DNA of 64,000 nt from Prochlorococcus sp. MIT 0603 (GTDB lineage: Bacteria > Cyanobacteriota > Cyanobacteriia > PCC-6307 > Cyanobiaceae), in the NCBI RefSeq assembly GCF_000760215.1, contig NZ_JNAW01000002.1, positions 1 to 64,000 of the forward strand, read 5' to 3'. Below are positions 1 through 64,000 of this stretch, in pieces; positions within the stretch are counted from its first letter, which is position 1; each line of letters opens with the position of its first letter. The translations under genes and the position numbers were made by a program. The notes under the pieces are model-generated. The model was not told the DNA's origin. It saw only the letters and a program-made list of their open reading frames with translations, and searched no databases.

Positions 1-708
<708 letters not shown>

Positions 709-877
709 ACAGGGAGACAAAAACTGATTATGATGTCTGATTTAAATTTAGGCCGTAATCCTGTCACCTTAGGTCGATCGGTACCTCAGATTAATTACTG
801 AAAAATGAGAAATCTATCTTTCATAGTTGATTTCAGTTCCTAAACTTGTCTAGGTCACACCCAACAAACTTTCTCCT

Positions 878-951
<74 letters not shown>

Positions 952-960
952 TTCGTAGTT

Positions 961-1033
961 GGGGGTATAGCTCAGTTGGTAGAGCGCCTGCTTTGCAAGC
1001 AGGATGTCAGCGGTTCGAGTCCGCTTACCTCCA
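961..1033 (+). tRNA. trnA: tRNA-Ala (anticodon TGC)
   Basis: A 73-nt cloverleaf starting 9 nt after tRNA-Ile. The acceptor stem GGGGGTA pairs with TACCTCC, and the anticodon loop TTTGCAA gives TGC (Ala). Discriminator A is at 1033. It is part of the rRNA operon transcript. Confidence 0.97.
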
Positions 1034-1376
1034 CTGATCATCTACCTGATAACTCGTTTTGGAGATTGTCTTTTGTTTAATGTGATTTAGATGTTGTTCA
1101 TCTGAATGAACCTAGCTTCCTATCACTCCTTTCATTTCTTTTAGGCTGATAAGACGCTGGGCTCTCTGTTTTTCTAAAGATTAACAGTTTGATTCAGTAG
1201 AACCTTGACAACTGCATAGGAAAAACTAGAAAACAAAGCATCTCATAGATGCATGGAAATCTTTTATTAGATATCTATGTTTAATTCTTGAGTTAGAGCA
1301 AAACATCTATTGCTTATTCACTACTTTTATATGTATGTGATTAACTAATTATATTAGTAAGTTAATAGATTTTAAT
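1034..1376 (+). other. 16S-23S ITS, distal part, with boxA-like antitermination motif
   Basis: A non-coding spacer of about 340 nt between tRNA-Ala and 23S. The segment at about 1200-1218, GAACCTTGACAACTGCATA, closely resembles the conserved cyanobacterial ITS boxA region (GAACCTTGAAAA followed by CTGCATA). That region recruits the Nus antitermination complex and takes part in rRNA processing. The rest is AT-rich and I see no gene in it. Confidence 0.75.
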
Positions 1377-4249
<2,873 letters not shown>

Positions 4250-4346
4250 ACTTCTTCATCTAACAAAATTAATCTTTGTTTTTTAGCATATTTCTTTAAT
4301 AACCTATGCAGTTCTCAAGGCTCAAACCTTGAACATGAAAATGTTT

Positions 4347-4463
4347 TCCTGGTGTTCATTGCGATGTAGCCCCACTCCGATCCATCCCGAACTCGGTTGT
4401 GAAATGCGTCAGCGGCGACGATATTTGGGGGGAAGCCCCCTGAGAAAATAGCTCAATGCCAGG
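4347..4463 (+). rRNA. rrf: 5S ribosomal RNA
   Basis: About 117 nt starting TCCTGGTGTTC and ending GAATGCCAGG-like, with complementary termini (TCCTGG and CCAGG). The conserved loop sequence CCGATCCATCCCGAACTCGG is present. It lies about 100 nt after 23S. Confidence 0.96.
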
Positions 4464-4506
4464 TAAAACATTTTTCAATAATTTCCTAACTAGAACAATA
4501 ACTTTT

Positions 4507-4540
4507 AAGCCCATCCTTTAAAGGGATGGGCTTTATTTTT
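4507..4540 (+). terminator. Rho-independent terminator of the rRNA operon
   Basis: Stem AAGCCCATCC (4507-4516) pairs perfectly with GGATGGGCTT (4524-4533) around a 7-nt loop and is followed by TTATTTTT. The T-rich tail is on the plus strand only, so it ends rRNA transcription. The 3' arm reaches the stop codon of the convergent mutM gene (stop at 4533), so the two units abut. Confidence 0.9.
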
Positions 4541-5387
4541 GACAATTAGGACACCAGTGGGTCCCTCTCCCTAAGATTTTCTTCTTGATAATTGTTGTTC
4601 CACATTTTCTGCATGATTTATTCCCTCTTCCATAAACCCATGCTTGACCGCCATAATTTCCATTAACCCCTTTTAGGTCTCTAAAATCTTTAAATGTTGT
4701 CCCTCCTTTACCAATACTTATTTTTAATACCCTGAAAAGAGAGGCATATAACTTTTCAATCTCATACTTAGTAAGTTGATTTGATTCCTTTGTTGGAATA
4801 ATGCCAGCTTCGAATAGGCTTTCATCAGCATATATATTTCCAATTCCGGCCAATGTAGCTTGATCTAAAAGAGAAGCTTTTATTGAACGTGTTCTATTTT
4901 TTAATTCATTTTGCAGATATGTAGGATTAAAATCTTTGCTAAATGGTTCAGGACCAAGCCTTTTTAAACCCCTTATCTTTTCTTCGGGAGAGATCCCATT
5001 TGGAATCCACCACATTTGGCCAAAGTTCCGTGTATCTACAAATCTAAGCTCAGACTCGTTCTGCCCTAATAGTCTAACTCGTGTATGAGGGCAGGTTTTA
5101 TGCTTAGATGTAAACCATTGAAATTGGCCTGTCATTCTTAAATGAATAACCCACCAGCCACAAAAATTGTTTTGAATGTCTTGATTATGAAGGCTAGAAA
5201 TTAAATATTTGCCTCTTCTGCGCCAATCCCCAATAACTAACCCCACCATTGCATTTATTAATACTTTTGAGCCTCCATCACTAGAGATAGACCTCTCTGA
5301 TAATACTTCTATATCTTTTATAAGGAATTTTTCTAAGTGGTTTTCTAGACCCCTTTTTACAGTCTCGACTTCAGGAAGTTCAGGCAA
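4533..5387 (-). CDS. mutM: Formamidopyrimidine-DNA glycosylase (Fpg/MutM)
   Basis: Base-excision repair enzyme that removes 8-oxoguanine and ring-opened purines and then cleaves the AP site by beta/delta elimination. The protein is 284 aa, the usual family length. It starts with the diagnostic MPELPEVET, where Pro2 becomes the catalytic N-terminal proline and Glu3 is also catalytic. A helix-two-turn-helix segment with AGIGNIYADESLF lies at about 180-192, and a C-terminal zinc finger has Cys at about 259, 262, 279 and 282. It begins only 4 nt after the psaE stop, so psaE and mutM are probably cotranscribed. This fits protection of DNA in a photosynthetic, oxidising cell. The 3' end abuts the rRNA operon terminator. 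Confidence 0.97.
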   Translation of the reverse strand: MPELPEVETVKRGLENHLEKFLIKDIEVLSERSISSDGGSKVLINAMVGLVIGDWRRRGKYLISSLHNQDIQNNFCGWWVIHLRMTGQFQWFTSKHKTCPHTRVRLLGQNESELRFVDTRNFGQMWWIPNGISPEEKIRGLKRLGPEPFSKDFNPTYLQNELKNRTRSIKASLLDQATLAGIGNIYADESLFEAGIIPTKESNQLTKYEIEKLYASLFRVLKISIGKGGTTFKDFRDLKGVNGNYGGQAWVYGRGNKSCRKCGTTIIKKKILGRGTHWCPNCQK

Positions 5388-5391
5388 AAAG

Positions 5392-5601
5392 TTAAACAGC
5401 TTCTAGCTCGTTTTCTGCAAAGTTATTGGTGTTGTTTCCACCATCAACACCGCTAAATGCGGCATAGTTTACCTTCTCAAAACGAACTACGACAGGATAC
5501 TTGATGCCAGAAGTATCAACGGAAGCTACTTTACCTACTTCGTTGAACCAATATGATTCGGGTCTTTTGACTCTAACCATGTCGCCTCTTGAAATAGCCA
5601 T
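5392..5601 (-). CDS. psaE: Photosystem I subunit IV (PsaE)
   Basis: Small stromal-side (cytoplasmic) PSI subunit with an SH3-like fold. It helps dock ferredoxin/flavodoxin and supports cyclic electron flow. The 69-aa product begins [18 protein letters not shown] and has the conserved core [20 protein letters not shown] and the terminal NNFAENELE segment. The family length matches and the ATG start is unambiguous. It is the first gene of a probable psaE-mutM unit, with a divergent gene starting about 120 nt upstream, so the promoter lies in 5602-5723. Confidence 0.97.
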
Positions 5602-5723
5602 TGTTTTTATGCTGTTATTTCAATAATAAGACTATCGTGGGATAAGTAAAAATTGGCTTTAGCGTCACAGAATGTCGCCCCTTTCTACTATTCCTTTAAT
5701 AAAATAAGCTTTGCTATCTTGAT

Positions 5724-6773
5724 GTGACCACAATACTTTCCCCTGACCCTTTAGCTCTTCAGTTGGATTTACCTGATCCAGATAAGGACGATATTAGTTC
5801 GATTGAATTTTTAGAACGTCTTCAAGAGGCATGGTTTATATGTGAAAAATTTGATCTTCATACAGATATTTGGAGAGGGAAGATATTACGTGTAGTAAGG
5901 GATAAAGAGAAGCGCGGCGGAGAAGGCAGAGGTGCAGGATTCCTTCAATGGCTTAGAGAGATGGATATAAGTAAAACAAGAGGCTATGCCCTTATTCAAT
6001 TAGCAGAGTCAGCCGATGAGCTTATTTTAGAAGGGACTCTTGATGAGAAAAGTGTAAATAATTTCTCAAGACGATCTTTTATAGAAACAGCTCAATCTTC
6101 TCCTGAAGTCCAGCAGATGGTCGTAGAAGCTGCAAATAAAGGGAATGAGATTACGCGCAAGGAAGTCAGAAGATTGGCTGATGAATTTACTTCGGCTACA
6201 AGTCTATGCTTGCCAGAGGAGATTCGGCAAAGGACTCAAGATAATCTTCTGCCCCCTAAAATCGTTGCACCGCTAGCTAAAGAGTTGTCTAAGCTCCCTG
6301 ATGATATACAAGATGACCTGCGAAGTGTGTTAAAGGATACCCCAGACATACAATCGATTAAGGAGATTACCTCTACGGCAAGATTCATTGGGAAGACAAA
6401 TGATGCATCACTAGCATTGAGAGCTTTACAGAGAAAAGAGTTGAATGTAGAACAGGCAACAAAAGAAGCTCAGAGAATTGGCGCATTGAGTCTGTTAGTC
6501 GATGCTTTTTCGCAAGCAAAAAATATTGAAGCATCTGTCCTAAGATTCCATACTTCTTGGAGAAAGTTGAATGATTTGCATGACAGATTATGGGTTGAGA
6601 GCGGTAGTAGCACTCCTTATTTAAGGGATGTTCTTAAAGCGCTTCAAACTCTAAGTGGTTCAACTATGAGAGTCTCTTTAGGAGAGCTATATGGAGGAAA
6701 AAAAATTAGGTTGCAAGTAGTTGAAGAGGATGCTGACAAAATAGAACCTCCTGATGTAATTGAATTAGCTTGA
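5724..6773 (+). CDS. Conserved hypothetical protein, possibly nucleic-acid associated
   Basis: A 349-aa soluble, mostly helical, charged protein that I do not recognise by name. It starts at GTG 5724; the ATG two bases earlier is out of frame and runs into TGA. Residues about 60-150 read like a helical DNA-binding region (RGGEGRGAGFLQWLREM, then KTRGYALIQLAESADEL, then ITRKEVRRLADEF), faintly similar to ParB/KfrA-type helix-turn-helix segments. This similarity is weak and an inference. The C-terminal part has no clear motif, signal peptide or membrane span. It is divergently arranged with psaE. Confidence 0.8.
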   Translation: MTTILSPDPLALQLDLPDPDKDDISSIEFLERLQEAWFICEKFDLHTDIWRGKILRVVRDKEKRGGEGRGAGFLQWLREMDISKTRGYALIQLAESADELILEGTLDEKSVNNFSRRSFIETAQSSPEVQQMVVEAANKGNEITRKEVRRLADEFTSATSLCLPEEIRQRTQDNLLPPKIVAPLAKELSKLPDDIQDDLRSVLKDTPDIQSIKEITSTARFIGKTNDASLALRALQRKELNVEQATKEAQRIGALSLLVDAFSQAKNIEASVLRFHTSWRKLNDLHDRLWVESGSSTPYLRDVLKALQTLSGSTMRVSLGELYGGKKIRLQVVEEDADKIEPPDVIELA

Positions 6774-6787
6774 TTTCCCCTTTTAAT

Positions 6788-7681
6788 TTAATTTGCATTC
6801 TCGCATAGATCTTCTATCAATTTAAATTCATAATTATTGGCTGGAGTAAACCATCTATCCCATTCCTTGCTAGGAATTTTCCAGTTAATACTGGTTGAAT
6901 TGCAGTTTATAGCTAGTAATATTGGATCTCCATTCTTATTTTTAGCTAAGCCAATGCTATTAGCTTTATATTTCTTCCAGCTAGACCAATTTACTTTTAA
7001 GGAGCCATAATTGCGCCATTCAGATAAACCATCGTTAATTTGATCTAAATAATATTTTTCATTTAAGTATTCAAGATTTGAATTGCTTAAACTGCTGTTA
7101 ATCTCTGTTAATGCATTTACCGGATCACTTAGAATAATTATTCTTTGACCTGGCTTGATAGTGCTTTTTTCTAATATATTGTTGTTATTCCTAAGAGTAA
7201 CCAAATCAACATTATAGTATTGAGAAATCTTATATAAAGTTTCACCTTTTTGAACTATATGAAATCTAGGGTTAACTTTAGAATCGTATAGCATTATTAA
7301 TTGTCCTGGATATAGAACATTTGGGTTTTTAATATTGTTAATTCTGATTAGATAATTTTTATTGATTCCATATAGTCTAGAAAGGCCAGTCAGTGTATCA
7401 CCTCTTTTAACTATGTATGGTTTAAGCTGAAAATCATTCTTGTCTTCGCCAACCCTGACTTCTTTATTAGCCATTAAACTACTTGAATGATATATATTGC
7501 TTTTATGATTACTTGATTTTGAATTAATATTATGACTAAATAATTCTGTTAGGCAATTAATGTCAGATTTTCCCTTTAAACCCTTTGCCTCTAAATGATG
7601 TGTTGACATGAAAGATATAATAAATAATATTATCCCATAACTTCTCATAGTTAGCAGAATGACTGGAGATCTTTCTATCAT
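6788..7681 (-). CDS. Secreted protein with two LysM domains
   Basis: A 297-aa protein with two LysM peptidoglycan-binding modules. The first is at about 89-133 (YIVKRGDTLTGLSRLYGI ... NPNVLYPGQLIMLY) and the second at about 141-186 (FHIVQKGETLYKISQYYNV ... IKPGQRIIIL). The N-terminus has a hydrophobic signal-like stretch after Met12 (MRSYGIILFIISFMS), so the true start may be 7648 rather than 7681. The C-terminal 100 residues have several Trp and Cys and no known catalytic domain. It probably acts in the periplasm or cell wall. It follows the aldehyde dehydrogenase gene on the same strand with a 50-nt gap. Confidence 0.85.
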   Translation of the reverse strand: MIERSPVILLTMRSYGIILFIISFMSTHHLEAKGLKGKSDINCLTELFSHNINSKSSNHKSNIYHSSSLMANKEVRVGEDKNDFQLKPYIVKRGDTLTGLSRLYGINKNYLIRINNIKNPNVLYPGQLIMLYDSKVNPRFHIVQKGETLYKISQYYNVDLVTLRNNNNILEKSTIKPGQRIIILSDPVNALTEINSSLSNSNLEYLNEKYYLDQINDGLSEWRNYGSLKVNWSSWKKYKANSIGLAKNKNGDPILLAINCNSTSINWKIPSKEWDRWFTPANNYEFKLIEDLCENAN

Positions 7682-7731
7682 AAAATATCAATTAACCTAT
7701 CTATTCTATTTTAATATAATTTATTTCTTTA

Positions 7732-9108
7732 TTACCTGAATAGATTCTTTATCAAAGAAACATCAATTTTGTAAGGAGGGTAGCGGAATTTCAGGTCTAA
7801 CCAAAATGGCCGGCTTAAGATTGACTTCGTATGTGAGAATGTTTTGAAGCCTGCCTTTCCATGATAGTAGCCTGTCCCACTTGTCCCGACTCCTCCAAAA
7901 GGTAGCTCTGGTATTCCAGCTTGTATGATTACATCATTAAAGCAAATACCGCCAGAACTTGTTTGCTTTTCAAGCCTTCTCTGTTCTTCATCGCTTCCTC
8001 CAAACATATATATTGCAAGAGGCTTTTCAGCCTTTTGTATAATTTTAATAGCATCATTTAAATTGTTAATAGTTATAATAGGTATGATGGGACCGAAGAT
8101 TTCATCTGAAATAATCGGGTCTTCAATATTTTGAACATTGATTATTGTAGGAGATACCTTTCTTTTTAAATGATTAATCTTTCCTCCACTAATTATCTTT
8201 CTCTCTGACCTTGCAGTTTCAATTAATCTAGTGATCTTGTCAAACTGTCTAATATTTATATTTGATATTTCTTTAGAATCCTCCGGATTCTCACCATAAA
8301 AAGATTTTATATAATCTTTGATTTTTTGAATTAATATATCTTTTAACTCTTTTTGTACAAATAGATGATTTGGTGCCAGGCAAGTTTGACCAGAGTTTAA
8401 ACTTTTCCCCCATACAATTCTTTTTGCGGTTACATCTATATTTGCTCCGGATAAGATTATCGCAGGATTCCTTCCGCCTAATTCTAGTGTTACTGGTGTG
8501 AGGTGCCTTGCAGCTGAGCTCATTACCTTTCTTCCTATTTCTCCTCCACCTGTGAAGAAAATATGATCAAACTTTTCAATTAATAGCTTTTCTGCAAACT
8601 CTCCATCTCCTTGAACAACTTTTACTACATCATTTTCGAAATGCTGTGAAACTAGCTTTTCTATTAAATCAGATGTTGCAGGTGCATATTCTGAAGGTTT
8701 AATAATGGCAGTATTTCCAGCAGCCAATGCAGATACTAGAGGCTGTAATGTCAACATGAATGGATAATTCCATGGACCGATTATTAGAACACAGCCTAAA
8801 GGCTCACTGATTAACTTTGCGTGTCCTGGTTTAAGCCAAATAGGAATATCTATCCTTTTAGGCATCATCCAATTTGAGAGGTTTTTATTGGCTATTTTTA
8901 ACTCTTGTTTGAGTGCAATGATCTCAAACAACGCTTCTGTCGATGGTTTTCCTAAATCGTCGGCTAGCGCTTTAATTATTTCCTGCTCGTTCTTAGAAAT
9001 AAGTTCTTTAACTTTTTCCAGTTGAATCCTTCGCCATCTCTCAGGTCTGGTTTCTCCTGAGAGAACTTTCTCTCGGAACCTTTTTATGTTGAGTTCTTTT
9101 AGATCCAA
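7732..9108 (-). CDS. NAD(P)-dependent aldehyde dehydrogenase
   Basis: A 458-aa member of the ALDH superfamily, class-3-like by size. It oxidises aldehydes to acids with NAD(P). Visible features are the cofactor-binding segment LIIGPWNYPFMLTLQPL (about 108-124), the catalytic Glu region VTLELGGRNPAI, the nucleophilic Cys in SGQTCLAPNHLFV, and the C-terminal FGPIIPI and LPFGGVGTSGTGYYHG motifs. The closest cyanobacterial relatives I recall act on fatty or apocarotenoid aldehydes; the substrate here is inferred, not shown. The start at 9108 gives the normal N-terminus. About 350 nt without a clear gene lie upstream. Confidence 0.93.
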   Translation of the reverse strand: MDLKELNIKRFREKVLSGETRPERWRRIQLEKVKELISKNEQEIIKALADDLGKPSTEALFEIIALKQELKIANKNLSNWMMPKRIDIPIWLKPGHAKLISEPLGCVLIIGPWNYPFMLTLQPLVSALAAGNTAIIKPSEYAPATSDLIEKLVSQHFENDVVKVVQGDGEFAEKLLIEKFDHIFFTGGGEIGRKVMSSAARHLTPVTLELGGRNPAIILSGANIDVTAKRIVWGKSLNSGQTCLAPNHLFVQKELKDILIQKIKDYIKSFYGENPEDSKEISNINIRQFDKITRLIETARSERKIISGGKINHLKRKVSPTIINVQNIEDPIISDEIFGPIIPIITINNLNDAIKIIQKAEKPLAIYMFGGSDEEQRRLEKQTSSGGICFNDVIIQAGIPELPFGGVGTSGTGYYHGKAGFKTFSHTKSILSRPFWLDLKFRYPPYKIDVSLIKNLFR

Positions 9109-9464
9109 AGCTTATAAAAATGATTTTAGTAAATTAAGAGCTTGAAAGGACATCCTTATTTAAGATTCAAAGAAAAAATGAAAATCAAAGATATCCAAAG
9201 AGATTTTATTCCATTAAAGTATTCAATGAAATTCTACAAGATATTGACAATACTTAAGAGAATACTCTTCAAATCATTCTATTAGCTTTACCTATTAATT
9301 AGCTTAAATTTATTTACTTGAAAATAACATAGACATTTCGGACCTTTTTGTAACTTAAATGAGTTATTCTATACCGCCTTTGACTGTAGTCAAAGGCCAA
9401 TACTGAGATCAAAGAATCATCTTTAAAGTTGCTGTGAACTTCTTTTTCATCAGCAATAAGATTT
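9109..9464. other. Intergenic region without a convincing gene
   Basis: AT-rich spacer between the ALDH gene and a hypothetical gene, both on the minus strand. It must hold the ALDH promoter. Apart from the inverted repeat at 9376-9397 and a 35-codon plus-strand frame at 9178-9285 that I do not trust, I see nothing. Confidence 0.6.
9376..9397. repeat. 22-bp near-perfect palindrome (operator-like)
   Basis: GCCTTTGACT and AGTCAAAGGC form perfect 10-bp arms separated by GT. Neither strand has a T-run after it, so it is not a standard terminator. The position, about 80 nt beyond the 3' end of the 129-aa gene and 270 nt upstream of the ALDH gene, would fit a protein-binding site or an RNA hairpin in a 3' UTR. 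Confidence 0.6.
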
Positions 9465-9854
9465 TTACTCGATCCTTAAGAAATACAAGCCTTCTTCTCT
9501 GGTGAAAAGTGCTTTCCATATGCCTCCACAGATTATATGAAGTTCAGCTATGAACTTTTGACTATCTCCGGATTCCATCCATTGTTTCTTTATTAAAGGG
9601 ATTTTCTCTTGCATGACAAGCATTGGGATCTGAATCAAGAGAAGACTTTCATCAGAATTCACTCTTCGCAAAGACCCTGTTTCACTCTTTTGGAATACTC
9701 TTAAAAGCAAGTCATTGATGAGTTTCTCTCCTGTTTTTCCTGGGTTCGAGCCCAAATCAATGAATTCTTTAATTGAACGACCTCCAAGGGGCATAGCTCT
9801 TTTCCCGCTTTGCTCAATTAATGCAAGTGCGATCAAATATGGGTCTTGTAACAT
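9465..9854 (-). CDS. Conserved hypothetical protein
   Basis: A 129-aa soluble protein, probably helical, with no signal peptide or membrane span and no motif I recognise. It starts MLQDPYLIALALIEQSGKRAM and ends FTREEGLYFLRIE. It lies 48 nt downstream of the flavoprotein gene on the same strand and may be cotranscribed with it. Codon use looks like that of its neighbours, and the regular start and length suggest a real gene. Confidence 0.7.
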   Translation of the reverse strand: MLQDPYLIALALIEQSGKRAMPLGGRSIKEFIDLGSNPGKTGEKLINDLLLRVFQKSETGSLRRVNSDESLLLIQIPMLVMQEKIPLIKKQWMESGDSQKFIAELHIICGGIWKALFTREEGLYFLRIE

Positions 9855-9902
9855 GATGAGGATTTAATAACTTATAATATCTAGAATGATACCTTAAAGT
9901 AT

Positions 9903-11135
9903 TTAACTTATCCCTGCAATTGCCTTGCCTGCAATCCAACCACTGGTCCAGCAATGTTGAAAATTAAAACCACCAGTTACGCCATCAATATTCAGTATTT
10001 CCCCAGCGAAATAGAGATTTTTACATATACGACTTTCCATAGATTTCAAATAAACTTCTTTTAAATTTATTCCTCCAGCAGTCACAAACTCTTCTCCAAA
10101 TGGACCTTTACCTTTTACTATATGAAGATTTTTAGCTAAGTTTTGACATAGATTTTCTTCTTGTAATTTTGATAGATCTGCCCATCTGATTTGATCTTCG
10201 ATTTTTAGACTTTTTAATAATGCTAACCATATTCTATTAGGAATATTATTAAAAGGCTTGTGTCTTTTTAGAGTGTAGGAAGCATACTTATACCTATGTT
10301 TTTTCAATATTCTTTTAGTTGTTTCTATATCATTATTCGACCAGCCTATGTATAGCTTTGATTTATATTTATCACTATTTAGATCGAGTGCAGCAAATGC
10401 AGAAAGTTTTAGAATAACTGGTCCACTGAGCCCCCAATGTGTAATTAACATGCTCCCAGATTGCTCAAATAATTTGCCATTACAGACAAGAGATACATTT
10501 ACTTCATTTACAGCAATACCTGCACAAGTCTTTAACCAAAGTGTGTTTAGCTGAAGGCTAAATAGTGATGGAACTGAAGGAATAGTCTTATGACCTAGCT
10601 GGGCGGCTATTTTTTTGCCACTTGGCCCTCCTCCTGTGGCGATTAAAATCTTTTTTGAATTAAAAGATACATTATTTCTGCATTCTAATTGAAACTTTTC
10701 ATCCGAATTTTTTTTAACTGATTCAACCTTTGAATTCGTGAAGCATTGAACCCCTGCTAAAAGTGCAGCACTCTTTAGGCATTTGATTACTTCAAGAGAT
10801 GAATTTGATTTCGGGAATATGCGTCCATCTATTTCGATTTCTAAATCCAAACCTTTTTCAGAAAACCAAGTCATAGCATCACCTGCAGCAAAGCGGCTGA
10901 AAGGACCGAGTAATTCTTTCTGCCCCCTAGGGTAATGCTCAACTAAATCCCTTGGTTCCCAGCATGCATTAGTGATATTACATCGACCACCACCGCTAAG
11001 ACGTACTTTTTCTAGAGTTTTTGAAGTTGCTTCTAGTAAACATACTGAATGGATTCCATGCTCAGCTGCTGTTATAGCAGCCATAAAACCTGCGGCTCCG
11101 CCACCAATTACTATTAAATCAAAGGTTCTTTTCAA
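9903..11135 (-). CDS. FAD-dependent oxidoreductase, HI0933/BaiN-like family
   Basis: A 410-aa flavoprotein of the HI0933 family (YhiN/BaiN-like). The N-terminal dinucleotide fold is clear (LIVIGGGAAGFMAAITAAEHG, about 7-27), followed by the family hallmark VRLSGGGRCNITNA (about 45-58). The segment ATGGGPSGKKIAAQLGH lies near 167-183, and the C-terminal FAD-contacting region is GEILNIDGVTGGFNFQHCW. Members are thought to reduce or hydrogenate small substrates; the physiological substrate in cyanobacteria is not known to me. Divergent from the TVP38 gene. Confidence 0.92.
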   Translation of the reverse strand: MKRTFDLIVIGGGAAGFMAAITAAEHGIHSVCLLEATSKTLEKVRLSGGGRCNITNACWEPRDLVEHYPRGQKELLGPFSRFAAGDAMTWFSEKGLDLEIEIDGRIFPKSNSSLEVIKCLKSAALLAGVQCFTNSKVESVKKNSDEKFQLECRNNVSFNSKKILIATGGGPSGKKIAAQLGHKTIPSVPSLFSLQLNTLWLKTCAGIAVNEVNVSLVCNGKLFEQSGSMLITHWGLSGPVILKLSAFAALDLNSDKYKSKLYIGWSNNDIETTKRILKKHRYKYASYTLKRHKPFNNIPNRIWLALLKSLKIEDQIRWADLSKLQEENLCQNLAKNLHIVKGKGPFGEEFVTAGGINLKEVYLKSMESRICKNLYFAGEILNIDGVTGGFNFQHCWTSGWIAGKAIAGIS

Positions 11136-11302
11136 TTAACTCTGAATTCAATAAAATTAAAATAATCCCTCCTAACGGAAATGACTCGCCAATCTCTTCT
11201 AAGAGCATTGTTTCCTGACTAATCTTTTAGAATATGTAAAATTCAAATAGCTACTTATCTCTTAAATCTATCTAAAATCTCCTTCTTCAATATAATATAT
11301 TC

Positions 11303-12031
11303 ATGATAGAGACCTTTAAAAATAAATCAGCTGCCAGATATTTATTTGGAGCAGGCTTGATATTATTATTGATTTTCACTAATAAAGTATTTGATATTAA
11401 TCAGATCAACAATCTAATTTTAAATACTCAAGAGAGTATAGGAAGAATAAGTTTTTTAGCAGCATTTTTGATCTTCTTATTGAGGTCTTTGAGTATCCTT
11501 ATTCCAATTCTTCCAGGTACTTATTGCTCTGTCATAGCAGGATATTTATATGGCTTTGAAATTGGCTTGTTACTTATTTTTGTTGCAGACCTTATTTCTT
11601 GCTCCTGTTCGTTTTTCCTTGCAAGAAGCTTAGGTAGAGGATTTGTGAGAAAGATATTAGGTTTTAGACAAATGCAAAAAGTAGAGAGCTTTAGTAGCAA
11701 ATATCTTGAAGGTAATTTCTTTTTAATGACAGGTTGCTTAATGACTCAATTCTTTGATTTTGTTTGCTATGCAGTTGGCCTAACTAAGGTTCCTTGGAGA
11801 AAATTCATGCCTGCATTAGTCTTAAGTATAATAATTTCAGATGCTCCATTTGTTGCAGGTGGATATACATTAAAAGGACTGAATAGCCTAAAGGAAATTT
11901 TAAATGGTCAAGTTCAGGTTCTTAATGGGAACTATTTACTGGTATTTATAGCTTGTGTTATTTCAATATTTGGATTGGGATTCTTAAATATTTTCATTAA
12001 TAAAGCGACTAGATCTAAACGTCTTAGATAA
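11303..12031 (+). CDS. TVP38/TMEM64 (DedA-like, VTT domain) membrane protein
   Basis: A 242-aa integral membrane protein with about five to six hydrophobic spans. The VTT/SNARE-associated domain is recognised by RSLSILIPILPGTYCSVIAGY near 62-82, with the FFLARSLGRGFVRKILG segment following. Proteins of this superfamily are linked to lipid scrambling or flipping and to membrane homeostasis. The precise role here is inferred from the family only. It stands alone on the plus strand, next to the minus-strand mini-gene cluster whose last gene, a rubredoxin, ends 57 nt away. Confidence 0.88.
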   Translation: MIETFKNKSAARYLFGAGLILLLIFTNKVFDINQINNLILNTQESIGRISFLAAFLIFLLRSLSILIPILPGTYCSVIAGYLYGFEIGLLLIFVADLISCSCSFFLARSLGRGFVRKILGFRQMQKVESFSSKYLEGNFFLMTGCLMTQFFDFVCYAVGLTKVPWRKFMPALVLSIIISDAPFVAGGYTLKGLNSLKEILNGQVQVLNGNYLLVFIACVISIFGLGFLNIFINKATRSKRLR

Positions 12032-12088
12032 ATATTTCGAATATAGATTTTTTATTCTATAGAATTAAAATTTGCAATAGCTAATTGT

Positions 12089-12271
12089 TTAACAATCTTT
12101 AGCTTTAAATCTAAATTTTCTTGCCTTGCAAATTGGGCATACCCAACTATCAGGCAGCTTTTCAAAAGGAGTACCTGCTGGTATTGCTTGTGATGGGTCT
12201 CCACGATCAGGCTTGTATGTATATATACAATCTCTGCATTGGTAATTTGATTTATCTAAGCCAATATTCAT
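12089..12271 (-). CDS. Soluble rubredoxin
   Basis: A 60-aa rubredoxin binding a single Fe with four Cys. Two knuckles are visible: CRDC at 13-16 and CPIC at 45-48, with the usual YKPDRGDP and GTPFEKLPDSWVCP segments. Unlike the cyanobacterial RubA encoded beside psbEFLJ, it has no C-terminal membrane anchor. RubA is known to be needed for photosystem assembly. It is the last gene of a minus-strand run that includes PsbF-like and PsbN-like proteins, which suggests, but does not prove, a photosystem-related electron carrier. 97 nt separate it from the preceding 57-aa gene. Confidence 0.93.
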   Translation of the reverse strand: MNIGLDKSNYQCRDCIYTYKPDRGDPSQAIPAGTPFEKLPDSWVCPICKARKFRFKAKDC

Positions 12272-12368
12272 AATATTTGTTCTCTTTTCTTAAAGATCGC
12301 AGATAATGACCTTTAATGCAATTAAATTGACAATTTCAAAATCAAATAATCTCCTTCTCAAGATTAAA

Positions 12369-12542
12369 CTAGTTTCTGGCGAAAGCGCTATTATTTATAC
12401 TTAAAAATACTATTAGCCATGTGAATCCTAGTATAAATGCAGTGCTTAGAATTAAAATAAATGAGATAATATTAATATCTACATTTAGAAAATCAGACGC
12501 TTCTGTTATTTGATTTAAATATGATGAATTTAAAAAATTCAT
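12369..12542 (-). CDS. Small single-span membrane protein (57 aa)
   Basis: A 57-codon frame starting with ATG 2 nt after the stop of the PsbN-like gene, which indicates translational coupling. The product has a polar N-terminus (MNFLNSSYLNQITEAS) and one long hydrophobic span at about 25-48 (IISFILILSTAFILGFTWLI), then ends NNSAFARN. I do not recognise a family; size and topology match low-mass photosystem subunits in general. It is supported by the tight spacing and by its place between two better-recognised genes. Confidence 0.6.
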   Translation of the reverse strand: MNFLNSSYLNQITEASDFLNVDINIISFILILSTAFILGFTWLIVFLSINNSAFARN

Positions 12543-12544
12543 TT

Positions 12545-12733
12545 TTATTTGTCGCCATGGGTATGAGCAATTCCCAGTTCATGCATTCGAGCATGCTCAT
12601 CTATTGAATCTGTAAGTCTATGTGCTCCAGAACCAAAAGAGTTATACATTCCATAAGCTACTGAGCCAAATAGCATAGTAAGGATTACTCCTATTAAAAT
12701 GTAAGGTGATGGATTTGTAGACGAGATTTCCAT
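12545..12733 (-). CDS. PsbN-like small membrane protein
   Basis: A 62-aa protein with one span at about 10-30 followed by a hydrophilic tail. The pattern FGSVAYGMYNSFG...L.D..DEH (22-47) resembles PsbN, whose consensus has TGyavYtaFG..... LrDPFDDHED. PsbN is required for photosystem II assembly and repair. Here the DPFDDHE core is degenerate (TDSIDEH) and a His-rich extension, HELGIAHTHGDK, is added, so this would be a diverged paralogue rather than the canonical gene, which normally lies near psbH. Assignment rests on pattern similarity only. Confidence 0.6.
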   Translation of the reverse strand: MEISSTNPSPYILIGVILTMLFGSVAYGMYNSFGSGAHRLTDSIDEHARMHELGIAHTHGDK

Positions 12734-12893
12734 GAATTAATTTTATTGATTATTCGTTTATTATCCTATTGATTTCAAAATAAATAAACCTCATGTTTAT
12801 CAATCTGGCCAATAATATACTTCATTTTTAAGTGCTATTATTTTCTGATTAATGTTGCAATTTTTATATTAACTGCTTGACTATATAAGTAAT

Positions 12894-12989
12894 TTATGAG
12901 TAAAGCAAAACACCTGTTAACTCTATTGATATCCATAAACAGGCTGTAATGGATATCATCAAGAATATTATTTGATCGGAACTTGCCAT
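12894..12989 (-). CDS. Tiny single-span membrane protein (31 aa)
   Basis: A 31-codon ATG frame starting 17 nt after the PsbF-like gene. It begins MASSDQIIFLMISITACLW and ends in LTGVLLYS, so it is almost wholly a transmembrane helix. Length and the start pattern (short polar MxxSDxQ, then a helix ending LY) recall PsaM of photosystem I, but the identity is too low to assert it. It is too short for confidence on its own; its position inside the cluster is the main support. Confidence 0.45.
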   Translation of the reverse strand: MASSDQIIFLMISITACLWISIELTGVLLYS

Positions 12990-13006
12990 GGTAATTGTTT
13001 AATTAG

Positions 13007-13315
13007 CTACGCACTAATCAGACCTCTCCTTATAAATTGCATTGCAAATATTGCTCCAAGGAAAAACACTGTTGGGATGCCTAAGGCATTGACTGCAAGA
13101 GTCCTAACCGTAAATACTGGGTATCCTCCTTTAGGCCTATTGTCAGGAATTATGCCGCTATCCTCCCAATCCTGATAGTTCTCTAAAGATGGTACGCCTG
13201 GTAACGTTTCATTATTCCATTTAAAAACACCCCAATATGAAAGCCAAAAGATTGTTGATGCAGCAGCTATGAAAACAGGAGCTAATACAATTAATGTTTT
13301 AAGAACCATCGCCAA
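13007..13315 (-). CDS. PsbF-like protein (cytochrome b559 beta homologue) with extra N-terminal span, haem His missing
   Basis: A 102-aa protein. The C-terminal part (65-97) is a near copy of cytochrome b559 beta: [19 protein letters not shown] and then [14 protein letters not shown]. Canonical PsbF reads YPIFTVRWLAVHTLGVPTV. The haem-ligand His is replaced by Asn76 (codon AAT) and the preceding Trp by Thr. The N-terminal part has an additional hydrophobic span (3-30, including [11 protein letters not shown]) and an acidic linker (35-60). PsbF is normally about 45 aa and lies in psbEFLJ; neither holds here. It cannot form a b559 haem site in the usual way, so it is probably a paralogue with an assembly or regulatory role (inference). 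Confidence 0.8.
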
Positions 13316-13594
13316 TAAATAATCGAATATTTATATTCTTTCCCAAGTCTTTTCGCTAGGCTTATCATTTTTTAGAGTGGCTTGTTCTAAAAGCAACCAA
13401 TCCATGTTCAATTTGAATATCTATAATTATTGTCACCCTGAAATGTTATATATTTTAGTTGCAAATGTATAGCTTGTCGAATGGACTAAGGATGTGTAAT
13501 TGAAAAATAGTTAGGACTTATTAAACCTATTAGAATTATAGTAATTAATTCTTGATTTTTTTAATTTTAATATATCTCACATATAGCTTCCCTC

Positions 13595-13840
13595 TTAGTC
13601 AGTATTGCATATTAAAAAATCTTCTATTTCCTTAGATATATCGTCATTAATTAAATCTATATTTGCACTTAACATCGACCCGTAAATATCGAGCTTCTTT
13701 TTCTTTACTTGTCCATAGGACTGGGAGTTTATTTGTAAGTTTAACTCCTTGGAATTAGCGAAAAAAGAGTATTCATAACCTGCAAATACGTGAACATCTG
13801 CTTCTTTCGAATTAATGCTTGCCAGCCTTTGCCGCTCCTT
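13595..13840 (-). pseudogene. Open frame without a start codon (possible gene remnant)
   Basis: An 81-codon frame on the minus strand between an in-frame TAG (13841-13843) and the stop at 13595-13597. It has no ATG, GTG or TTG before Met55. The translation looks protein-like (SKEADVHVFAGYEYSFFANS near 11-30, then DDISKEIEDFLICNTD at the end) but matches nothing I know. It overlaps the integrase remnant in another frame. A decayed or frameshifted gene is the likeliest reading. Confidence 0.3.
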
Positions 13841-13854
13841 CTAATGGTTGCCAT
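13741..13854 (-). pseudogene. Tyrosine recombinase (integrase) N-terminal remnant
   Basis: A 37-codon frame beginning MATIRRSGKGWQALIRKK, a typical start of phage/island tyrosine recombinases, whose arm-binding N-terminal domain commonly begins M-A-[ST]-I-R-[KR]-x-G-K-x-W-Q-A. It runs into a stop after 37 residues with no catalytic domain, so it is a truncated remnant. It lies about 140 nt from the 3' end of tRNA-Thr, the usual place of an integrase after tRNA-targeted insertion. This suggests an old integration site. Confidence 0.55.
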
Positions 13855-13916
13855 TTCTTGAATTGCATCAGGTCAGATGCATCAAGCAAGAATGATCAAC
13901 AGAGCAAAACTGGACT

Positions 13917-13938
13917 TAAAAGTGGACGTCCACTTTTA
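13917..13938. repeat. Perfect 22-bp palindrome near tRNA-Thr
   Basis: The arms TAAAAGTGGAC and GTCCACTTTTA are exact reverse complements with no loop. It lies between the integrase remnant and the 3' end of tRNA-Thr. It could be a recombinase or regulator binding site. TTTTA follows the stem on the plus strand and the arms are symmetrical, so a terminator for either strand is also possible. Confidence 0.7.
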
Positions 13939-13994
13939 GATATCAAGAACCCCTAGTGCCTGAAATAGTTTCTCTTAGAAGAGGTCTGGGCTAG

Positions 13995-14066
<72 letters not shown>

Positions 14067-14076
14067 TTGTGGAAGG

Positions 14077-14158
14077 TGGGCCGGGTTGGATTTGAACCAA
14101 CGTAGGCAGAGCCAGCGGATTTACAGTCCGCCCCCATTAACCACTCGGGCACCGACCC
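14077..14158 (-). tRNA. trnY: tRNA-Tyr (anticodon GTA)
   Basis: An 82-nt class II tRNA with a long variable arm. The acceptor stem GGGTCGG pairs with CCGGCCC, the anticodon loop CTGTAAA gives GTA (Tyr), and the T arm GGTTCAAATCC is present. It is the first gene of a minus-strand tRNA-Tyr/tRNA-Thr pair and is divergent from aroQ. Confidence 0.95.
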
Positions 14159-14244
14159 TCTAACCACTCAAGGACATTACCAGTTAAAGCGACTTAATTT
14201 CTCGAATATGTTGGGCGTTTGATTCTTAGTCGATACGATTTGTG

Positions 14245-14258
14245 TAGTACTAGTACTA
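14245..14258. promoter_or_regulatory. 14-bp palindrome just upstream of aroQ
   Basis: TAGTACTAGTACTA is an exact palindrome ending 6 nt before the TTG start of aroQ. It is too close to the start to be a promoter element but could be an operator or an RNA hairpin affecting initiation. GTA and TAC half-sites are present but at 7-nt rather than the 8-nt spacing of an NtcA box. Confidence 0.4.
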
Positions 14259-14264
14259 AAAGCG

Positions 14265-14735
14265 TTGATTCATTTTTTGCTTATCAATGGACCAAACCTT
14301 AACCTTCTAGGGAAAAGGGAGCCTTCGATTTATGGTCCAGATACCCTTCAGTCGATAGAGTCTGAACTTCAAAAGAAAGCTCAGCAAGAAGGGATAGATT
14401 TAGAAAGCTTTCAGAGTAATTCTGAAGGTGAGTTAGTTGATCGAATCCAGAAGGCTATTGGAAAAGTAGATGCGATTATGATCAATGCAGGGGCTTATAC
14501 TCATACTTCGGTTGCTTTGAGAGATGCATTGTTAAGTGCAGAAATTCCTTATGTGGAATTGCATTTAAGCAATACTTATGCAAGAGAATCTTTTCGGCAG
14601 AAATCATTATTAGCTGATCGAGCGATTGGAATAATTAGTGGTTTTGGGGCCATGAGTTACCAATTGGCATTTGAAGGGATGCTGGATTTTCTGAAGAGAA
14701 CAAAAACAAGTATTAAAAGCAATGAAACTAATTAG
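14265..14735 (+). CDS. aroQ: 3-dehydroquinate dehydratase, type II
   Basis: Third step of the shikimate pathway: 3-dehydroquinate to 3-dehydroshikimate by anti elimination. The 156-aa product has the type II signature [18 protein letters not shown] (7-24), with catalytic Tyr23. It also has [17 protein letters not shown] and the [17 protein letters not shown] segment carrying the catalytic His. The start is TTG 14265, since the family motif begins almost immediately after it. The last 14 nt overlap miaE, so the two are probably translated together. Confidence 0.96.
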
Positions 14736-15336
14736 ATCGCCAGAAAAGACTTCTTCAAAGATCAAGTGGCTTATTAATCCCTCTAATATCAGTTGGGTTC
14801 GACAAGCTGTTTCTCACCCTATAGAAGTTTTAATAGATCATGCGAATTGTGAAAGGAAAGCAGCTGGTGCGGCTATTCAGATGATGTTTAGATATTTATG
14901 TGAGCCAGGTTTAGCTGAAGTTTTAAGTCCATTAGCAAGAGAAGAACTGGAGCATTTTGAAAGGGTTATTCATATCTTGCATGCTAGGGGCAGATATTTA
15001 GAGCCCTTGCCAGCGCCACCTTATGGAGGCATCTTGGCAAGGAGCGTTAGGAAAGAAGAGCCTTATAGAATGCTGGATAGCTTTCTTGTCTCCGGTTTGA
15101 TTGAAGCAAGGAGTCATGAAAGGATGAATTTGCTTGCATTACATAGCCCAGATTCTGAGTTGAGAGATTTATACAGCGAATTACTTCAAAGTGAGGCCAG
15201 ACACTTCTGTCTTTATTGGAACTTGTCTGTGGAGCGTTTCGATAAATCAGTGGTAATTGCTAGATTAAGTGAATTAGCAGAAATTGAATCAAATATTCTA
15301 TCTGTTCTGCATCCTGAGCCAAGAATGCATAGTTAG
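14722..15336 (+). CDS. miaE: tRNA 2-methylthio-N6-isopentenyladenosine hydroxylase (MiaE-like)
   Basis: A di-iron monooxygenase of the ferritin-like superfamily that hydroxylates the isopentenyl group of ms2i6A37 in tRNA. The 204-aa protein has Glu/His ligand motifs: [17 protein letters not shown] (about 39-55), [12 protein letters not shown] (73-84), [15 protein letters not shown] (129-143) and [12 protein letters not shown] (163-174). It overlaps aroQ by 14 nt and is followed 15 nt later by cobI. The oxygen requirement makes it fitting for an oxygenic phototroph. Confidence 0.93.
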
Positions 15337-15351
15337 AGATGATTTTTTGTA

Positions 15352-16095
15352 ATGCCATTTAAAAATCATCTAAATTTTCAGTCAGGCTTGACTTTTGTGG
15401 GTGTAGGACCTGGTGATCCCTCCCTTATGACCATTGCAGCGGTTGAAGCGATTAATAATGCAAGTTTAGTTGCTTATCCAGTAACAAAAATAGGTGAAAA
15501 AAGTATCGCTGGTGAAATCGCATCTGAATTAATTAAAGAAAAAAAATGCCTCCCAATTGTTTTCCCAATGGTTCAAGAAGATGAGCTCTTACAATCTGCA
15601 TGGGAGGAAGCTAGCTTTAAATTAGCTGAGGAAGTTAGGAATGGAGAGCAGGTTGCATTGCTTTGCCAAGGTGACCCATCTTTATATGCTACGAGTGCTT
15701 ATGTATTGAATTTAGTCAAATTAAAATACCCTTTTTGCTCTGTAAAAGTAATCCCTGGTGTTTCCTCCTTTAATGCTGCTGCTGCGATTGCAAAAGTTCC
15801 ATTATCATTGCAAAAAGAACAGCTTTTAGTATGCCCAGCCCCAGATATAGTAATAGATTTGGAAATGCTATTAGATGATGTTATTAATTCTAAGAAAGTA
15901 CTTGTATTGATTAAATTAGGGAAAAGATGGCTATGGGTTAGAAAAGTTTTGCAAGAAAAAGGCTTGTTGTCTAATAGTGTATTTGCACAAAGAGTAGGTT
16001 TCTCTGATCAAGTAATTCTTAATGCTCAGGAAATCTCTATTGAGGATGCTAATTATTTTTCGTTGTTAATTGTTAGAAAAGGCTGCGCTTTTTAG
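15352..16095 (+). CDS. cobI: Precorrin-2 C20-methyltransferase
   Basis: A SAM-dependent tetrapyrrole methylase of cobalamin synthesis that methylates precorrin-2 at C20. The 247-aa protein has the family start FVGVGPGDPSLMTIAAVEAI (15-34), with the GxGxGD-like SAM loop. It also has ALLCQGDPSLYATSAYV near 103-119 and VIPGVSSFNAAAAIAKVPL near 134-152. Together with a CobT-like gene near the window end it indicates corrinoid synthesis in this organism. Its ATG is 15 nt after miaE. Confidence 0.94.
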   Translation: MPFKNHLNFQSGLTFVGVGPGDPSLMTIAAVEAINNASLVAYPVTKIGEKSIAGEIASELIKEKKCLPIVFPMVQEDELLQSAWEEASFKLAEEVRNGEQVALLCQGDPSLYATSAYVLNLVKLKYPFCSVKVIPGVSSFNAAAAIAKVPLSLQKEQLLVCPAPDIVIDLEMLLDDVINSKKVLVLIKLGKRWLWVRKVLQEKGLLSNSVFAQRVGFSDQVILNAQEISIEDANYFSLLIVRKGCAF

Positions 16096-16202
16096 TATTT
16101 GGTTCAGATTCAAGTGGTCATCATTAATTCTTAAGTTGCTTCTTTTTAGACTATTTTCATTATTCACAAACGTCGATTTCCTTATAAGAAATCATTTCAA
16201 TC

Positions 16203-16664
16203 ATGAATGATTTATGGCCACTTAGCAGAGAATTGTATTTAACAATCCTTTCAGATAGAATTAGCGATTCTTTTGTTTGTAAATTGATTTGGGAAAGGCT
16301 AGATTACAAGCCTTCCAGTGATGAATTGGAACGTTTTTATGCAGGTCCAAACACTCCTCTTTATTGGAGTGAAAAGTTTCCAGAAGCCCCTCAGGTGATA
16401 GCTAGAAGATCAGCTTCTATTCATTTAACTCGATCAATACCAAGAGAGTACAAGCAATCGTTGAAAAATTGCTTGGGTTTCAAAGGATACAAGGTTGAAG
16501 ATTTGTACCCAAGGAGAACACGAAGAGCTACTGCTGTTAATTGGCTTTTAGCATGGAGCTTGCTAAGAAATGATGAATTGATTCATGAAGGTCCGTTACC
16601 TCCTTTGAGTGCTATCCCTGAGAACCCAATATCTGGTCATCCTGGCGACCCTAAGATCGAATGA
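16203..16664 (+). CDS. DUF1823 family cyanobacterial protein
   Basis: A 153-aa protein of unknown function found across cyanobacteria. Family traits visible are LSDRISDSFVCKLIWERLDY near 16-35, SASIHLTRSIPREYKQSLK near 70-88, and the highly conserved LGFKGYKVEDLYPRRTRRAT near 91-110. The Arg-rich motif followed by an aliphatic helix (AVNWLLAWSLL) might contact nucleic acid or a membrane, but no function is established. It is placed between cobI and der. Confidence 0.88.
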   Translation: MNDLWPLSRELYLTILSDRISDSFVCKLIWERLDYKPSSDELERFYAGPNTPLYWSEKFPEAPQVIARRSASIHLTRSIPREYKQSLKNCLGFKGYKVEDLYPRRTRRATAVNWLLAWSLLRNDELIHEGPLPPLSAIPENPISGHPGDPKIE

Positions 16665-16810
16665 ATTTTTTGCCTTAAAAATGAAATTTATAGTGCATTA
16701 TTAAAAAACTATTTTCAAGTAATTAAGTTTCCTTTGCTTTCCTCTCCTCAAAAGTTGGTTAATTTCTCTATTCATAAGTATTGTCAATAAAGAATTATGT
16801 TTAGGAGAAA

Positions 16811-18178
16811 ATGGCGAAGCCTATTGTCGCCATAATTGGACGGCCTAATGTTGGCAAGTCAACTTTGGCTAATAGGTTATGCCGAAGTAGAGATGCAATA
16901 GTTCATGATCAACCAGGTGTTACTAGAGATCGTAGCTATCAAGATGGTTTTTGGGCAGATAGAGAATTTAAAGTAGTCGATACAGGTGGATTGGTTTTTG
17001 ATGATGAGACTGAGTTCTTGCCTGAGATTAGAGAACAAGTGAATTTGGCTCTTTCAGAAGCTGCTATTGCTTTAGTTATAGTTGATGGTCAAGAGGGCCT
17101 TACGGCTTCAGATGAGGCGATAGCTGCGTGGCTTAGAAGTTATAAATGTAAAACCCTTTTAGCTGTTAATAAATGCGAATCGCCTGACCTTGGCCTGGCT
17201 ATGGCCGGCGAATTTTGGAGATTAGGACTCGGTCAGCCTTATCCTGTTTCAGCTATTCATGGTGCTGGTACTGGCGAATTGTTGGACAGCTTGATTTCTT
17301 TACTGCCACTTCATGATTTGACTCAAGCTGAAGATGAGCCTATAGAGCTAGCAATTATAGGGAGACCAAATGTAGGCAAGTCAAGTCTGCTAAATGCAAT
17401 ATGCGGTGAGAATAGAGCAATAGTAAGTTCGGTTCGAGGTACTACGCGTGACACCATAGATACATCCTTATATAAAGAAGGCAGAAATTGGAAGTTATTA
17501 GATACGGCCGGTATCCGTAGACGTAAGAGTGTTAACTATGGTCCTGAATATTTTGGAATTAACCGTAGCTTTAAAGCGATTGGTAGAAGTGACATTTGCC
17601 TTTTGGTTATTGATGCATTAGATGGCGTGACAGAGCAAGATCAACGTCTTGCTGGAAGGATTGAGGAAGAAGGACGCGCGTGCTTGATAGTTGTAAACAA
17701 ATGGGATGCGGTTGAGAAAGATACTTACACATTGCCATTAATGGAAAAAGAGCTGCGTTCCAAGTTGTATTTTTTGGATTGGGCACAGATGTTATTTACT
17801 TCTGCTCTTACTGGCCAAAGAGTAACCTCTATATTTCATCTTGCTTCTTTAGCAGTGGAGCAACATAGACGGAGAGTTTCAACCTCAGTTGTTAATGAGG
17901 TGGTTTCTGAAGCTTTGAGTTGGCGTAGTCCTCCTACTAGTCGAGGTGGGCGGCAGGGACGCCTTTATTACGCAACTCAAGTTGCAAGCTCTCCCCCTAC
18001 ATTTACACTTTTTGTAAATCAACCTAAGCTTTTTGGAGATTCTTATAGAAGATATCTAGAACGGCAATTACGAGAGGGGCTAGGTTTCGAAGGAACTCCT
18101 TTGAAGCTTTTTTGGAGAGGGAAGCAGCAAAGAGAAGTTGAAAAAGATTTGAGGCGCCAAGAAAAGTTAAATTCATAA
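16811..18178 (+). CDS. der: Ribosome-associated GTPase Der (EngA)
   Basis: A tandem-domain GTPase needed for 50S subunit maturation. The 455-aa protein has a first G domain with GRPNVGKST (10-18), DTGG and NKCE, and a second with GRPNVGKSS (about 184-192), DTAGIRRR and NKWD. A C-terminal KH-like domain (about 355-440) follows. All nucleotide-binding motifs look intact. The stop is 2 nt before the next gene, suggesting coupling with the EcfT/CbiQ gene. Confidence 0.97.
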
Positions 18179-18180
18179 GT

Positions 18181-19092
18181 ATGGATCTTTTAAGAAATTT
18201 TCCTATTGGTCAATATGTATCGGGTAGGTCAGGTTGGTTAAGGAGCCTTGATCCAAGGTTGAAATTTGCATGGGTTTTGATGTTTTTAATTTCACCGGTC
18301 CTTGCCGGTTCTTCTTGGAGAATAGGATTATTGGCAGCGCTTTTGCTGATTACTTTTTGTGGTGCCTTACCTACAAGAATCGTCTGGAGGTCACTCTTTT
18401 TCTTAGGTCTCCTATCATCCTTTTTTGGCCTATTGGCCATTTTACTACCAACAAATCAAGCAGCTTTAGAGTTAACAGTTAGATCATCCCAAGAACTTCC
18501 TAATGCAATTGCATTAGGAAGTTCTTGGGATGTAATTAGTATTGGTCCAATAGCTATTTGGAAAATATCTTTAGGTCCATTTGCAATTGATAGGTCTTCA
18601 GCTGAATTAGGTATTAAGACTTCAACATTGATTTTTACTGTTGTGCATAGCGTTAATTTGATGCTTCTAACAACTTCCCCGGAAGATTTAATGTGGACTC
18701 TGAGATGGTATTTAAGGCCAATTGGCTTTGTAGGCTTTCCTCTAGACAGAATAAGTTTTCAATTGCTCCTTGCATTTCGCTTTATTCCTTTAGTCCAAGA
18801 AGAGTTTCAGAATTTAATAAGATCTATTGTAAATAGAGCGGTAGATTTTAGAAAACTTGGATTTAAAAAATCTATTGGATTAGTTCTTTCTATAGGCGAA
18901 AGACTACTAGTTAACATTTTATTAAGAGCAGAGCAAGGTGCAGATGCTCTGCTAATAAGAAATGGTGGTATTCTTTTAAGCCCAGCTTTATTTAAGCCTA
19001 AGAACCTTATTCGTAAAAGAACTGCTTTTTTAAACCTAATTTCCTTGTTTGGACTCCTTCTAAGTATATTATTACGTAAAAAATATGGATAG
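18181..19092 (+). CDS. Energy-coupling factor transporter transmembrane protein (EcfT/CbiQ-like)
   Basis: A 303-aa membrane protein with several hydrophobic spans, homologous to EcfT/CbiQ, the transmembrane coupling subunit of ECF-type vitamin and metal importers. The start MDLLRNFPIGQYVSGRSGWL and the segment LDPRLKFAWVLMFL are typical. A cytoplasmic region with RSIVNRAVDFRKLG is followed by the Ala/Arg motif RAEQGADALLIR near 249-260. No substrate-binding or ATPase partner is adjacent, so the substrate is unknown. Codons about 102-118 consist of a perfect 48-bp DNA palindrome (18485-18532), which is unusual. Confidence 0.9.
   Translation: MDLLRNFPIGQYVSGRSGWLRSLDPRLKFAWVLMFLISPVLAGSSWRIGLLAALLLITFCGALPTRIVWRSLFFLGLLSSFFGLLAILLPTNQAALELTVRSSQELPNAIALGSSWDVISIGPIAIWKISLGPFAIDRSSAELGIKTSTLIFTVVHSVNLMLLTTSPEDLMWTLRWYLRPIGFVGFPLDRISFQLLLAFRFIPLVQEEFQNLIRSIVNRAVDFRKLGFKKSIGLVLSIGERLLVNILLRAEQGADALLIRNGGILLSPALFKPKNLIRKRTAFLNLISLFGLLLSILLRKKYG
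18485..18532. repeat. Perfect 48-bp palindrome inside the ecfT/cbiQ coding sequence
   Basis: The left arm CATCCCAAGAACTTCCTAATG continues to CAA at 18508; the right arm from 18509 is its exact reverse complement over all 24 bases, with no spacer. It encodes a Ser/Leu/Ala-rich loop without breaking the frame. The mRNA would form a very stable hairpin. Palindromes of this size are rare in coding DNA and prone to deletion. Confidence 0.95.
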
Positions 19093-19228
19093 TTGTGAGA
19101 CTTTTAAACTTGAAGGTGAGTTTTTAATCTGTTTGGAGAAGCATTTTATTTATTGATATCAAAAATCATTTAGATTTTTCTCAAGTTGCAAGTATCCTAG
19201 ATGAACGAAATAACTTTCTAATTAAAAA

Positions 19229-19501
19229 TTGAGCTCTACTTCTGAGTCTTATCTCAATCATCCTACTTTTGGGATGCTTTATTTAGTTGCTCCTGCTGGA
19301 GAAGGTAGAGATATATATGCAACTTTATATGCGCAGAAGATGTTTTTTTTAGTAACCTTGCAGGCAAGAGGGGCTGAGTTTGAAGTGATTCCATATATGG
19401 ATGCCCGCCATTATGCAGATTTAAATGTGTCTCGTTGCAGAAAGAATAGATCTCCAGACTTAGAAGTTTGGCAGACGTTGTTTAAGCAGACTTTCCTTTA
19501 G
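19229..19501 (+). CDS. pipX: PII-interacting protein X (NtcA co-activator)
   Basis: A small cyanobacterial regulator that binds either PII (GlnB) or the transcription factor NtcA, linking 2-oxoglutarate/ADP status to nitrogen-regulated transcription. The 90-aa product has the diagnostic NHPTFGMLYLV near 10-20, ATLYAQKMFFLVT and an RCRKNR segment. The start is TTG 19229. It is followed 18 nt later by pipY, its usual partner, so they form the pipX-pipY operon. Confidence 0.94.
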   Translation: MSSTSESYLNHPTFGMLYLVAPAGEGRDIYATLYAQKMFFLVTLQARGAEFEVIPYMDARHYADLNVSRCRKNRSPDLEVWQTLFKQTFL

Positions 19502-19519
19502 GTGGCTCTCTAGCTTTTA

Positions 19520-20152
19520 ATGAATCTCACAGAGTTTCGCGATAAGTTGCCTAGTGGGGTGAATTTACTTGCTGTTAGCAAGGGACAATCTGTTAGTGCT
19601 ATTAAATGGCTTGCTTCTCAGGGGCAAGTTGATTTTGGAGAAAGTAGAGTCCAAGAGGCTCTCCCAAAAGTGGAGATGTTAGATGATTTGAAAGAGATTA
19701 ATTGGCATTTTATTGGAAGCTTGCAAGCAAATAAAGTTCGTCAAGTGGTCAAAAATTTTAATGTAATACATTCTGTTGATTCCTTGAAATTAGCCAAACG
19801 CATTTCAAGAATTGCCGGAGAGGAACATAAGGTTCCTAGAGTCATGGCTCAAATTAAATTAAGACAGGACCCAACTAAATTTGGTTTTAGCTCTAATGAG
19901 CTTTTGGATGTCTTTGAAGAATTTGTTCAATTACCCAATATCAATTTATTAGGAGTAATGACGATTGCTCCCCTTAATCTTGATCGAACAGAGAGAAAGA
20001 TCCTTTTCAGGGAATGCAGACTTTTAGCAGATAAATTGAAGTTGCAAGATTGTTCAATGGGGATGAGTAGAGATTGGGAAGATGCTGTGGACGCAGGCGC
20101 CACTTGGATTAGGTTAGGCACTTTCTTGTTTGGTGATAGGCATAGGGTTTGA
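19520..20152 (+). CDS. pipY: Pyridoxal-phosphate homeostasis protein (PLPBP/YggS, PipY)
   Basis: A PLP-binding TIM-barrel protein without known enzymatic activity that buffers PLP and amino-acid balance. The 210-aa product has the PLP Lys in LLAVSKGQ (Lys21), the DFGESRVQEALPK segment, HFIGSLQANKVRQ, and the C-terminal GMSRDWEDAVDAGATWIRLG phosphate-binding region. It follows pipX and precedes sepF and proC, an arrangement conserved in cyanobacteria. The two pip genes act in one regulatory network. Confidence 0.95.
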   Translation: MNLTEFRDKLPSGVNLLAVSKGQSVSAIKWLASQGQVDFGESRVQEALPKVEMLDDLKEINWHFIGSLQANKVRQVVKNFNVIHSVDSLKLAKRISRIAGEEHKVPRVMAQIKLRQDPTKFGFSSNELLDVFEEFVQLPNINLLGVMTIAPLNLDRTERKILFRECRLLADKLKLQDCSMGMSRDWEDAVDAGATWIRLGTFLFGDRHRV

Positions 20153-20206
20153 GCTCAATTGCGGCGAGATATAAATAAAAGCAATTAAAAACCTTGCCCC
20201 TACCTG

Positions 20207-20222
20207 TAAATAACGTTATTTA
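20207..20222. promoter_or_regulatory. 16-bp palindrome upstream of sepF
   Basis: TAAATAACGTTATTTA is an exact palindrome in the 170-nt gap between pipY and sepF. No T-run follows, so an operator is more likely than a terminator, but chance in AT-rich DNA is possible. Confidence 0.35.
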
Positions 20223-20323
20223 GGTAATTAAGGATAGATTTCTTCCTTTTAAAGGTCTAATAACCTGATTAAAACCAGGCATTAACCTAAACAGCCCAAA
20301 ATCATTCAGAGAGGAATTAGCTG

Positions 20324-20899
20324 GTGTCACTTATTTCACGTCTTAGAGCAGTTGTTGCTGGTGACGACTATTTAGATGGTGATTTTGATGAGCTCGACTA
20401 TGATGCTGGCGAAGATTTTGATTCGAGCAATCAAGGAGGAAGGTATTCAAGTGGTTTAGCACCTCTTTCAGATTCCAATCCTTTCAACAATAGAGGTGCT
20501 TCTTCTAAAGTTGTTGGCATGCCGGGGATATCAACAGCGACGGCAGAAGTTAGTCTTATGGAGCCAAGAAGTTTTGATGAAATGCCTAAAGCAATACAGG
20601 CTTTAAGAGAAAGAAAAACTGTTATCTTGAATTTAACCATGATGGAGCCAGATCAGGCTCAAAGGGCAGTTGATTTTGTTGCTGGAGGAACTTTTGCGAT
20701 TGATGGTCATCAAGAACGAGTAGGCGAAAGTATTTTCCTTTTCGCACCAAGTTGTGTTGCGGTTACAAATTCATTTGAAGAAGAACCTTCTCCTTCCAAT
20801 GTGAATGACAAGGAGCATGAATCTTCTTCAGTAGACACCGTAAGCGCTCCAGAACCTGCTTGGGGTGCTTCTACTTCTATAGCAGCGACAGCGATTTAA
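20324..20899 (+). CDS. sepF: Cell division protein SepF
   Basis: An FtsZ-associated protein that bundles FtsZ filaments and links them to the membrane through an N-terminal amphipathic helix ([13 protein letters not shown]). The 191-aa product has an acidic, low-complexity linker (about 17-80) and the SepF core domain at about 83-145 ([20 protein letters not shown], then [19 protein letters not shown]). The start is GTG 20324. It is followed 7 nt later by proC and is the cyanobacterial Ylmf/Cdv2 homologue. Confidence 0.94.
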
Positions 20900-20906
20900 G
20901 ATTCAC

Positions 20907-21731
20907 GTGTCTTTGTCGCTAGCGGTAATTGGATTAGGGCGAATGGCTCAAGTTATTCTTACAAGTTTGTTGGAAAAGGGTGCTTTTAAACCACAAGAAG
21001 TATTAGGTGTTGTTGGTCAGCCTGGAACAGTAAGTAGGGTATTAGAGCATTTCCCAAATGATTTGGAAGTTGTTGATTCCCATAATCCAAAAGCAGATTT
21101 GGTATGGGATTCACCAGTAAAAATCTTGGCAGTTAAGCCTCAACAATTAACCCAAATCCATGAAAAGGTTTCTTCTAGGTGCGACTCCATTCGAGGAGAG
21201 AAACCTTTGTTGATTTCAATTTTGGCTGGAGTAAAGTTGGAGAGATTGCAAGTATTGTTCCCGTCCCATGCATGTGTGAGAGCAGTGCCTAATGCGCCAG
21301 CACTTGTAGGTGCAGGCCTGACTGGTCTTTCATGGGGAAAAGAAGTTTCTTCTGAGCAGAAACAAATAGTTAAGGGCCTTTTTGAGCCAGTTAGTGAAAT
21401 ATGTGAGTTGCCTGAGGATCAATTGGACGCTTTCCTGGCATTGACTTCTTCTGGTCCAGCATACTTAGCACTGATATCAGAAGCATTGGCTGATGGTGCT
21501 GTAGCAGCAGGTTTGCCTAGGGATCTGGCGGATAATTTAACTCACTCAACTCTTGAAGGAACTGCTTTGTTGCTAAAACAAAAGGGATTGCACCCTGGGC
21601 AATTAAAAGACATGGTCGCTTCACCTGCAGGCACCACTATCAGAGCCATTAGGCATCTAGAGAAAGAGGGAGTTCGTTCGGCTCTTATTGAGGCTGTTGT
21701 GCTTGCTGCTCAAAAGAGCAGAGAAATGTGA
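20907..21731 (+). CDS. proC: Pyrroline-5-carboxylate reductase
   Basis: Last step of proline synthesis: NAD(P)H-dependent reduction of 1-pyrroline-5-carboxylate. The 274-aa protein has a Rossmann start (LAVIGLGRMAQVILTSLL, 5-22) and VRAVPNAPALVGAGLTGLS near 128-146. The C-terminal P5CR signature SPAGTTIRAIRHLEKEGVRS lies near 238-257. The start is GTG 20907. Its mRNA probably ends at the hairpin at 21765-21786, inside the convergent gene. Confidence 0.96.
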   Translation: MSLSLAVIGLGRMAQVILTSLLEKGAFKPQEVLGVVGQPGTVSRVLEHFPNDLEVVDSHNPKADLVWDSPVKILAVKPQQLTQIHEKVSSRCDSIRGEKPLLISILAGVKLERLQVLFPSHACVRAVPNAPALVGAGLTGLSWGKEVSSEQKQIVKGLFEPVSEICELPEDQLDAFLALTSSGPAYLALISEALADGAVAAGLPRDLADNLTHSTLEGTALLLKQKGLHPGQLKDMVASPAGTTIRAIRHLEKEGVRSALIEAVVLAAQKSREM

Positions 21732-21744
21732 GATAAATCCTTCT

Positions 21745-22905
21745 CTAGTGAAGTAGCTTGTTATATAGATTCTCTAGAGAATCTATGTTTTTTTTCAGAG
21801 TATATTGATTTAAAACTCTTTGTCTTGCTCTTAACCCAAGCTCTGAAGTGAAAAATGGGTTATCTCTCATAACTGGTAAAAGAGTTTTTAATTGTGAGGT
21901 AACACTTTCTGTGCTGATGGTAATACCTGCTCCTTCTTTGAGAACTTCCCCATCAGCTCCAGCATCAGTCGCTATACATGCGGTTCCTGTTGCCATTGCT
22001 TCTAATAAGGCTAAAGATAATCCTTCTACTAGGCTTGGAAGAATAAAAACCTCTGTGCATTGCAATAGAGCTACTTTCGTTTTGAGATCAGATTCATATC
22101 CCCACCAATTGATTTTACAATCAGAAGTTGATAAGAAGTTATTTTCTAGGGTTGGCCTTAGAGGGCCATCCCCGACAATGACAAGTTGGCAGCCTTTCAT
22201 ATTAACTGCTTTCCATGCCTTTAACAGGGCTTCTACATTTTTCTCTGCGGCAATTCGTCCCATATAAAGAAAAGTTCTTTTTCCACCGAGTCTTTTTTGT
22301 ACTTCTATTTGTTCATGATTGGTAGATTGCTCAGCATTGGGTTGCCAAAGATCTGCATCTATACCATTAGGTATAATCTCTAGTCGGTTCTCTTTAACGC
22401 CTAATTTTGTAAGCACTTCTGCTTGTGAGTCTGAGAAGACAATTACTTTGTTATATCTTGATAGTGAAGGTGCATACAGTTGATATGTAAGTTGCTGGGT
22501 GCTAGCAGAAAGACTTCTGATCTTTGAATCAAAGGGTGGGTGAAATGTTGCTAATAGCGGCAAATCCATTTGATTGCATAAATCAGGCAATCTAAAATCA
22601 AGTGGAGAAAGAGTAAGACTTGCGTGCACAATATTGGGTTTTAATCTCTCCAAAGATTCTCTCAGTTCACGTTGTGCTCTTGGGGAAGGGATTGTATAAA
22701 CCTGAGATTTAATTAGATATGGAAGACTTACGTCGGGATCATTTGCTAAGAGGGATGTTTTCGAAAAGTCAGAGTCAGTTGGGTTGTCAAAGTGAATAAA
22801 GCTTGTTTGATACCCTCTTTTTTTAAGTGCTTTGGTAGTAGTTAAGCCATAACTGACATTTCCACAAAAAGGAGATTTTTTGCCAAGCCAGGCTATGTGT
22901 GCCAC
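21745..22905 (-). CDS. Glycosyltransferase family 4 (GT-B)
   Basis: A 386-aa GT-B glycosyltransferase of the GT4 type. Visible are the N-terminal acceptor domain start (MAHIAWLGKKSPFCGNVSYG), the hinge, the nucleotide-sugar domain with YMGRIAAEKNVEALLKAW near 214-231, and the retaining-enzyme EX7E region VLPSLVEGLSLALLEAMATG at about 290-309. Retaining members make glycolipids or polysaccharides; donor and acceptor are unknown here. It ends convergently to proC, and the proC terminator hairpin overlaps its last codons. Confidence 0.92.
   Translation of the reverse strand: MAHIAWLGKKSPFCGNVSYGLTTTKALKKRGYQTSFIHFDNPTDSDFSKTSLLANDPDVSLPYLIKSQVYTIPSPRAQRELRESLERLKPNIVHASLTLSPLDFRLPDLCNQMDLPLLATFHPPFDSKIRSLSASTQQLTYQLYAPSLSRYNKVIVFSDSQAEVLTKLGVKENRLEIIPNGIDADLWQPNAEQSTNHEQIEVQKRLGGKRTFLYMGRIAAEKNVEALLKAWKAVNMKGCQLVIVGDGPLRPTLENNFLSTSDCKINWWGYESDLKTKVALLQCTEVFILPSLVEGLSLALLEAMATGTACIATDAGADGEVLKEGAGITISTESVTSQLKTLLPVMRDNPFFTSELGLRARQRVLNQYTLKKNIDSLENLYNKLLH
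21765..21794 (+). terminator. Rho-independent terminator of proC inside the 3' end of the convergent gene
   Basis: ATAGATTCTCT (21765-21775) and AGAGAATCTAT (21776-21786) are perfect arms with no spacer, followed on the plus strand by GTTTTTTTT. Palindrome symmetry is read through as the last codons of the minus-strand glycosyltransferase. Confidence 0.75.
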
Positions 22906-22990
22906 CTAGTTTTTTTGATGAACTTCTTGAAAGCTAGCAGGTGATTAAGCAATCTTCTAAGAGTTATTGCGTGGCACCAAAATATTTTGC

Positions 22991-23761
22991 TTAAGTTAGA
23001 GTTGCTTTTAGCATGGTTAATGCATTTAGCTTTTTATTAAGATGTGCTCCTATCCAAATTTCAACAACCTTAAGTAATTTTATCCAAACTGAAAAAGGTC
23101 CAAGAAGCTCTCCGTTTTTTTTAAGTGGTAAAGGAGCATTCACTAAACGTTGTAGCAGAGCGAGTTCAGATGCATTTAATATAATTCCTTCATTAATGAT
23201 TGTGCCAATAGCAAAACCTTCATTAGCAATTAGAGTGCAACTCCATTCCCAATTACCTATGGGAGGGATTAGATCTTGGCCACTTTTGCAACATGTATGA
23301 ATAGGCAAGCCATATCCTCCAAGTGCTAGTAAATGAATACAAGATTGTACACAATTGGCCAAAACTTCTAATGGGGCAATATCTTTTTTTTGGAGACGTT
23401 CTAGATGAATTAAGATTGCTTCAAGTATTTCAGGTTGAGGATCATTAGTCCCTACTAGTAATATTGATAACTCAGACAAGGATTGTGCGGTAGCAAGGGT
23501 TTCTAATTGCTCTCCTAGCATGCTGAAGCTTTTAAGAATTTTGATTTGCCTTGCTTTAAGCAGGCTGCCTTTACCTCCAACTTGTAGCTCAAGAAAAGTC
23601 AAGGGTGAAGTAGCAGCAAGTCGACTTTTAGGTCGTCTTGCACCAGGAATAGCAATACGAATAATTCCTTCTTCATAGCTCAAAACTGTTAGCAATCGAT
23701 CATTCTCACCTAGAGGACCTACTTTTAATGCAAGACCAGTGATTTTTTTGTCACGAGTCAT
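22991..23761 (-). CDS. recO: DNA repair protein RecO
   Basis: A recombination mediator of the RecFOR pathway that loads RecA onto SSB-coated DNA. The 256-aa product has the N-terminal OB-fold (TGLALKVGPLGENDRLLTVL, 8-27, then GIIRIAIPGARRPKSRLA). A helical C-terminal domain includes a His/Cys pair (IHTCCKSG) that may be a degenerate zinc site. It overlaps the end of deoC by 11 nt, giving an hpf-deoC-recO unit. Confidence 0.92.
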   Translation of the reverse strand: MTRDKKITGLALKVGPLGENDRLLTVLSYEEGIIRIAIPGARRPKSRLAATSPLTFLELQVGGKGSLLKARQIKILKSFSMLGEQLETLATAQSLSELSILLVGTNDPQPEILEAILIHLERLQKKDIAPLEVLANCVQSCIHLLALGGYGLPIHTCCKSGQDLIPPIGNWEWSCTLIANEGFAIGTIINEGIILNASELALLQRLVNAPLPLKKNGELLGPFSVWIKLLKVVEIWIGAHLNKKLNALTMLKATLT

Positions 23762-24446
23762 ATGGTTTCCTTTTAGGCTTTGCTTCTTTTGCTATTTCTG
23801 TCCCAAATGAGGTTCCAATCGAAGTTGCTCCTGCATTAATTAGATCACAAGTCTGAAAAAGATTTTTAATTCCTCCAGCTGCTTTAATTTCGCAACGATT
23901 TTTGATTAGGTCATGTAACTCTAAAATATGGTCTTGAGTAACTGCTTTGCCAAACCCATTGCCTGTTTGAATTCCTCTCGCTCCAGCATCTATACAGGCT
24001 TCTATGGCTAACTCAAGACTCTCTTTAGGAAGTCTCATTGAGTCTAATATGACTCTGACAGGAAGACCTGTTGATGTTATTTCTGCAACCTCTTGGGCGA
24101 AATTGTCACTTTCCCCTTTGGAAAGTTTCAGGAAGTTAGGGACCATATCTAGTTCTTCTGCTCCATATTCTGCTGCCCACTCAGCCTCAGTTTTTTTTAT
24201 CGATAGAGGACTATACCCAAATGGGAAATCTATAACAGCGATTAGCTTTGTCTTCTTATTATTACCAAGTCGTTTTCTTGCTGCTTCGAGCCTAATTAAA
24301 TTCGTACACAATCCTGCAAAGTCAAAGTGATTGCAAGCATCGCAGATTTGATTAAGAGAATCTAAATCAAGATGTGGATCTAGTGCTGCTTGATGAATAA
24401 AGGAAGAAATATCATTGTCGCTACTTTTAATTGACTTGTTATTCAT
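23751..24446 (-). CDS. deoC: Deoxyribose-phosphate aldolase
   Basis: A class I (Schiff-base) aldolase interconverting deoxyribose-5-phosphate with glyceraldehyde-3-phosphate and acetaldehyde. The 231-aa TIM barrel shows AVIDFPFGYSPLSIKKTEA near 68-86, EELDMVPN near 94-101, VRVILDSM near 124-131 and EIKAAGGIKN near 187-196, which holds the active-site Lys. Its ATG overlaps the hpf stop by one base, and it overlaps recO at its 3' end. Confidence 0.95.
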   Translation of the reverse strand: MNNKSIKSSDNDISSFIHQAALDPHLDLDSLNQICDACNHFDFAGLCTNLIRLEAARKRLGNNKKTKLIAVIDFPFGYSPLSIKKTEAEWAAEYGAEELDMVPNFLKLSKGESDNFAQEVAEITSTGLPVRVILDSMRLPKESLELAIEACIDAGARGIQTGNGFGKAVTQDHILELHDLIKNRCEIKAAGGIKNLFQTCDLINAGATSIGTSFGTEIAKEAKPKRKPYDS

Positions 24447-25033
24447 TAGCTTTTTGCCTGGATAATCCCATAGCCACCATGATTTCTTCTATAGATAACT
24501 TGTAATTGTTGAGTGGTCTTTTCTTTGAATAGATAAAAGTCATGATCAATAAGATCTAACTGATGCCTTGCTTCTTCTATGGTCATTGGGTGCATGGGGA
24601 AATATTTGCGGCGGATTCCAGGATTTGGAAGCTTAGCTTCTTTACCTTCTAGCAGTGAATGATTGACAGACTCGTCTTTTAGCACTTCTTCTGTCGTAGG
24701 GGTTACAGAGGCGCTATGTCCATGACTATGATGATGGTCACTATGCCTTTCTTTGTATCTTTTTAATTGTCTACAAAGCTTGTTTGCAACTAAATCAATG
24801 CTTGCATAAAGGTTTTGGCTGCGTTCTTGTGCTCGAATGACAGTCCCATTGGCAAAAACAGTAACTTCAGCAGTTTGTTGAGGCACTCTTGGGTTTTTTG
24901 CAACTGAGAGGTGGACATCAGCTTCTTTAACCATCTCCCCAAAGTGATGGATGGCCTTTTCTAGCTTTGACTGTGTGTACTCACGTAATGCTGGAGTTAA
25001 CTCAAGATTGCGACCATGAATCAGCAATTTCAT
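24446..25033 (-). CDS. hpf: Long-form ribosome hibernation promoting factor (LrtA/Hpf)
   Basis: Binds the 30S decoding region and dimerises ribosomes in slow growth or darkness; the cyanobacterial LrtA is light-repressed. I start it at the ATG giving MKLLIHGRNLELTPALREYT, the family's usual N-terminus; a longer frame to 25066 exists. The N-terminal S30AE domain (1-95) is followed by a His-rich linker (HSDHHHSHGHS). The dimerisation domain at about 140-195 contains RRKYFPMHPMTIEEARHQL and ends near NHGGYGIIQ. The divergent lipB start is only 27 nt away, so promoters overlap. Confidence 0.94.
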   Translation of the reverse strand: MKLLIHGRNLELTPALREYTQSKLEKAIHHFGEMVKEADVHLSVAKNPRVPQQTAEVTVFANGTVIRAQERSQNLYASIDLVANKLCRQLKRYKERHSDHHHSHGHSASVTPTTEEVLKDESVNHSLLEGKEAKLPNPGIRRKYFPMHPMTIEEARHQLDLIDHDFYLFKEKTTQQLQVIYRRNHGGYGIIQAKS

Positions 25034-25060
25034 TTTTTGCTTATACATATCTAGGAAGAC

Positions 25061-25738
25061 ATGCATAATTTAGCCATAAATCATTTACCAAAAGAAAGTT
25101 TTTCTACGATTCTTTTTGAACCATTGGAATTAGTTGAATTTCAGATGGCATGGAATTGGCAGAGAGAATGGCAAAAGAGGTTCCTCTTAGACCGTTCTAT
25201 AAAGCAAGCTCTATGGATGCTGCAACATGTTGAGTGTTACACCTTAGGCAGAGCTTCTAATGAGGCTAATTTGCTTTTTGATTTAAATGACCCACCCTTC
25301 GATTTATTTAGAATTGATAGGGGAGGAGAAGTAACACATCATTTGCCTGGCCAATTGGTTGTATATCTTGTTTTAGATCTCTGTCGATATAAAACTGACT
25401 TAGGTTGGTATTTAAGGCAGCTTGAAGATGTTTTGATTGATGTTTTAGATGGTTTAGGGCTTAATGGGTATCGAATTGATGGTATGACAGGTGTTTGGTG
25501 CGAAGGTAAGAAGGTTGGTTTTATTGGGATCAGTTGCCGTAGATGGATTACTCAACATGGCCTATGTCTAAATGTTGACTGCAACCTTACTGGTTTCCAT
25601 AAGATTGTTCCTTGTGGTCTAAAAGGTCATCAAACAGGTCATCTTAAAGAATGGTTGCCAAATTTAAAAATGGAGAAAGTTCATTTTTTGATGAAGAAAA
25701 GCTTGAAAAAGCATTTCGGATTGTTATGGACTGATTAA
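25061..25738 (+). CDS. lipB: Octanoyl-[acyl-carrier-protein]:protein N-octanoyltransferase (LipB)
   Basis: Transfers octanoyl from ACP to the lipoyl domains of 2-oxoacid dehydrogenases, the first step of lipoate attachment. The 225-aa product has WMLQHVECYTLGRASNEANL near 49-68 and DRGGEVTHHLPGQLVVYLVL near 86-105. The catalytic Lys lies in CEGKKVGFIGISCRRW near 147-162, and the Cys region is IVPCGLKGHQTGHLKE. Its target, PDH E2, is encoded three genes downstream. It is divergent from hpf, with very little space between. Confidence 0.94.
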   Translation: MHNLAINHLPKESFSTILFEPLELVEFQMAWNWQREWQKRFLLDRSIKQALWMLQHVECYTLGRASNEANLLFDLNDPPFDLFRIDRGGEVTHHLPGQLVVYLVLDLCRYKTDLGWYLRQLEDVLIDVLDGLGLNGYRIDGMTGVWCEGKKVGFIGISCRRWITQHGLCLNVDCNLTGFHKIVPCGLKGHQTGHLKEWLPNLKMEKVHFLMKKSLKKHFGLLWTD

Positions 25739-25770
25739 AAAGAACTTTGGGAACCGATAAGAATTAATTA

Positions 25771-27798
25771 TTGGGAAACCAATTATTCAATCTTAAAATT
25801 TGGAGTAAAAGCTTGGATTTATTAAGTAGAACTAAAGAATTAAGACCTGGTTCCAGCCAAAAATTGGCACATTCATTTTGGATTCCTACCAAAAGAGAAC
25901 AAAAAGCCTTGGACGCACATCGTTATGTAAGACACCTTGATCGAGTTGATCAAATTTGGCCATGGTTAAAACAAAAACATGGAAAAATTCTTGCTGTTAA
26001 TGCCCCTCATGTCGCTTGCCCAGAATCTTATACCTATGAACAGCTTGCTAATAAGATTGCCATTGCAGCATCCTCTTTTAATTCTTTAGGCATTCTTTAC
26101 GGGGATGTTGTTGCATTGTTTTCAGAAAATAGCCCGAGATGGTTGATTCTTGATCAAGGGTTAATGCGCGTAGGCGCCTCAAATGCTGTAAGAGGAAGCT
26201 CGGCCCCTGTAGAAGAATTAAGATATATATTGGATGATTCTAGGTCTGCTGGTTTAATAGTTCAATCAGCACAGCTATGGGAAGACCTTGGTTTAAGCGA
26301 AGAGCAAAAAGAGAAATATAAATTTGTTTTACAAATGGAGGGAGAGCCTTTAGATGGACTTCTTGGTTGGGAAGAGTTCTTATCTATAGGTGCTAACGAT
26401 CCTCATATAGGTTCTTTTGGGGATATGGCCTCTACTTCATCTAAAAATGCTATAGCAACTATTATCTATACATCTGGTACTACTGGTAAACCTAAGGGAG
26501 TGCCTTTAACTCATGCAAATTTGCTGCATCAAATTTCTTCATTGGCTTGTATCGCAAGTCCAGCACCAGGCACACCACTATTGAGCGTATTGCCTATTTG
26601 GCATTCTTATGAAAGGAGTGCAGAATATTACTTTTTTTCCTGTGCTTGTTCTCAATATTATACGACTATTAAGCATCTACGAGAAGATTTGCAGGTAGTA
26701 AAACCTGTGGTGATGGCCACTGTACCGAGACTTTGGGAGGGTATAAAGACGGGTTTTGATGATGCATTAAAAAAAATGCCTCGCTCTCGTCAATTGATTT
26801 TAAAGGCCGCACTTTTAAATAGTAGGTCATTTAAATCATCACTTAGAAAAACAAGGGATTTGTTATTAAGGAAGGTAAGCCTACCTGAAAGAATTATTGC
26901 TTTTGGGAAAGTAATAGTTCATTGGCCACTTCATATGATTTCAGCGGTTTTCTTGTGGCCTAAGGTCCTTAAGCAACTTTCTGGCGGCAGGTTGCTTTTC
27001 CCTATTAATGGAGGTGGCGCTATTGCTCCTCATGTTGATGAGTTTTTTGAGTCGTTAGGAGTGGAATTGTTAGTAGGTTATGGGCTCACAGAGACAAGCC
27101 CTGTCGTCAGTTGTAGACGTACTTGGAGGAATATTCGTGGCAGTTCAGGACTACCTTTGCCTCATACCGAGTTTCGAATTGTTGATCCTGATAATGGCAA
27201 AAGAATGAAATTTCTAGAGCAAGGTAAGGTTTTGGTAAGAGGCCCCCAGGTGATGAATGAATATTTACGGAAACCAGATGCTTCTTCTAAAGTTCTTGAT
27301 CGAGAGGGGTGGTTTGATACTGGGGATATAGGGATGTTATTGAAAGATGGTTCTATAGTCCTTACAGGGCGTGCTAAGGATACGATCGTTTTAAGCAGTG
27401 GAGAGAATATTGAACCAGGTCCTTTGGAAGAACTCTTGGTAGCTAGCCCTTTAATCGATCAATTAATGATGGTTGGCCAAGATGAAAGGCAATTAGGAGC
27501 ATTGTTAGTACCAAATGTTGGAAATATATTGATTTGGGCTAAAGAAAGGGATGTTTTTTTGAATGAAGATTTAGGCGGACCATTAGGTGATCTCAGATTA
27601 AGGAAACTTTTGCAAAGAGAAATAAATCAGCTGCTTTCTCAACGTAGAGGCTCTCGCCCAAACGAGAAAGTTCTTGGTGTGGCTTTAGTTAAACCATTCT
27701 CTATTGAAAATGGTTTGTTAACTCAGACACTGAAACAAAGACGAGATAAGATTGTTGAACGAGATTCCAAAGCAATCAAAGTCATTTTTGGCCGATAG
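25771..27798 (+). CDS. aas: Acyl-activating enzyme (acyl-ACP synthetase / long-chain acyl-CoA ligase)
   Basis: A 675-aa AMP-forming adenylating enzyme. Cyanobacteria normally have a single such enzyme, Aas, that recycles free fatty acids onto ACP; the CoA or ACP preference cannot be read from sequence here. Motifs: ATP loop IIYTSGTTGKPKGVPLTHA at about 231-249, GYGLTETSPV near 437-446, GWFDTGDIG near 512-520, and the hinge/Lys region LTGRAKDTIVLSSGENIEP near 530-548. The only possible initiator near the 5' end is TTG 25771, 32 nt after lipB. It probably belongs to the lipB-queA transcription series. Confidence 0.93.
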   Translation: MGNQLFNLKIWSKSLDLLSRTKELRPGSSQKLAHSFWIPTKREQKALDAHRYVRHLDRVDQIWPWLKQKHGKILAVNAPHVACPESYTYEQLANKIAIAASSFNSLGILYGDVVALFSENSPRWLILDQGLMRVGASNAVRGSSAPVEELRYILDDSRSAGLIVQSAQLWEDLGLSEEQKEKYKFVLQMEGEPLDGLLGWEEFLSIGANDPHIGSFGDMASTSSKNAIATIIYTSGTTGKPKGVPLTHANLLHQISSLACIASPAPGTPLLSVLPIWHSYERSAEYYFFSCACSQYYTTIKHLREDLQVVKPVVMATVPRLWEGIKTGFDDALKKMPRSRQLILKAALLNSRSFKSSLRKTRDLLLRKVSLPERIIAFGKVIVHWPLHMISAVFLWPKVLKQLSGGRLLFPINGGGAIAPHVDEFFESLGVELLVGYGLTETSPVVSCRRTWRNIRGSSGLPLPHTEFRIVDPDNGKRMKFLEQGKVLVRGPQVMNEYLRKPDASSKVLDREGWFDTGDIGMLLKDGSIVLTGRAKDTIVLSSGENIEPGPLEELLVASPLIDQLMMVGQDERQLGALLVPNVGNILIWAKERDVFLNEDLGGPLGDLRLRKLLQREINQLLSQRRGSRPNEKVLGVALVKPFSIENGLLTQTLKQRRDKIVERDSKAIKVIFGR

Positions 27799-27867
27799 TC
27801 TTTATTTACTCATTTATTTGACCTATTGCACGATGGCTGAGAATCTTGCATTAACAACAGTTTTTAA

Positions 27868-28311
27868 ATGTCTGACGAAACCACTATTTCAATTAAGCGC
27901 TCAATCACAATTCGTGCTGTAGTTACTCCTTCTTGGAAAACTGAAGCAGAAAGTGAAATAAGCGCTGCTATTTCTACAAGTGATGAGCAATTATCACAAC
28001 TAGAGAAGGAGGGACAACAAGTTGTTGATGGGTTGAGAACTCAAAGTGCAAACCCCCTTGACCCTAGAATCCAAGAGCAAGTTTCTCAAGTGCAACAACA
28101 AGTTGCTTCGAAACGTTCCGAATTAGAGGATCAGAAACGTAATTTGTTGCAACAGCAGGCGCAAGTACGAGAATTAGATATGGAAGAGATTGTTGAACAA
28201 GGCCAAATAGAAAGCTTTTGTGATCTTAAGGTTGGTGACAATTTGATCAGCAAGATGAAGGTCTCACTCCTTGTGAGAGATGGTGTTGTTGAATCTATAG
28301 ATCAAGACTAA
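27868..28311 (+). CDS. YlqD family coiled-coil protein
   Basis: A 147-aa protein beginning MSDETTISIKRSITIRAVVT. It has a long Gln/Glu-rich coiled coil at about 43-112 (including QVSQVQQQVASKRSELEDQK) between short beta segments, and ends DLKVGDNLISKMKVSLLVRD. This matches YlqD, a conserved family of unknown function in firmicutes and cyanobacteria. It sits between aas and the PDH E2 gene. No signal peptide or membrane span is seen. Confidence 0.85.
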   Translation: MSDETTISIKRSITIRAVVTPSWKTEAESEISAAISTSDEQLSQLEKEGQQVVDGLRTQSANPLDPRIQEQVSQVQQQVASKRSELEDQKRNLLQQQAQVRELDMEEIVEQGQIESFCDLKVGDNLISKMKVSLLVRDGVVESIDQD

Positions 28312-28377
28312 ATCATTGTTTTTGTTTCTTTGGTCCATAGGTCTTTAATATTGGAGTAAGACTTTAGGGAGAAGGTA

Positions 28378-29760
28378 TTGACAAGCCACGACATTTTCAT
28401 GCCAGCTCTCAGTTCAACCATGACTGAGGGAAAGATAGTTGAATGGTTGAAGGAGCCCGGAGACAAGGTTTCTCGAGGTGAGTCTGTACTTGTTGTTGAA
28501 TCTGATAAGGCTGATATGGATGTTGAGTCTTTTCAAGATGGCTTTCTTGCAGCAGTTCTAATGCCTGCTGGAAGTACTGTCCCAGTTGGTGAAACTATTG
28601 GCTTAATAGTCGAAACTAAAGATGAAATTGCTTCTGTACAAGAAGCTAATCCTCCAAAAATAAAAGATGTTGATAATAAAGGGTCGTCTTCTTCACAGGC
28701 TTCATCAGAAAAAGAGGTAGTTGCAAAAGTTTCACCATCTCAATCCCCATCTCCAGCTATTGCAAAACAGCAGGATCAAAAGACTTCATCATCACCTTCG
28801 CCAGTTGTGAGGAATCAGGGGAGAGTAGTGGCAACCCCAAGGGCTAAAAAACTTTCCACACAACTTGGTGTCGACCTCTCAACAGTTGCAGGTACTGGCC
28901 CACATGGAAGGATCCAAGCAGATGATGTTAAAAGATCTCAGGGTCAACCTATTAGCGTCCCATGGATAGCGGAAAGCAATGCGCCTGCTCAAATATCACC
29001 TCCCCCAGCTTCTCTTGCTTCTGGAGGTATTTCTTCTAATGCCGCTAAGAACATTGAGATGCCAGAAGGTAATAGTTTTGGCTCTCCTGGAGAAACAGTT
29101 CCCTTTAAGACTCTTCAGCAGGCGGTAAATCGGAACATGGAAACTAGTCTTGAAGTTCCTTGCTTTAGGGTTGGGTATTCAATTAATACAGACAGACTTG
29201 ATTCTTTCTATAAGCAGGTGAAGCCTAACGGGGTTACCATGACAGCATTGTTGGCAAAAGCGGTAGGGAATACTCTTGCACGGCATCCTCAGGTGAATGC
29301 TGCTTACAGCACTAAGGGTATGGTCTACCCAGCTCAAATCAATGTAGCTATAGCTGTTGCGATGGAAGACGGGGGTCTGATTACTCCGGTATTAAAGGAT
29401 GCAAACACCACTGATTTGTTTGAGTTGTCACGTCAATGGTCTGATTTAGTTAAGCGCTCTAGATCCAAGCAGCTTCAGCCTGATGAATACAATAGCGGCA
29501 CTTTTACACTTTCAAATTTGGGAATGTTTGGAGTGGATCGTTTTGATGCAATACTCCCCCCAGGTACTGGTGCGATTTTGGCAGTAGGGGCTTCACTCCC
29601 TTCAGTAGTTGCAGGGAAAGATGGCTCTATTGCTGTAAAACGTCAAATGCAAGTTAACTTAACCGCAGATCACCGAATTGTTTATGGTGCTGATGGGGCA
29701 GCTTTTTTAAAAGATCTTGCTAATTTGATTGAAAACAATCCTGAAGGTCTTTCTTCTTAA
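28378..29760 (+). CDS. pdhC: Pyruvate dehydrogenase E2 (dihydrolipoamide acetyltransferase)
   Basis: The acetyltransferase core of the pyruvate dehydrogenase complex, producing acetyl-CoA. The 460-aa product has one lipoyl domain (2-80) with the lipoylated Lys in VVESDKADMDVESF. A Ser/Pro/Gln-rich linker (85-150) precedes a peripheral-subunit-binding domain (about 156-190, RAKKLSTQLGVDLSTVAGTG). The catalytic domain (about 240-455) ends with the active-site NLTADHRIVYGADGAAFL. The start is TTG 28378. LipB upstream supplies the octanoyl precursor of its lipoyl group. Confidence 0.95.
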   Translation: MTSHDIFMPALSSTMTEGKIVEWLKEPGDKVSRGESVLVVESDKADMDVESFQDGFLAAVLMPAGSTVPVGETIGLIVETKDEIASVQEANPPKIKDVDNKGSSSSQASSEKEVVAKVSPSQSPSPAIAKQQDQKTSSSPSPVVRNQGRVVATPRAKKLSTQLGVDLSTVAGTGPHGRIQADDVKRSQGQPISVPWIAESNAPAQISPPPASLASGGISSNAAKNIEMPEGNSFGSPGETVPFKTLQQAVNRNMETSLEVPCFRVGYSINTDRLDSFYKQVKPNGVTMTALLAKAVGNTLARHPQVNAAYSTKGMVYPAQINVAIAVAMEDGGLITPVLKDANTTDLFELSRQWSDLVKRSRSKQLQPDEYNSGTFTLSNLGMFGVDRFDAILPPGTGAILAVGASLPSVVAGKDGSIAVKRQMQVNLTADHRIVYGADGAAFLKDLANLIENNPEGLSS

Positions 29761-29815
29761 AGAGTAATTACCTATGGTATGAATTTTTACTTGTTTAATT
29801 TCATAGGCACTTCCA

Positions 29816-30901
29816 TTGCTTATAGATCCAAAAGATTTTTTGCTTAGTTCTTATAACTATGAGTTAGATACAAACCTCATAGCACAAGAGCCTATCGAGC
29901 CTCGACATAATGCTCGTATGATGGTTGTTCCTAAGAGCAATGCTCTTCTTGCAAAATCATTAGATTTAAAAGTTTGGGATTTATTAAATCAACTCAATCC
30001 AGGTGATTTGCTTGTAATGAATGACACTCGTGTGTTGCAGGCAAGATTAAGAGTCAGGTTGAAGAATGGTTCTTTAGCAGAGCTTTTGCTTATAGAACCA
30101 CAAGAAGATGGCCGTTGGTTGTGTCTTGGAAAGCCAGCCAAGAAAATGAATCCTGGAGATTGTTTGCTTTTAGAAGCTTCTGAACAATCCTCGCTATCGT
30201 TGAGAATTCTTAATAGGGATAAAACCACTGGTGGCCGAATAGTCCAGTTTCCGGCTTCTTTTGGTAATAGAGAAACGATGGAAGACCTTTTGAAGAAATA
30301 TGGTGAGATGCCATTGCCTCCATATATTCATCGATATGACTTAAGTAATATTGAGCGTTATCAGACGAGATATGCTTCAAAGCCTGGAGCTGTCGCTGCT
30401 CCTACTGCAGGATTACATTTAAGCGATCAATTGTTGGATGCACTTAGGCGGAAAGGAGTATTTATGGCAAATGTGACTTTGCATGTTGGGCTTGGAACAT
30501 TTAGACCTTTGCAAGAAGAAAATTTAAATGACTTAAGCCTGCATAGTGAATGGGTTGAAGTCAAAGAAGAGGTTGTCTCTGCAATTAACGAATGTCGTTG
30601 TAGAAGAGGCCGTGTGATTGCAGTAGGTACTACAACGGTCAGATCACTTGAAGCAGCATTTCTTGCAGGGCAAGGAAGCTTGCAACCATTTAAAGGTTCT
30701 ACTGATTTGGTTATAAAACCTGGTTATAAATTTGGAATCATTGATGGTCTGTTAACCAATTTCCATCTTCCTAAAAGCTCTCTCCTGCTAATGGTAAGCG
30801 CTCTGATAGGAAGAGAAAATCTTCTCACTCTCTATAAACAAGCCAGGGAGAAAAAATATAGATTTTTTTCTTATGGCGATGCAATGCTAATTCGTCCTTA
30901 G
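29816..30901 (+). CDS. queA: S-adenosylmethionine:tRNA ribosyltransferase-isomerase
   Basis: Transfers and isomerises the ribosyl moiety of SAM to 7-aminomethyl-7-deazaguanine in tRNA, forming epoxyqueuosine in the wobble position of Asn, Asp, His and Tyr tRNAs. The 361-aa product has [20 protein letters not shown] near 15-34, the [16 protein letters not shown] segment near 62-77 and [14 protein letters not shown] near 195-208. [20 protein letters not shown] lies near 306-325. The start is TTG 29816. The tRNA-Tyr(GTA) at 14077-14158 is a substrate class. Confidence 0.96.
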
Positions 30902-30925
30902 AAAATCTTCTGTTTTACGAACCTT

Positions 30926-31912
30926 TTAGCTAGAAGCTGGTTCTTGGATGATGCCTGTTGGCACATCTGAGAACAACACTGAAGAAACATAACGCTCTGC
31001 AAGATCTGGCAAGACAACAACAATTGTCTTGCCAGCAAATTGTTCCTGTTCAGACAATCGGATTGCGGCTACCGCTGCGGCACCGCATGAGATACCAGCT
31101 AGTATTCCTTCTTCTTTGGCTAGGCGCAGAGCCATCTCTATAGACTCTTCATTACTAACCTGTTCGACTTGATCTACTAATTTGAGGTCGAGGTTTTTAG
31201 GAATAAAACCAGCACCAATTCCTTGTATTTTATGTGGGCCAGGCTTAACTTCTTCTCCATTAAGAGTTTGAGTTATAACAGGACTATGAGAAGGCTCAAC
31301 AGCTACTGAAAGAATTTTCTTGCCTTTTTCTTCTTTTACATATTTAGACACACCTGTGATTGTCCCTCCAGTTCCAACCCCTGCAACAAGTACATCAAGA
31401 TTTCCATTGCAGTCATTCCATATTTCAGGTCCAGTGGTTTTGAAATGAATTTCTGGGTTTGCAGGGTTGTCAAATTGACCAGGCATAAAATATTTGCTTG
31501 GATCACTCTCTGCAATCTCTTTTGCTTTTGAAATAGCCCCAGGCATTCCTTTTGCGGCTTCTGTAAGGATAAGTTCAGCGCCTAGTACTGCCATCATCCT
31601 TCGTCTTTCTAATGACATTGACTCTGGCATTGTTAAGACCAATTTGTAGCCTTTGGCTGCAGCTGTAAAAGCCAGTGCAATACCAGTATTGCCAGAAGTA
31701 GGTTCGATAATTGTTTTTTCTTTTGTAAGTAAGCCTCTTTTTTCGGCGTCCCAAATCATATTTGCTCCAATTCTGCACTTGACGCTGTAAGCAGGATTAC
31801 GCCCTTCAATCTTTGCTAGGACTGTGGCTTTAGAGTTTTTAGTAACAGAATTCAGCTTAACCAAAGGAGTATTGCCTATAGCAAGGCAGTTGTCTTGGTA
31901 TATAGGAGCCAT
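30926..31912 (-). CDS. cysK: Cysteine synthase (O-acetylserine sulfhydrylase)
   Basis: A PLP enzyme making cysteine from O-acetylserine and sulfide. The 328-aa product has the PLP-Lys motif [20 protein letters not shown] near 35-54, the asparagine-loop [19 protein letters not shown] near 72-90 and the glycine-rich phosphate cup [15 protein letters not shown] near 180-194. It is adjacent to two trans-sulfuration-type genes on the same strand, forming a sulfur amino-acid block. A gap of about 98 nt separates them. Confidence 0.96.
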
Positions 31913-32010
31913 TTTGATTATTTAAACAATCTATTTAATACTAATGATTAGTCAAAGTTTTTGCTTCTTACAAACTTTAGATGTAGATCTAAAACATATT
32001 GTGAGTTAAT

Positions 32011-33483
32011 TCAATCTTTCAAGGCTCTCTCAAACCGTTCCCATAGTTCCTGAGGTTGCTCTAGCCCCACTGAAATTCTAATTAATTCTGTGGGAACTCC
32101 GCACTGTCTTGCCCAATCTAATTCGTTGTAATGGGCTAATAGTACATATGGACATGCCAAAGTAAAATTTGTGCCCAAGCTAGGCCCTTTGCAAACTTTT
32201 AAAGAGTCATAAAATCTTTTTGTTTTGGACAATTCTCCTTTTAATTGAATTGAAAGTAAACATCCGAATCCTGCATTGGCTTTCATAAGAGATTGAAAGT
32301 TTGGACATTCTGCAGGGTGTAATACTCTTGCTATATCAGGGTGACTTTCTAAGTGTGTTTTCAGTGTAAAACAGGCTTTATTTAATTGGTATATTCGACT
32401 CCTTACATCATGGCTGGCTTGTTCAAGAGCAATTGCATCTGCGTCAGATAATTCGGATGTGCATGAAATTTTTATTAGTTCCTTTAAAGTTTGTTTCCAT
32501 GGTGATTCCGGACTAATTACTAGAGAGCCTGCCAGTATGTCTCCTCTCCCCGCAAAGCTTTTAGTTAGGGAACTGAAAACAATGTCGGCATAAGGAAGTG
32601 GATCAATGTTTATTGCTGATCCAATAGTGTCATCTGCAATAACTGGTATGCCTCGATCATGGGCTATTTTTGCTACAAGAGGTAGATCAACACATTTGAG
32701 CATTGGGTTGCTAGGTAGCTCAACGATTAATGCCAATGGATTTTTCTTGTCGAGTTGCTTCGCGAGTTCAATAGGGTCTGGGTTTAGAAGTAATTCACTC
32801 CCACCGAAAATGATTTGGGGCAATTTCAATACATCAACATATGGGAAGCCCAATTGCATTGCTGAACTATTAGGCCTGAATCTCTTAAGACTCTCAAGGG
32901 CTGTTGTTAAAGCTGCCATCCCTGAGGGATGGAGCTGAACTAAACTTTCTTCACAACCATATATTTTTGATAATCGATTTCGGATGCAACGTTTTGCGTT
33001 TTTACCCGCATTAATTGAAGGAGAGATCTCTTTAGCAAGTGCTATTGCAGCTTGTCTAGAAGATGCTCCTAACCCTGTGTGCTGCCAAAATGCTTTTGCT
33101 GCTTTTGTCGTTTCCTTGTTAACGATTAAACATTGAAGCCCAGCAACTTCATAAATAGTTCCGTTTGCATTTGCATTAATTGTTTTGCAGAAATCTCTAG
33201 CTTTTGATGCGGTTTTGATGTTGGGGTAAGGCCAAGCACTATCAGCAGGCTTACCATGAATCGCAAGAGCTTTCTCTGCGAGTTCTCTGATAAGAGGGTT
33301 TAATCCAAAACGTGGATATACTGATTGCAAAGAATTTATGCAATCAGGATCTTTTTCTTCATAGGCTAGAACGTCTTTCCATCGAGGTAAAGCCACTGAT
33401 ACTGCGTGGGGACTCTGTGGGATTGCTTGGCCAAGATGTTTGCCTTCCCAAAATGGTTCTTTTAGTAAATCTCTTTCGATCAC
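32011..33483 (-). CDS. metB: Trans-sulfuration PLP enzyme (cystathionine gamma-synthase-like, long form)
   Basis: A 490-aa Cys/Met-metabolism PLP enzyme, about 100 residues longer than usual at the N-terminus (MIERDLLKEPFWEGKHLGQA and beyond). The catalytic domain shows the PLP-contacting VIADDTIGSAINI near 280-292 and the PLP Lys in VFSSLTKSFAGRGDILAGSL near 301-320. Cystathionine gamma-synthase activity in methionine synthesis is the usual annotation; lyase or other gamma-replacement activity is possible. It overlaps the upstream related gene by 4 nt, so a paralogous tandem pair is cotranslated. Confidence 0.8.
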   Translation of the reverse strand: MIERDLLKEPFWEGKHLGQAIPQSPHAVSVALPRWKDVLAYEEKDPDCINSLQSVYPRFGLNPLIRELAEKALAIHGKPADSAWPYPNIKTASKARDFCKTINANANGTIYEVAGLQCLIVNKETTKAAKAFWQHTGLGASSRQAAIALAKEISPSINAGKNAKRCIRNRLSKIYGCEESLVQLHPSGMAALTTALESLKRFRPNSSAMQLGFPYVDVLKLPQIIFGGSELLLNPDPIELAKQLDKKNPLALIVELPSNPMLKCVDLPLVAKIAHDRGIPVIADDTIGSAINIDPLPYADIVFSSLTKSFAGRGDILAGSLVISPESPWKQTLKELIKISCTSELSDADAIALEQASHDVRSRIYQLNKACFTLKTHLESHPDIARVLHPAECPNFQSLMKANAGFGCLLSIQLKGELSKTKRFYDSLKVCKGPSLGTNFTLACPYVLLAHYNELDWARQCGVPTELIRISVGLEQPQELWERFERALKD

Positions 33484-34694
33484 TTTAATTTATTTAGGTT
33501 GTATTTTAAATCCTCAGATAGATCAGGTAAATCTTCACACCCTATTGAAAACCTTATTAGTGACTCTCCTATCCCTAATTTTAACTTTGTTTCCTTACTT
33601 ACAGAAGCATGAGTCATTGTTGAAGGATGGCATACAAGACTTTCAACTCCTCCTAAACTTTCGGCCATTGTGAAATATTTAAGATTTTTGCAAAAAGAAT
33701 ATGTTTGGGTTTGATTTGCGTTGAGATTAGCAGTGATAATGGCGCCCCCTTTTAGCATTTGTTTTTTCGCAAGTTGATATTGAGGGTGATCATCTCTAAA
33801 TGGATATTTAACCCATTCAACAGATGGATGATTGGCTAAGTCATTAGCCAGAGCAAATGCATTGTCGACTTGTCTTTGAAGACGAAGGGGTAGAGTCTTT
33901 ATCCCTCTAGTAATCAACCAGCAATCAAAAGGTGAAGGTTGGAGGCCTAGAGCTTTTTGAGCGAATTTCAGCTGTTTGTCCCAGTATTCATCTTGAGTGC
34001 ATACAACACCACCAAGAGCATCGGAATGTCCATTGATGTATTTAGTCGTACTAGTAAGAGAAATGCTTGCTCCTAACTCCAGAGGCTTTTGCAATAAGGG
34101 TGTAGCGAAAGTGTTGTCGACTACAACTGGGACCCCATATTCTTTGGCTTTAGTGCAAACCTTTTTTAAGTCAATTATTTTTAAAAGAGGATTGGTAGGA
34201 CTTTCTAGCCAAATTATGGATGGATTTAACTCTTCAATAGATTCAACAGAAGATGACTTTGTAAAATCTAACCATATGGTTTTAATGCCATATTTGTGAA
34301 AAATCTGTTCAAATAATCTAACAGTACAGCCATAAAGATTTTCTTCACATAGAACAACATCACCTGATTTTAGAGAACTTGCTATTGCTGTTATAGCGCT
34401 AACGCCAGAGCCAAATACTGTTGAATATTTACAGCTTTCCAAGGAGGCTAAAACAGTCTCTAATATTCGAAAGTTAGGATTGCCTGAGCGTGTGTAATCA
34501 AACCCTTCAGGGTTGCCATGGCTAAAAGTTGAGCTAGGGAATATAGGCGGCATAACTGTGCCTGTATTACTTGCAAAGCTTTCGCCGTGATGGATGACTC
34601 TTGTACTTATACCTGGTTGAGAGCTCTTGTTTGATTGTTTAGATTCCACTTTACAGAGCAATTTTATGGCATATATAATTAAAGTATAAAACAA
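33480..34694 (-). CDS. Cystathionine gamma-synthase/lyase family PLP enzyme
   Basis: A 404-aa member of the Cys/Met metabolism PLP family. Hallmarks are TRVIHHGESFASNTGTVMPP near 31-50, DYTRSGNPNFRILETVLASL near 66-85, VVVDNTFATPLLQKPLELGA near 191-210 and the PLP Lys motif LTSTTKYINGHSDALGGVV near 214-232. The first residues (MFYTLIIYAIKLLCK) look unlike a normal start; GTG at 34649 (Val16) is a better candidate. It precedes and overlaps the 490-aa paralogue. Together they probably serve cystathionine formation and cleavage; which does which is not decided by sequence alone. Confidence 0.85.
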   Translation of the reverse strand: MFYTLIIYAIKLLCKVESKQSNKSSQPGISTRVIHHGESFASNTGTVMPPIFPSSTFSHGNPEGFDYTRSGNPNFRILETVLASLESCKYSTVFGSGVSAITAIASSLKSGDVVLCEENLYGCTVRLFEQIFHKYGIKTIWLDFTKSSSVESIEELNPSIIWLESPTNPLLKIIDLKKVCTKAKEYGVPVVVDNTFATPLLQKPLELGASISLTSTTKYINGHSDALGGVVCTQDEYWDKQLKFAQKALGLQPSPFDCWLITRGIKTLPLRLQRQVDNAFALANDLANHPSVEWVKYPFRDDHPQYQLAKKQMLKGGAIITANLNANQTQTYSFCKNLKYFTMAESLGGVESLVCHPSTMTHASVSKETKLKLGIGESLIRFSIGCEDLPDLSEDLKYNLNKLK

Positions 34695-34831
34695 AATTTA
34701 AAAAATATAAAAAGTACTAATTGACCTTCAAAAATCAATCTTCTTTTATGAAAATAAAAAGTAATATCAAGAGATGTCCTTATTCTTTTTGTAGCCTTCT
34801 TCTCTGAATTCATTCTTAGAAATAAATTATG

Positions 34832-35758
34832 TTAATCTTCTATCGATAAGATTTTTTTAACCAGCTCTTTCTTTTTCAACCTTGATATATTTCCAACACC
34901 TTCCAGCATCTTTCTTAACTCTAGGTTTGTTTTTTTTAGTAATTCTTTTTCCCTCTCTTCTAATGCCAATCGTTTTGCAAAGGATTGATTAGATGTTAAT
35001 AAATCTATTAATTGAGATCTGTTAAGATTCTTAATTAATTCTACATCTTCGAGCATTTTTCTTAGTTCTTTGTCGCTTTTCTGATCCAATGCTGAGCTTT
35101 TTTTATCTTTTTTAAAATAGCTCGTTTCCCTATCTTTTCTGTATCCAAAGTTCTTCAAATATATTCCAACTAGTCTAATGATACTTTCATAAGTTAGAAT
35201 AAAAATAGTCAATAAAAATTCGGCAATCCTATTCGTATCTATTGATGTTTCCTTGAAAAATCTTATTATATTTTCGCTTAGATGATCTTTCTTTACTGTT
35301 TTATTACTTGACACCCTATTCTCTTTTAAAGGTATAATTACTTTAAGTATCTTTTCGAAATCAATTTTACTGCTCAACGCAAAGATTTTTTTTATCGATT
35401 GCTTTGTCTCTTTGAGTATTAATGCTCCAATGTCTTGAAAACTAGGGTTAGATTTATCATTAACTGGAGAAACACTAGTTATATTTGAATCATTTCTTTT
35501 ATTTGAAATAACTTCCTTGTCAGGACTAAGAGCCTTGGTGGGATTAATTAAAACAGTATTTTGAATGCGTTGCTTTGTGGATATAAATATCACAAGAATT
35601 AAAAATAATATAAATAATAAAACTGGTAAATATTCTTTTATAGATATTAGAAAATCCAGTTTTCTATTGCTGAACAAATCTGTATAATATTCAGCACCTT
35701 CTTCTGACCATCCAAGAAGTCTAAGCTCTTTTGCAGTCTCGGCTAGTTTGGTTGACAA
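34832..35758 (-). CDS. Membrane-anchored protein with two C-terminal SAP/Rho-N-like repeats
   Basis: A 308-aa protein I do not recognise. It has one strong membrane span at about 42-61 (YLPVLLFILFLILVIFIS), a basic Ser/Asn/Lys-rich central part, and a second hydrophobic segment near 170-190 (RIAEFLLTIFILTYESIIRL). Two related C-terminal repeats follow: LRKMLEDVELIKNLNRSQLI (about 232-251) and LRKMLEGVGNISRLKKKELV (about 281-300). These read like SAP/LEM/Rho N-terminal helical-extension motifs that bind nucleic acid. The combination suggests a membrane-tethered nucleic-acid binder (inference). Confidence 0.75.
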   Translation of the reverse strand: MSTKLAETAKELRLLGWSEEGAEYYTDLFSNRKLDFLISIKEYLPVLLFILFLILVIFISTKQRIQNTVLINPTKALSPDKEVISNKRNDSNITSVSPVNDKSNPSFQDIGALILKETKQSIKKIFALSSKIDFEKILKVIIPLKENRVSSNKTVKKDHLSENIIRFFKETSIDTNRIAEFLLTIFILTYESIIRLVGIYLKNFGYRKDRETSYFKKDKKSSALDQKSDKELRKMLEDVELIKNLNRSQLIDLLTSNQSFAKRLALEEREKELLKKTNLELRKMLEGVGNISRLKKKELVKKILSIED

Positions 35759-35980
35759 ATGATTAATGCTTTTAGCTAATTTTGATTAATAACCACCATA
35801 AGGTCTCGATAATTTTATTTTTTGAAAACATCCACAAAAAAGTTAGACCTCATACAATTTTCTTGGCTCTCCTTCCTTTAATAGTCATTATTGCTTAGGT
35901 ACTTTATCTTGATTAATGAAAAGCGCTCAATTCATGAGAATTGTGCTAAGAATAATACCCCATCTAGTCAAAGTAGATTT

Positions 35981-36130
35981 ATGTCAAAGGGTATGAGTGA
36001 TGCATTACATCTAGATCAGACAGATGCGATTGATTCTTATTTCGAGTGTGTTACAGCATGTAGCTTGGGGAAAGAAGGTGTTGAATGTGTGACTAGATGT
36101 ATGGAAGTTCATTTAAAAAGTGAGGAGTAG
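35981..36130 (+). CDS. Small twin-CX3C protein (49 aa)
   Basis: A 49-aa soluble protein with two CX3C motifs, Cys23-x3-Cys27 and Cys36-x3-Cys40 (FECVTACSLG ... VECVTRCMEV), 8 residues apart. Each pair lies on a predicted helix. Twin CX3C helical hairpins in eukaryotes (small Tim proteins) form two disulfides; in bacteria such motifs can bind metal or form disulfides. I start at ATG 35981; ATG 35993 is also possible, while the longer frame from TTG 35891 seems unlikely. It is followed 6 nt later by another small gene, so the two are likely cotranslated. Confidence 0.7.
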   Translation: MSKGMSDALHLDQTDAIDSYFECVTACSLGKEGVECVTRCMEVHLKSEE

Positions 36131-36136
36131 CAAAAA

Positions 36137-36301
36137 ATGGGAAAGAAACCACTTCGGCAACGTAAAACAACTTTAAAATGGAATTCTGATGGAGAGCTTT
36201 CTGCTATCGACAAGGCAAGGATTCTTGAGAAACTAACAAATAAAGAATTAACTGAATGTGAACTCTCTTGTAATCCTTTTAATTCTATTAGCAAAGATTA
36301 A
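36137..36301 (+). CDS. Small hypothetical protein (54 aa)
   Basis: A 54-codon ATG frame directly after the twin-CX3C gene (6-nt gap). The product is basic at the N-terminus (MGKKPLRQRKTTLKWNSDGE), then helical (LSAIDKARILEKLTNKELTE), and ends with two Cys (CELSCNPF). No family is recognised. The tight spacing and ATG start support it being real. It may work with the upstream Cys-rich protein. Confidence 0.6.
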   Translation: MGKKPLRQRKTTLKWNSDGELSAIDKARILEKLTNKELTECELSCNPFNSISKD

Positions 36302-36364
36302 CGTGCGTTGAGAAAATATTGAACTCTGTTTTTTAAGTCAGATTAACTCAGCCTTTAAAACTAC

Positions 36365-36673
36365 TTAGTTAGCAGCAGATCTTCTTCTAACAGTACGTCG
36401 ATTCTCTTGTATTTCTTCTTGTTGGGAAGACTTTTCAGCGCTAACTACATCTTTTTGATCTTGTTTTTGTGGGACTTCTCCTTCTTCTTCAAGTTCCAAG
36501 CAAGTCCCTACTACCATAGCTGCTTCAATAGGATTAGGTAGGTCACCAATGGTTATGAGGGCTTTTAGAACAAGCTGCATACGTGGATCTTTTCCAAGAT
36601 CAGGACGGAGTTTCTTGACTGATTGCCAGAGCTCTTTCGTCACTTCTTTGAGCAAGTCCTTGTCCGTAACCAC
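36365..36673 (-). CDS. Conserved picocyanobacterial hypothetical protein
   Basis: A 102-aa soluble protein. Its N-terminal 70 residues look like a compact helical domain (LLKEVTKELWQSVKKLRPDL near 7-26, then GDLPNPIEAAMVVGTCLELE). The C-terminal tail is low-complexity, Gln/Glu-rich and then Arg-rich (ENRRTVRRRSAAN). I believe close relatives occur in marine picocyanobacteria but know no function. It is convergent with the 54-aa gene and about 215 nt from the rpsD 3' end. Confidence 0.75.
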   Translation of the reverse strand: MVTDKDLLKEVTKELWQSVKKLRPDLGKDPRMQLVLKALITIGDLPNPIEAAMVVGTCLELEEEGEVPQKQDQKDVVSAEKSSQQEEIQENRRTVRRRSAAN

Positions 36674-36805
36674 AGTGATTTTCTTATGTATGATTACTTA
36701 ACGTAACAGCTCATCTGGAAAAAACAGAAATAATTCAGTCTATGAATAGGAATATTTTTCTTTTGAGCTCTTCCCCTCTATAAGATCTCAGCATCAAAAC
36801 ATTAA

Positions 36806-36830
36806 AAAACCCTTGGAAACCAAGGGTTTT
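36806..36830 (-). terminator. Rho-independent terminator downstream of rpsD
   Basis: AAAACCCTTGG and CCAAGGGTTTT are perfect 11-bp arms around an AAA loop. Read on the minus strand the hairpin is followed by a run of six T, as expected for a terminator of rpsD. The plus strand also ends in TTTT, so it may work both ways. Confidence 0.85.
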
Positions 36831-36857
36831 AATTGAAGATAATGAGAAAAATGATGC

Positions 36858-36884
36858 TTCTCAAAAATCTTTGCTTTTTGAGAA
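36858..36884 (-). terminator. Hairpin immediately after the rpsD stop
   Basis: TTCTCAAAAA and TTTTTGAGAA form perfect 10-bp arms around a 7-nt loop, beginning 4 nt beyond the rpsD stop codon at 36889. No T-run follows on the minus strand. It may stabilise the rpsD mRNA 3' end or act with the stronger terminator at 36806-36830. Confidence 0.5.
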
Positions 36885-36888
36885 AACC

Positions 36889-37497
36889 TTATACCTTTCT
36901 TGAGTAATACTCGACAACCAATAACTCATTTATTTCAATCGCAACCCACTCTCTTTCACATTTCCCAGTCACTTTTGCTGTCATTTTAGATTTTTCCAGC
37001 TCTAGGTGAGGAGGTACGTTAGCAAGACCTGGAAATTCAAGATTTCCTTCAGCCAACTTTTTACTGGCTTTTCTTTCGCTAATCGCAATCACATCACCTT
37101 GCTTGCATTGATAGCTTGCGATATCTAGTGCTTTGCCATTAACAGTTACATGTCCATGGTTAACAAGTTGACGAGAACCTGGAATTGTAGGGCCAAAACC
37201 AAGACGAAAACAAACGTTGTCAAGTCTGCTTTCTAATAATTTGAGAAGGTTTGTTCCTGTCGAACCTTCCATTGCACGAGCTTTTTTTACGTAACGAACA
37301 AGTTGTCGTTCTGAAATTCCGTAATTAAATCTAAGCTTTTGTTTCTCTTCTAAACGGATCGCGTATTCAGAGCGCTTGCGACGGGCATTGCCATGCTGAC
37401 CTGGAGGGTTAGACCGCTTTGCGGCTTTCCGGGTGAGACCTGGAAGGTCTCCCAAGCGACGCGTGATCCTCAGGCGAGGTCCACGGTATCTAGACAT
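36889..37497 (-). CDS. rpsD: 30S ribosomal protein S4
   Basis: A primary 16S-rRNA-binding protein that nucleates 30S assembly. The 202-aa product starts [20 protein letters not shown] and has the S4 N-terminal domain and the S4 RNA-binding motif at about 90-150 ([20 protein letters not shown], then [13 protein letters not shown]). It is monocistronic: divergent from yidD and followed by two hairpins. In other bacteria S4 autoregulates translation; no such site was identified here. Confidence 0.98.
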
Positions 37498-37604
37498 AGA
37501 TTAAGATAAAGAGGGATAAGAAAGTTGTAATTAAGTTAGCAAAACTGGAAGAATGCTCCAGTTGTTACTTTCCTAATCACAATTTCAATATTCTATCTTG
37601 CAAC

Positions 37605-37841
37605 ATGCTTAACAAGCTTAATCAAGTTCTGAGTTGGTTATTATTGCTTTTAATCGGCTTGTATAGGAGATGGATTTCACCGGTTTTCGGACCTAACTGT
37701 CGTTTTATTCCTACTTGTAGTGAATATGGAATAGAGGCTATCGGTAAACATGGGCCTTGGAAAGGAGGATGGCTAACTCTTAAAAGGCTGTTGCGTTGCC
37801 ATCCTGGGACGCCTTGTGCTTGTGATCCGGTACCTGATTAA
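37605..37841 (+). CDS. yidD: Membrane protein insertion efficiency factor YidD
   Basis: A 78-aa peripheral/membrane-anchored helper of YidC/Sec-dependent membrane protein insertion. An N-terminal hydrophobic helix (LSWLLLLLIGLYRRWISPV, 9-27) is followed by the family motif GPNCRFIPTCSEYGIEAIGK (29-48) and the conserved LLRCHPGTPCACDPVPD end. Its stop overlaps the start of the next gene by one base (TAATG), implying coupling. Confidence 0.95.
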   Translation: MLNKLNQVLSWLLLLLIGLYRRWISPVFGPNCRFIPTCSEYGIEAIGKHGPWKGGWLTLKRLLRCHPGTPCACDPVPD

Positions 37842-38161
37842 TGAATCAAAGGAAATTAATTCTTTTTACGAGAGTGGGTTGTTGCCTCTGTGAGGCTTTA
37901 GAGGAACACTTAAGAAACATTTCATTAGATCAGTTGAAGACCCCATTGAATCTATGTGTCAGGGATATTGATGGCCTGGATGTCCCTAATTCTCTTAAAA
38001 CCATATATTCATTAAAAGTACCAGTTTTACTAGTTGAGGGAGATACCTCTCTAACTGTCTTTGAACTTCCAAGAGTTTCGCCAAGGCTTTCAAAAGAGGA
38101 ACTCTTTTGCTGGCTTAATAAGGTTATGCAAGAAAAAACTGAATGGACTCCTGTATTTTGA
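37841..38161 (+). CDS. Glutaredoxin-like family protein
   Basis: A 106-aa thioredoxin-fold protein with the start LILFTRVGCCLCEALEEHL near 6-24, where Cys15-x-x-Cys-like spacing (CCLC) marks the redox site. The KVPVLLVEGD segment is the cis-Pro loop. It resembles the DUF836/glutaredoxin 2-like group found next to yidD in many cyanobacteria. The partner is unknown. It overlaps yidD by one base and precedes murE by 9 nt. Confidence 0.88.
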   Translation: MNQRKLILFTRVGCCLCEALEEHLRNISLDQLKTPLNLCVRDIDGLDVPNSLKTIYSLKVPVLLVEGDTSLTVFELPRVSPRLSKEELFCWLNKVMQEKTEWTPVF

Positions 38162-38170
38162 TTTATTGAA

Positions 38171-39682
38171 ATGACTTATAAGCTACATTCTCTTTTAAAA
38201 GAAATTGGTATTGACTCTCCAATTGTTTTAGAAGATTTACTTGTTGAAAGTATTGGTTGTGATTCACGCTCCCCGAGGGAAGGGGAGCTTTTCTTTGGAT
38301 TGCAAGGAGCAAGGGTTGATGGAGGCATGTTTTGGCGTCAAGCATTGGCTTCGGGAGCGATAGGTGCAGTAATTAGTCAAAAGGCAGCAGAAGTAGACCC
38401 CCCAGGAAGCCAGGATATAGTCTTTGTAGTGCCGGATCCAGTAAGTGTTTGGATGGGAGAGGCCGCCTCTTTGTTTTGGCAAAAACCATCATTGAAAATA
38501 AATCTAATAGGTGTTACCGGAACCAATGGCAAAACCACAACTTCTTACTTGATAGAGCATTTGAGTTCAACATCTGGGCTCAAGTCTGCATTGTTTGGAA
38601 CTTTAGTGAATCGTTGGCCAGGACATAGCGAGATCTCTAGTCATACAACAGCTTTTGGAGATGTATTGCAGACCCAACTTGCTCAAGCAGTTTTAGCAGG
38701 TGTCGGTTTGGGGGTAATGGAAGTTAGTTCACATGCGCTTGCACAAGGACGAGTTGCAGGTTGCCGCTTCGCTGGAGCTGTGTTTACCAACCTCACACAA
38801 GATCACCTTGACTATCATGATTCGATGGAAGAGTATTTTAATGTGAAGTCTCTTTTATTTAAATCACCTTTATTAAAAGATGGAATTGCAAGATCTGTGG
38901 TCAATATCGATGACCCCTGGGGGCGTAGATTGTCGGAAACCTTAGGAGACTCTTGTTGGCGTTCCTCCTTAAATCACACAAAAAAAGAGTCGATACAGCC
39001 AGAATTGTTTTTTACAGACTTAGAAAAGACTTCTAGAGGTGTTGAAGGAATCTTACATAGTCCTGCTGGAGAAGGCTCTTTTTTCTCTCCATTGATAGGT
39101 GATTTTAATTTAATGAATTTACTTCAGGCAGTAGGTGCTTTGCTTCAACAAGGGATTCCCTTGGATGCTCTGCTCCCTGCGATTAAAAGTTTCCCTGGTA
39201 TTCCTGGTCGAATGGAGCAAGTCCGGATTAAAGGTGAGTTGCCAATTGTGATTGTTGACTATGCTCATACTCCTGACGGACTGCAGAACGCTCTAACTGC
39301 ATTGCGACCATTGGTATCCGGCAAGCTTTATTGTGTATTTGGTTGTGGTGGTGATAGGGATCGAGGGAAGAGATCTCAGATGGGAGCGATTGCCTCGGAA
39401 TTGGCTGATGAAATATTACTTACTTCTGATAATCCAAGAACAGAAAATCCTCAACAAATTCTTGATGACGTTGTAATGGGTATGTCTGTGAAGAAGGAGA
39501 TAATCATTGAAATTGATAGGGGTGCTGCTATCAGAAAGGCTATTTTCATGGCTTTACCAGAGGACATCATCTTAATAGCAGGCAAAGGACATGAGAGTTA
39601 TCAAATACTTGGGCTTGAAAAAGTTGAGTTTGATGATAGAGATATTGCTAGAGAAGCTCTGGCTTCCAAGTTATCTGTTTAA
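38171..39682 (+). CDS. murE: UDP-MurNAc-tripeptide synthetase MurE (mDAP-adding)
   Basis: A cytoplasmic ATP-dependent ligase that adds the third amino acid of the peptidoglycan stem. The 503-aa product has the Mur ATP loop [20 protein letters not shown] (about 112-131), [34 protein letters not shown] (about 182-195) and the C-terminal DNPRTENP motif (about 419-426). The DNPR motif is the mark of meso-diaminopimelate specificity. The carbamylated-Lys region is GKGHES-adjacent. It is convergent with the aminotransferase (5-nt gap). Confidence 0.96.
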
Positions 39683-39687
39683 GATAT

Positions 39688-40881
39688 TTATTCCTTAGAA
39701 ATTTCTTTTAATCTTTTTGTCAGTTCTTTGATTTCTTCTCTAGTAGTGGTGATATGAACACATGCTCTTAGCCAAGTTGGGTCTTCTAAGACTCTTATCC
39801 AAGTTGATTTCTTGCCAAGTGCCCTGACAATTTGATTATGAGACATATTTGATTTAACAGAGAAACTTAAAAGACCAGTCTGAGGAGGACTTTGTAGAAC
39901 AAGTTTTATTGGATGAATTTTGCGCAATTCAACCCATAGCTCTTTGCTTAGGGATTGGATCTTTTCGATTCTTTGGTAATCAGTGCCCTCTTTCTCAAGG
40001 AGTTCGAGTGAACATCGTAGTCCAGATAGAAGTGGTGTACATGACGTTGCTATTTCAAACTTCCTACCATCTGAATGGTAAGGGTTAGTGTTATCTGAAT
40101 AAATACTCCCTTCATTTTTAAGGCTTTTCCATCCCACTAAAGTGGGATTTGATTGCTCTAAAATTCTTTCAGAAACAATTGTAGCTCCAAGACCTTCAGG
40201 CCCAAAAGCCCATTTATGGCCTGTAAAGGCATAAATATCTGCTTTTGATGCAGCACTTCCTATTGGGATTTGACCGAAACTTTGAGCTGCATCAACTAGT
40301 AAGAAAGGTGGATCTTTATATTTGCCTAGAAAACTTGCAATTAACTCGATTGGCATTATTTCCCCAGTATTCCAAAGGAGATGAGATAACACAACAAGCC
40401 TAGTTTTTGGGGTCAAAGACAGCTCTAAGCTTTTTATTACTTCAGCAGTAGTGTTTTCTGCTTTTTCAATCCCCCCAGATAGACTTTGAACATCAAATAT
40501 GTCAATACAAAGTTTCTTTTGCTTAGCTAACTCTTTACAGGCTGAGACAACGCCGGGATGTTCGCAGTTGCTTATTAATATTCTTTCTCCTTCTAAAAAA
40601 GGAATCCCTAATAGAGGGAGAATGCATCCTGTTGTAACATTTTCAGTTAGAGCAATTCGTTTAGTAGATACGCCACAAAGCCTTGCAATTAGGAGCTTTG
40701 TCTCTTGAATTTCATTACTTATAAAGGGCCAAACATCATTAGTGAAAGGACCTAATTGCTGGATCTTTACCCAGCTAGCAGTGATCGAATCTAGTGATGC
40801 TTTGGGTAAAGGGCCTTGCCCTCCATAATTAAAATAAAACTTGTTTTCTAAAGCGGGAAGATTTGAGCGTAAATTGTTCAT
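39688..40881 (-). CDS. Aminotransferase class V-fold PLP enzyme
   Basis: A 397-aa fold-type I PLP enzyme of the class V group, which includes cysteine desulfurases and isopenicillin epimerase-like proteins. Visible are FYFNYGGQGPLPKASLDSI near 17-35, the PLP-contacting LLVDAAQSFGQIPIG near 194-208 and the PLP-Lys motif DIYAFTGHKWAFGPEGLGA near 215-233. The active-site Cys loop of SufS/IscS is not obvious, so I do not call it a desulfurase. The substrate is unknown. Confidence 0.9.
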   Translation of the reverse strand: MNNLRSNLPALENKFYFNYGGQGPLPKASLDSITASWVKIQQLGPFTNDVWPFISNEIQETKLLIARLCGVSTKRIALTENVTTGCILPLLGIPFLEGERILISNCEHPGVVSACKELAKQKKLCIDIFDVQSLSGGIEKAENTTAEVIKSLELSLTPKTRLVVLSHLLWNTGEIMPIELIASFLGKYKDPPFLLVDAAQSFGQIPIGSAASKADIYAFTGHKWAFGPEGLGATIVSERILEQSNPTLVGWKSLKNEGSIYSDNTNPYHSDGRKFEIATSCTPLLSGLRCSLELLEKEGTDYQRIEKIQSLSKELWVELRKIHPIKLVLQSPPQTGLLSFSVKSNMSHNQIVRALGKKSTWIRVLEDPTWLRACVHITTTREEIKELTKRLKEISKE

Positions 40882-40945
40882 TTAAATTTAGTACATGAAA
40901 CTTTTATTTGATTTCATTTTTACTAGCTTATTTTTTAATCTTAGC

Positions 40946-41260
40946 TTAATTAAAATGTTGAGGGCATTTCAAAAGTCCAACTGCAACTGCTGAGAAATTC
41001 AAAGCATCAGATTCTTTAATTACTTTTTTAACTTCTTTTACTCCATACTTTTCACTGGCATCACTGTAAGCCAAGAGTAGGGATTTATAGGTATCATTTC
41101 CTTGTGATCGGTACACACAGAATTTATCCCCTACAGTATTTAGAAGAACCATTAGTGTTAGTTCAACCATGGAATTGATTTTTGAACAATAACAAGTGCA
41201 TTGGTCATTCACTATTCCCTTTAATATAAATCTTTGCACTACCCTTGTATATAGTTTCAT
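40946..41260 (-). CDS. Hypothetical protein
   Basis: A 104-aa frame with no recognised family. The N-terminal 30 residues are Cys- and Arg-rich, and the real start may be the ATG at 41170 (MVELTLMVLLNTVGDKFCVY). That would give a short hydrophobic leader followed by a small domain ending VGLLKCPQHFN. Two Cys remain in the mature part. Whether it is secreted is inferred. An AT-rich gene-poor stretch lies upstream. Confidence 0.45.
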   Translation of the reverse strand: MKLYTRVVQRFILKGIVNDQCTCYCSKINSMVELTLMVLLNTVGDKFCVYRSQGNDTYKSLLLAYSDASEKYGVKEVKKVIKESDALNFSAVAVGLLKCPQHFN

Positions 41261-41813
41261 TTACATATGACTTTTAAGAGTTACATAACGAAAACTTATG
41301 CCGATTGCCGGAGTAATTTTTTGAGAAGTCAGGGTTTCTCTATACACTTATAATCTAATTAACTAATCCTTTTAAAAGGACTTTTTCTCTCTATGAATTG
41401 ACAATTAAGTAAATAGTTGAAAAGTTTAACTTTCTATTGCAAATAAAGATGGAAACCACTATTAGATAATGCTATTAATAGAAAGTAGTTGTTAATATAT
41501 ATAGAATATTCGGCTTATCTTGACTGAACAATCAATCTCAATACCTTAGTGACAAAGCTAACTATTTTATTATTAATCTGCGTTATTTATTATAGGATAT
41601 AATTTCATAATACTAGGTTGCAGTTTGAATAAATACTCCACCTATTTTATTAAATGAATGATCTTGGCATCTTTTTCAATTTAATGCTGATCTTATAAGT
41701 TAGTTGTTGCGTTTTTGCCTTGTTATTCTTGCTAACAAGGCTATGCCACAGTCTTAAGGTGATAATCTTGTTGAGGTATGGGTGTTATAGCTCTGAAAAA
41801 CAATTCTTAAAAG
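41261..41813. other. 553-nt intergenic region with no clear coding gene
   Basis: AT-rich sequence without an open frame I trust on either strand. It contains one strong inverted repeat at 41717-41741 and several A/T tracts. Both promoters of the flanking outward genes (minus-strand 104-aa and plus-strand 92-aa) must lie here. A small RNA gene is possible but no known cyanobacterial ncRNA signature (for example the Yfr1 core) was seen. Confidence 0.6.
41717..41741. repeat. Inverted repeat (hairpin) in the long intergenic region
   Basis: GCCTTGTTA and TAACAAGGC form perfect 9-bp arms around a 7-nt loop. Neither strand has a following T-run of terminator strength. It lies about 70-100 nt upstream of the 92-aa gene start, so it could be part of its 5' UTR or of a small RNA. 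Confidence 0.6.
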
Positions 41814-42092
41814 ATGAAAGCTTTTTTATTTTTCCTCGGATCGTCAATTAGATGGATGGGCAGCAAGCCAAGTAGATTCCTTTATTTCCACCTCTACCTA
41901 TTGGGTATATATTTAATTACTTATTTTGCTAAGTCAGCTTCTTTAGGGATTTATCCATTGATTTTTACAGCTGGTATTTTCAGTCCATTAATGATTTCCA
42001 TCTATAGAGGGCTCCCCCTAAACTGTTTGGACTTCGAATCAGCCTTAAGTAAAGAGGCTGTTGATAAAGGCTTTAAAAGCCAATCTCAATAG
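41814..42092 (+). CDS. Hypothetical membrane protein (92 aa)
   Basis: A 92-aa protein with two hydrophobic segments (about 24-40, FLYFHLYLLGIYLITYF, and about 46-62, GIYPLIFTAGIFSPLMI) and a polar C-terminal tail (SALSKEAVDKGFKSQSQ). It has an ATG start and no known motif. It is convergent with nfu, the stops being almost adjacent. Membrane location is predicted from hydrophobicity only. Confidence 0.6.
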   Translation: MKAFLFFLGSSIRWMGSKPSRFLYFHLYLLGIYLITYFAKSASLGIYPLIFTAGIFSPLMISIYRGLPLNCLDFESALSKEAVDKGFKSQSQ

Positions 42093-42093
42093 A

Positions 42094-42339
42094 TCAAAGC
42101 ACTTGAATTACTTCGTTAACTTCGGGAATCATTTCACGTAATTTCCTTTCAATCCCCATTTTTAGTGTCATAGTGCTACTTGGACAGCTTCCACAGGCTC
42201 CTTGTAATCTTACTTTTACTATTGGCCCATCAATCTCAGCTATTTCTACGTTTCCACCATCTGCTAGTAAAAACGGTCTTAATTCATCTAAGACTTTCTC
42301 AACATTCTCATGTGTAAGTGCCATAGTTTGATTTTCCAT
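42094..42339 (-). CDS. nfu: NifU-like scaffold protein (NfuA-type, C-terminal domain only)
   Basis: An Fe-S cluster carrier; in cyanobacteria this short Nfu is the main scaffold delivering clusters to photosystem I and others. The 81-aa product is a single NifU C-terminal domain: [20 protein letters not shown] near 11-30 and the cluster-binding [19 protein letters not shown] (Cys49-x-x-Cys52). The alternative start at Met6 (MALTHENV) is equally likely. It is divergent from mqo. Confidence 0.95.
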
Positions 42340-42409
42340 AAGTTTGTTTATTGCATTGGATTAGGCTTAGCCTACTCATATCTTGTCTCAATAGGGAAAA
42401 TCTAGTTTT

Positions 42410-43897
42410 GTGATCTCCTCTGATGCTCTAGGTTCAGAAGCTCGATTTGATGCAGTATTAGTTGGGGCTGGCATCATGAGTGCGACTTTGGCTGTATTAC
42501 TTCATGAATTAGAGCCTGAGATGAGGATTCTCATCATCGAAAGATTAGAATCACCAGCATTAGAAAGCAGCGCCGCTTTAAATAATTCGGGAACCGGACA
42601 TGCTGCTAATTGTGAATTTAATTACACACCGCTTAACTCAGATGGAAGTTTAAATATTGATAAAGCACTTGCTATTAATTCGTCTTTCGAAAGAAGCTTG
42701 GAGTTTTGGGCGTCACTAACTGAAATGGGTAAATTATCACCAGAGAGTTTTCTGCATCTTTTGCCTCATGTTAGTTGTGTCTGGAGTGAAGAAAATATTG
42801 CATTTTTAAGGCAGCGTTATAGCAAACTTGTTTCTCAGCCACAGTTTAGTGATATGGAATGGAGTGAAGATAGCGGAGAGCTCAAGGAATGGATACCCTT
42901 GATGATGAACGGGAGGGACCCACAACAGAAAGTGGCTGCAACAAGAGTCAAAAGAGGAACGGATATAGATTTTGGAGCATTAACGACTACTTATATCGAG
43001 ATGCTTGAGCAGACTGACTCTGTCAAGATAGAGGTTTCAACTGAGGTTGTCGATATACAAAGGCATGATAATCAAATATGGCAACTCAGTTTGTCTAAAA
43101 ATGGTAGTGAATATTGTGTAAAAGCACCATTTGTATTTTTAGGAGCCGGAGGTGCTGCATTGGCTTTATTGCAGAAATCTAAAATACCTGAGGGCAGAGA
43201 ATATGGGGGCTTCCCTGTTAGTGGGCAATGGTTGTTATGTAACAATCCTGAATTAACTCAAACACACAATGCAAAAGTTTACGGTAAAAGTGCTATCGGA
43301 GCACCACCGATGTCAGTACCACATTTGGATACAAGATGGATAAAAGGAGAACGCTCCTTGTTGTTTGGACCATTTGCAGGGTTTAATACTAAATTCTTAA
43401 AATATGGATCAAAGTTTGATTTTTTTCGTTCTATTAAACTCACGAACCTAACCCCTATGATTCAATCTGGAATAAAAAACATTGATTTGATCAAGTATCT
43501 TTTTAGTCAAATTCAACTTAACCATTCATCAAGAATAGATTTGCTTAGTAGCTTTTTCCCTAATGTTAGGTCAGAAGATTGGACATTATCAGTTGCAGGT
43601 CAGAGAGTACAGATTATAAAAATGACAAATCAAGGAGGGGAGCTGAAAATGGGTACAGAAGTTGTGACTTCGTCTGATGGTTCTTTAGCTGCTTTGTTAG
43701 GGGCATCACCGGGGGCGAGTACTGCGGTGTCTATTATGCTAGAAGTTTTAGAGCGTTGTTGGAAAGATCAATTATGCAGTGATCTTTGGCAAGAGAGATT
43801 AAAAAAACTATTACCTAGTTTTAGAAAAGATATAAACTCCGACAAAAACCTTCTAAATAGACTTCGACACCGAAGCAATTCTCTTCTTGGATTGTGA
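42410..43897 (+). CDS. mqo: Malate:quinone oxidoreductase
   Basis: A membrane-associated FAD enzyme oxidising malate to oxaloacetate and passing electrons to the quinone pool. The 495-aa product has the FAD fold [20 protein letters not shown] (14-33) and the Mqo hallmark [20 protein letters not shown] (about 53-72). [18 protein letters not shown] lies near 175-192, and the C-terminal [17 protein letters not shown] near 442-458. The start codon is GTG or ATG near 42410, in the usual place. It probably supplements the incomplete TCA pathway of picocyanobacteria (inference). Confidence 0.95.
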
Positions 43898-43971
43898 TAA
43901 ATAACAAATGAAAATTTCTTCCATTTGCAAAATCACATAAATACTAATTCAATGACAAAGGTTAGAAACAC

Positions 43972-45780
43972 ATGACTAATGTATCCGTCTCAAGATTAAG
44001 GAACTTTTGCATCATTGCACATATAGATCATGGCAAGTCAACACTTGCAGACAGGCTTTTACAAGAGACAGGGACTGTTTCCTCTAGGGATATGCAAGAA
44101 CAGTTCCTTGACAATATGGACCTTGAAAGAGAAAGAGGCATTACTATTAAACTTCAAGCGGCGAGGATGAATTACTCTTCGAGTGATGGTGAAGCATATG
44201 TGCTCAATCTAATTGATACCCCGGGGCATGTTGACTTTTCTTATGAAGTAAGTAGATCTTTACAAGCATGTGAAGGTGCTTTGTTAGTAGTAGATGCGAG
44301 TCAAGGAGTTGAAGCCCAAACTTTGGCAAATGTTTATTTAGCTCTTGAAAACGATTTGGAAATCATCCCAGTATTGAATAAGGTTGATCTCCCTGGGGCA
44401 GATCCTGAAAAAATTAAAAAAGAAATTGAATCTATCATTGGCTTGGATACCTCTAATGCAATTTCTTGTTCAGCAAAAACAGGAGTAGGTATATCAGAAA
44501 TATTGCAAGCTGTTGTTGAAAGGATTCCGCCACCTAAAGACCTTTTAGATGAACCTACTAAGGCTCTGATCTTTGATTCTTATTATGATTCATATAGAGG
44601 CGTGATCGTATATTTCCGTGTAATGACTGGAAGAATTTCATCTAGAGATAAAATTCTTCTAATGGCTAGTAAAAAGAGTTATGAGCTTGATGAGATAGGT
44701 GTCATGGCTCCTGACCAGAGTAAGGTGAATGAATTGCACGCAGGCGAAGTAGGCTATTTAGCAGCATCAATCAAAGCAGTTGCTGATGCTCGTGTGGGAG
44801 ACACTATAACATTATTAAACAACCCAGCATATGAACCTTTGCCCGGGTATACCGAAGCAAAGCCAATGGTTTTTTGTGGATTATTCCCAACAGATGCTGA
44901 TCAATATCCAGACCTTAGAGATGCTTTGGATAAATTGCAACTTTCAGATGCTGCATTGAAGTATGAGCCAGAAACCAGTAGTGCAATGGGATTCGGTTTT
45001 CGCTGTGGATTCCTGGGTCTACTTCACATGGAGATTGTTCAGGAAAGATTAGAAAGAGAATATGATCTTGATCTAATAGTCACTGCTCCATCAGTAATTT
45101 ATCAAGTAAATATGCTTGACGGAGAAGTTCTTCTTGTTGATAATCCTTCCACCTTGCCTGATCCACAGAAGCGTGAATCAATAGAAGAGCCATATGTTCG
45201 GATTGAAATCTACGCTCCTAATGATTACAACGGTACATTGATGGGGCTATGTCAAGATCGTCGAGGTGATTTTGTTGATATGAAATTTATAACTACAGAT
45301 CGAGTTACGCTGATTTATGAGATCCCTTTAGCAGAGGTTGTCACTGATTTTTTTGATCAGATGAAGAGCCGAACCAAGGGATATGCTTCAATGGAATATC
45401 ACTTAATAGGTTATCGAAAAAATGATCTAGTTAGATTAGATGTATTGATTAATGCAGAAAAAGCAGATCCTCTCACAACTATCGTTCATCGTGAAAAAGC
45501 TTATGGGGTAGGGAAAGGATTAGTCGAAAAGTTAAAGGAGCTGATACCAAAACAACAATTTAAAATTCCATTACAAGCTTCGATTGGGAGCAGAGTTATA
45601 GCTAGTGAGAGTATTAGCGCTTTGCGCAAGGACGTTCTAGCAAAATGTTATGGCGGAGATATTTCTAGGAAGAAAAAATTACTTAAAAAGCAAGCTAAAG
45701 GAAAGAAAAGAATGAAGTCAATGGGAAAAGTCGATGTCCCACAAGAGGCCTTTATGGCAGTGCTCAAATTAAATCAATAA
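43972..45780 (+). CDS. lepA: Elongation factor 4 (LepA), back-translocating GTPase
   Basis: A translational GTPase that remodels ribosomes under stress or aids 30S biogenesis. The 602-aa product has G1 [15 protein letters not shown] (16-30), the switch [16 protein letters not shown]3 [16 protein letters not shown] and G4 [11 protein letters not shown]. The LepA-specific C-terminal domain has [20 protein letters not shown] near 565-584. Length and motifs are complete. Confidence 0.97.
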
Positions 45781-45820
45781 TATAGTCCATAGTAATTTTT
45801 CTAATCTCAAAATTTTACTT

Positions 45821-45997
45821 TTATACTTTAAGGCTTGGATTATTAAATAGGACATTACTTGTAGTTGAATATCTATTCAGGCTTTGATTGGAGGCATCTT
45901 TTTTGACTATGTTGGACCAAAGAAACCCTGCTAAAATTACTATGGCAATAGTTATAGTTAATTCCCCAACAGTTAGACCTTGATTTTTGAAATCCAT
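45821..45997 (-). CDS. Small protein with prepilin-like N-terminus (58 aa)
   Basis: A 58-codon ATG frame on the minus strand. The N-terminus MDFKNQG is followed by LTVGELTITIAIVILAGFLW. This mirrors a type IV prepilin cleavage site: Gly before the cut, Glu at +5, then a hydrophobic helix. The C-terminal 30 residues are Ser/Asn-rich and too short for a pilin globular domain. It could be a minor pseudopilin-like or a one-span membrane protein. It is divergent from the ABC permease gene and convergent with lepA. Confidence 0.6.
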   Translation of the reverse strand: MDFKNQGLTVGELTITIAIVILAGFLWSNIVKKDASNQSLNRYSTTSNVLFNNPSLKV

Positions 45998-46074
45998 AGT
46001 ATGTTTTTGAATATATTTATTTAAGCGCTTGTTGCAAATAATTTCTACTTATTATTATTATTTATAGTTGAATT

Positions 46075-46941
46075 TTGATATTTTTGGCCTTAAAAGCGAA
46101 AAATTCCAGCAAACTCTCTACAAAACTTGCGGTTTTGGGAATGTTATTGTTGGCGATTTATTTAACGGCTGCATTCTTGACACCACCTTTAATTAACTTA
46201 GGTGTTTTACCTGATGGCCAGCAAGGCTTAGGAAGCCCAATGTACGCCTCCCCATCTTGGGATCATTGGTGTGGCACAGATCGATTGGGGAGAGATGTTT
46301 GTGTGAGGACTTTGCAAGGTACTGGGGTCGCACTTCAAGTTGTTTTGTTGGCTGTAGGACTTGCTGTGCTAATTGGTGTGCCAATGGGGATCCTTAGCGG
46401 GTATATCGGTGGATTTGTTGACCGGATAATGGTATTAATCATGGAAACGCTTTACACAGTTCCAGTATTGCTTCTTGCAGTTGTTATAGCTTTTGTTTTA
46501 GGCCGAGGAATTGTCAATGCAGCCATTGCTTTATGTGTAGTTTATATACCTCAATATTTTCGTGTTGTTAGGAATCAAACGGAGCAAGTGAAAACGGAAC
46601 TTTATATTGAATCAGCAAAAGCAATGGGAGCTGGGCCTGTATGGATAATGCGCAAATATCTTTTGAAAAATGTAATAACTTCTCTACCTGTTCTTTTGAC
46701 CTTGAACGCAGCTGATGGAGTTTTAGTCTTAGGAGGGCTAGGTTTTCTTGGACTTGGTTTGCCCGAGACTATTCCTGAATGGGGGAGTGATCTGAATTTG
46801 GCTTTAGATGCTGTCCCAATAGGCATTTGGTGGACGGCCCTCTACCCTGGAATGGCAATGTTTGGACTGGTCTTTTCGCTCTCTTTAATTGGTGAAGCTC
46901 TTGAGGACTTTATTGAGAAGAGTCAATTGAATGAGCCGTAA
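46075..46941 (+). CDS. ABC transporter permease, DppC/OppC-like
   Basis: A 288-aa inner-membrane permease of the peptide/nickel (Dpp/Opp) ABC family. The DppC signature GTDRLGRDVCVRTLQGT near 63-79 follows the N-terminal span; the EAA loop is ESAKAMGAGPVWIMRKYLLK near 181-200. About six membrane spans are seen. The start is TTG 46075. No companion permease, binding protein or ATPase is adjacent, so the rest of the transporter must be encoded elsewhere. Substrate unknown. Confidence 0.92.
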   Translation: MIFLALKAKNSSKLSTKLAVLGMLLLAIYLTAAFLTPPLINLGVLPDGQQGLGSPMYASPSWDHWCGTDRLGRDVCVRTLQGTGVALQVVLLAVGLAVLIGVPMGILSGYIGGFVDRIMVLIMETLYTVPVLLLAVVIAFVLGRGIVNAAIALCVVYIPQYFRVVRNQTEQVKTELYIESAKAMGAGPVWIMRKYLLKNVITSLPVLLTLNAADGVLVLGGLGFLGLGLPETIPEWGSDLNLALDAVPIGIWWTALYPGMAMFGLVFSLSLIGEALEDFIEKSQLNEP

Positions 46942-47100
46942 TCATTTATTAGCCAGCATATAGGTCCTTGTTTCGCTATGGTAGGACTGGGGTTTGCTCG
47001 AAATATAGAAACTTCGAATGGATTTCGATCAAAAACTGAGATCGGTTGGTATAAAGCCAGGCTCACTCTTCATTGTAATTACTTTGACATAGGGAATAGA

Positions 47101-47790
47101 TTAACAGCGTAATTTGACTGTCCTTGGAAGCTTCTCTAGAATCTCTCCTGTTTTACTTAATTTAGGGTAATCTCGATTATTTTGTTTGCACCATTTAGCA
47201 ACTTCAGGATAAGACCATTCAAATAAAGTTTTATTATAAAGCTCTTGATCCATTTTTTCTCCTAAGTGAGCAGATGTTTCTGATGTCTCACGTTGACGTA
47301 ATGCTTCGAAAAGAAGTGTTGCAGCTGCAACAGACACGTTTAATGACTGAACCATTCCTCGCATAGGTATATAAATAGTCTCATCTACTAAATCAGTAGC
47401 CGATTCACTAAGGCCCCACTTTTCTGCACCCATTATAAAGGCTGTTGGCCCTTTGTAATCAAACAGTCGGTAGTCTTTTGCACGCTTATTAAGGCTAGTG
47501 CCATACAACCGAAAGCCCATTTGCTTTAAATATGTAGTAGCAACCTCAATGTTTTTATGTTCTTTTAGCTTGACCCATTTTTGACTTCCCTGGGCCGTAC
47601 TATTGAAAGTAGGTGTTTTATTTTCCTTGAAGATTGCATGTGCTTCTAATATGCCAATGGCATCACAAGTACGAAGAATTGCCGAGAGATTGTGAGGCTT
47701 TTCGATCTCTTCCGTAAGGATTGTAAGATTGGACATCCTCCGATCTAAAACTGACTTAATCTTTTGGAATCGACGTGGTAGAAGAGGCAT
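47101..47790 (-). CDS. trmH: tRNA (guanosine-18-2'-O)-methyltransferase
   Basis: A SPOUT-class methyltransferase making Gm18 in the tRNA D-loop. The 229-aa product has the SpoU start (LTILTEEIEKPHNLSAILRT, 22-41), FIMGAEKWGLSESATDLVDE near 134-153, and the knotted SAM-binding motif IPMRGMVQSLNVSVAAATLL near 156-175. It also has an extra C-terminal part like E. coli TrmH. It stands alone between two intergenic gaps. Confidence 0.94.
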   Translation of the reverse strand: MPLLPRRFQKIKSVLDRRMSNLTILTEEIEKPHNLSAILRTCDAIGILEAHAIFKENKTPTFNSTAQGSQKWVKLKEHKNIEVATTYLKQMGFRLYGTSLNKRAKDYRLFDYKGPTAFIMGAEKWGLSESATDLVDETIYIPMRGMVQSLNVSVAAATLLFEALRQRETSETSAHLGEKMDQELYNKTLFEWSYPEVAKWCKQNNRDYPKLSKTGEILEKLPRTVKLRC

Positions 47791-48067
47791 GAAATTAGAA
47801 ACAATGTGAGGATGCTTATCTAAGAAATTTCCTGAAAATGCTTCGTTTTAGATTTAACATTTTCAACTTGTTAAAGAGGTCTAAGATAAATTAGATGATT
47901 AGCTTTTTTTTAAAGCAAATAATATTTACAAGTTTTATCAAAATCTAAATGAAGAAAGTTTTAGTATATTCTTGAAGCTTACTTGAAATTGTTAACAAGC
48001 AAATTTTTATCTTAATTTGCTTTAAGATTAACTTCTTAAATAGTGTGTTTCTTAAAGGAGTTATACA
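47791..48067. other. Intergenic region, divergent promoters of trmH and rsmB
   Basis: About 280 nt of AT-rich spacer with no open frame of interest. It ends with an unusually strong Shine-Dalgarno-like sequence, AAGGAG at 48055-48060, just upstream of the rsmB reading frame. Confidence 0.6.
48055..48060 (+). promoter_or_regulatory. Strong Shine-Dalgarno upstream of rsmB, pointing to a rare ATT start
   Basis: AAGGAG lies 37 nt before the TTG at 48098 but only 7 nt before an in-frame ATT at 48068 (a second ATT is at 48071). The frame is open from 48056, after a TAA. The spacing favours initiation at ATT, as in infC, rather than at TTG. Confidence 0.45.
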
Positions 48068-48097
48068 ATTATTTCAGACGATAAATTAACAATAGGT

Positions 48098-49399
48098 TTG
48101 CCACCTAGAGCTGCAGTATGGGAGATCCTTAAGGCTGTTGCTAAAGGTGCTTTTACTGATGTCGCTATTGCGAAGACTTTCCGCAAATATAAGTTAAGCG
48201 TAGTTGACAAGGCTCTTGCTACTGAATTGGCATGCGGTTCAATTCGTCAACGTCAGACATTGGATTCCTGGATTGATCATTTGGGGAAGGTGCCATCACA
48301 TAAGCAACCTCCTTTGCTTCGTTGGTTGCTTCATTTAGGTCTTTATCAGATTTTTTATATGGATCGAATCCCCGTTTCAGCAGCAGTTAATACAACAGTA
48401 GAGCTGGCTAAGAGGAAGGGCTTAGGACGTCTTGCTCCAGTAGTGAATGCGATCTTGAGAAAAGCAGTTAAAGCGCGTAACTCTGGAGATGAGTTGCCAT
48501 TGTGTGATGGAACTGTGGCTCGATTAGCACAAAAACACTCAATACCTAAGTGGATGGCCGAGAAGTTAATGGAATGGAAGGGGGAAGAAGGCGCAGAGAT
48601 TATTGCTCAGGCATTCAATCAAACACCTACCATTGATTTAAGGATTAATGGTAGGTGTTCAAGTATTCATAGTATCCAGAAGAAATTTCGCGATGTGGGA
48701 ATTGAAAGTAATTGCATACAGCGATGTTCGCAAGGTTTAAGTATCTCATCTGGTATTAGGGAAATACGAGAATGGCCTGGTTACAAGGAAGGGGAATGGT
48801 CTGTTCAGGATCGTTCCGCACAATGGGTAGCACCTCTTTTAGAAGCAAAGCCAGGGGAATCTGTACTTGATGCTTGTGCTGCTCCAGGAGGGAAAACAAC
48901 ACATGTAGCTGAACTTATAGATGATATAGGAGAAATTTGGGCTGTAGATTCCTCTCCAAAACGTTTGAAATTAACTATTGCTAATACAACACGACTTGGA
49001 CTGCAATCTATACATTTTCTTTCTGCTGATTCTACGAATCTTTTAAATCAAATGCCTTCATGGAAGAACTATTTTCAAAGGATTTTATTAGATGCTCCTT
49101 GCTCTGGATTAGGTACATTAGCTAGGAACCCTGATGCAAGGTGGCGTATTACACCTAGCAAGATAGAGGAATTGGTTTTGTTGCAGGTAAGATTATTTGA
49201 TGGAATTATTCCATTATTGAAGTCAGGTGGAAGGATCGTCTACTCGACATGCACGATTCACCCTGATGAGAACTTTAAACAAGTGGAAAATATTATCTCA
49301 CGTTATGATCAATTAATCCTAAGGGACCAAAAACAAATTTGGCCAGGCGAGGTTGAAGGGGGAGATGGCTTTTATGCTGCAATCATTGATTCGCTATAA
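48098..49399 (+). CDS. rsmB: 16S rRNA (cytosine-967-C5)-methyltransferase RsmB
   Basis: A SAM-dependent enzyme forming m5C967 in 16S rRNA. The 433-aa product has an N-terminal NusB-like RNA-binding domain (5-130), then a Rossmann methylase domain: SVLDACAAPGGKTTHVAEL near 255-273, LLDAPCSGLGTLARNPDARW near 329-348 and RIVYSTCTIHPDEN near 380-393. The last two hold the Cys pair. The start is uncertain: TTG at 48098 or an ATT at 48068 next to an SD. An inverted repeat lies within the coding sequence at 48622-48659. Confidence 0.95.
   Translation: MPPRAAVWEILKAVAKGAFTDVAIAKTFRKYKLSVVDKALATELACGSIRQRQTLDSWIDHLGKVPSHKQPPLLRWLLHLGLYQIFYMDRIPVSAAVNTTVELAKRKGLGRLAPVVNAILRKAVKARNSGDELPLCDGTVARLAQKHSIPKWMAEKLMEWKGEEGAEIIAQAFNQTPTIDLRINGRCSSIHSIQKKFRDVGIESNCIQRCSQGLSISSGIREIREWPGYKEGEWSVQDRSAQWVAPLLEAKPGESVLDACAAPGGKTTHVAELIDDIGEIWAVDSSPKRLKLTIANTTRLGLQSIHFLSADSTNLLNQMPSWKNYFQRILLDAPCSGLGTLARNPDARWRITPSKIEELVLLQVRLFDGIIPLLKSGGRIVYSTCTIHPDENFKQVENIISRYDQLILRDQKQIWPGEVEGGDGFYAAIIDSL
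48622..48659. repeat. 38-bp inverted repeat inside the rsmB coding sequence
   Basis: AACACCTACCATTGAT (48622-48637) and ATTAATGGTAGGTGTT (48644-48659) pair over 16 bp with one G-T mismatch and a 6-nt loop. The first 13 bp of the arm are perfect. It spans codons for about residues 175-188, in the linker before the methylase domain. Confidence 0.85.
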
Positions 49400-49402
49400 A
49401 AC

Positions 49403-51217
49403 TTAATTAAAGGTACGTCTAGGGAAATCAACGAGCTCGAGATCAGAGTTGATTTTTCGCATGAATTGCTTCCAAGCCAATGCAGCATCTCCACTGCTTC
49501 CCCTTATCGTGGTGTTATTGTCACTTCCAAACCAAACACTTGTTGTAAGTTGAGGTATGGATCCAATAAACCAAAGATCCCGATTGTTTTCTGAAGTCCC
49601 GGTTTTTCCTGCTACTTGCCGATTTCCTAGGGAGGCTGCTATCCCTGAGCCTTGCGAAACTACTTTCCTTAGCATCCAATTCATTGTATCGGCTACCTGA
49701 GTAGAGATGACTCTACGTCCTTCGCCTTGGCCGATGCTTTGCTCCCATAAGAGATCATTTTTCGGTCCTCTTATTTCTTCAATGGCTGAGGGCTTTATAT
49801 ACATACCTCTGTTTGCAATTGCTGCATAAGCAGCACTCATGTTTAGGACTGTCTCTTCAAAGGCTCCTATGGCTAACGGGTAGTAATAGCCAAGTTTCTC
49901 CACATTTCCTACGCCGAATTGATTCGCTAGGGAGATTACCTTTTTGAAACCTACCTTTGCCAATAAATCAACAGCAATAGTATTTAAAGAGTTACTAAAC
50001 GCATTGCTTAGTGATACCTCCCCATAGTAGATGTTACCAAAATTCTTAGGGCAATAACCATGCCAACATCTTGGGGTGTCAAACAGCCTGTCCTCAGGTT
50101 GATAACCATTGTTAATTGCTGCTATGTAAGGGAAAATTTTAAATGTTGAACCAGGTGATCTTAGTGCTTGTGTCGCTCTGTTGAATTGGTTCTTGCTATA
50201 GTCTTTTCCCCCTACGAGGACCCTTATCAGGCCAGTACTAGGCTCAATTGATATAATTGCTCCTTCAGCATTCTTTGGACTTTGAGTCTTAATGACTTCC
50301 CTCGCTTTTAATTGCCAATCTAGAATGAGACTGGTTTTGATTTTTAGCCCGCCAATTTCAATTTGCTCTTGTGACAATATTTTTGGAAGTTCTTGCTCCA
50401 CAAATGATGTAAAAAAAGGGGCTTTGCTTTTTAAATATTTAGGCATTGCAGGTTGAAGATTTAAAGGCTTATTAAGAGCTATCAATAACTCTGAATTAGA
50501 TATAAAGTTTTCTGCTCTCATCTTTCTTAAGACGATAGATCTGCGCTTTAGAGCTAGTTCAACATTTACTAATGGTGAATATGCGGAGGGTGCGGGTGCT
50601 AATCCAGCTATCAAAGCTGCCTCCTCTAGACTTAATTGATTGGGAGTTTTCTTGAAATAGATCCATGATGCATCTGAAACTCCATATGCATTTGAACCTA
50701 AGTAGACGTTATTAAGATATTGCTCGAGGATCTCCTCTTTGGCTAAACTACGCTCTAGCTTATAAGCTAGAGCTATCTCTTTAAGTTTTCGGCTTATACT
50801 TTTTTCTTGATTGAGAAAAATTATTCTTGCTAATTGTTGTGTGATAGTGCTTCCTCCTTCTAATATTGATTTTGCTTTGATATTTGTAAGCATAGCCCTG
50901 CTAATGCTCCAGAAGTCAACCCCATTATGTTTATAAAACCGTCTGTCTTCAGATGCTATAAAGGCTTTCTTAATGATAGTTGGAATGAACTCTGAGGTCA
51001 TTTTATCTCGAGTAATTGGCCCTAGCTTTTGAATGATTTCTCCGTTTGATGCCAGTAATTCAATAGTGCCGGGTCGATTGAATTCTCTTATTTTGCTCAC
51101 AGAAGGAAGAAGAGAATCTAATGACTTGCTTGCTTGTCTCTCTGTGATTGCTATTAAAGAGCCTATAGCTATTGCACTAGTTGCTAAGGATAACCAGGTT
51201 TGAATTCTACGAGGCAC
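49403..51217 (-). CDS. Class A penicillin-binding protein (PBP1A-like)
   Basis: A bifunctional peptidoglycan synthase anchored in the inner membrane. The 604-aa product has an N-terminal span (WLSLATSAIAIGSLIAI, 8-24) and a glycosyltransferase domain (about 80-250) with SEDRRFYKHNGVDFWSISRA and GGSTITQQLARIIF. The transpeptidase domain has the SxxK serine in SPGSTFKIFPYIAA (about 352-365), SxN in SNSLNT and KTG in VAGKTGTSENNRD. Its ATG overlaps the chlG stop by one base, so wall synthesis and chlorophyll synthesis genes are translationally coupled. Confidence 0.95.
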   Translation of the reverse strand: MPRRIQTWLSLATSAIAIGSLIAITERQASKSLDSLLPSVSKIREFNRPGTIELLASNGEIIQKLGPITRDKMTSEFIPTIIKKAFIASEDRRFYKHNGVDFWSISRAMLTNIKAKSILEGGSTITQQLARIIFLNQEKSISRKLKEIALAYKLERSLAKEEILEQYLNNVYLGSNAYGVSDASWIYFKKTPNQLSLEEAALIAGLAPAPSAYSPLVNVELALKRRSIVLRKMRAENFISNSELLIALNKPLNLQPAMPKYLKSKAPFFTSFVEQELPKILSQEQIEIGGLKIKTSLILDWQLKAREVIKTQSPKNAEGAIISIEPSTGLIRVLVGGKDYSKNQFNRATQALRSPGSTFKIFPYIAAINNGYQPEDRLFDTPRCWHGYCPKNFGNIYYGEVSLSNAFSNSLNTIAVDLLAKVGFKKVISLANQFGVGNVEKLGYYYPLAIGAFEETVLNMSAAYAAIANRGMYIKPSAIEEIRGPKNDLLWEQSIGQGEGRRVISTQVADTMNWMLRKVVSQGSGIAASLGNRQVAGKTGTSENNRDLWFIGSIPQLTTSVWFGSDNNTTIRGSSGDAALAWKQFMRKINSDLELVDFPRRTFN

Positions 51218-52182
51218 TAAAAGTTAACTAGAGAGCTATGACCTATAGCTAATGCTGTAACTAGCATCCCTAGGATTAAAAAGGGCTGAGCACTAGCTTG
51301 ATATTTAACGTCAAATTTCAAAGGATCTCGAAGTAACCAAATATCTTGGAAAGTAATCTGTGGGATGATTAGCAATACAAGAAAAACAGATGCTAGATGT
51401 TGACCAATAGATATTAATACAATCACCATGGCAATCTGAAAGACGTTAATCATTCCTGCACTGATAAAGCTTGCATTTTTTATACCAAAGGCAACAGGAA
51501 GCGATTGAAGACCTAAGGCCTTATCACCTTCAACACTCTTAAAGTCGTTAATTACTGCTATCCCTAAACCTGCCAAGCTATAGGCCAAAGTCAGGAATGC
51601 CGTTGTCCAAGTGAGTTGGCCGAAAAGAGCTTGTCCTGCCCACCATGGCAGAGCTATATAACTTGCTCCAAGAGCATAATTACCAAGCCAACCATTTTGC
51701 TTAAGCTTTAATGGTGGTGCTGAATAGATATAGCTTACAAATGAACCACCAAGCGCAAGAAATAGTAGCGAAGGCGTAGAGTGGCCTGCCCAAACGTCCA
51801 GCCCATAGGCAACAGATAATCCCAACAATAGAAGTAGCCAGATCTGTACGCGTACTTGATTGAGTGAAATTGCACCAGATGGGATCGGCCGACTTGGTTC
51901 ATTAATGGCATCAATTTCCCTGTCGTAGTAGTCGTTGATGGTTTGGGTATAACCTGTAAGCAGAGGCCCACTCATGAACATACATGCAATGGAAGCAATG
52001 AAATTGCTTAAACTCCATTGATAGTTCCCACTGGCTGCAGCGCCGCAAATAACTCCCCATAACAAAGGTATCCAAGTGATGGGTTTCATTAACTGCAGGC
52101 GCAGCTTCCAGATGCTTGTTGTCTCTGAACCGCCTTTGATCCCTAATAGCTGTCGAGTGTCACTCACTTTCTTAATCCTCAA
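51217..52182 (-). CDS. chlG: Chlorophyll synthase (ChlG)
   Basis: A membrane prenyltransferase of the UbiA family that esterifies (divinyl-)chlorophyllide with phytyl or geranylgeranyl diphosphate, the last step of chlorophyll synthesis. The 321-aa product has about eight spans, the first Asp-rich motif NDYYDREIDAINEPSRPIPS (about 84-103) and the second, NDFKSVEGDKALGLQSLPVA (about 212-231). It overlaps the PetP-like gene by 4 nt at its 5' end and the PBP gene by 1 nt at its 3' end. Confidence 0.96.
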   Translation of the reverse strand: MRIKKVSDTRQLLGIKGGSETTSIWKLRLQLMKPITWIPLLWGVICGAAASGNYQWSLSNFIASIACMFMSGPLLTGYTQTINDYYDREIDAINEPSRPIPSGAISLNQVRVQIWLLLLLGLSVAYGLDVWAGHSTPSLLFLALGGSFVSYIYSAPPLKLKQNGWLGNYALGASYIALPWWAGQALFGQLTWTTAFLTLAYSLAGLGIAVINDFKSVEGDKALGLQSLPVAFGIKNASFISAGMINVFQIAMVIVLISIGQHLASVFLVLLIIPQITFQDIWLLRDPLKFDVKYQASAQPFLILGMLVTALAIGHSSLVNF

Positions 52183-52412
52183 TTACGTCCAAGTTCATTT
52201 TCAAAGAACCAGTTTTTTGTTCCATCTGCAAGTTTGAGTACTACACCAACACCCCCACCATCTGTCATTTTGTAATCCATAACAGTGGCACTGGGATCAG
52301 AAGAGATTTTTTTTATTAAATTACTTGAAATTCGATCTCTAACGCTATCAAGATTTATCTTGACCCTTGATCCTATTCTCGTAAGGTTTACTGACTGGGG
52401 CATGACATGCAA
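52179..52412 (-). CDS. petP: PetP-like protein (DUF2862), cytochrome b6f associated
   Basis: A 77-aa protein matching the DUF2862/PetP family, an SH3-fold peripheral subunit of cyanobacterial cytochrome b6f that modulates linear electron flow. Conserved are IGSRVKINLDSVRDRIS near 13-29, TVMDYKMTDGGGVGVVLKLA near 44-63 and the end WFFENELGRN. PetP usually has a DGSGVGVVVQF core, so the match is good. It is the first gene of a petP-chlG-PBP unit. It could also be a PetP paralogue with a separate role. Confidence 0.8.
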   Translation of the reverse strand: MHVMPQSVNLTRIGSRVKINLDSVRDRISSNLIKKISSDPSATVMDYKMTDGGGVGVVLKLADGTKNWFFENELGRN

Positions 52413-52462
52413 TCTTTAGTTGTTGGCAACCCTAACAGTCGCCGCACTTTAAATTTACGTTT

Positions 52463-53236
52463 ATGGTTGCTCTTCGCCTAATTCCTTGTCTTGATGTTGC
52501 AAATGGACGGGTTGTAAAAGGGGTTAATTTTGTTGGCCTGCGAGACGCAGGGGATCCTGTAGAACTGGCTTATCGCTATAGCCAGGAGGGTGCTGATGAA
52601 TTGGTCTTCCTTGATATTGCAGCAACTTTTGAAGCAAGAGCAACATTGATAGATTTAGTTCGCCGAACTGCTGAGTCAGTAACAATCCCTTTTACTGTAG
52701 GAGGTGGAATTAGTTCTATAGAAGGAATCACAGAGCTTTTACGAGCTGGAGCTGATAAAATAAGCTTAAATTCATCTGCTGTAAGAGACCCTGATCTTAT
52801 AAGGAAAGGCTCGACTCAATTTGGAGCCCAATGCATTGTTGTAGCGATAGATGCTAAACGAAGACCAGGCAATCCTTTGGGATGGGATGTCTATGTGAAT
52901 GGCGGAAGGAAAAACACTGGTTTAGACGCACTAGTCTGGGCAAAAAAAGCAGCTGAATTGGGCGCAGGAGAAATACTGCTAACTTCAATGGATGGAGATG
53001 GGACCCAAAAAGGATATGACCTGGAATTGACTAAAAGTATTTCAGAGTCGGTTCCCATCCCTGTAATAGCTTCTGGAGGCGCAGGCTGCTTAGAACATAT
53101 ATTGGAGGCATTTCAGTATGGAAAGGCTTCTGCTGCTCTTTTGGCTTCTTTGCTTCACGATAGAGATCTGACTATTGAAGAAATAAAAAGCTATCTCCAG
53201 CAAAACAATTTATCAATCAGACCAACTAGATATTAA
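52463..53236 (+). CDS. hisF: Imidazole glycerol phosphate synthase cyclase subunit
   Basis: Forms the imidazole ring with ammonia from HisH in histidine synthesis, releasing AICAR. The 257-aa TIM barrel has [20 protein letters not shown] (6-25), where the catalytic Asp is in [24 protein letters not shown] lies near 77-96 and the second Asp in [18 protein letters not shown] near 173-190. Length is typical. The ATG is 50 nt from the divergent PetP-like gene. Confidence 0.97.
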
Positions 53237-53361
53237 AAGCACTTAAATTAGTTCAAATTAGAAATCAAAGGTGTTTTTAGAATTAATTTTTAGATTATTA
53301 TGATTGTTAATCTATGGCAATTGTAATAAAAAATGATTTTAATTCTTGAGGATTTTTTGAA

Positions 53362-54063
53362 GTGAAGCCACGAGACCCAAAGGCAATTCAATCATTATTT
53401 GATTCTATTGCTAAGAAGTATGACTTGTTAAATGATCTATTTAGCTTCGGTCGGCACCGTTCTTGGAAAAGACAATTAGTGACTTATCTCAAACCTTCTT
53501 CAGGTGAACAATGGGTGGATTTATGCTGCGGAACTGGCGATCTAACTCTTTCTTTAGCTCGATTAGTGCGACCATTTGGAAGTGTTTTGGGTATTGACTT
53601 TTCTGGATCTCAAATACTACAAGCAACCAAGCGTGCTTTAGCCGAACCATGGCTTCCTGTCTCATGGCTGAAAAGAGATGTTTTAAATACTGGTCTTCCT
53701 TCAGCTTGTTTTGATGGTGTAGTCATGTCATATGGTTTACGCAACCTTTCCGACCCAGAGGATGGCTTACAGGAGATTTACCGTCTTTTAAAACCAGGAG
53801 CAAAGGCTGGTATTTTGGATTTCAGTCGTCCTGTTGAGGGTTCCAAAACGGCTATTATTCAAAAACTTTATTTGCGTAGTTTAGTTGTACCTATTGCTTC
53901 ATTAATTGGCCTTCGAGAAGAATATGCCTATTTAGAGAAAAGTTTGCAGACTTTCCCGGCTGGCCAATTGCTAGAGGAAGTAGCTAGGAAAATTGGATTT
54001 CAAGAAACTAGTTATAAGTTAATAGCCAATGGTCAGATGGGGATATTGCTATTAAAAACTTGA
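53362..54063 (+). CDS. menG: 2-phytyl-1,4-naphthoquinone methyltransferase (MenG/UbiE family)
   Basis: A SAM-dependent methylase of quinone synthesis. In cyanobacteria this family member methylates demethylphylloquinone, the PSI quinone. The 233-aa product has the UbiE signature YDLLNDLFSFGRHRSWKRQL (20-39), SAM motif I WVDLCCGTGDLTLSLARL (about 50-67) and the second UbiE signature VMSYGLRNLSDPEDGLQEIY. The start is GTG 53362, the normal N-terminus. Confidence 0.95.
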   Translation: MKPRDPKAIQSLFDSIAKKYDLLNDLFSFGRHRSWKRQLVTYLKPSSGEQWVDLCCGTGDLTLSLARLVRPFGSVLGIDFSGSQILQATKRALAEPWLPVSWLKRDVLNTGLPSACFDGVVMSYGLRNLSDPEDGLQEIYRLLKPGAKAGILDFSRPVEGSKTAIIQKLYLRSLVVPIASLIGLREEYAYLEKSLQTFPAGQLLEEVARKIGFQETSYKLIANGQMGILLLKT

Positions 54064-54073
54064 TTTTTAATTA

Positions 54074-54601
54074 TTACTCGGAATTTTGTGTTGATAATTC
54101 TTTTCTTCTACAGAGACAGCATTTTTTCCATAAAGATATTTCTCCTGCCGGAGAAGGGGATTTGCATATTGGACAGATGCTCTTCCCGTGAATGTCTGCC
54201 CTGCTTGGATGCGCCTTCCAGATGTCCTGTTCATTTTGTTTGAACTTATGTTTTTTGGGATAATATTGCTTAATTCTTAAATCTTTTATTTTATGTCCTT
54301 CTGCTCGAAGTGATGCTAGAAGTTGACTACGGTTGAATATTAAGGCTTGTCTCCATTGAGGATGTTGAGCACCAATAGTTAGGACTCCTCCTTGAAAAGT
54401 TAATAGAGTACAGTTAGAAGCAAGCTTATCTCCTACTATCCTTGGCCAGTCTTGCCATAGTGCAGTAATACTTTTGTTTTTATTCCATTCGACTTTTAAA
54501 TGATTAAGACACTGCGACAAAGTATAAGCATCATTAACTTTTGAGTTGGTTTGACTAACTCTATTATTCTCAGCAATTTTCTTAATATCATCAAAATTCA
54601 T
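54074..54601 (-). CDS. DUF721 (DciA-like) protein with C-terminal zinc ribbon
   Basis: A 175-aa protein. The first about 110 residues match DUF721, related to DciA, the helicase-loading factor of many bacteria: HLKVEWNKNKSITALWQDWP near 33-52 and LTIGAQHPQWRQALIFNRSQ near 70-89. The tail adds a zinc-ribbon-like segment with CPIC and CCLC pairs near 142-162. Cyanobacterial DUF721 proteins often carry extra tails. It probably has a nucleic-acid role, but helicase loading is only an inference. Confidence 0.85.
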   Translation of the reverse strand: MNFDDIKKIAENNRVSQTNSKVNDAYTLSQCLNHLKVEWNKNKSITALWQDWPRIVGDKLASNCTLLTFQGGVLTIGAQHPQWRQALIFNRSQLLASLRAEGHKIKDLRIKQYYPKKHKFKQNEQDIWKAHPSRADIHGKSICPICKSPSPAGEISLWKKCCLCRRKELSTQNSE

Positions 54602-54905
54602 AATTAATTTTTAACTAGAGTTTGGAAAAGAGTCATATTTGATCGAATACTTCTTTCATGTGATTAAAGGTACTCCTGATAATTATCCCTAGATATAGAA
54701 AAGCACAGAAGTTTAGATACTTTTTTGATAATTTAAATCAATCTATTAGTGGATGTAAATTTGATCAAATTATCAGAGGGTTAATTGTTTAAGAGTATTT
54801 CTTAAATGTTCATTACTCCAGACAGAGCAAATAATAGAAAAAATATAAAGATATCCTAGAGATCATAGCTTGAATAATCTTTGAGCTCCCTTATAGACTT
54901 TAAAT
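54602..54905. other. Intergenic region between divergent DUF721 and birA genes
   Basis: About 300 nt of AT-rich spacer. I see no open frame, tRNA or strong hairpin. A short AATTTGATCAAATT palindrome lies near 54768. The two divergent promoters must be here. Confidence 0.6.
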
Positions 54906-55667
54906 ATGTGGCATTCTTCATCATGGACTGGAGCTGCTCATATTACTCATCTTATTAGAAATACTGACTTATTAAAAAGCACTTGGGAATTGAGATGGAA
55001 GCCTGTTTGTGGAAGTACTGAGATAGAGCTTTCAAGGTGGCTTAAGAGCAAATCTTTATTAAGAAGTAATCCAAAGGTTTTTTTAACTCGCAGGCAGTCT
55101 TACGGAAAAGGACAAAGAGGTCGTAGATGGATTTCCCCTTCAGGAGGGGTTTGGCTCAGTGCAGCTTTGCCTTGTAATTCTTTACAACCTTTTTCAGAGT
55201 CACTCTTTGGCTTGGCTGTCGCAGTAGCCTTGGCAAATAGAATTGAGAACTGTTCTGTCCCAGTGCAGATCAAGTGGCCAAATGATTTGTTCGTGAATCA
55301 TAGGAAAATTGCTGGATTACTACCACGCATAATTTATCGAGGCCAAGAGCCCACTTTTATGTGTGTGGGAATTGGTTTAAATGTTTGGAATCGGGTTCCT
55401 CATGAAGGAATTGCTTTGAGAGAAGTTTTTAGGAGATCCAAATGCTCCACTTATAGATGGTCTTTAGAAGTACTTGCAGCTATAGAGAGAGCTGCAAGGT
55501 TATTGGAAAACCCTGGATTGATTTGTAAAGAAGGCGAGAGAATGCTTTGGGCAAGAAAAATTACAAAGCCAGGCTCAGATAAGATTTGGGATATAGAGGG
55601 ATTAGATCTAAAAGGACAACTTGTCGTAACTAGGGGAATTAAAAAGGAAATTTGGAATCGATGGTGA
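54906..55667 (+). CDS. birA: Biotin--[acetyl-CoA-carboxylase] ligase (BirA, monofunctional)
   Basis: Activates biotin to biotinyl-AMP and transfers it to the carboxyl-carrier protein AccB. The 253-aa product lacks the N-terminal DNA-binding domain, so it is not a repressor. Motifs are LTRRQSYGKGQRGRRWISPS near 60-79 (the GRGRxGR loop with Lys/Gln changes), VPVQIKWPNDLFVNHRKIAG near 118-137 and MCVGIGLNVWN near 153-163. The C-terminal SH3-like domain ends it. It is convergent with the ABC ATPase. Confidence 0.93.
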   Translation: MWHSSSWTGAAHITHLIRNTDLLKSTWELRWKPVCGSTEIELSRWLKSKSLLRSNPKVFLTRRQSYGKGQRGRRWISPSGGVWLSAALPCNSLQPFSESLFGLAVAVALANRIENCSVPVQIKWPNDLFVNHRKIAGLLPRIIYRGQEPTFMCVGIGLNVWNRVPHEGIALREVFRRSKCSTYRWSLEVLAAIERAARLLENPGLICKEGERMLWARKITKPGSDKIWDIEGLDLKGQLVVTRGIKKEIWNRW

Positions 55668-55696
55668 TGCTAAATAGAGCAACTATTAAAACTAAT

Positions 55697-56377
55697 TTAT
55701 TTGATGCTAATAACTTTTCCATCTTTGAATAGTGCTTTTCTTTTTGCGCGAAGGGCTACCTCATCTTCATGGGTTACAAGAACAAGCGTTATTCCCTGAC
55801 TATGTAATTCATCAAATAAATCAAGGACATCTTCAGTTGTATTTGAATCAAGAGCACCTGTCGGTTCATCGGCTAAAAGTAAAGAAGGCTTATTGATAAT
55901 TGCTCTTGCTATTGCAACGCGTTGTTGTTGACCCCCTGAAAGTTGATTAGGTCGATTATTCATTTTTTCAGTCAGCCCAACTTTTTGAAGAGCTTCTTCA
56001 GCTAATTCTTTTCTTTCTCCAGGTGGTATGCAGGCATAAAGCATTGGTAGCATTACATTTTCCAATGCAGTTGCATCTTGTAGGAGATGGAATTGTTGAA
56101 ACACAAAACCAAGCTCTTGGTTGCGGAGATCTGCAAGTTCATCATCAGTAAGGTCTTCTACAGCATTTCCGTTTAATTGATACCTCCCATGAGTTGGTCT
56201 ATCAAGACATCCTAAAATGTTCATCGCTGTACTCTTGCCAGAGCCACTTGCTCCCATTACAGCTAAGTAATCTCCTTTATTGATTTCTAGATTTACTTCG
56301 TCAAGTGCTTTTACGAGTAGATCTCCTTCTCCATAAAGCTTGCTTACATTAGAGAGTTTTGCAACAAGATTTTTCAT
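55697..56377 (-). CDS. ABC transporter ATPase, MacB/LolD/DevA-type
   Basis: A 226-aa ATPase of the type VII (mechanotransmission) ABC exporters. It has Walker A VMGASGSGKSTAMNILGCL (about 40-58), the Q-loop FVFQQFHLL, signature NQLSGGQQQRVAIARAI (about 143-159), Walker B LLLADEPTGALDSNT and switch His VTHEDEVALRA. The partner permease is not next to it. It lies 10 nt downstream of ndhB and is probably cotranscribed; the substrate is unknown (DevA-type glycolipid export or lipoprotein handling are possibilities). Confidence 0.93.
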   Translation of the reverse strand: MKNLVAKLSNVSKLYGEGDLLVKALDEVNLEINKGDYLAVMGASGSGKSTAMNILGCLDRPTHGRYQLNGNAVEDLTDDELADLRNQELGFVFQQFHLLQDATALENVMLPMLYACIPPGERKELAEEALQKVGLTEKMNNRPNQLSGGQQQRVAIARAIINKPSLLLADEPTGALDSNTTEDVLDLFDELHSQGITLVLVTHEDEVALRAKRKALFKDGKVISIK

Positions 56378-56387
56378 AACATTTGAA

Positions 56388-57962
56388 TTAACCTATAACC
56401 CCTTTGTTTGAAACCAAGGCCAATGCTTCCTGAAGGATTGGAGTCCCTGCAACTGCACTGTTGGCCCATTGAAATAATGGGTTTGAGAGAATACCTCCAA
56501 TTGCAGTGGCAAAGACACAAGTTAGTAGAGCAATCCTTAAGGTTGGCATGCCTAGAGAACTCCATTGAATTAATGGGTAGCTTTTAACAAGCTCAGAAGC
56601 CTCTTGTGGTTCTTTTACTACCATCATTTTAATTACAGAAATGTAGTAATAGATTGATATCACTGATGTTACAAGGCCAACTATTACTAATAAATATTGT
56701 CCGTCAGACCAACCAGCAAAGAAAAGATATATTTTCCCAAAGAATCCAAGCATTGGGGGTATACCTCCTAGGGACAGGAGGCATAGGCTTAACCCAAGAG
56801 TAATCAATGGATCTTTTTGGTATAAACCTGCGTAATCGGCAATTCTGTCACTACCAGTTCTAAGCGAAAAAAGAATTATGCATGCAAAAGCACCCAAATT
56901 CATGAATAGATATGCTGCCATGTAAAGGATCATTGCTGCATAGCCTTCTTCGGTGCCGCAAACCAGGCCAATCATGACAAACCCTGCTTGTCCAATTGAA
57001 CTATATGCAAGCATTCTCTTCATTGACGTTTGGGCTAGTGCTACAACATTCCCCAAGGTCATACTTAACACTGCTAAAACAGTGAAAAGCAGCTTCCATT
57101 GAATGTCAAATGCAATAAAACATCCAACTAAAAGTCTTACTGCTAAAGCAAAGCCAGCAGCTTTTGAACCAACTGACAGAAATGCAACGACAGGTGTGGG
57201 GGACCCTTCGTAGACATCTGGAGTCCATTGATGAAAAGGAACTGCGGCTATTTTGAATGCGACAGTTGCTAGAATTAAGACAAGAGCTAAGGCTGCCAAA
57301 GGTTTTGGACTGCTTTGTAGTGCAATGCCTATGCTTTCCAGATTCGTTGATCCACTTAGGCCATAAAGTAAGGATGCTCCATATAAAAACACTGCAGCAG
57401 CAGCAGAGCCCACAAGTAAATATTTCAGTGCAGCTTCAGAGCTTTTAGCATCGCGTTTCAGATAACCTGACAACAAATAGCTGGCTACAGATAAGGTTTC
57501 TAATGAAATAAATACACTTATTAGATCTGTAGACCCACACAAAATCATTGCTCCAAGAGTCGCAGCGAGAAGAATTGCTGCATATTCCCCTATTGGGCTT
57601 CCGCTTTGTTCTGCATACCTCCAACTTATTAGCAGTGAGATAAGAGTTGAAAGTGCAACAATTGCTCTAAAAGCGATTGAGAAATTATCAACAATAAATG
57701 CACCTAAGAATGCTGTCTCTGGCTCTCCATTCCATTGGAATGCCAACAAGAGTATTGAAGATCCTAGCCCTGCATAACATATAGGGGGCGACCATTTTGC
57801 TGCGGTTTCTTCCCCAGCAAGATCAACTAATAGCGTTCCAATTAACGCAAAAAGGACACAACCTTCTGGGAGGACTGCTTGGGCATTTAGTGAAAGGTTT
57901 AGTAAATCTCCAGGAGTTGCCATTACTTGGTTGGTTAAAAGAAGTGCACCCATGTAGGGCAT
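56388..57962 (-). CDS. ndhB: NAD(P)H-quinone oxidoreductase subunit 2 (NdhB)
   Basis: A proton-pumping membrane subunit of the cyanobacterial NDH-1 complex, used in respiration, cyclic electron flow and CO2 uptake. The 524-aa product has about 14 membrane spans and the antiporter-like signature [20 protein letters not shown] near 240-259. Conserved are the [20 protein letters not shown] segment near 152-171 and [20 protein letters not shown] near 399-418. The ATG at 57962 may be replaced by a nearby downstream Met; the family start is close to [11 protein letters not shown]. Confidence 0.96.
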
Positions 57963-58089
57963 TTTTTTTACAAGAGAAGACCAGCTTTTTCACTCTAGCG
58001 ATGTTATGAATTATGCCTTAGTTATGACTATGGTCTATGCATTTTGGTGCTTGATGCGATAAAGATGAATAACAGTTATTTCTCCGCCT

Positions 58090-60750
58090 GTGGTGCAAAC
58101 CTTGGTCATCGTAGAGAGTCCAACTAAGGCAAGAACTATAAAAAGCTTCTTGCCTAAAGACTTTCAAGTGATTGCTTCGATGGGGCATGTTCGAGATCTC
58201 CCTAAAGGGGCTAGTGAGATCCCAGCTGCTATGAAAAAAGAAAAATGGTCCAGAATTGGTGTTAATACTTCTGAAGACTTTGAGCCTTTATATGTTGTAC
58301 CTAAGGATAAGAAGAAGGTGGTTAGAGAATTGAAGTCAGCTTTAAAAGATGCTAAAGAATTGCTGCTTGCGACTGATGAAGATAGAGAGGGTGAAAGTAT
58401 TAGCTGGCATCTGCTGGAGTTGTTAAAGCCCAAGATACCAACTAAGAGAATGGTTTTTCATGAGATCACTAAGCAAGCAATAACTAAGGCTCTCAAAGAA
58501 CCTAGAGATTTAGACATGGAGTTGGTTCATGCTCAAGAAACAAGAAGAATTCTCGATAGATTAGTTGGGTATACGTTATCCCCCTTGCTATGGAAGAAAG
58601 TTGCATGGGGACTGTCCGCAGGCAGGGTTCAATCTGTATCTGTAAGGCTTTTAGTTAAGCGTGAGAGGGAAAGAAGGGCCTTTAAGAGCGCAAGTTATTG
58701 GGACTTAAAAGTTCAGCTGCAAAAAAACAAGAGTGTCTTAGAAGCTCGTCTTATGACCGTTGCAGATCAAAAAATTGCAAAAGGGAGTGACTTTGACGAG
58801 AAAACAGGAAAGCTTAAAACTGGAAGCAAGGCAAACTTACTTAATGAGGCAGATGCAAAAGCCCTTGCTCAAGCTTTAGGGACCCAGAAGTGGAAAGTAC
58901 TATCTGTAGATAAAAAACCAACTGTAAGGAAGCCTGTACCGCCTTTTACTACAAGTACTCTTCAACAGGATGCTAATCGAAAGCTCAGGCTTTCAGCACG
59001 TGAAACCATGAGATGTGCTCAAGGCTTATATGAGCGTGGATTTATTACATATATGAGAACTGATTCGGTTAATTTGTCTCAACAAGCAATCAGTGCTGCC
59101 CGCAAATGTGTTGAATTGCGTTATGGCAAAGAATATTTAAGTGAATCGCCAAGAAGGTTTGTTTCTAAGGCTAGGAATGCGCAAGAGGCTCATGAGGCGA
59201 TTAGGCCTGCTGGAGAGACATTTAAGACACCAAGTGAATCGAATTTAACTGGAAGAGACTTGGCTTTATATGAGTTGATATGGAAACGAACTATTGCTAG
59301 CCAAATGGCGGAAGCCCGCTTAACAATGATGTCGGTTGATATAAGTGTTAGAGAAACTGTCTTCAGAGCATCCGGCAAAAATATTGACTTTCCAGGTTTC
59401 TTTCGAGCATATGTTGAAGGTAGCGATGATCCAGAGGCTGCGTTGGAAGGACAAGAGGTTTTGTTGCCGCCACTAGCAGTTGGGGATGATCTTATCCCTA
59501 AAACATTAGATGTGATTGGACACGAAACTAAACCACCTGCTCGATACAGTGAAGCCTCTTTAGTTAAAACTCTTGAGAAGGAAGGTATTGGCAGACCTTC
59601 TACTTATGCGAGCATTATTGGCACAATTGTTGATAGGGGATATGCCTCTTTAAATTCTAATTCTCTTGCTCCAACGTTTACAGCTTTCGCTGTTACGTCT
59701 CTTTTGGAAGAGCATTTTCCAGATTTAGTTGATACAACTTTCACTGCACGTATGGAATCGTCTTTGGATGAGATCTCTTCTGGTTCGATTCAATGGCTTC
59801 CTTATTTAGAATCTTTTTATAAAGGTCGCAAAGGGTTGGCTGCACAAGTTGATAAAAGAGAAGGAGATATTGATGGTAAGGCCTATAGGAAGGTTGATCT
59901 TGAAGGGATCCCTTGTACAGTCCGAATTGGCTCCAATGGACCGTGGCTAGAGGGCAAGAGGATTAATGAAAATGGCGAGGAAGTAGATGCCAAAGGTAAT
60001 TTGCCAATTGATATTACTCCTGGAGATCTTGATGTAGATAAAGTCAAACAAATTCTTGATGGCCCTTCTGATTTAGGCATTCATCCAGAAACAGGGGAAA
60101 AGGTCTATCTTAGATTTGGCCCATGGGGACCTTTCCTTCAACTAGGGGAAGCTGTTGAGAAGAAAGATAAGCCTAGGAGAGCGTCTCTTCCAAAAGACGT
60201 CAGAACAGAAGAGATATCACTTGATTATGCTGTTAAGCTTTTAAGTTTGCCTCGAATATTGGGAGAACACCCAGATGGAGGAATAGTTGAAGCTCGAACT
60301 GGTCAGTTTGGACCTTATGTTGTATGGGATAAAGGTGATGGCGAAAAGCCAGATAATCGATCTTTAAAAAAAGAAGATGACGTCTATGAAATCAGTTTGA
60401 GAAGAGCTCTTGAATTGTTGTCAATACCTAAGCTTGGTAGAGGAGGACGAATGGCCCTTAAGGATCTAGGAAAGCCAAAAGGAGAAAAGGAAAATGTACA
60501 CATTTATAATGGACCATATGGTTTATATGTAAAACAAGGTAAAACAAACGCCTCACTGCCTAAAGGTACGGAAGTAGATGAAGTTACGATTGAAGTGGCC
60601 ATTAAATTATTAGAAGCTAAGAAATCAACTGGATCGAAGCCAAGAACAAAGAAAACAAGTAAAAAATCAATAACTAAAGGGAAAACCTCAAGTAAAACAA
60701 AAAAAAGTAATTTAACAGTACAGTCTCTTAAGAATAAAACAAAAAAATGA
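58090..60750 (+). CDS. topA: DNA topoisomerase I
   Basis: A type IA topoisomerase relaxing negative supercoils through a 5'-phosphotyrosine. The 886-aa product has the Toprim start LVIVESPTKARTIKSFLPKD (5-24), LLATDEDREGESISWHLLEL near 92-111 and the active Tyr321 in GFITYMRTDSVNLSQQ. The IGRPSTYASIIGTIVDRGYA region lies near 498-517. It has no C4 zinc fingers; instead it carries cyanobacterial C-terminal repeats with RFGPWGPFLQLGE-type motifs (three or so) and a Lys/Ser/Thr-rich tail. The start is GTG 58090. Its stop overlaps the next ATG (ATGA). Confidence 0.97.
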   Translation: MVQTLVIVESPTKARTIKSFLPKDFQVIASMGHVRDLPKGASEIPAAMKKEKWSRIGVNTSEDFEPLYVVPKDKKKVVRELKSALKDAKELLLATDEDREGESISWHLLELLKPKIPTKRMVFHEITKQAITKALKEPRDLDMELVHAQETRRILDRLVGYTLSPLLWKKVAWGLSAGRVQSVSVRLLVKRERERRAFKSASYWDLKVQLQKNKSVLEARLMTVADQKIAKGSDFDEKTGKLKTGSKANLLNEADAKALAQALGTQKWKVLSVDKKPTVRKPVPPFTTSTLQQDANRKLRLSARETMRCAQGLYERGFITYMRTDSVNLSQQAISAARKCVELRYGKEYLSESPRRFVSKARNAQEAHEAIRPAGETFKTPSESNLTGRDLALYELIWKRTIASQMAEARLTMMSVDISVRETVFRASGKNIDFPGFFRAYVEGSDDPEAALEGQEVLLPPLAVGDDLIPKTLDVIGHETKPPARYSEASLVKTLEKEGIGRPSTYASIIGTIVDRGYASLNSNSLAPTFTAFAVTSLLEEHFPDLVDTTFTARMESSLDEISSGSIQWLPYLESFYKGRKGLAAQVDKREGDIDGKAYRKVDLEGIPCTVRIGSNGPWLEGKRINENGEEVDAKGNLPIDITPGDLDVDKVKQILDGPSDLGIHPETGEKVYLRFGPWGPFLQLGEAVEKKDKPRRASLPKDVRTEEISLDYAVKLLSLPRILGEHPDGGIVEARTGQFGPYVVWDKGDGEKPDNRSLKKEDDVYEISLRRALELLSIPKLGRGGRMALKDLGKPKGEKENVHIYNGPYGLYVKQGKTNASLPKGTEVDEVTIEVAIKLLEAKKSTGSKPRTKKTSKKSITKGKTSSKTKKSNLTVQSLKNKTKK

Positions 60751-61265
60751 GAGGCTTTTATAGATATAGCCTAAACAAGAGCATGAAAATACTTTATTTA
60801 TTGAGTTGCTTTATAATTGTCCAATCATGCTCAAACTCTCAATTAGGAAAGAAGCTAGCTAATAGTTTTGACTCATCTGAAACTCTAAGCTCTTTATCTA
60901 TAGAAACAACTAACACTAGAATTAATAAAGATGATTTAACAATAGAAAATAATGAAAAATCAAATTCTCTTGTTAAGCAGATTTCCACTAAAAATAAAAA
61001 AACATACAATATTAGTAAAGAAAAACCTTCTCTATCGAAAACTAATAAAAATAAAAAAGTAAAAGCCACTTTTAATCGTAAAAAAACATTCAAGCCTCAG
61101 CCTTATAGAATAATCATTAGATTGTCTGGTGCAGACCCTTCTGCACCTTCTGAGTCAGTTACTAATGTATTAATAGAGGCGGGAGTGGATTTTGAGATTG
61201 AGAAAATAGAGCGTATTGATCAAAGGTCTTCTATTAAGGATTTATCTAAGAGGAGTTTCCTTTGA
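60747..61265 (+). CDS. Probable lipoprotein, unknown function
   Basis: A 172-aa protein with a signal peptide ending in a lipobox-like IIVQSC (Cys at about 28), so it is probably a membrane-anchored lipoprotein. The middle is low-complexity and Lys/Asn/Ser-rich. The last 55 residues (YRIIIRLSGADPSAPSESVT, then LIEAGVDFEIEKIERID) look like a small folded domain. ATGA overlap with topA supports the 60747 start, though Met13 would give a cleaner signal peptide. It also overlaps the next gene at its stop. Confidence 0.75.
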   Translation: MRGFYRYSLNKSMKILYLLSCFIIVQSCSNSQLGKKLANSFDSSETLSSLSIETTNTRINKDDLTIENNEKSNSLVKQISTKNKKTYNISKEKPSLSKTNKNKKVKATFNRKKTFKPQPYRIIIRLSGADPSAPSESVTNVLIEAGVDFEIEKIERIDQRSSIKDLSKRSFL

Positions 61266-61948
61266 GGAATTTTAAAAAATCACTTCTTTCAAGACAATCA
61301 AAAGTACCTGTTTCACTTTCTAGAAAAGAAGCTATTCAATTAGTAGAAACTTCATATTTAACCGCAGCTTCTGCTTTGATTTGGATAGCACTTTATTATT
61401 TGCCAATAGGAGGCGCATTCTTTCGTCTTGCATTACCTTTGCCTTTGGCTTTATTGCAAGTACGGAGAGGTTCGTCTTGTGGCTTTGAAGGCACAGCTCT
61501 TTTGGTAATGCTTTTAATAGCTCTTATGGGACCGATAAGAGGACCTCTCGTGTTGTTCCCATATGGATTCCTCTCCCTTTGGCTTGGTTGGAGTTGGTAT
61601 AGGAGAATTAATTGGTGGATTAGTTGGGGGGGCGGGGTGCTAATTGGGACGGTAGGTTTCTTTGTGAGAGTAGTTTTACTTTCTTTCTTGGTTGGAGAGA
61701 ACCTTTGGGTTGTTATTACTAAAGCAGGCTTGCTTTTACTTGAAAGGATTATTGATATAGGCAATTTGAATTTGGTACCAAGTTTGTTTTTTGTGCAGAT
61801 AGTTGCTTTGTTGTTAATTGTGTTTCAGGAATTGATTTTTGTTCTCACATTGCATGCTGTTGCTTACTGGATATTCCCAAAACTCAAAGCTTCTATCCCA
61901 ACACCCCCTCGCCTCTTGGGCTTTTTAGTTTCATGGGAACCCATTTGA
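61262..61948 (+). CDS. DUF2232 family membrane protein
   Basis: A 228-aa multi-span membrane protein. After a basic N-terminus ([13 protein letters not shown]) there are about six hydrophobic segments with conserved [20 protein letters not shown] near 58-77. This matches the DUF2232/YybS-like group, which is of unknown function and resembles S-component-type membrane proteins. The start is TTG 61262, overlapping the previous stop. It overlaps the cobT-like gene by 16 nt. Confidence 0.8.
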
Positions 61949-63141
61949 GTCAATTTGATTCTCAAGAGAAAGATTCCCCTTATTTAGGACTCCTCCCTAA
62001 AATGTGTATGGCATTTGGTTCAGGAGTATCGTTTCTAACATTGAAGAGATGGATGAATATATGGAGTACTTCAGCAAGTCGCATTAATAGTTTCTTAGTA
62101 CTAGCTGGTTCAAAGACTGCAGAGATAGAAGGAATTTCAGCAGCTGGATCAACTAAGGAATCTAGACGTTATACAGCGCTAGCAGATGCAGAGCTTCTTC
62201 TTGAAGGACCATCAATCTCTAGGAAATGGCCACTGCCTCCTCTCCCTGCAGGGGTTTCCCCTGCTCTTATTACTCATGTTGCTTCACGCCTAATAGGTGT
62301 GAACACAGTTGTCCTTGGAGCAGGTCTTTCTCAAATTCCATCTTTTCATTATTTAGCAGCTGAGTCTCCTTCTCTTGGGCCTGCTGATTGCTTAACAACT
62401 GGCAAAGCAATGAATATCAACAGAGTGGAAACTCTTTGGGCAAAAGGGTTGAGTATTGGCTCACAATTGTCAAAGCCACTAGTGCTCTCAGAGTGTGTAC
62501 CTGGTGGAACCACTACTGCACTTGCAGTATTGACCGGATTAGGTATTTCAGTAGGTGACCTTATTAGTGGTAGTAACCGCAACCCTCCAGTCCAATTAAA
62601 GAAAGAATTAGTTTCAAAAGGATTAAAAGCTGCAAATTTAGGAAACCAGCCATTCCCTAAATCCATACTTGCAGCGGTAGGCGATCCGTTTCAGCCTCTT
62701 TCGGTTGGGCTTTTATTGGGAGCAAGGCAGGCAGGTCAGCCTGTGTTGTTAGGAGGAGGAAGCCAGATGGTGGCTGTTTTAGCTGTTGCTTTAGCTGCAC
62801 TTGACCCACTTTCAAGAGCAGAATTTATCCAAGATGTTTCTATTGCAACAACTTCTTGGCTTGTTAATGAATCGATTCCTGGAGATTCAAATCAAAGCTC
62901 TTTTCTTCAGTTAATTAAGCATATAGAAGATTTCTTTGAAGTTCCTCTTTTAGGACTTTCATCTGGTCTCCGATTTGACAGAAGCTCCAAGAAGGTTTTA
63001 AAAGATTATGAAGATGGCTTTGTAAAGGAAGGAGTTGGGGCAGGGGCATTTGCTCTTTTAGCTCAAATCAACGGGTTTAGTCGTGAAAAATTACTTGAAG
63101 AATGTGAATTAGCAGTTGATCAATTGCAGAATACTCATTAG
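61933..63141 (+). CDS. cobT: Nicotinate-nucleotide-dependent phosphoribosyltransferase (CobT-like)
   Basis: A 402-aa protein of the cyanobacterial CobT-related family, which attaches a lower-ligand base to phosphoribosyl for the nucleotide loop of cobamides. The conserved segments are [20 protein letters not shown] near 128-147, [20 protein letters not shown] near 189-208, and [20 protein letters not shown] near 276-295. Marine picocyanobacteria make pseudocobalamin, so adenine may be the base (established for the group, not shown here). It overlaps the upstream DUF2232 gene. cobI at 15352 belongs to the same pathway. Confidence 0.88.
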
Positions 63142-63169
63142 ATATATCTGTAATAGCTTTTGGGCCTAG

Positions 63170-64000
63170 ATGGTGTCAGATATAACCCTAGGGAGAAGAG
63201 ACTTTATCCGATTAAGTCTTTTAACTGCAGTATTGAGCTTAACTGGATGCTCTTTCTCTTCAGGCAGGCCGACTGTTGGCTTGGCTAAAGGCCTTTTGCC
63301 AAGAGAATTCTTACAGGCTTTGCCATCACCATGGAGATATGAACTTCTAGATGACTTCTCGGAAAATGATTTTCATAAATTAACTTTAAGAAAAAACCCA
63401 GATCTCATTGTTCTTGGAGACGGATGGCTTAGGAATTTTCCATATGAAAAATATCAGCCTATTCAGGCTGATATTTTATATAACAAGCTTAGCAATCAAG
63501 CGATTTCGTTCTTAGATAGTTTTAAGCCTACCGTCTCATCACGTCTCTTTCCAGTTGCCGTTTCGCCCTGGGTATTAATTTTCCGTGGCGGAGAGGAATT
63601 GCTTTCCAGAGCTGGGGAATCTTGGGAAACACTTTTGGACCCTTCTCTTAGAGGACAGGTAGTATTGCCAAGCAGTTCTAGGGTCATAATGGCTTTAGCT
63701 GAACGTATGGGGGATAAAGATGCATTGCGACGTTTAAGATCACAAGCTAAGAGTTTTGATGATAAAAATGGATTGAATTGGTTGCTTTCAGGTAGGGCAA
63801 AAGTTGCTGTATTACCCCTTCAGTTCTGTTTAAGCTCGCTTGCAAGTGATCCTCGCTTAACTATTGTTTTCCCAAAAGAAGGGAGCCCTTTGAATTGGAC
63901 GTTGTTGATGCAATCGAATTCATCGCTTCAATCATTTCCATTGTCATGGATACAACAAACATGGAAAATGCCTTTATTACTTAAATTGCTATCGAGAGGC
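63170..64000 (+). CDS. Tat-exported lipoprotein, polyamine/iron-type ABC substrate-binding-like (3' end outside window)
   Basis: An open frame of 277 codons starting ATG 63170 and running off the window without a stop. The N-terminus TLGRRDFIRLSLLTAVLSL is a twin-arginine signal followed by the lipobox LTGC, so it is probably a Tat-exported lipoprotein. The rest resembles PotD/type 2 periplasmic binding proteins: PDLIVLGDGWLRNFPYE near 83-99, FPVAVSPWVLIFRGGEELLS near 125-144 and SLRGQVVLPSSSRVIMALAE near 159-178. The substrate is unknown. The start lies 29 nt after cobT. Confidence 0.88.
   Translation, partial: MVSDITLGRRDFIRLSLLTAVLSLTGCSFSSGRPTVGLAKGLLPREFLQALPSPWRYELLDDFSENDFHKLTLRKNPDLIVLGDGWLRNFPYEKYQPIQADILYNKLSNQAISFLDSFKPTVSSRLFPVAVSPWVLIFRGGEELLSRAGESWETLLDPSLRGQVVLPSSSRVIMALAERMGDKDALRRLRSQAKSFDDKNGLNWLLSGRAKVAVLPLQFCLSSLASDPRLTIVFPKEGSPLNWTLLMQSNSSLQSFPLSWIQQTWKMPLLLKLLSRG

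Follow-up and report, generated by a model that had tools for sequence, protein, structure and literature searches.

What are five small genes doing in a row on one strand of a Prochlorococcus genome, when two of them resemble photosystem II genes that the genome also carries elsewhere? The window, by which we mean the whole stretch of 64,000 nucleotides analysed here, belongs to Prochlorococcus sp. MIT 0603 (contig NZ_JNAW01000002.1), and its genome (G000) measures 1.75 Mb in 7 contigs with completeness 100. The original prediction placed five small minus-strand open reading frames at 12089-13315 and took them for one photosystem module. All five were found in a row as described, the 57-aa gene does start 2 nt past the stop of the PsbN-like gene, and the PsbF-like and PsbN-like genes (psbFL and psbNL in the following) indeed are diverged relatives of photosystem II genes. 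The length of 102 aa given for the PsbF-like protein holds with a TTG start (13315-13007); an in-frame ATG at 13309 yields 100 aa instead, which fits the homologues. The five look like genes rather than chance open reading frames because of their profile matches, because relatives of all five are present in other genomes (found by searching 201 genomes from the GTDB family to which the window genome belongs, the 31-aa gene in the fetched psbFL loci) and because PsbFL has a low dN/dS: six of eight pairs gave 0.033-0.085, and two were saturated at synonymous sites. Purifying selection on PsbFL is strong. The coordinates are collected in Table 1.

Table 1. Features of the window at and around the five small genes.
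Feature	Position	Strand	Basis and remarks
Membrane protein with VTT domain, second border of the putative island	11303..12031	+	VTT protein at the same site in L171
Soluble rubredoxin, 60 aa	12089..12271	-	PF00301; near psbFL in 2/30 loci
57-aa membrane protein gene, psbNL partner	12369..12542	-	9/24 psbNL loci
psbNL (PsbN relative, 62 aa, conserved tail DEHARMHELGIAHTH)	12545..12733	-	Pfam, NCBIfam, hhalign
31-aa single-helix protein gene	12894..12989	-	17 nt past psbFL; 14/30 loci
psbFL	13007..13309	-	100 aa, putative PsbY-PsbF fusion, 2 predicted membrane helices, NF002717 178.3 bits
PsbF-like C-terminal helix region of psbFL (residues 63-95)	13025..13123	-	PF00283, TIGR01333, PsbF chains of solved structures
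Asn74 codon AAT, equivalent to PsbF His24 (T. elongatus numbering), heme axial ligand	13088..13090	-	
Thr70 codon ACT, equivalent to PsbF Trp20	13100..13102	-	
PsbY-like N-terminal helix of psbFL (residues 2-25)	13235..13306	-	hhalign vs PsbY
Phage-type integrase remnant (19 residues)	13798..13854	-	Identity to start of PF00589 integrase in L171
tRNA-Thr(GGT), one border of the putative island	13994..14066	-	
tRNA-Tyr(GTA)	14075..14158	-	

The first point to settle is whether the five genes belong together. PsbFL occurs in 33 of the 201 family genomes, and 30 of these 33 loci, the window included, were compared with 1.5 kb flanks. The 31-aa gene lies directly behind psbFL in 14 of the 30, psbNL is nearby in three, a rubredoxin falls within 1.5 kb in two, and the full set is present in the window and in one other genome (G166). 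Rubredoxin-type matches are found in 190 of the 201 genomes, other rubredoxins counted in. PsbNL (E<1e-14) is found in 24 of the 201, and the 57-aa gene directly follows it in 9 of these 24 loci; the copy of the 57-aa gene in G065 carries stops. The recurring units are two pairs, psbFL with the 31-aa gene and psbNL with the 57-aa gene. A dedicated operon of all five for accessory assembly, repair or redox work, as first proposed, would agree with their common strand, with the tight spacing within both pairs (17 and 2 nt) and with the second full set in G166. Nonetheless, the set is complete in only 2 of 30 psbFL loci, psbFL and psbNL lie about 730 kb apart in G078, the units stand apart, with 160 nt separating the two pairs and 97 nt in front of the rubredoxin, and a promoter and terminator scan showed no excess over shuffles, promoter-like sites included. 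On the co-occurrence counts across the family genomes we rejected the five-gene operon, which we now consider very unlikely.

The gathering itself has another reading. The prediction had also noted a tRNA and integrase debris beside the cluster, and both are there: the tRNA-Thr/Tyr genes lie at 13994-14158, and the debris matches, with 19 of 19 residues identical, the first residues of a 327-aa phage integrase (PF00589, 93.1 bits) that occupies this site in G078 (L171). In G078 this site, between the VTT-domain gene and tRNA-Thr/Tyr-dehydroquinase as in the window, holds psbFL, other cargo, the integrase and two copies of tRNA-Thr. Because of this cargo and integrase at the same site, with an integrase remnant in the window, the five-gene gathering is best read as the effect of a tRNA-Thr island that collects cassettes. 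A phage origin of PsbFL was considered as well and rejected: a viral scan returned two weak matches, which we read as chance, both to long phage proteins with a common 11-residue string, one of them a phage capsid protein (PF05065).

Is PsbFL, then, a cytochrome b559 subunit? The window protein reaches 178.3 bits (cut-off 153) against NCBIfam NF002717, 'cytochrome b559 subunit beta, long form', and 15 of 15 PsbFL members match both NF002717 and NF002720 at E<=1. The general PsbF profiles are passed as well (PF00283, 36.2 bits with a cut-off of 30; TIGR01333, 63.5 with a cut-off of 61.15), and the C-terminal half aligns with the PsbF chains of solved photosystem II structures. Canonical PsbF has its helix, Arg19 and conserved core in common with PsbFL, but it is a one-helix protein of some 45 aa that has His24 and Trp20 and whose gene is flanked by psbE and psbL, whereas PsbFL has 100 aa, two helices in a low-confidence model and a different locus. 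Aligned to PsbF chains of PDB structures (T. elongatus numbering), Asn74 of PsbFL corresponds to His24, the heme ligand, and Thr70 to Trp20. Asn stands at the ligand position in 33 of 33 family genomes (31 aligned; G094 and G013 read by hand) and in 80 of 80 loci of the named collection, the best 80 of 243 matches. These two samples overlap in part, and the scan patterns behind the named-collection loci left position 24 free, with position 20 in one pattern. Thr occupies position 20 in 32 of the 33 family proteins. The window PsbFL contains no His at all, nor does the PsbF half of those best 80 of 243 loci; Arg19 is kept, and the PsbF half is almost invariant among the aligned family copies. 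The AlphaFold model has a mean pLDDT of 57.4, with the two helices usable alone.

The one exception at position 20 is G013, whose PsbFL combines Trp20 with Asn24 (L176 and L142; G013:C11:12283-12549) and is possibly an intermediate; psbE was not found in this genome, which is 90% complete. PsbFL also occurs beside canonical psbE and psbF in two genomes labelled Synechococcus (AG-679-A04 and AG-673-F03; L272, L274), and it is therefore not limited to genomes labelled Prochlorococcus.

The N-terminal half points to another photosystem II subunit, PsbY. In hhalign it matched PsbY with P=8.4e-7 and a probability of 91.6, and eight controls in the same test (PsbL, PsbJ, PsbE, PsbF, PsbN, psbNL and the 31-aa and 57-aa proteins) all gave P>=0.007, so that in profile-profile comparison the likeness to PsbY stands above that to the other small membrane subunits. 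Residues 2-25 are helical in the low-confidence model. The NCBIfam PsbY model was reached at E<=1 by 10 of 15 PsbFL members (best E 0.0026), and the window protein stays at 11.7 bits, below the curated cut-off of 48; in none of the profile comparisons did the PsbY likeness of PsbFL rise above a curated cut-off. None of 300 column shuffles reached the observed score, but shuffling destroys hydrophobic patterning, and the eight control profiles are the better test. A free-standing protein in G052 scores 23.4 bits to the PsbY model and, by eye, seems to link PsbY with the N-terminus of PsbFL.

What does a cell with PsbFL do with its ordinary psbF? The window genome keeps it. As the prediction had it, canonical psbE, psbF and psbN lie elsewhere (G000:C1:291697, 291964 and 248541, respectively), with canonical psbY at C2:194983, so that PsbFL is carried in addition to a normal psbE, psbF, psbY and psbN. 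Other genomes differ. A six-frame DNA search with PF00283 covered 34 chosen genomes, namely 30 of the 33 PsbFL carriers and four without: 18 have PsbE, PsbF and PsbFL, four PsbE and PsbF only, four PsbFL without PsbE, and eight PsbE and PsbFL without PsbF. When 17 genomes were searched with canonical PsbF at E<=10, G003 and eight of the nine g56 genomes gave PsbFL and a weak PsbE match only, and the ninth (G185) gave the PsbFL match alone. Of the nine psbF-less genomes measured, eight have a psbE-psbL gap of 29 nt and one has a gap of 34 nt; in the 12 psbF-bearing genomes for which a value was obtained, the gap is 170-172 nt. A second set of 30 genomes, chosen from the 80 named loci (best 80 of 243), comprised 15 with PsbE and PsbFL only, 10 with all three and five with PsbFL without PsbE. 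The 15 are 13 genomes titled AG-, which we take to be single cells and which show the 29-nt junction (G196 occurs among them a second time), together with HNLC1 and HNLC2, where the gap is 104 and 109 nt. Since these junctions differ from 29 nt, the loss in HNLC1 and HNLC2 is probably a separate event. The losses cluster in few lineages and therefore suggest two or three events, not dozens.

One could suspect that the missing psbF is an artefact of assembly or annotation, as the gene is short and easily overlooked by annotation and many of the genomes are drafts. We give this next to no credence: the searches were run on six-frame DNA, seven psbF-less genomes are single contigs (G003, G056, G086, G110, G130, G161 and G173), and the short psbE-psbL junction was read directly in nine genomes and at 13 more loci. 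As for PsbY, among 130 genomes at least 90% complete, no PsbY match was found in ten, the nine g56 genomes and G026, and in G003 and G013 the sole PsbY match is the N-terminus of PsbFL itself. The converse idea, that PsbY is present wherever psbF is, was dropped, because G026 (99% complete), G093 (89%) and G066 (70%) keep psbF without a PsbY match. The psbF-less, g56-like Prochlorococcus presumably represent the low-light-I (LLI) ecotype. As read from these assemblies, psbF is deleted between psbE and psbL in LLI-type Prochlorococcus, no free PsbY is found, and PsbFL is the only predicted PsbF; the HNLC1 and HNLC2 assemblies are likewise without a recognisable psbF, by a different junction. 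The lost ligand, the PsbY likeness, the conservation and the psbF deletion with absence of PsbY are firm as facts of sequence.

Food for interpretation is how such a chain would sit in photosystem II. PsbY has its N-terminus in the lumen and its C-terminus in the stroma, and PsbF has its N-terminus in the stroma, a topology that fits a PsbY-PsbF fusion. The one-chain arrangement fits photosystem II also because PsbY adjoins its partners, being drawn beside PsbE and PsbF (PMC4823308, Figure 1 legend). PsbY and PsbF, neighbouring helices, would thus be carried on one PsbFL chain that occupies their place beside PsbE. PsbE and PsbF each donate one His to the b559 heme (PMC9986647). Because His24 is absent, a bis-histidine heme cannot form; a cytochrome b559 with PsbFL would have at most one His on its heme and most likely no heme, which would save one iron atom per photosystem II. 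Our main reading, to which we give a probability of roughly 0.7, is that PsbFL replaces PsbF and PsbY in photosystem II and leaves a cytochrome b559 without bis-histidine heme, probably as an iron-saving measure. In strains that have both genes, such as the window strain, PsbFL might serve as a second isoform for a particular condition, perhaps low iron or low light.

The fusion has a counterpart among solved structures. Among PDB chains, the PsbFL profile matches chain F of 7ymi best (PsbF half 52.9 bits; PsbY half 11.8 bits, which is weak). This 99-aa chain of 7ymi and 7ymm, which we take to be Acaryochloris marina photosystem II, is named Photosystem II protein Y and, like PsbFL, combines PsbF and PsbY sequence in a single polypeptide of the complex. 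It differs in order, with PsbF followed by PsbY where PsbFL has PsbY followed by PsbF, and in keeping His24 and Trp20 (VRWLAVH). These data bear on the possibility that PsbFL is a non-structural assembly or repair factor and that LLI PsbE works without PsbF, perhaps as a homodimer with a two-His heme. PsbFL is placed in photosystem II by sequence, and 18 of the 34 chosen genomes keep both psbF and psbFL, as such a factor would allow. On the other hand, the PsbF half is almost invariant, the g56 genomes keep PsbFL while being without psbF and a free PsbY match, and the top PDB match is a solved photosystem II chain with the same two halves. We find the assembly-factor explanation improbable, and PsbFL likely stands in place of PsbF inside photosystem II.

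Whether a heme persists there is a finer question. PsbFL could replace PsbF while His23 of PsbE alone keeps the heme, the sixth position being taken by water or Asn or left empty; the cytochrome would then be low-potential or high-spin. This overlaps with our main reading, which allows one His, and differs in denying heme loss. PsbE of the psbF-less genomes, LLI type included, keeps His23, Arg8, Arg18 and Tyr19; with Arg19 of PsbFL also kept, much of the heme site therefore remains. The retained His23 and heme-propionate Arg residues of LLI PsbE and PsbFL (these Arg residues being named for b559 in PMC4709441) argue for a one-His heme, as does the Synechocystis H22K-alpha mutant, which, according to the same paper, grew with one ligand displaced (PMC4709441). 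Against it, positions 20 and 24 of PsbF are both changed, and T26 of PsbE is changed too in the LLI type. Nearly all ligand substitutions listed for Synechocystis in the cited part of PMC4709441 destroyed photosystem II, Asn not being among them. In T. elongatus, apo-cytochrome b559 mutants indicate that heme-free photosystem II can work: as relayed in passages of PMC4709441 and PMC9214863, H23A-alpha and H23M-alpha assembled photosystem II without b559 heme (Sugiura 2015). Those are laboratory mutants of PsbE, whereas PsbFL would be a natural, fixed state in PsbF. Retention of a one-His heme thus seems to us unlikely, if well worth keeping in mind, and absence of the heme somewhat likelier. 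The full proposal, that two Prochlorococcus lineages have a photosystem II without any b559 heme, the beta subunit of the cytochrome having given way to a fused PsbY-PsbF in a redesign that saves iron, is put forward tentatively, at a little short of an even bet.

The change in PsbE deserves its own mention. Position 26 is Ala in the LLI type (L130-L137, L156) and Thr in the other PsbE read, HNLC1 and HNLC2 included. T26A is possibly coupled to the LLI-type loss of psbF; as a general mark of psbF loss it was dropped because HNLC1 and HNLC2 keep T26. In G088, which is 59% complete, psbE carries the LLI-type change, and neither PsbF nor PsbFL was matched. The same position has been mutated as T26P in work on cytochrome b559, as a passage of PMC4709441 mentions.

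Why would the heme be given up? Flavodoxin is encoded within 3 kb in 20 of 22 LLI-type loci (those with PsbFL ending RRGVINA), the other two ending at a contig edge, and its identity was confirmed by Pfam in one locus. No flavodoxin was found within 3 kb of PsbFL in the HNLC genomes, and a link of PsbFL to iron by way of flavodoxin is thus a feature of LLI-type loci only, not a general one. Because of flavodoxin near the LLI-type loci and the sole-copy PsbFL in assemblies named HNLC, iron saving is a reasonable motive. Photosystem II is credited with 3 iron atoms in the cited part of PMC10545762. As for expression, the part of an SS120 proteomics data set available to us includes PSBF_PROMA and PSBE_PROMA, but a long form is not listed (PMC5451487). 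In MIT9312 a PsbF-like gene, PMT9312_RS06075, which we infer to be psbFL, is transcribed and falls with other photosystem II genes under HDPE plastic leachate, according to an excerpt of PMC6517427.

The family as such already has a name. NF002717 and NF002720 describe the same family as PsbFL and are models of kind 'exception'; their name implies a heme subunit, and the description shown is silent on the missing ligand, the PsbY half and the loss of canonical psbF. Our searches of one collection of open-licence papers turned up no report of the missing ligand or of psbF loss in LLI or HNLC Prochlorococcus; the missing ligand, the PsbY-PsbF fusion and the status as sole PsbF were not found in print there. 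According to the part cited of a 2025 review, there is no consensus on the physiological redox role of the b559 heme (PMC12661325). A natural lineage without the heme ligand beside relatives that keep it would allow this role to be tested directly, with no need for laboratory mutants. Should iron sparing be the motive, a core-complex case would be added to the known iron-saving substitutions in the ocean, and if the heme-free reading is true, a core complex thought universal would have been redesigned.

Among the remaining genes of the row, the rubredoxin is a clear one (PF00301, 72.9 bits with a cut-off of 23; two CxxC pairs, CRDC and CPIC). The RubA-type rubredoxin of photosystem II assembly has a membrane anchor and is encoded upstream of ycf48-psbE, whereas the window protein has 60 aa, no evident membrane helix and another locus. 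In L131 a rubredoxin frame with a hydrophobic end, judged by eye, does lie upstream of psbE. The 57-aa protein matched no Pfam family, and neither it nor the 31-aa protein matched PsbL, PsbJ, PsbN, PsbY, PsbF or PsbE by hhalign. PsbNL is a relative of the assembly factor PsbN that stays below the family cut-offs (21.5 against 25 bits in Pfam, 25 against 70 in NCBIfam); its hhalign probability of 99.7 to PsbN is inflated, as the alignment also held PsbN rows. It differs from PsbN by an extra conserved His/Met-rich tail, EHARMHELGIAHxH (also in L045, L051 and L041). LLI-type loci have psbNL near a His-rich membrane protein with no Pfam family over cut-off, and one further genome has it near a metal-type ABC permease (PF00950). 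Because of the His/Met-rich tail and these neighbours, the tail may bind metal.

Finally, psbFL has neighbours of its own. A membrane protein of 122-148 aa is encoded divergently beside it in LLI and many HL loci (L168 7835-8281; also L169, L172), and a 137-202 aa protein of the WLGGRFFAIWVLPI type is encoded downstream (L168 6756-7184; also L169, L172). The L168 copies of both matched no Pfam family, and both are possible partners of PsbFL. In HL-type loci a separate open reading frame like the N-terminal half of PsbFL alone lies directly after psbFL (L028 1801-1989; L308 3312-3497).
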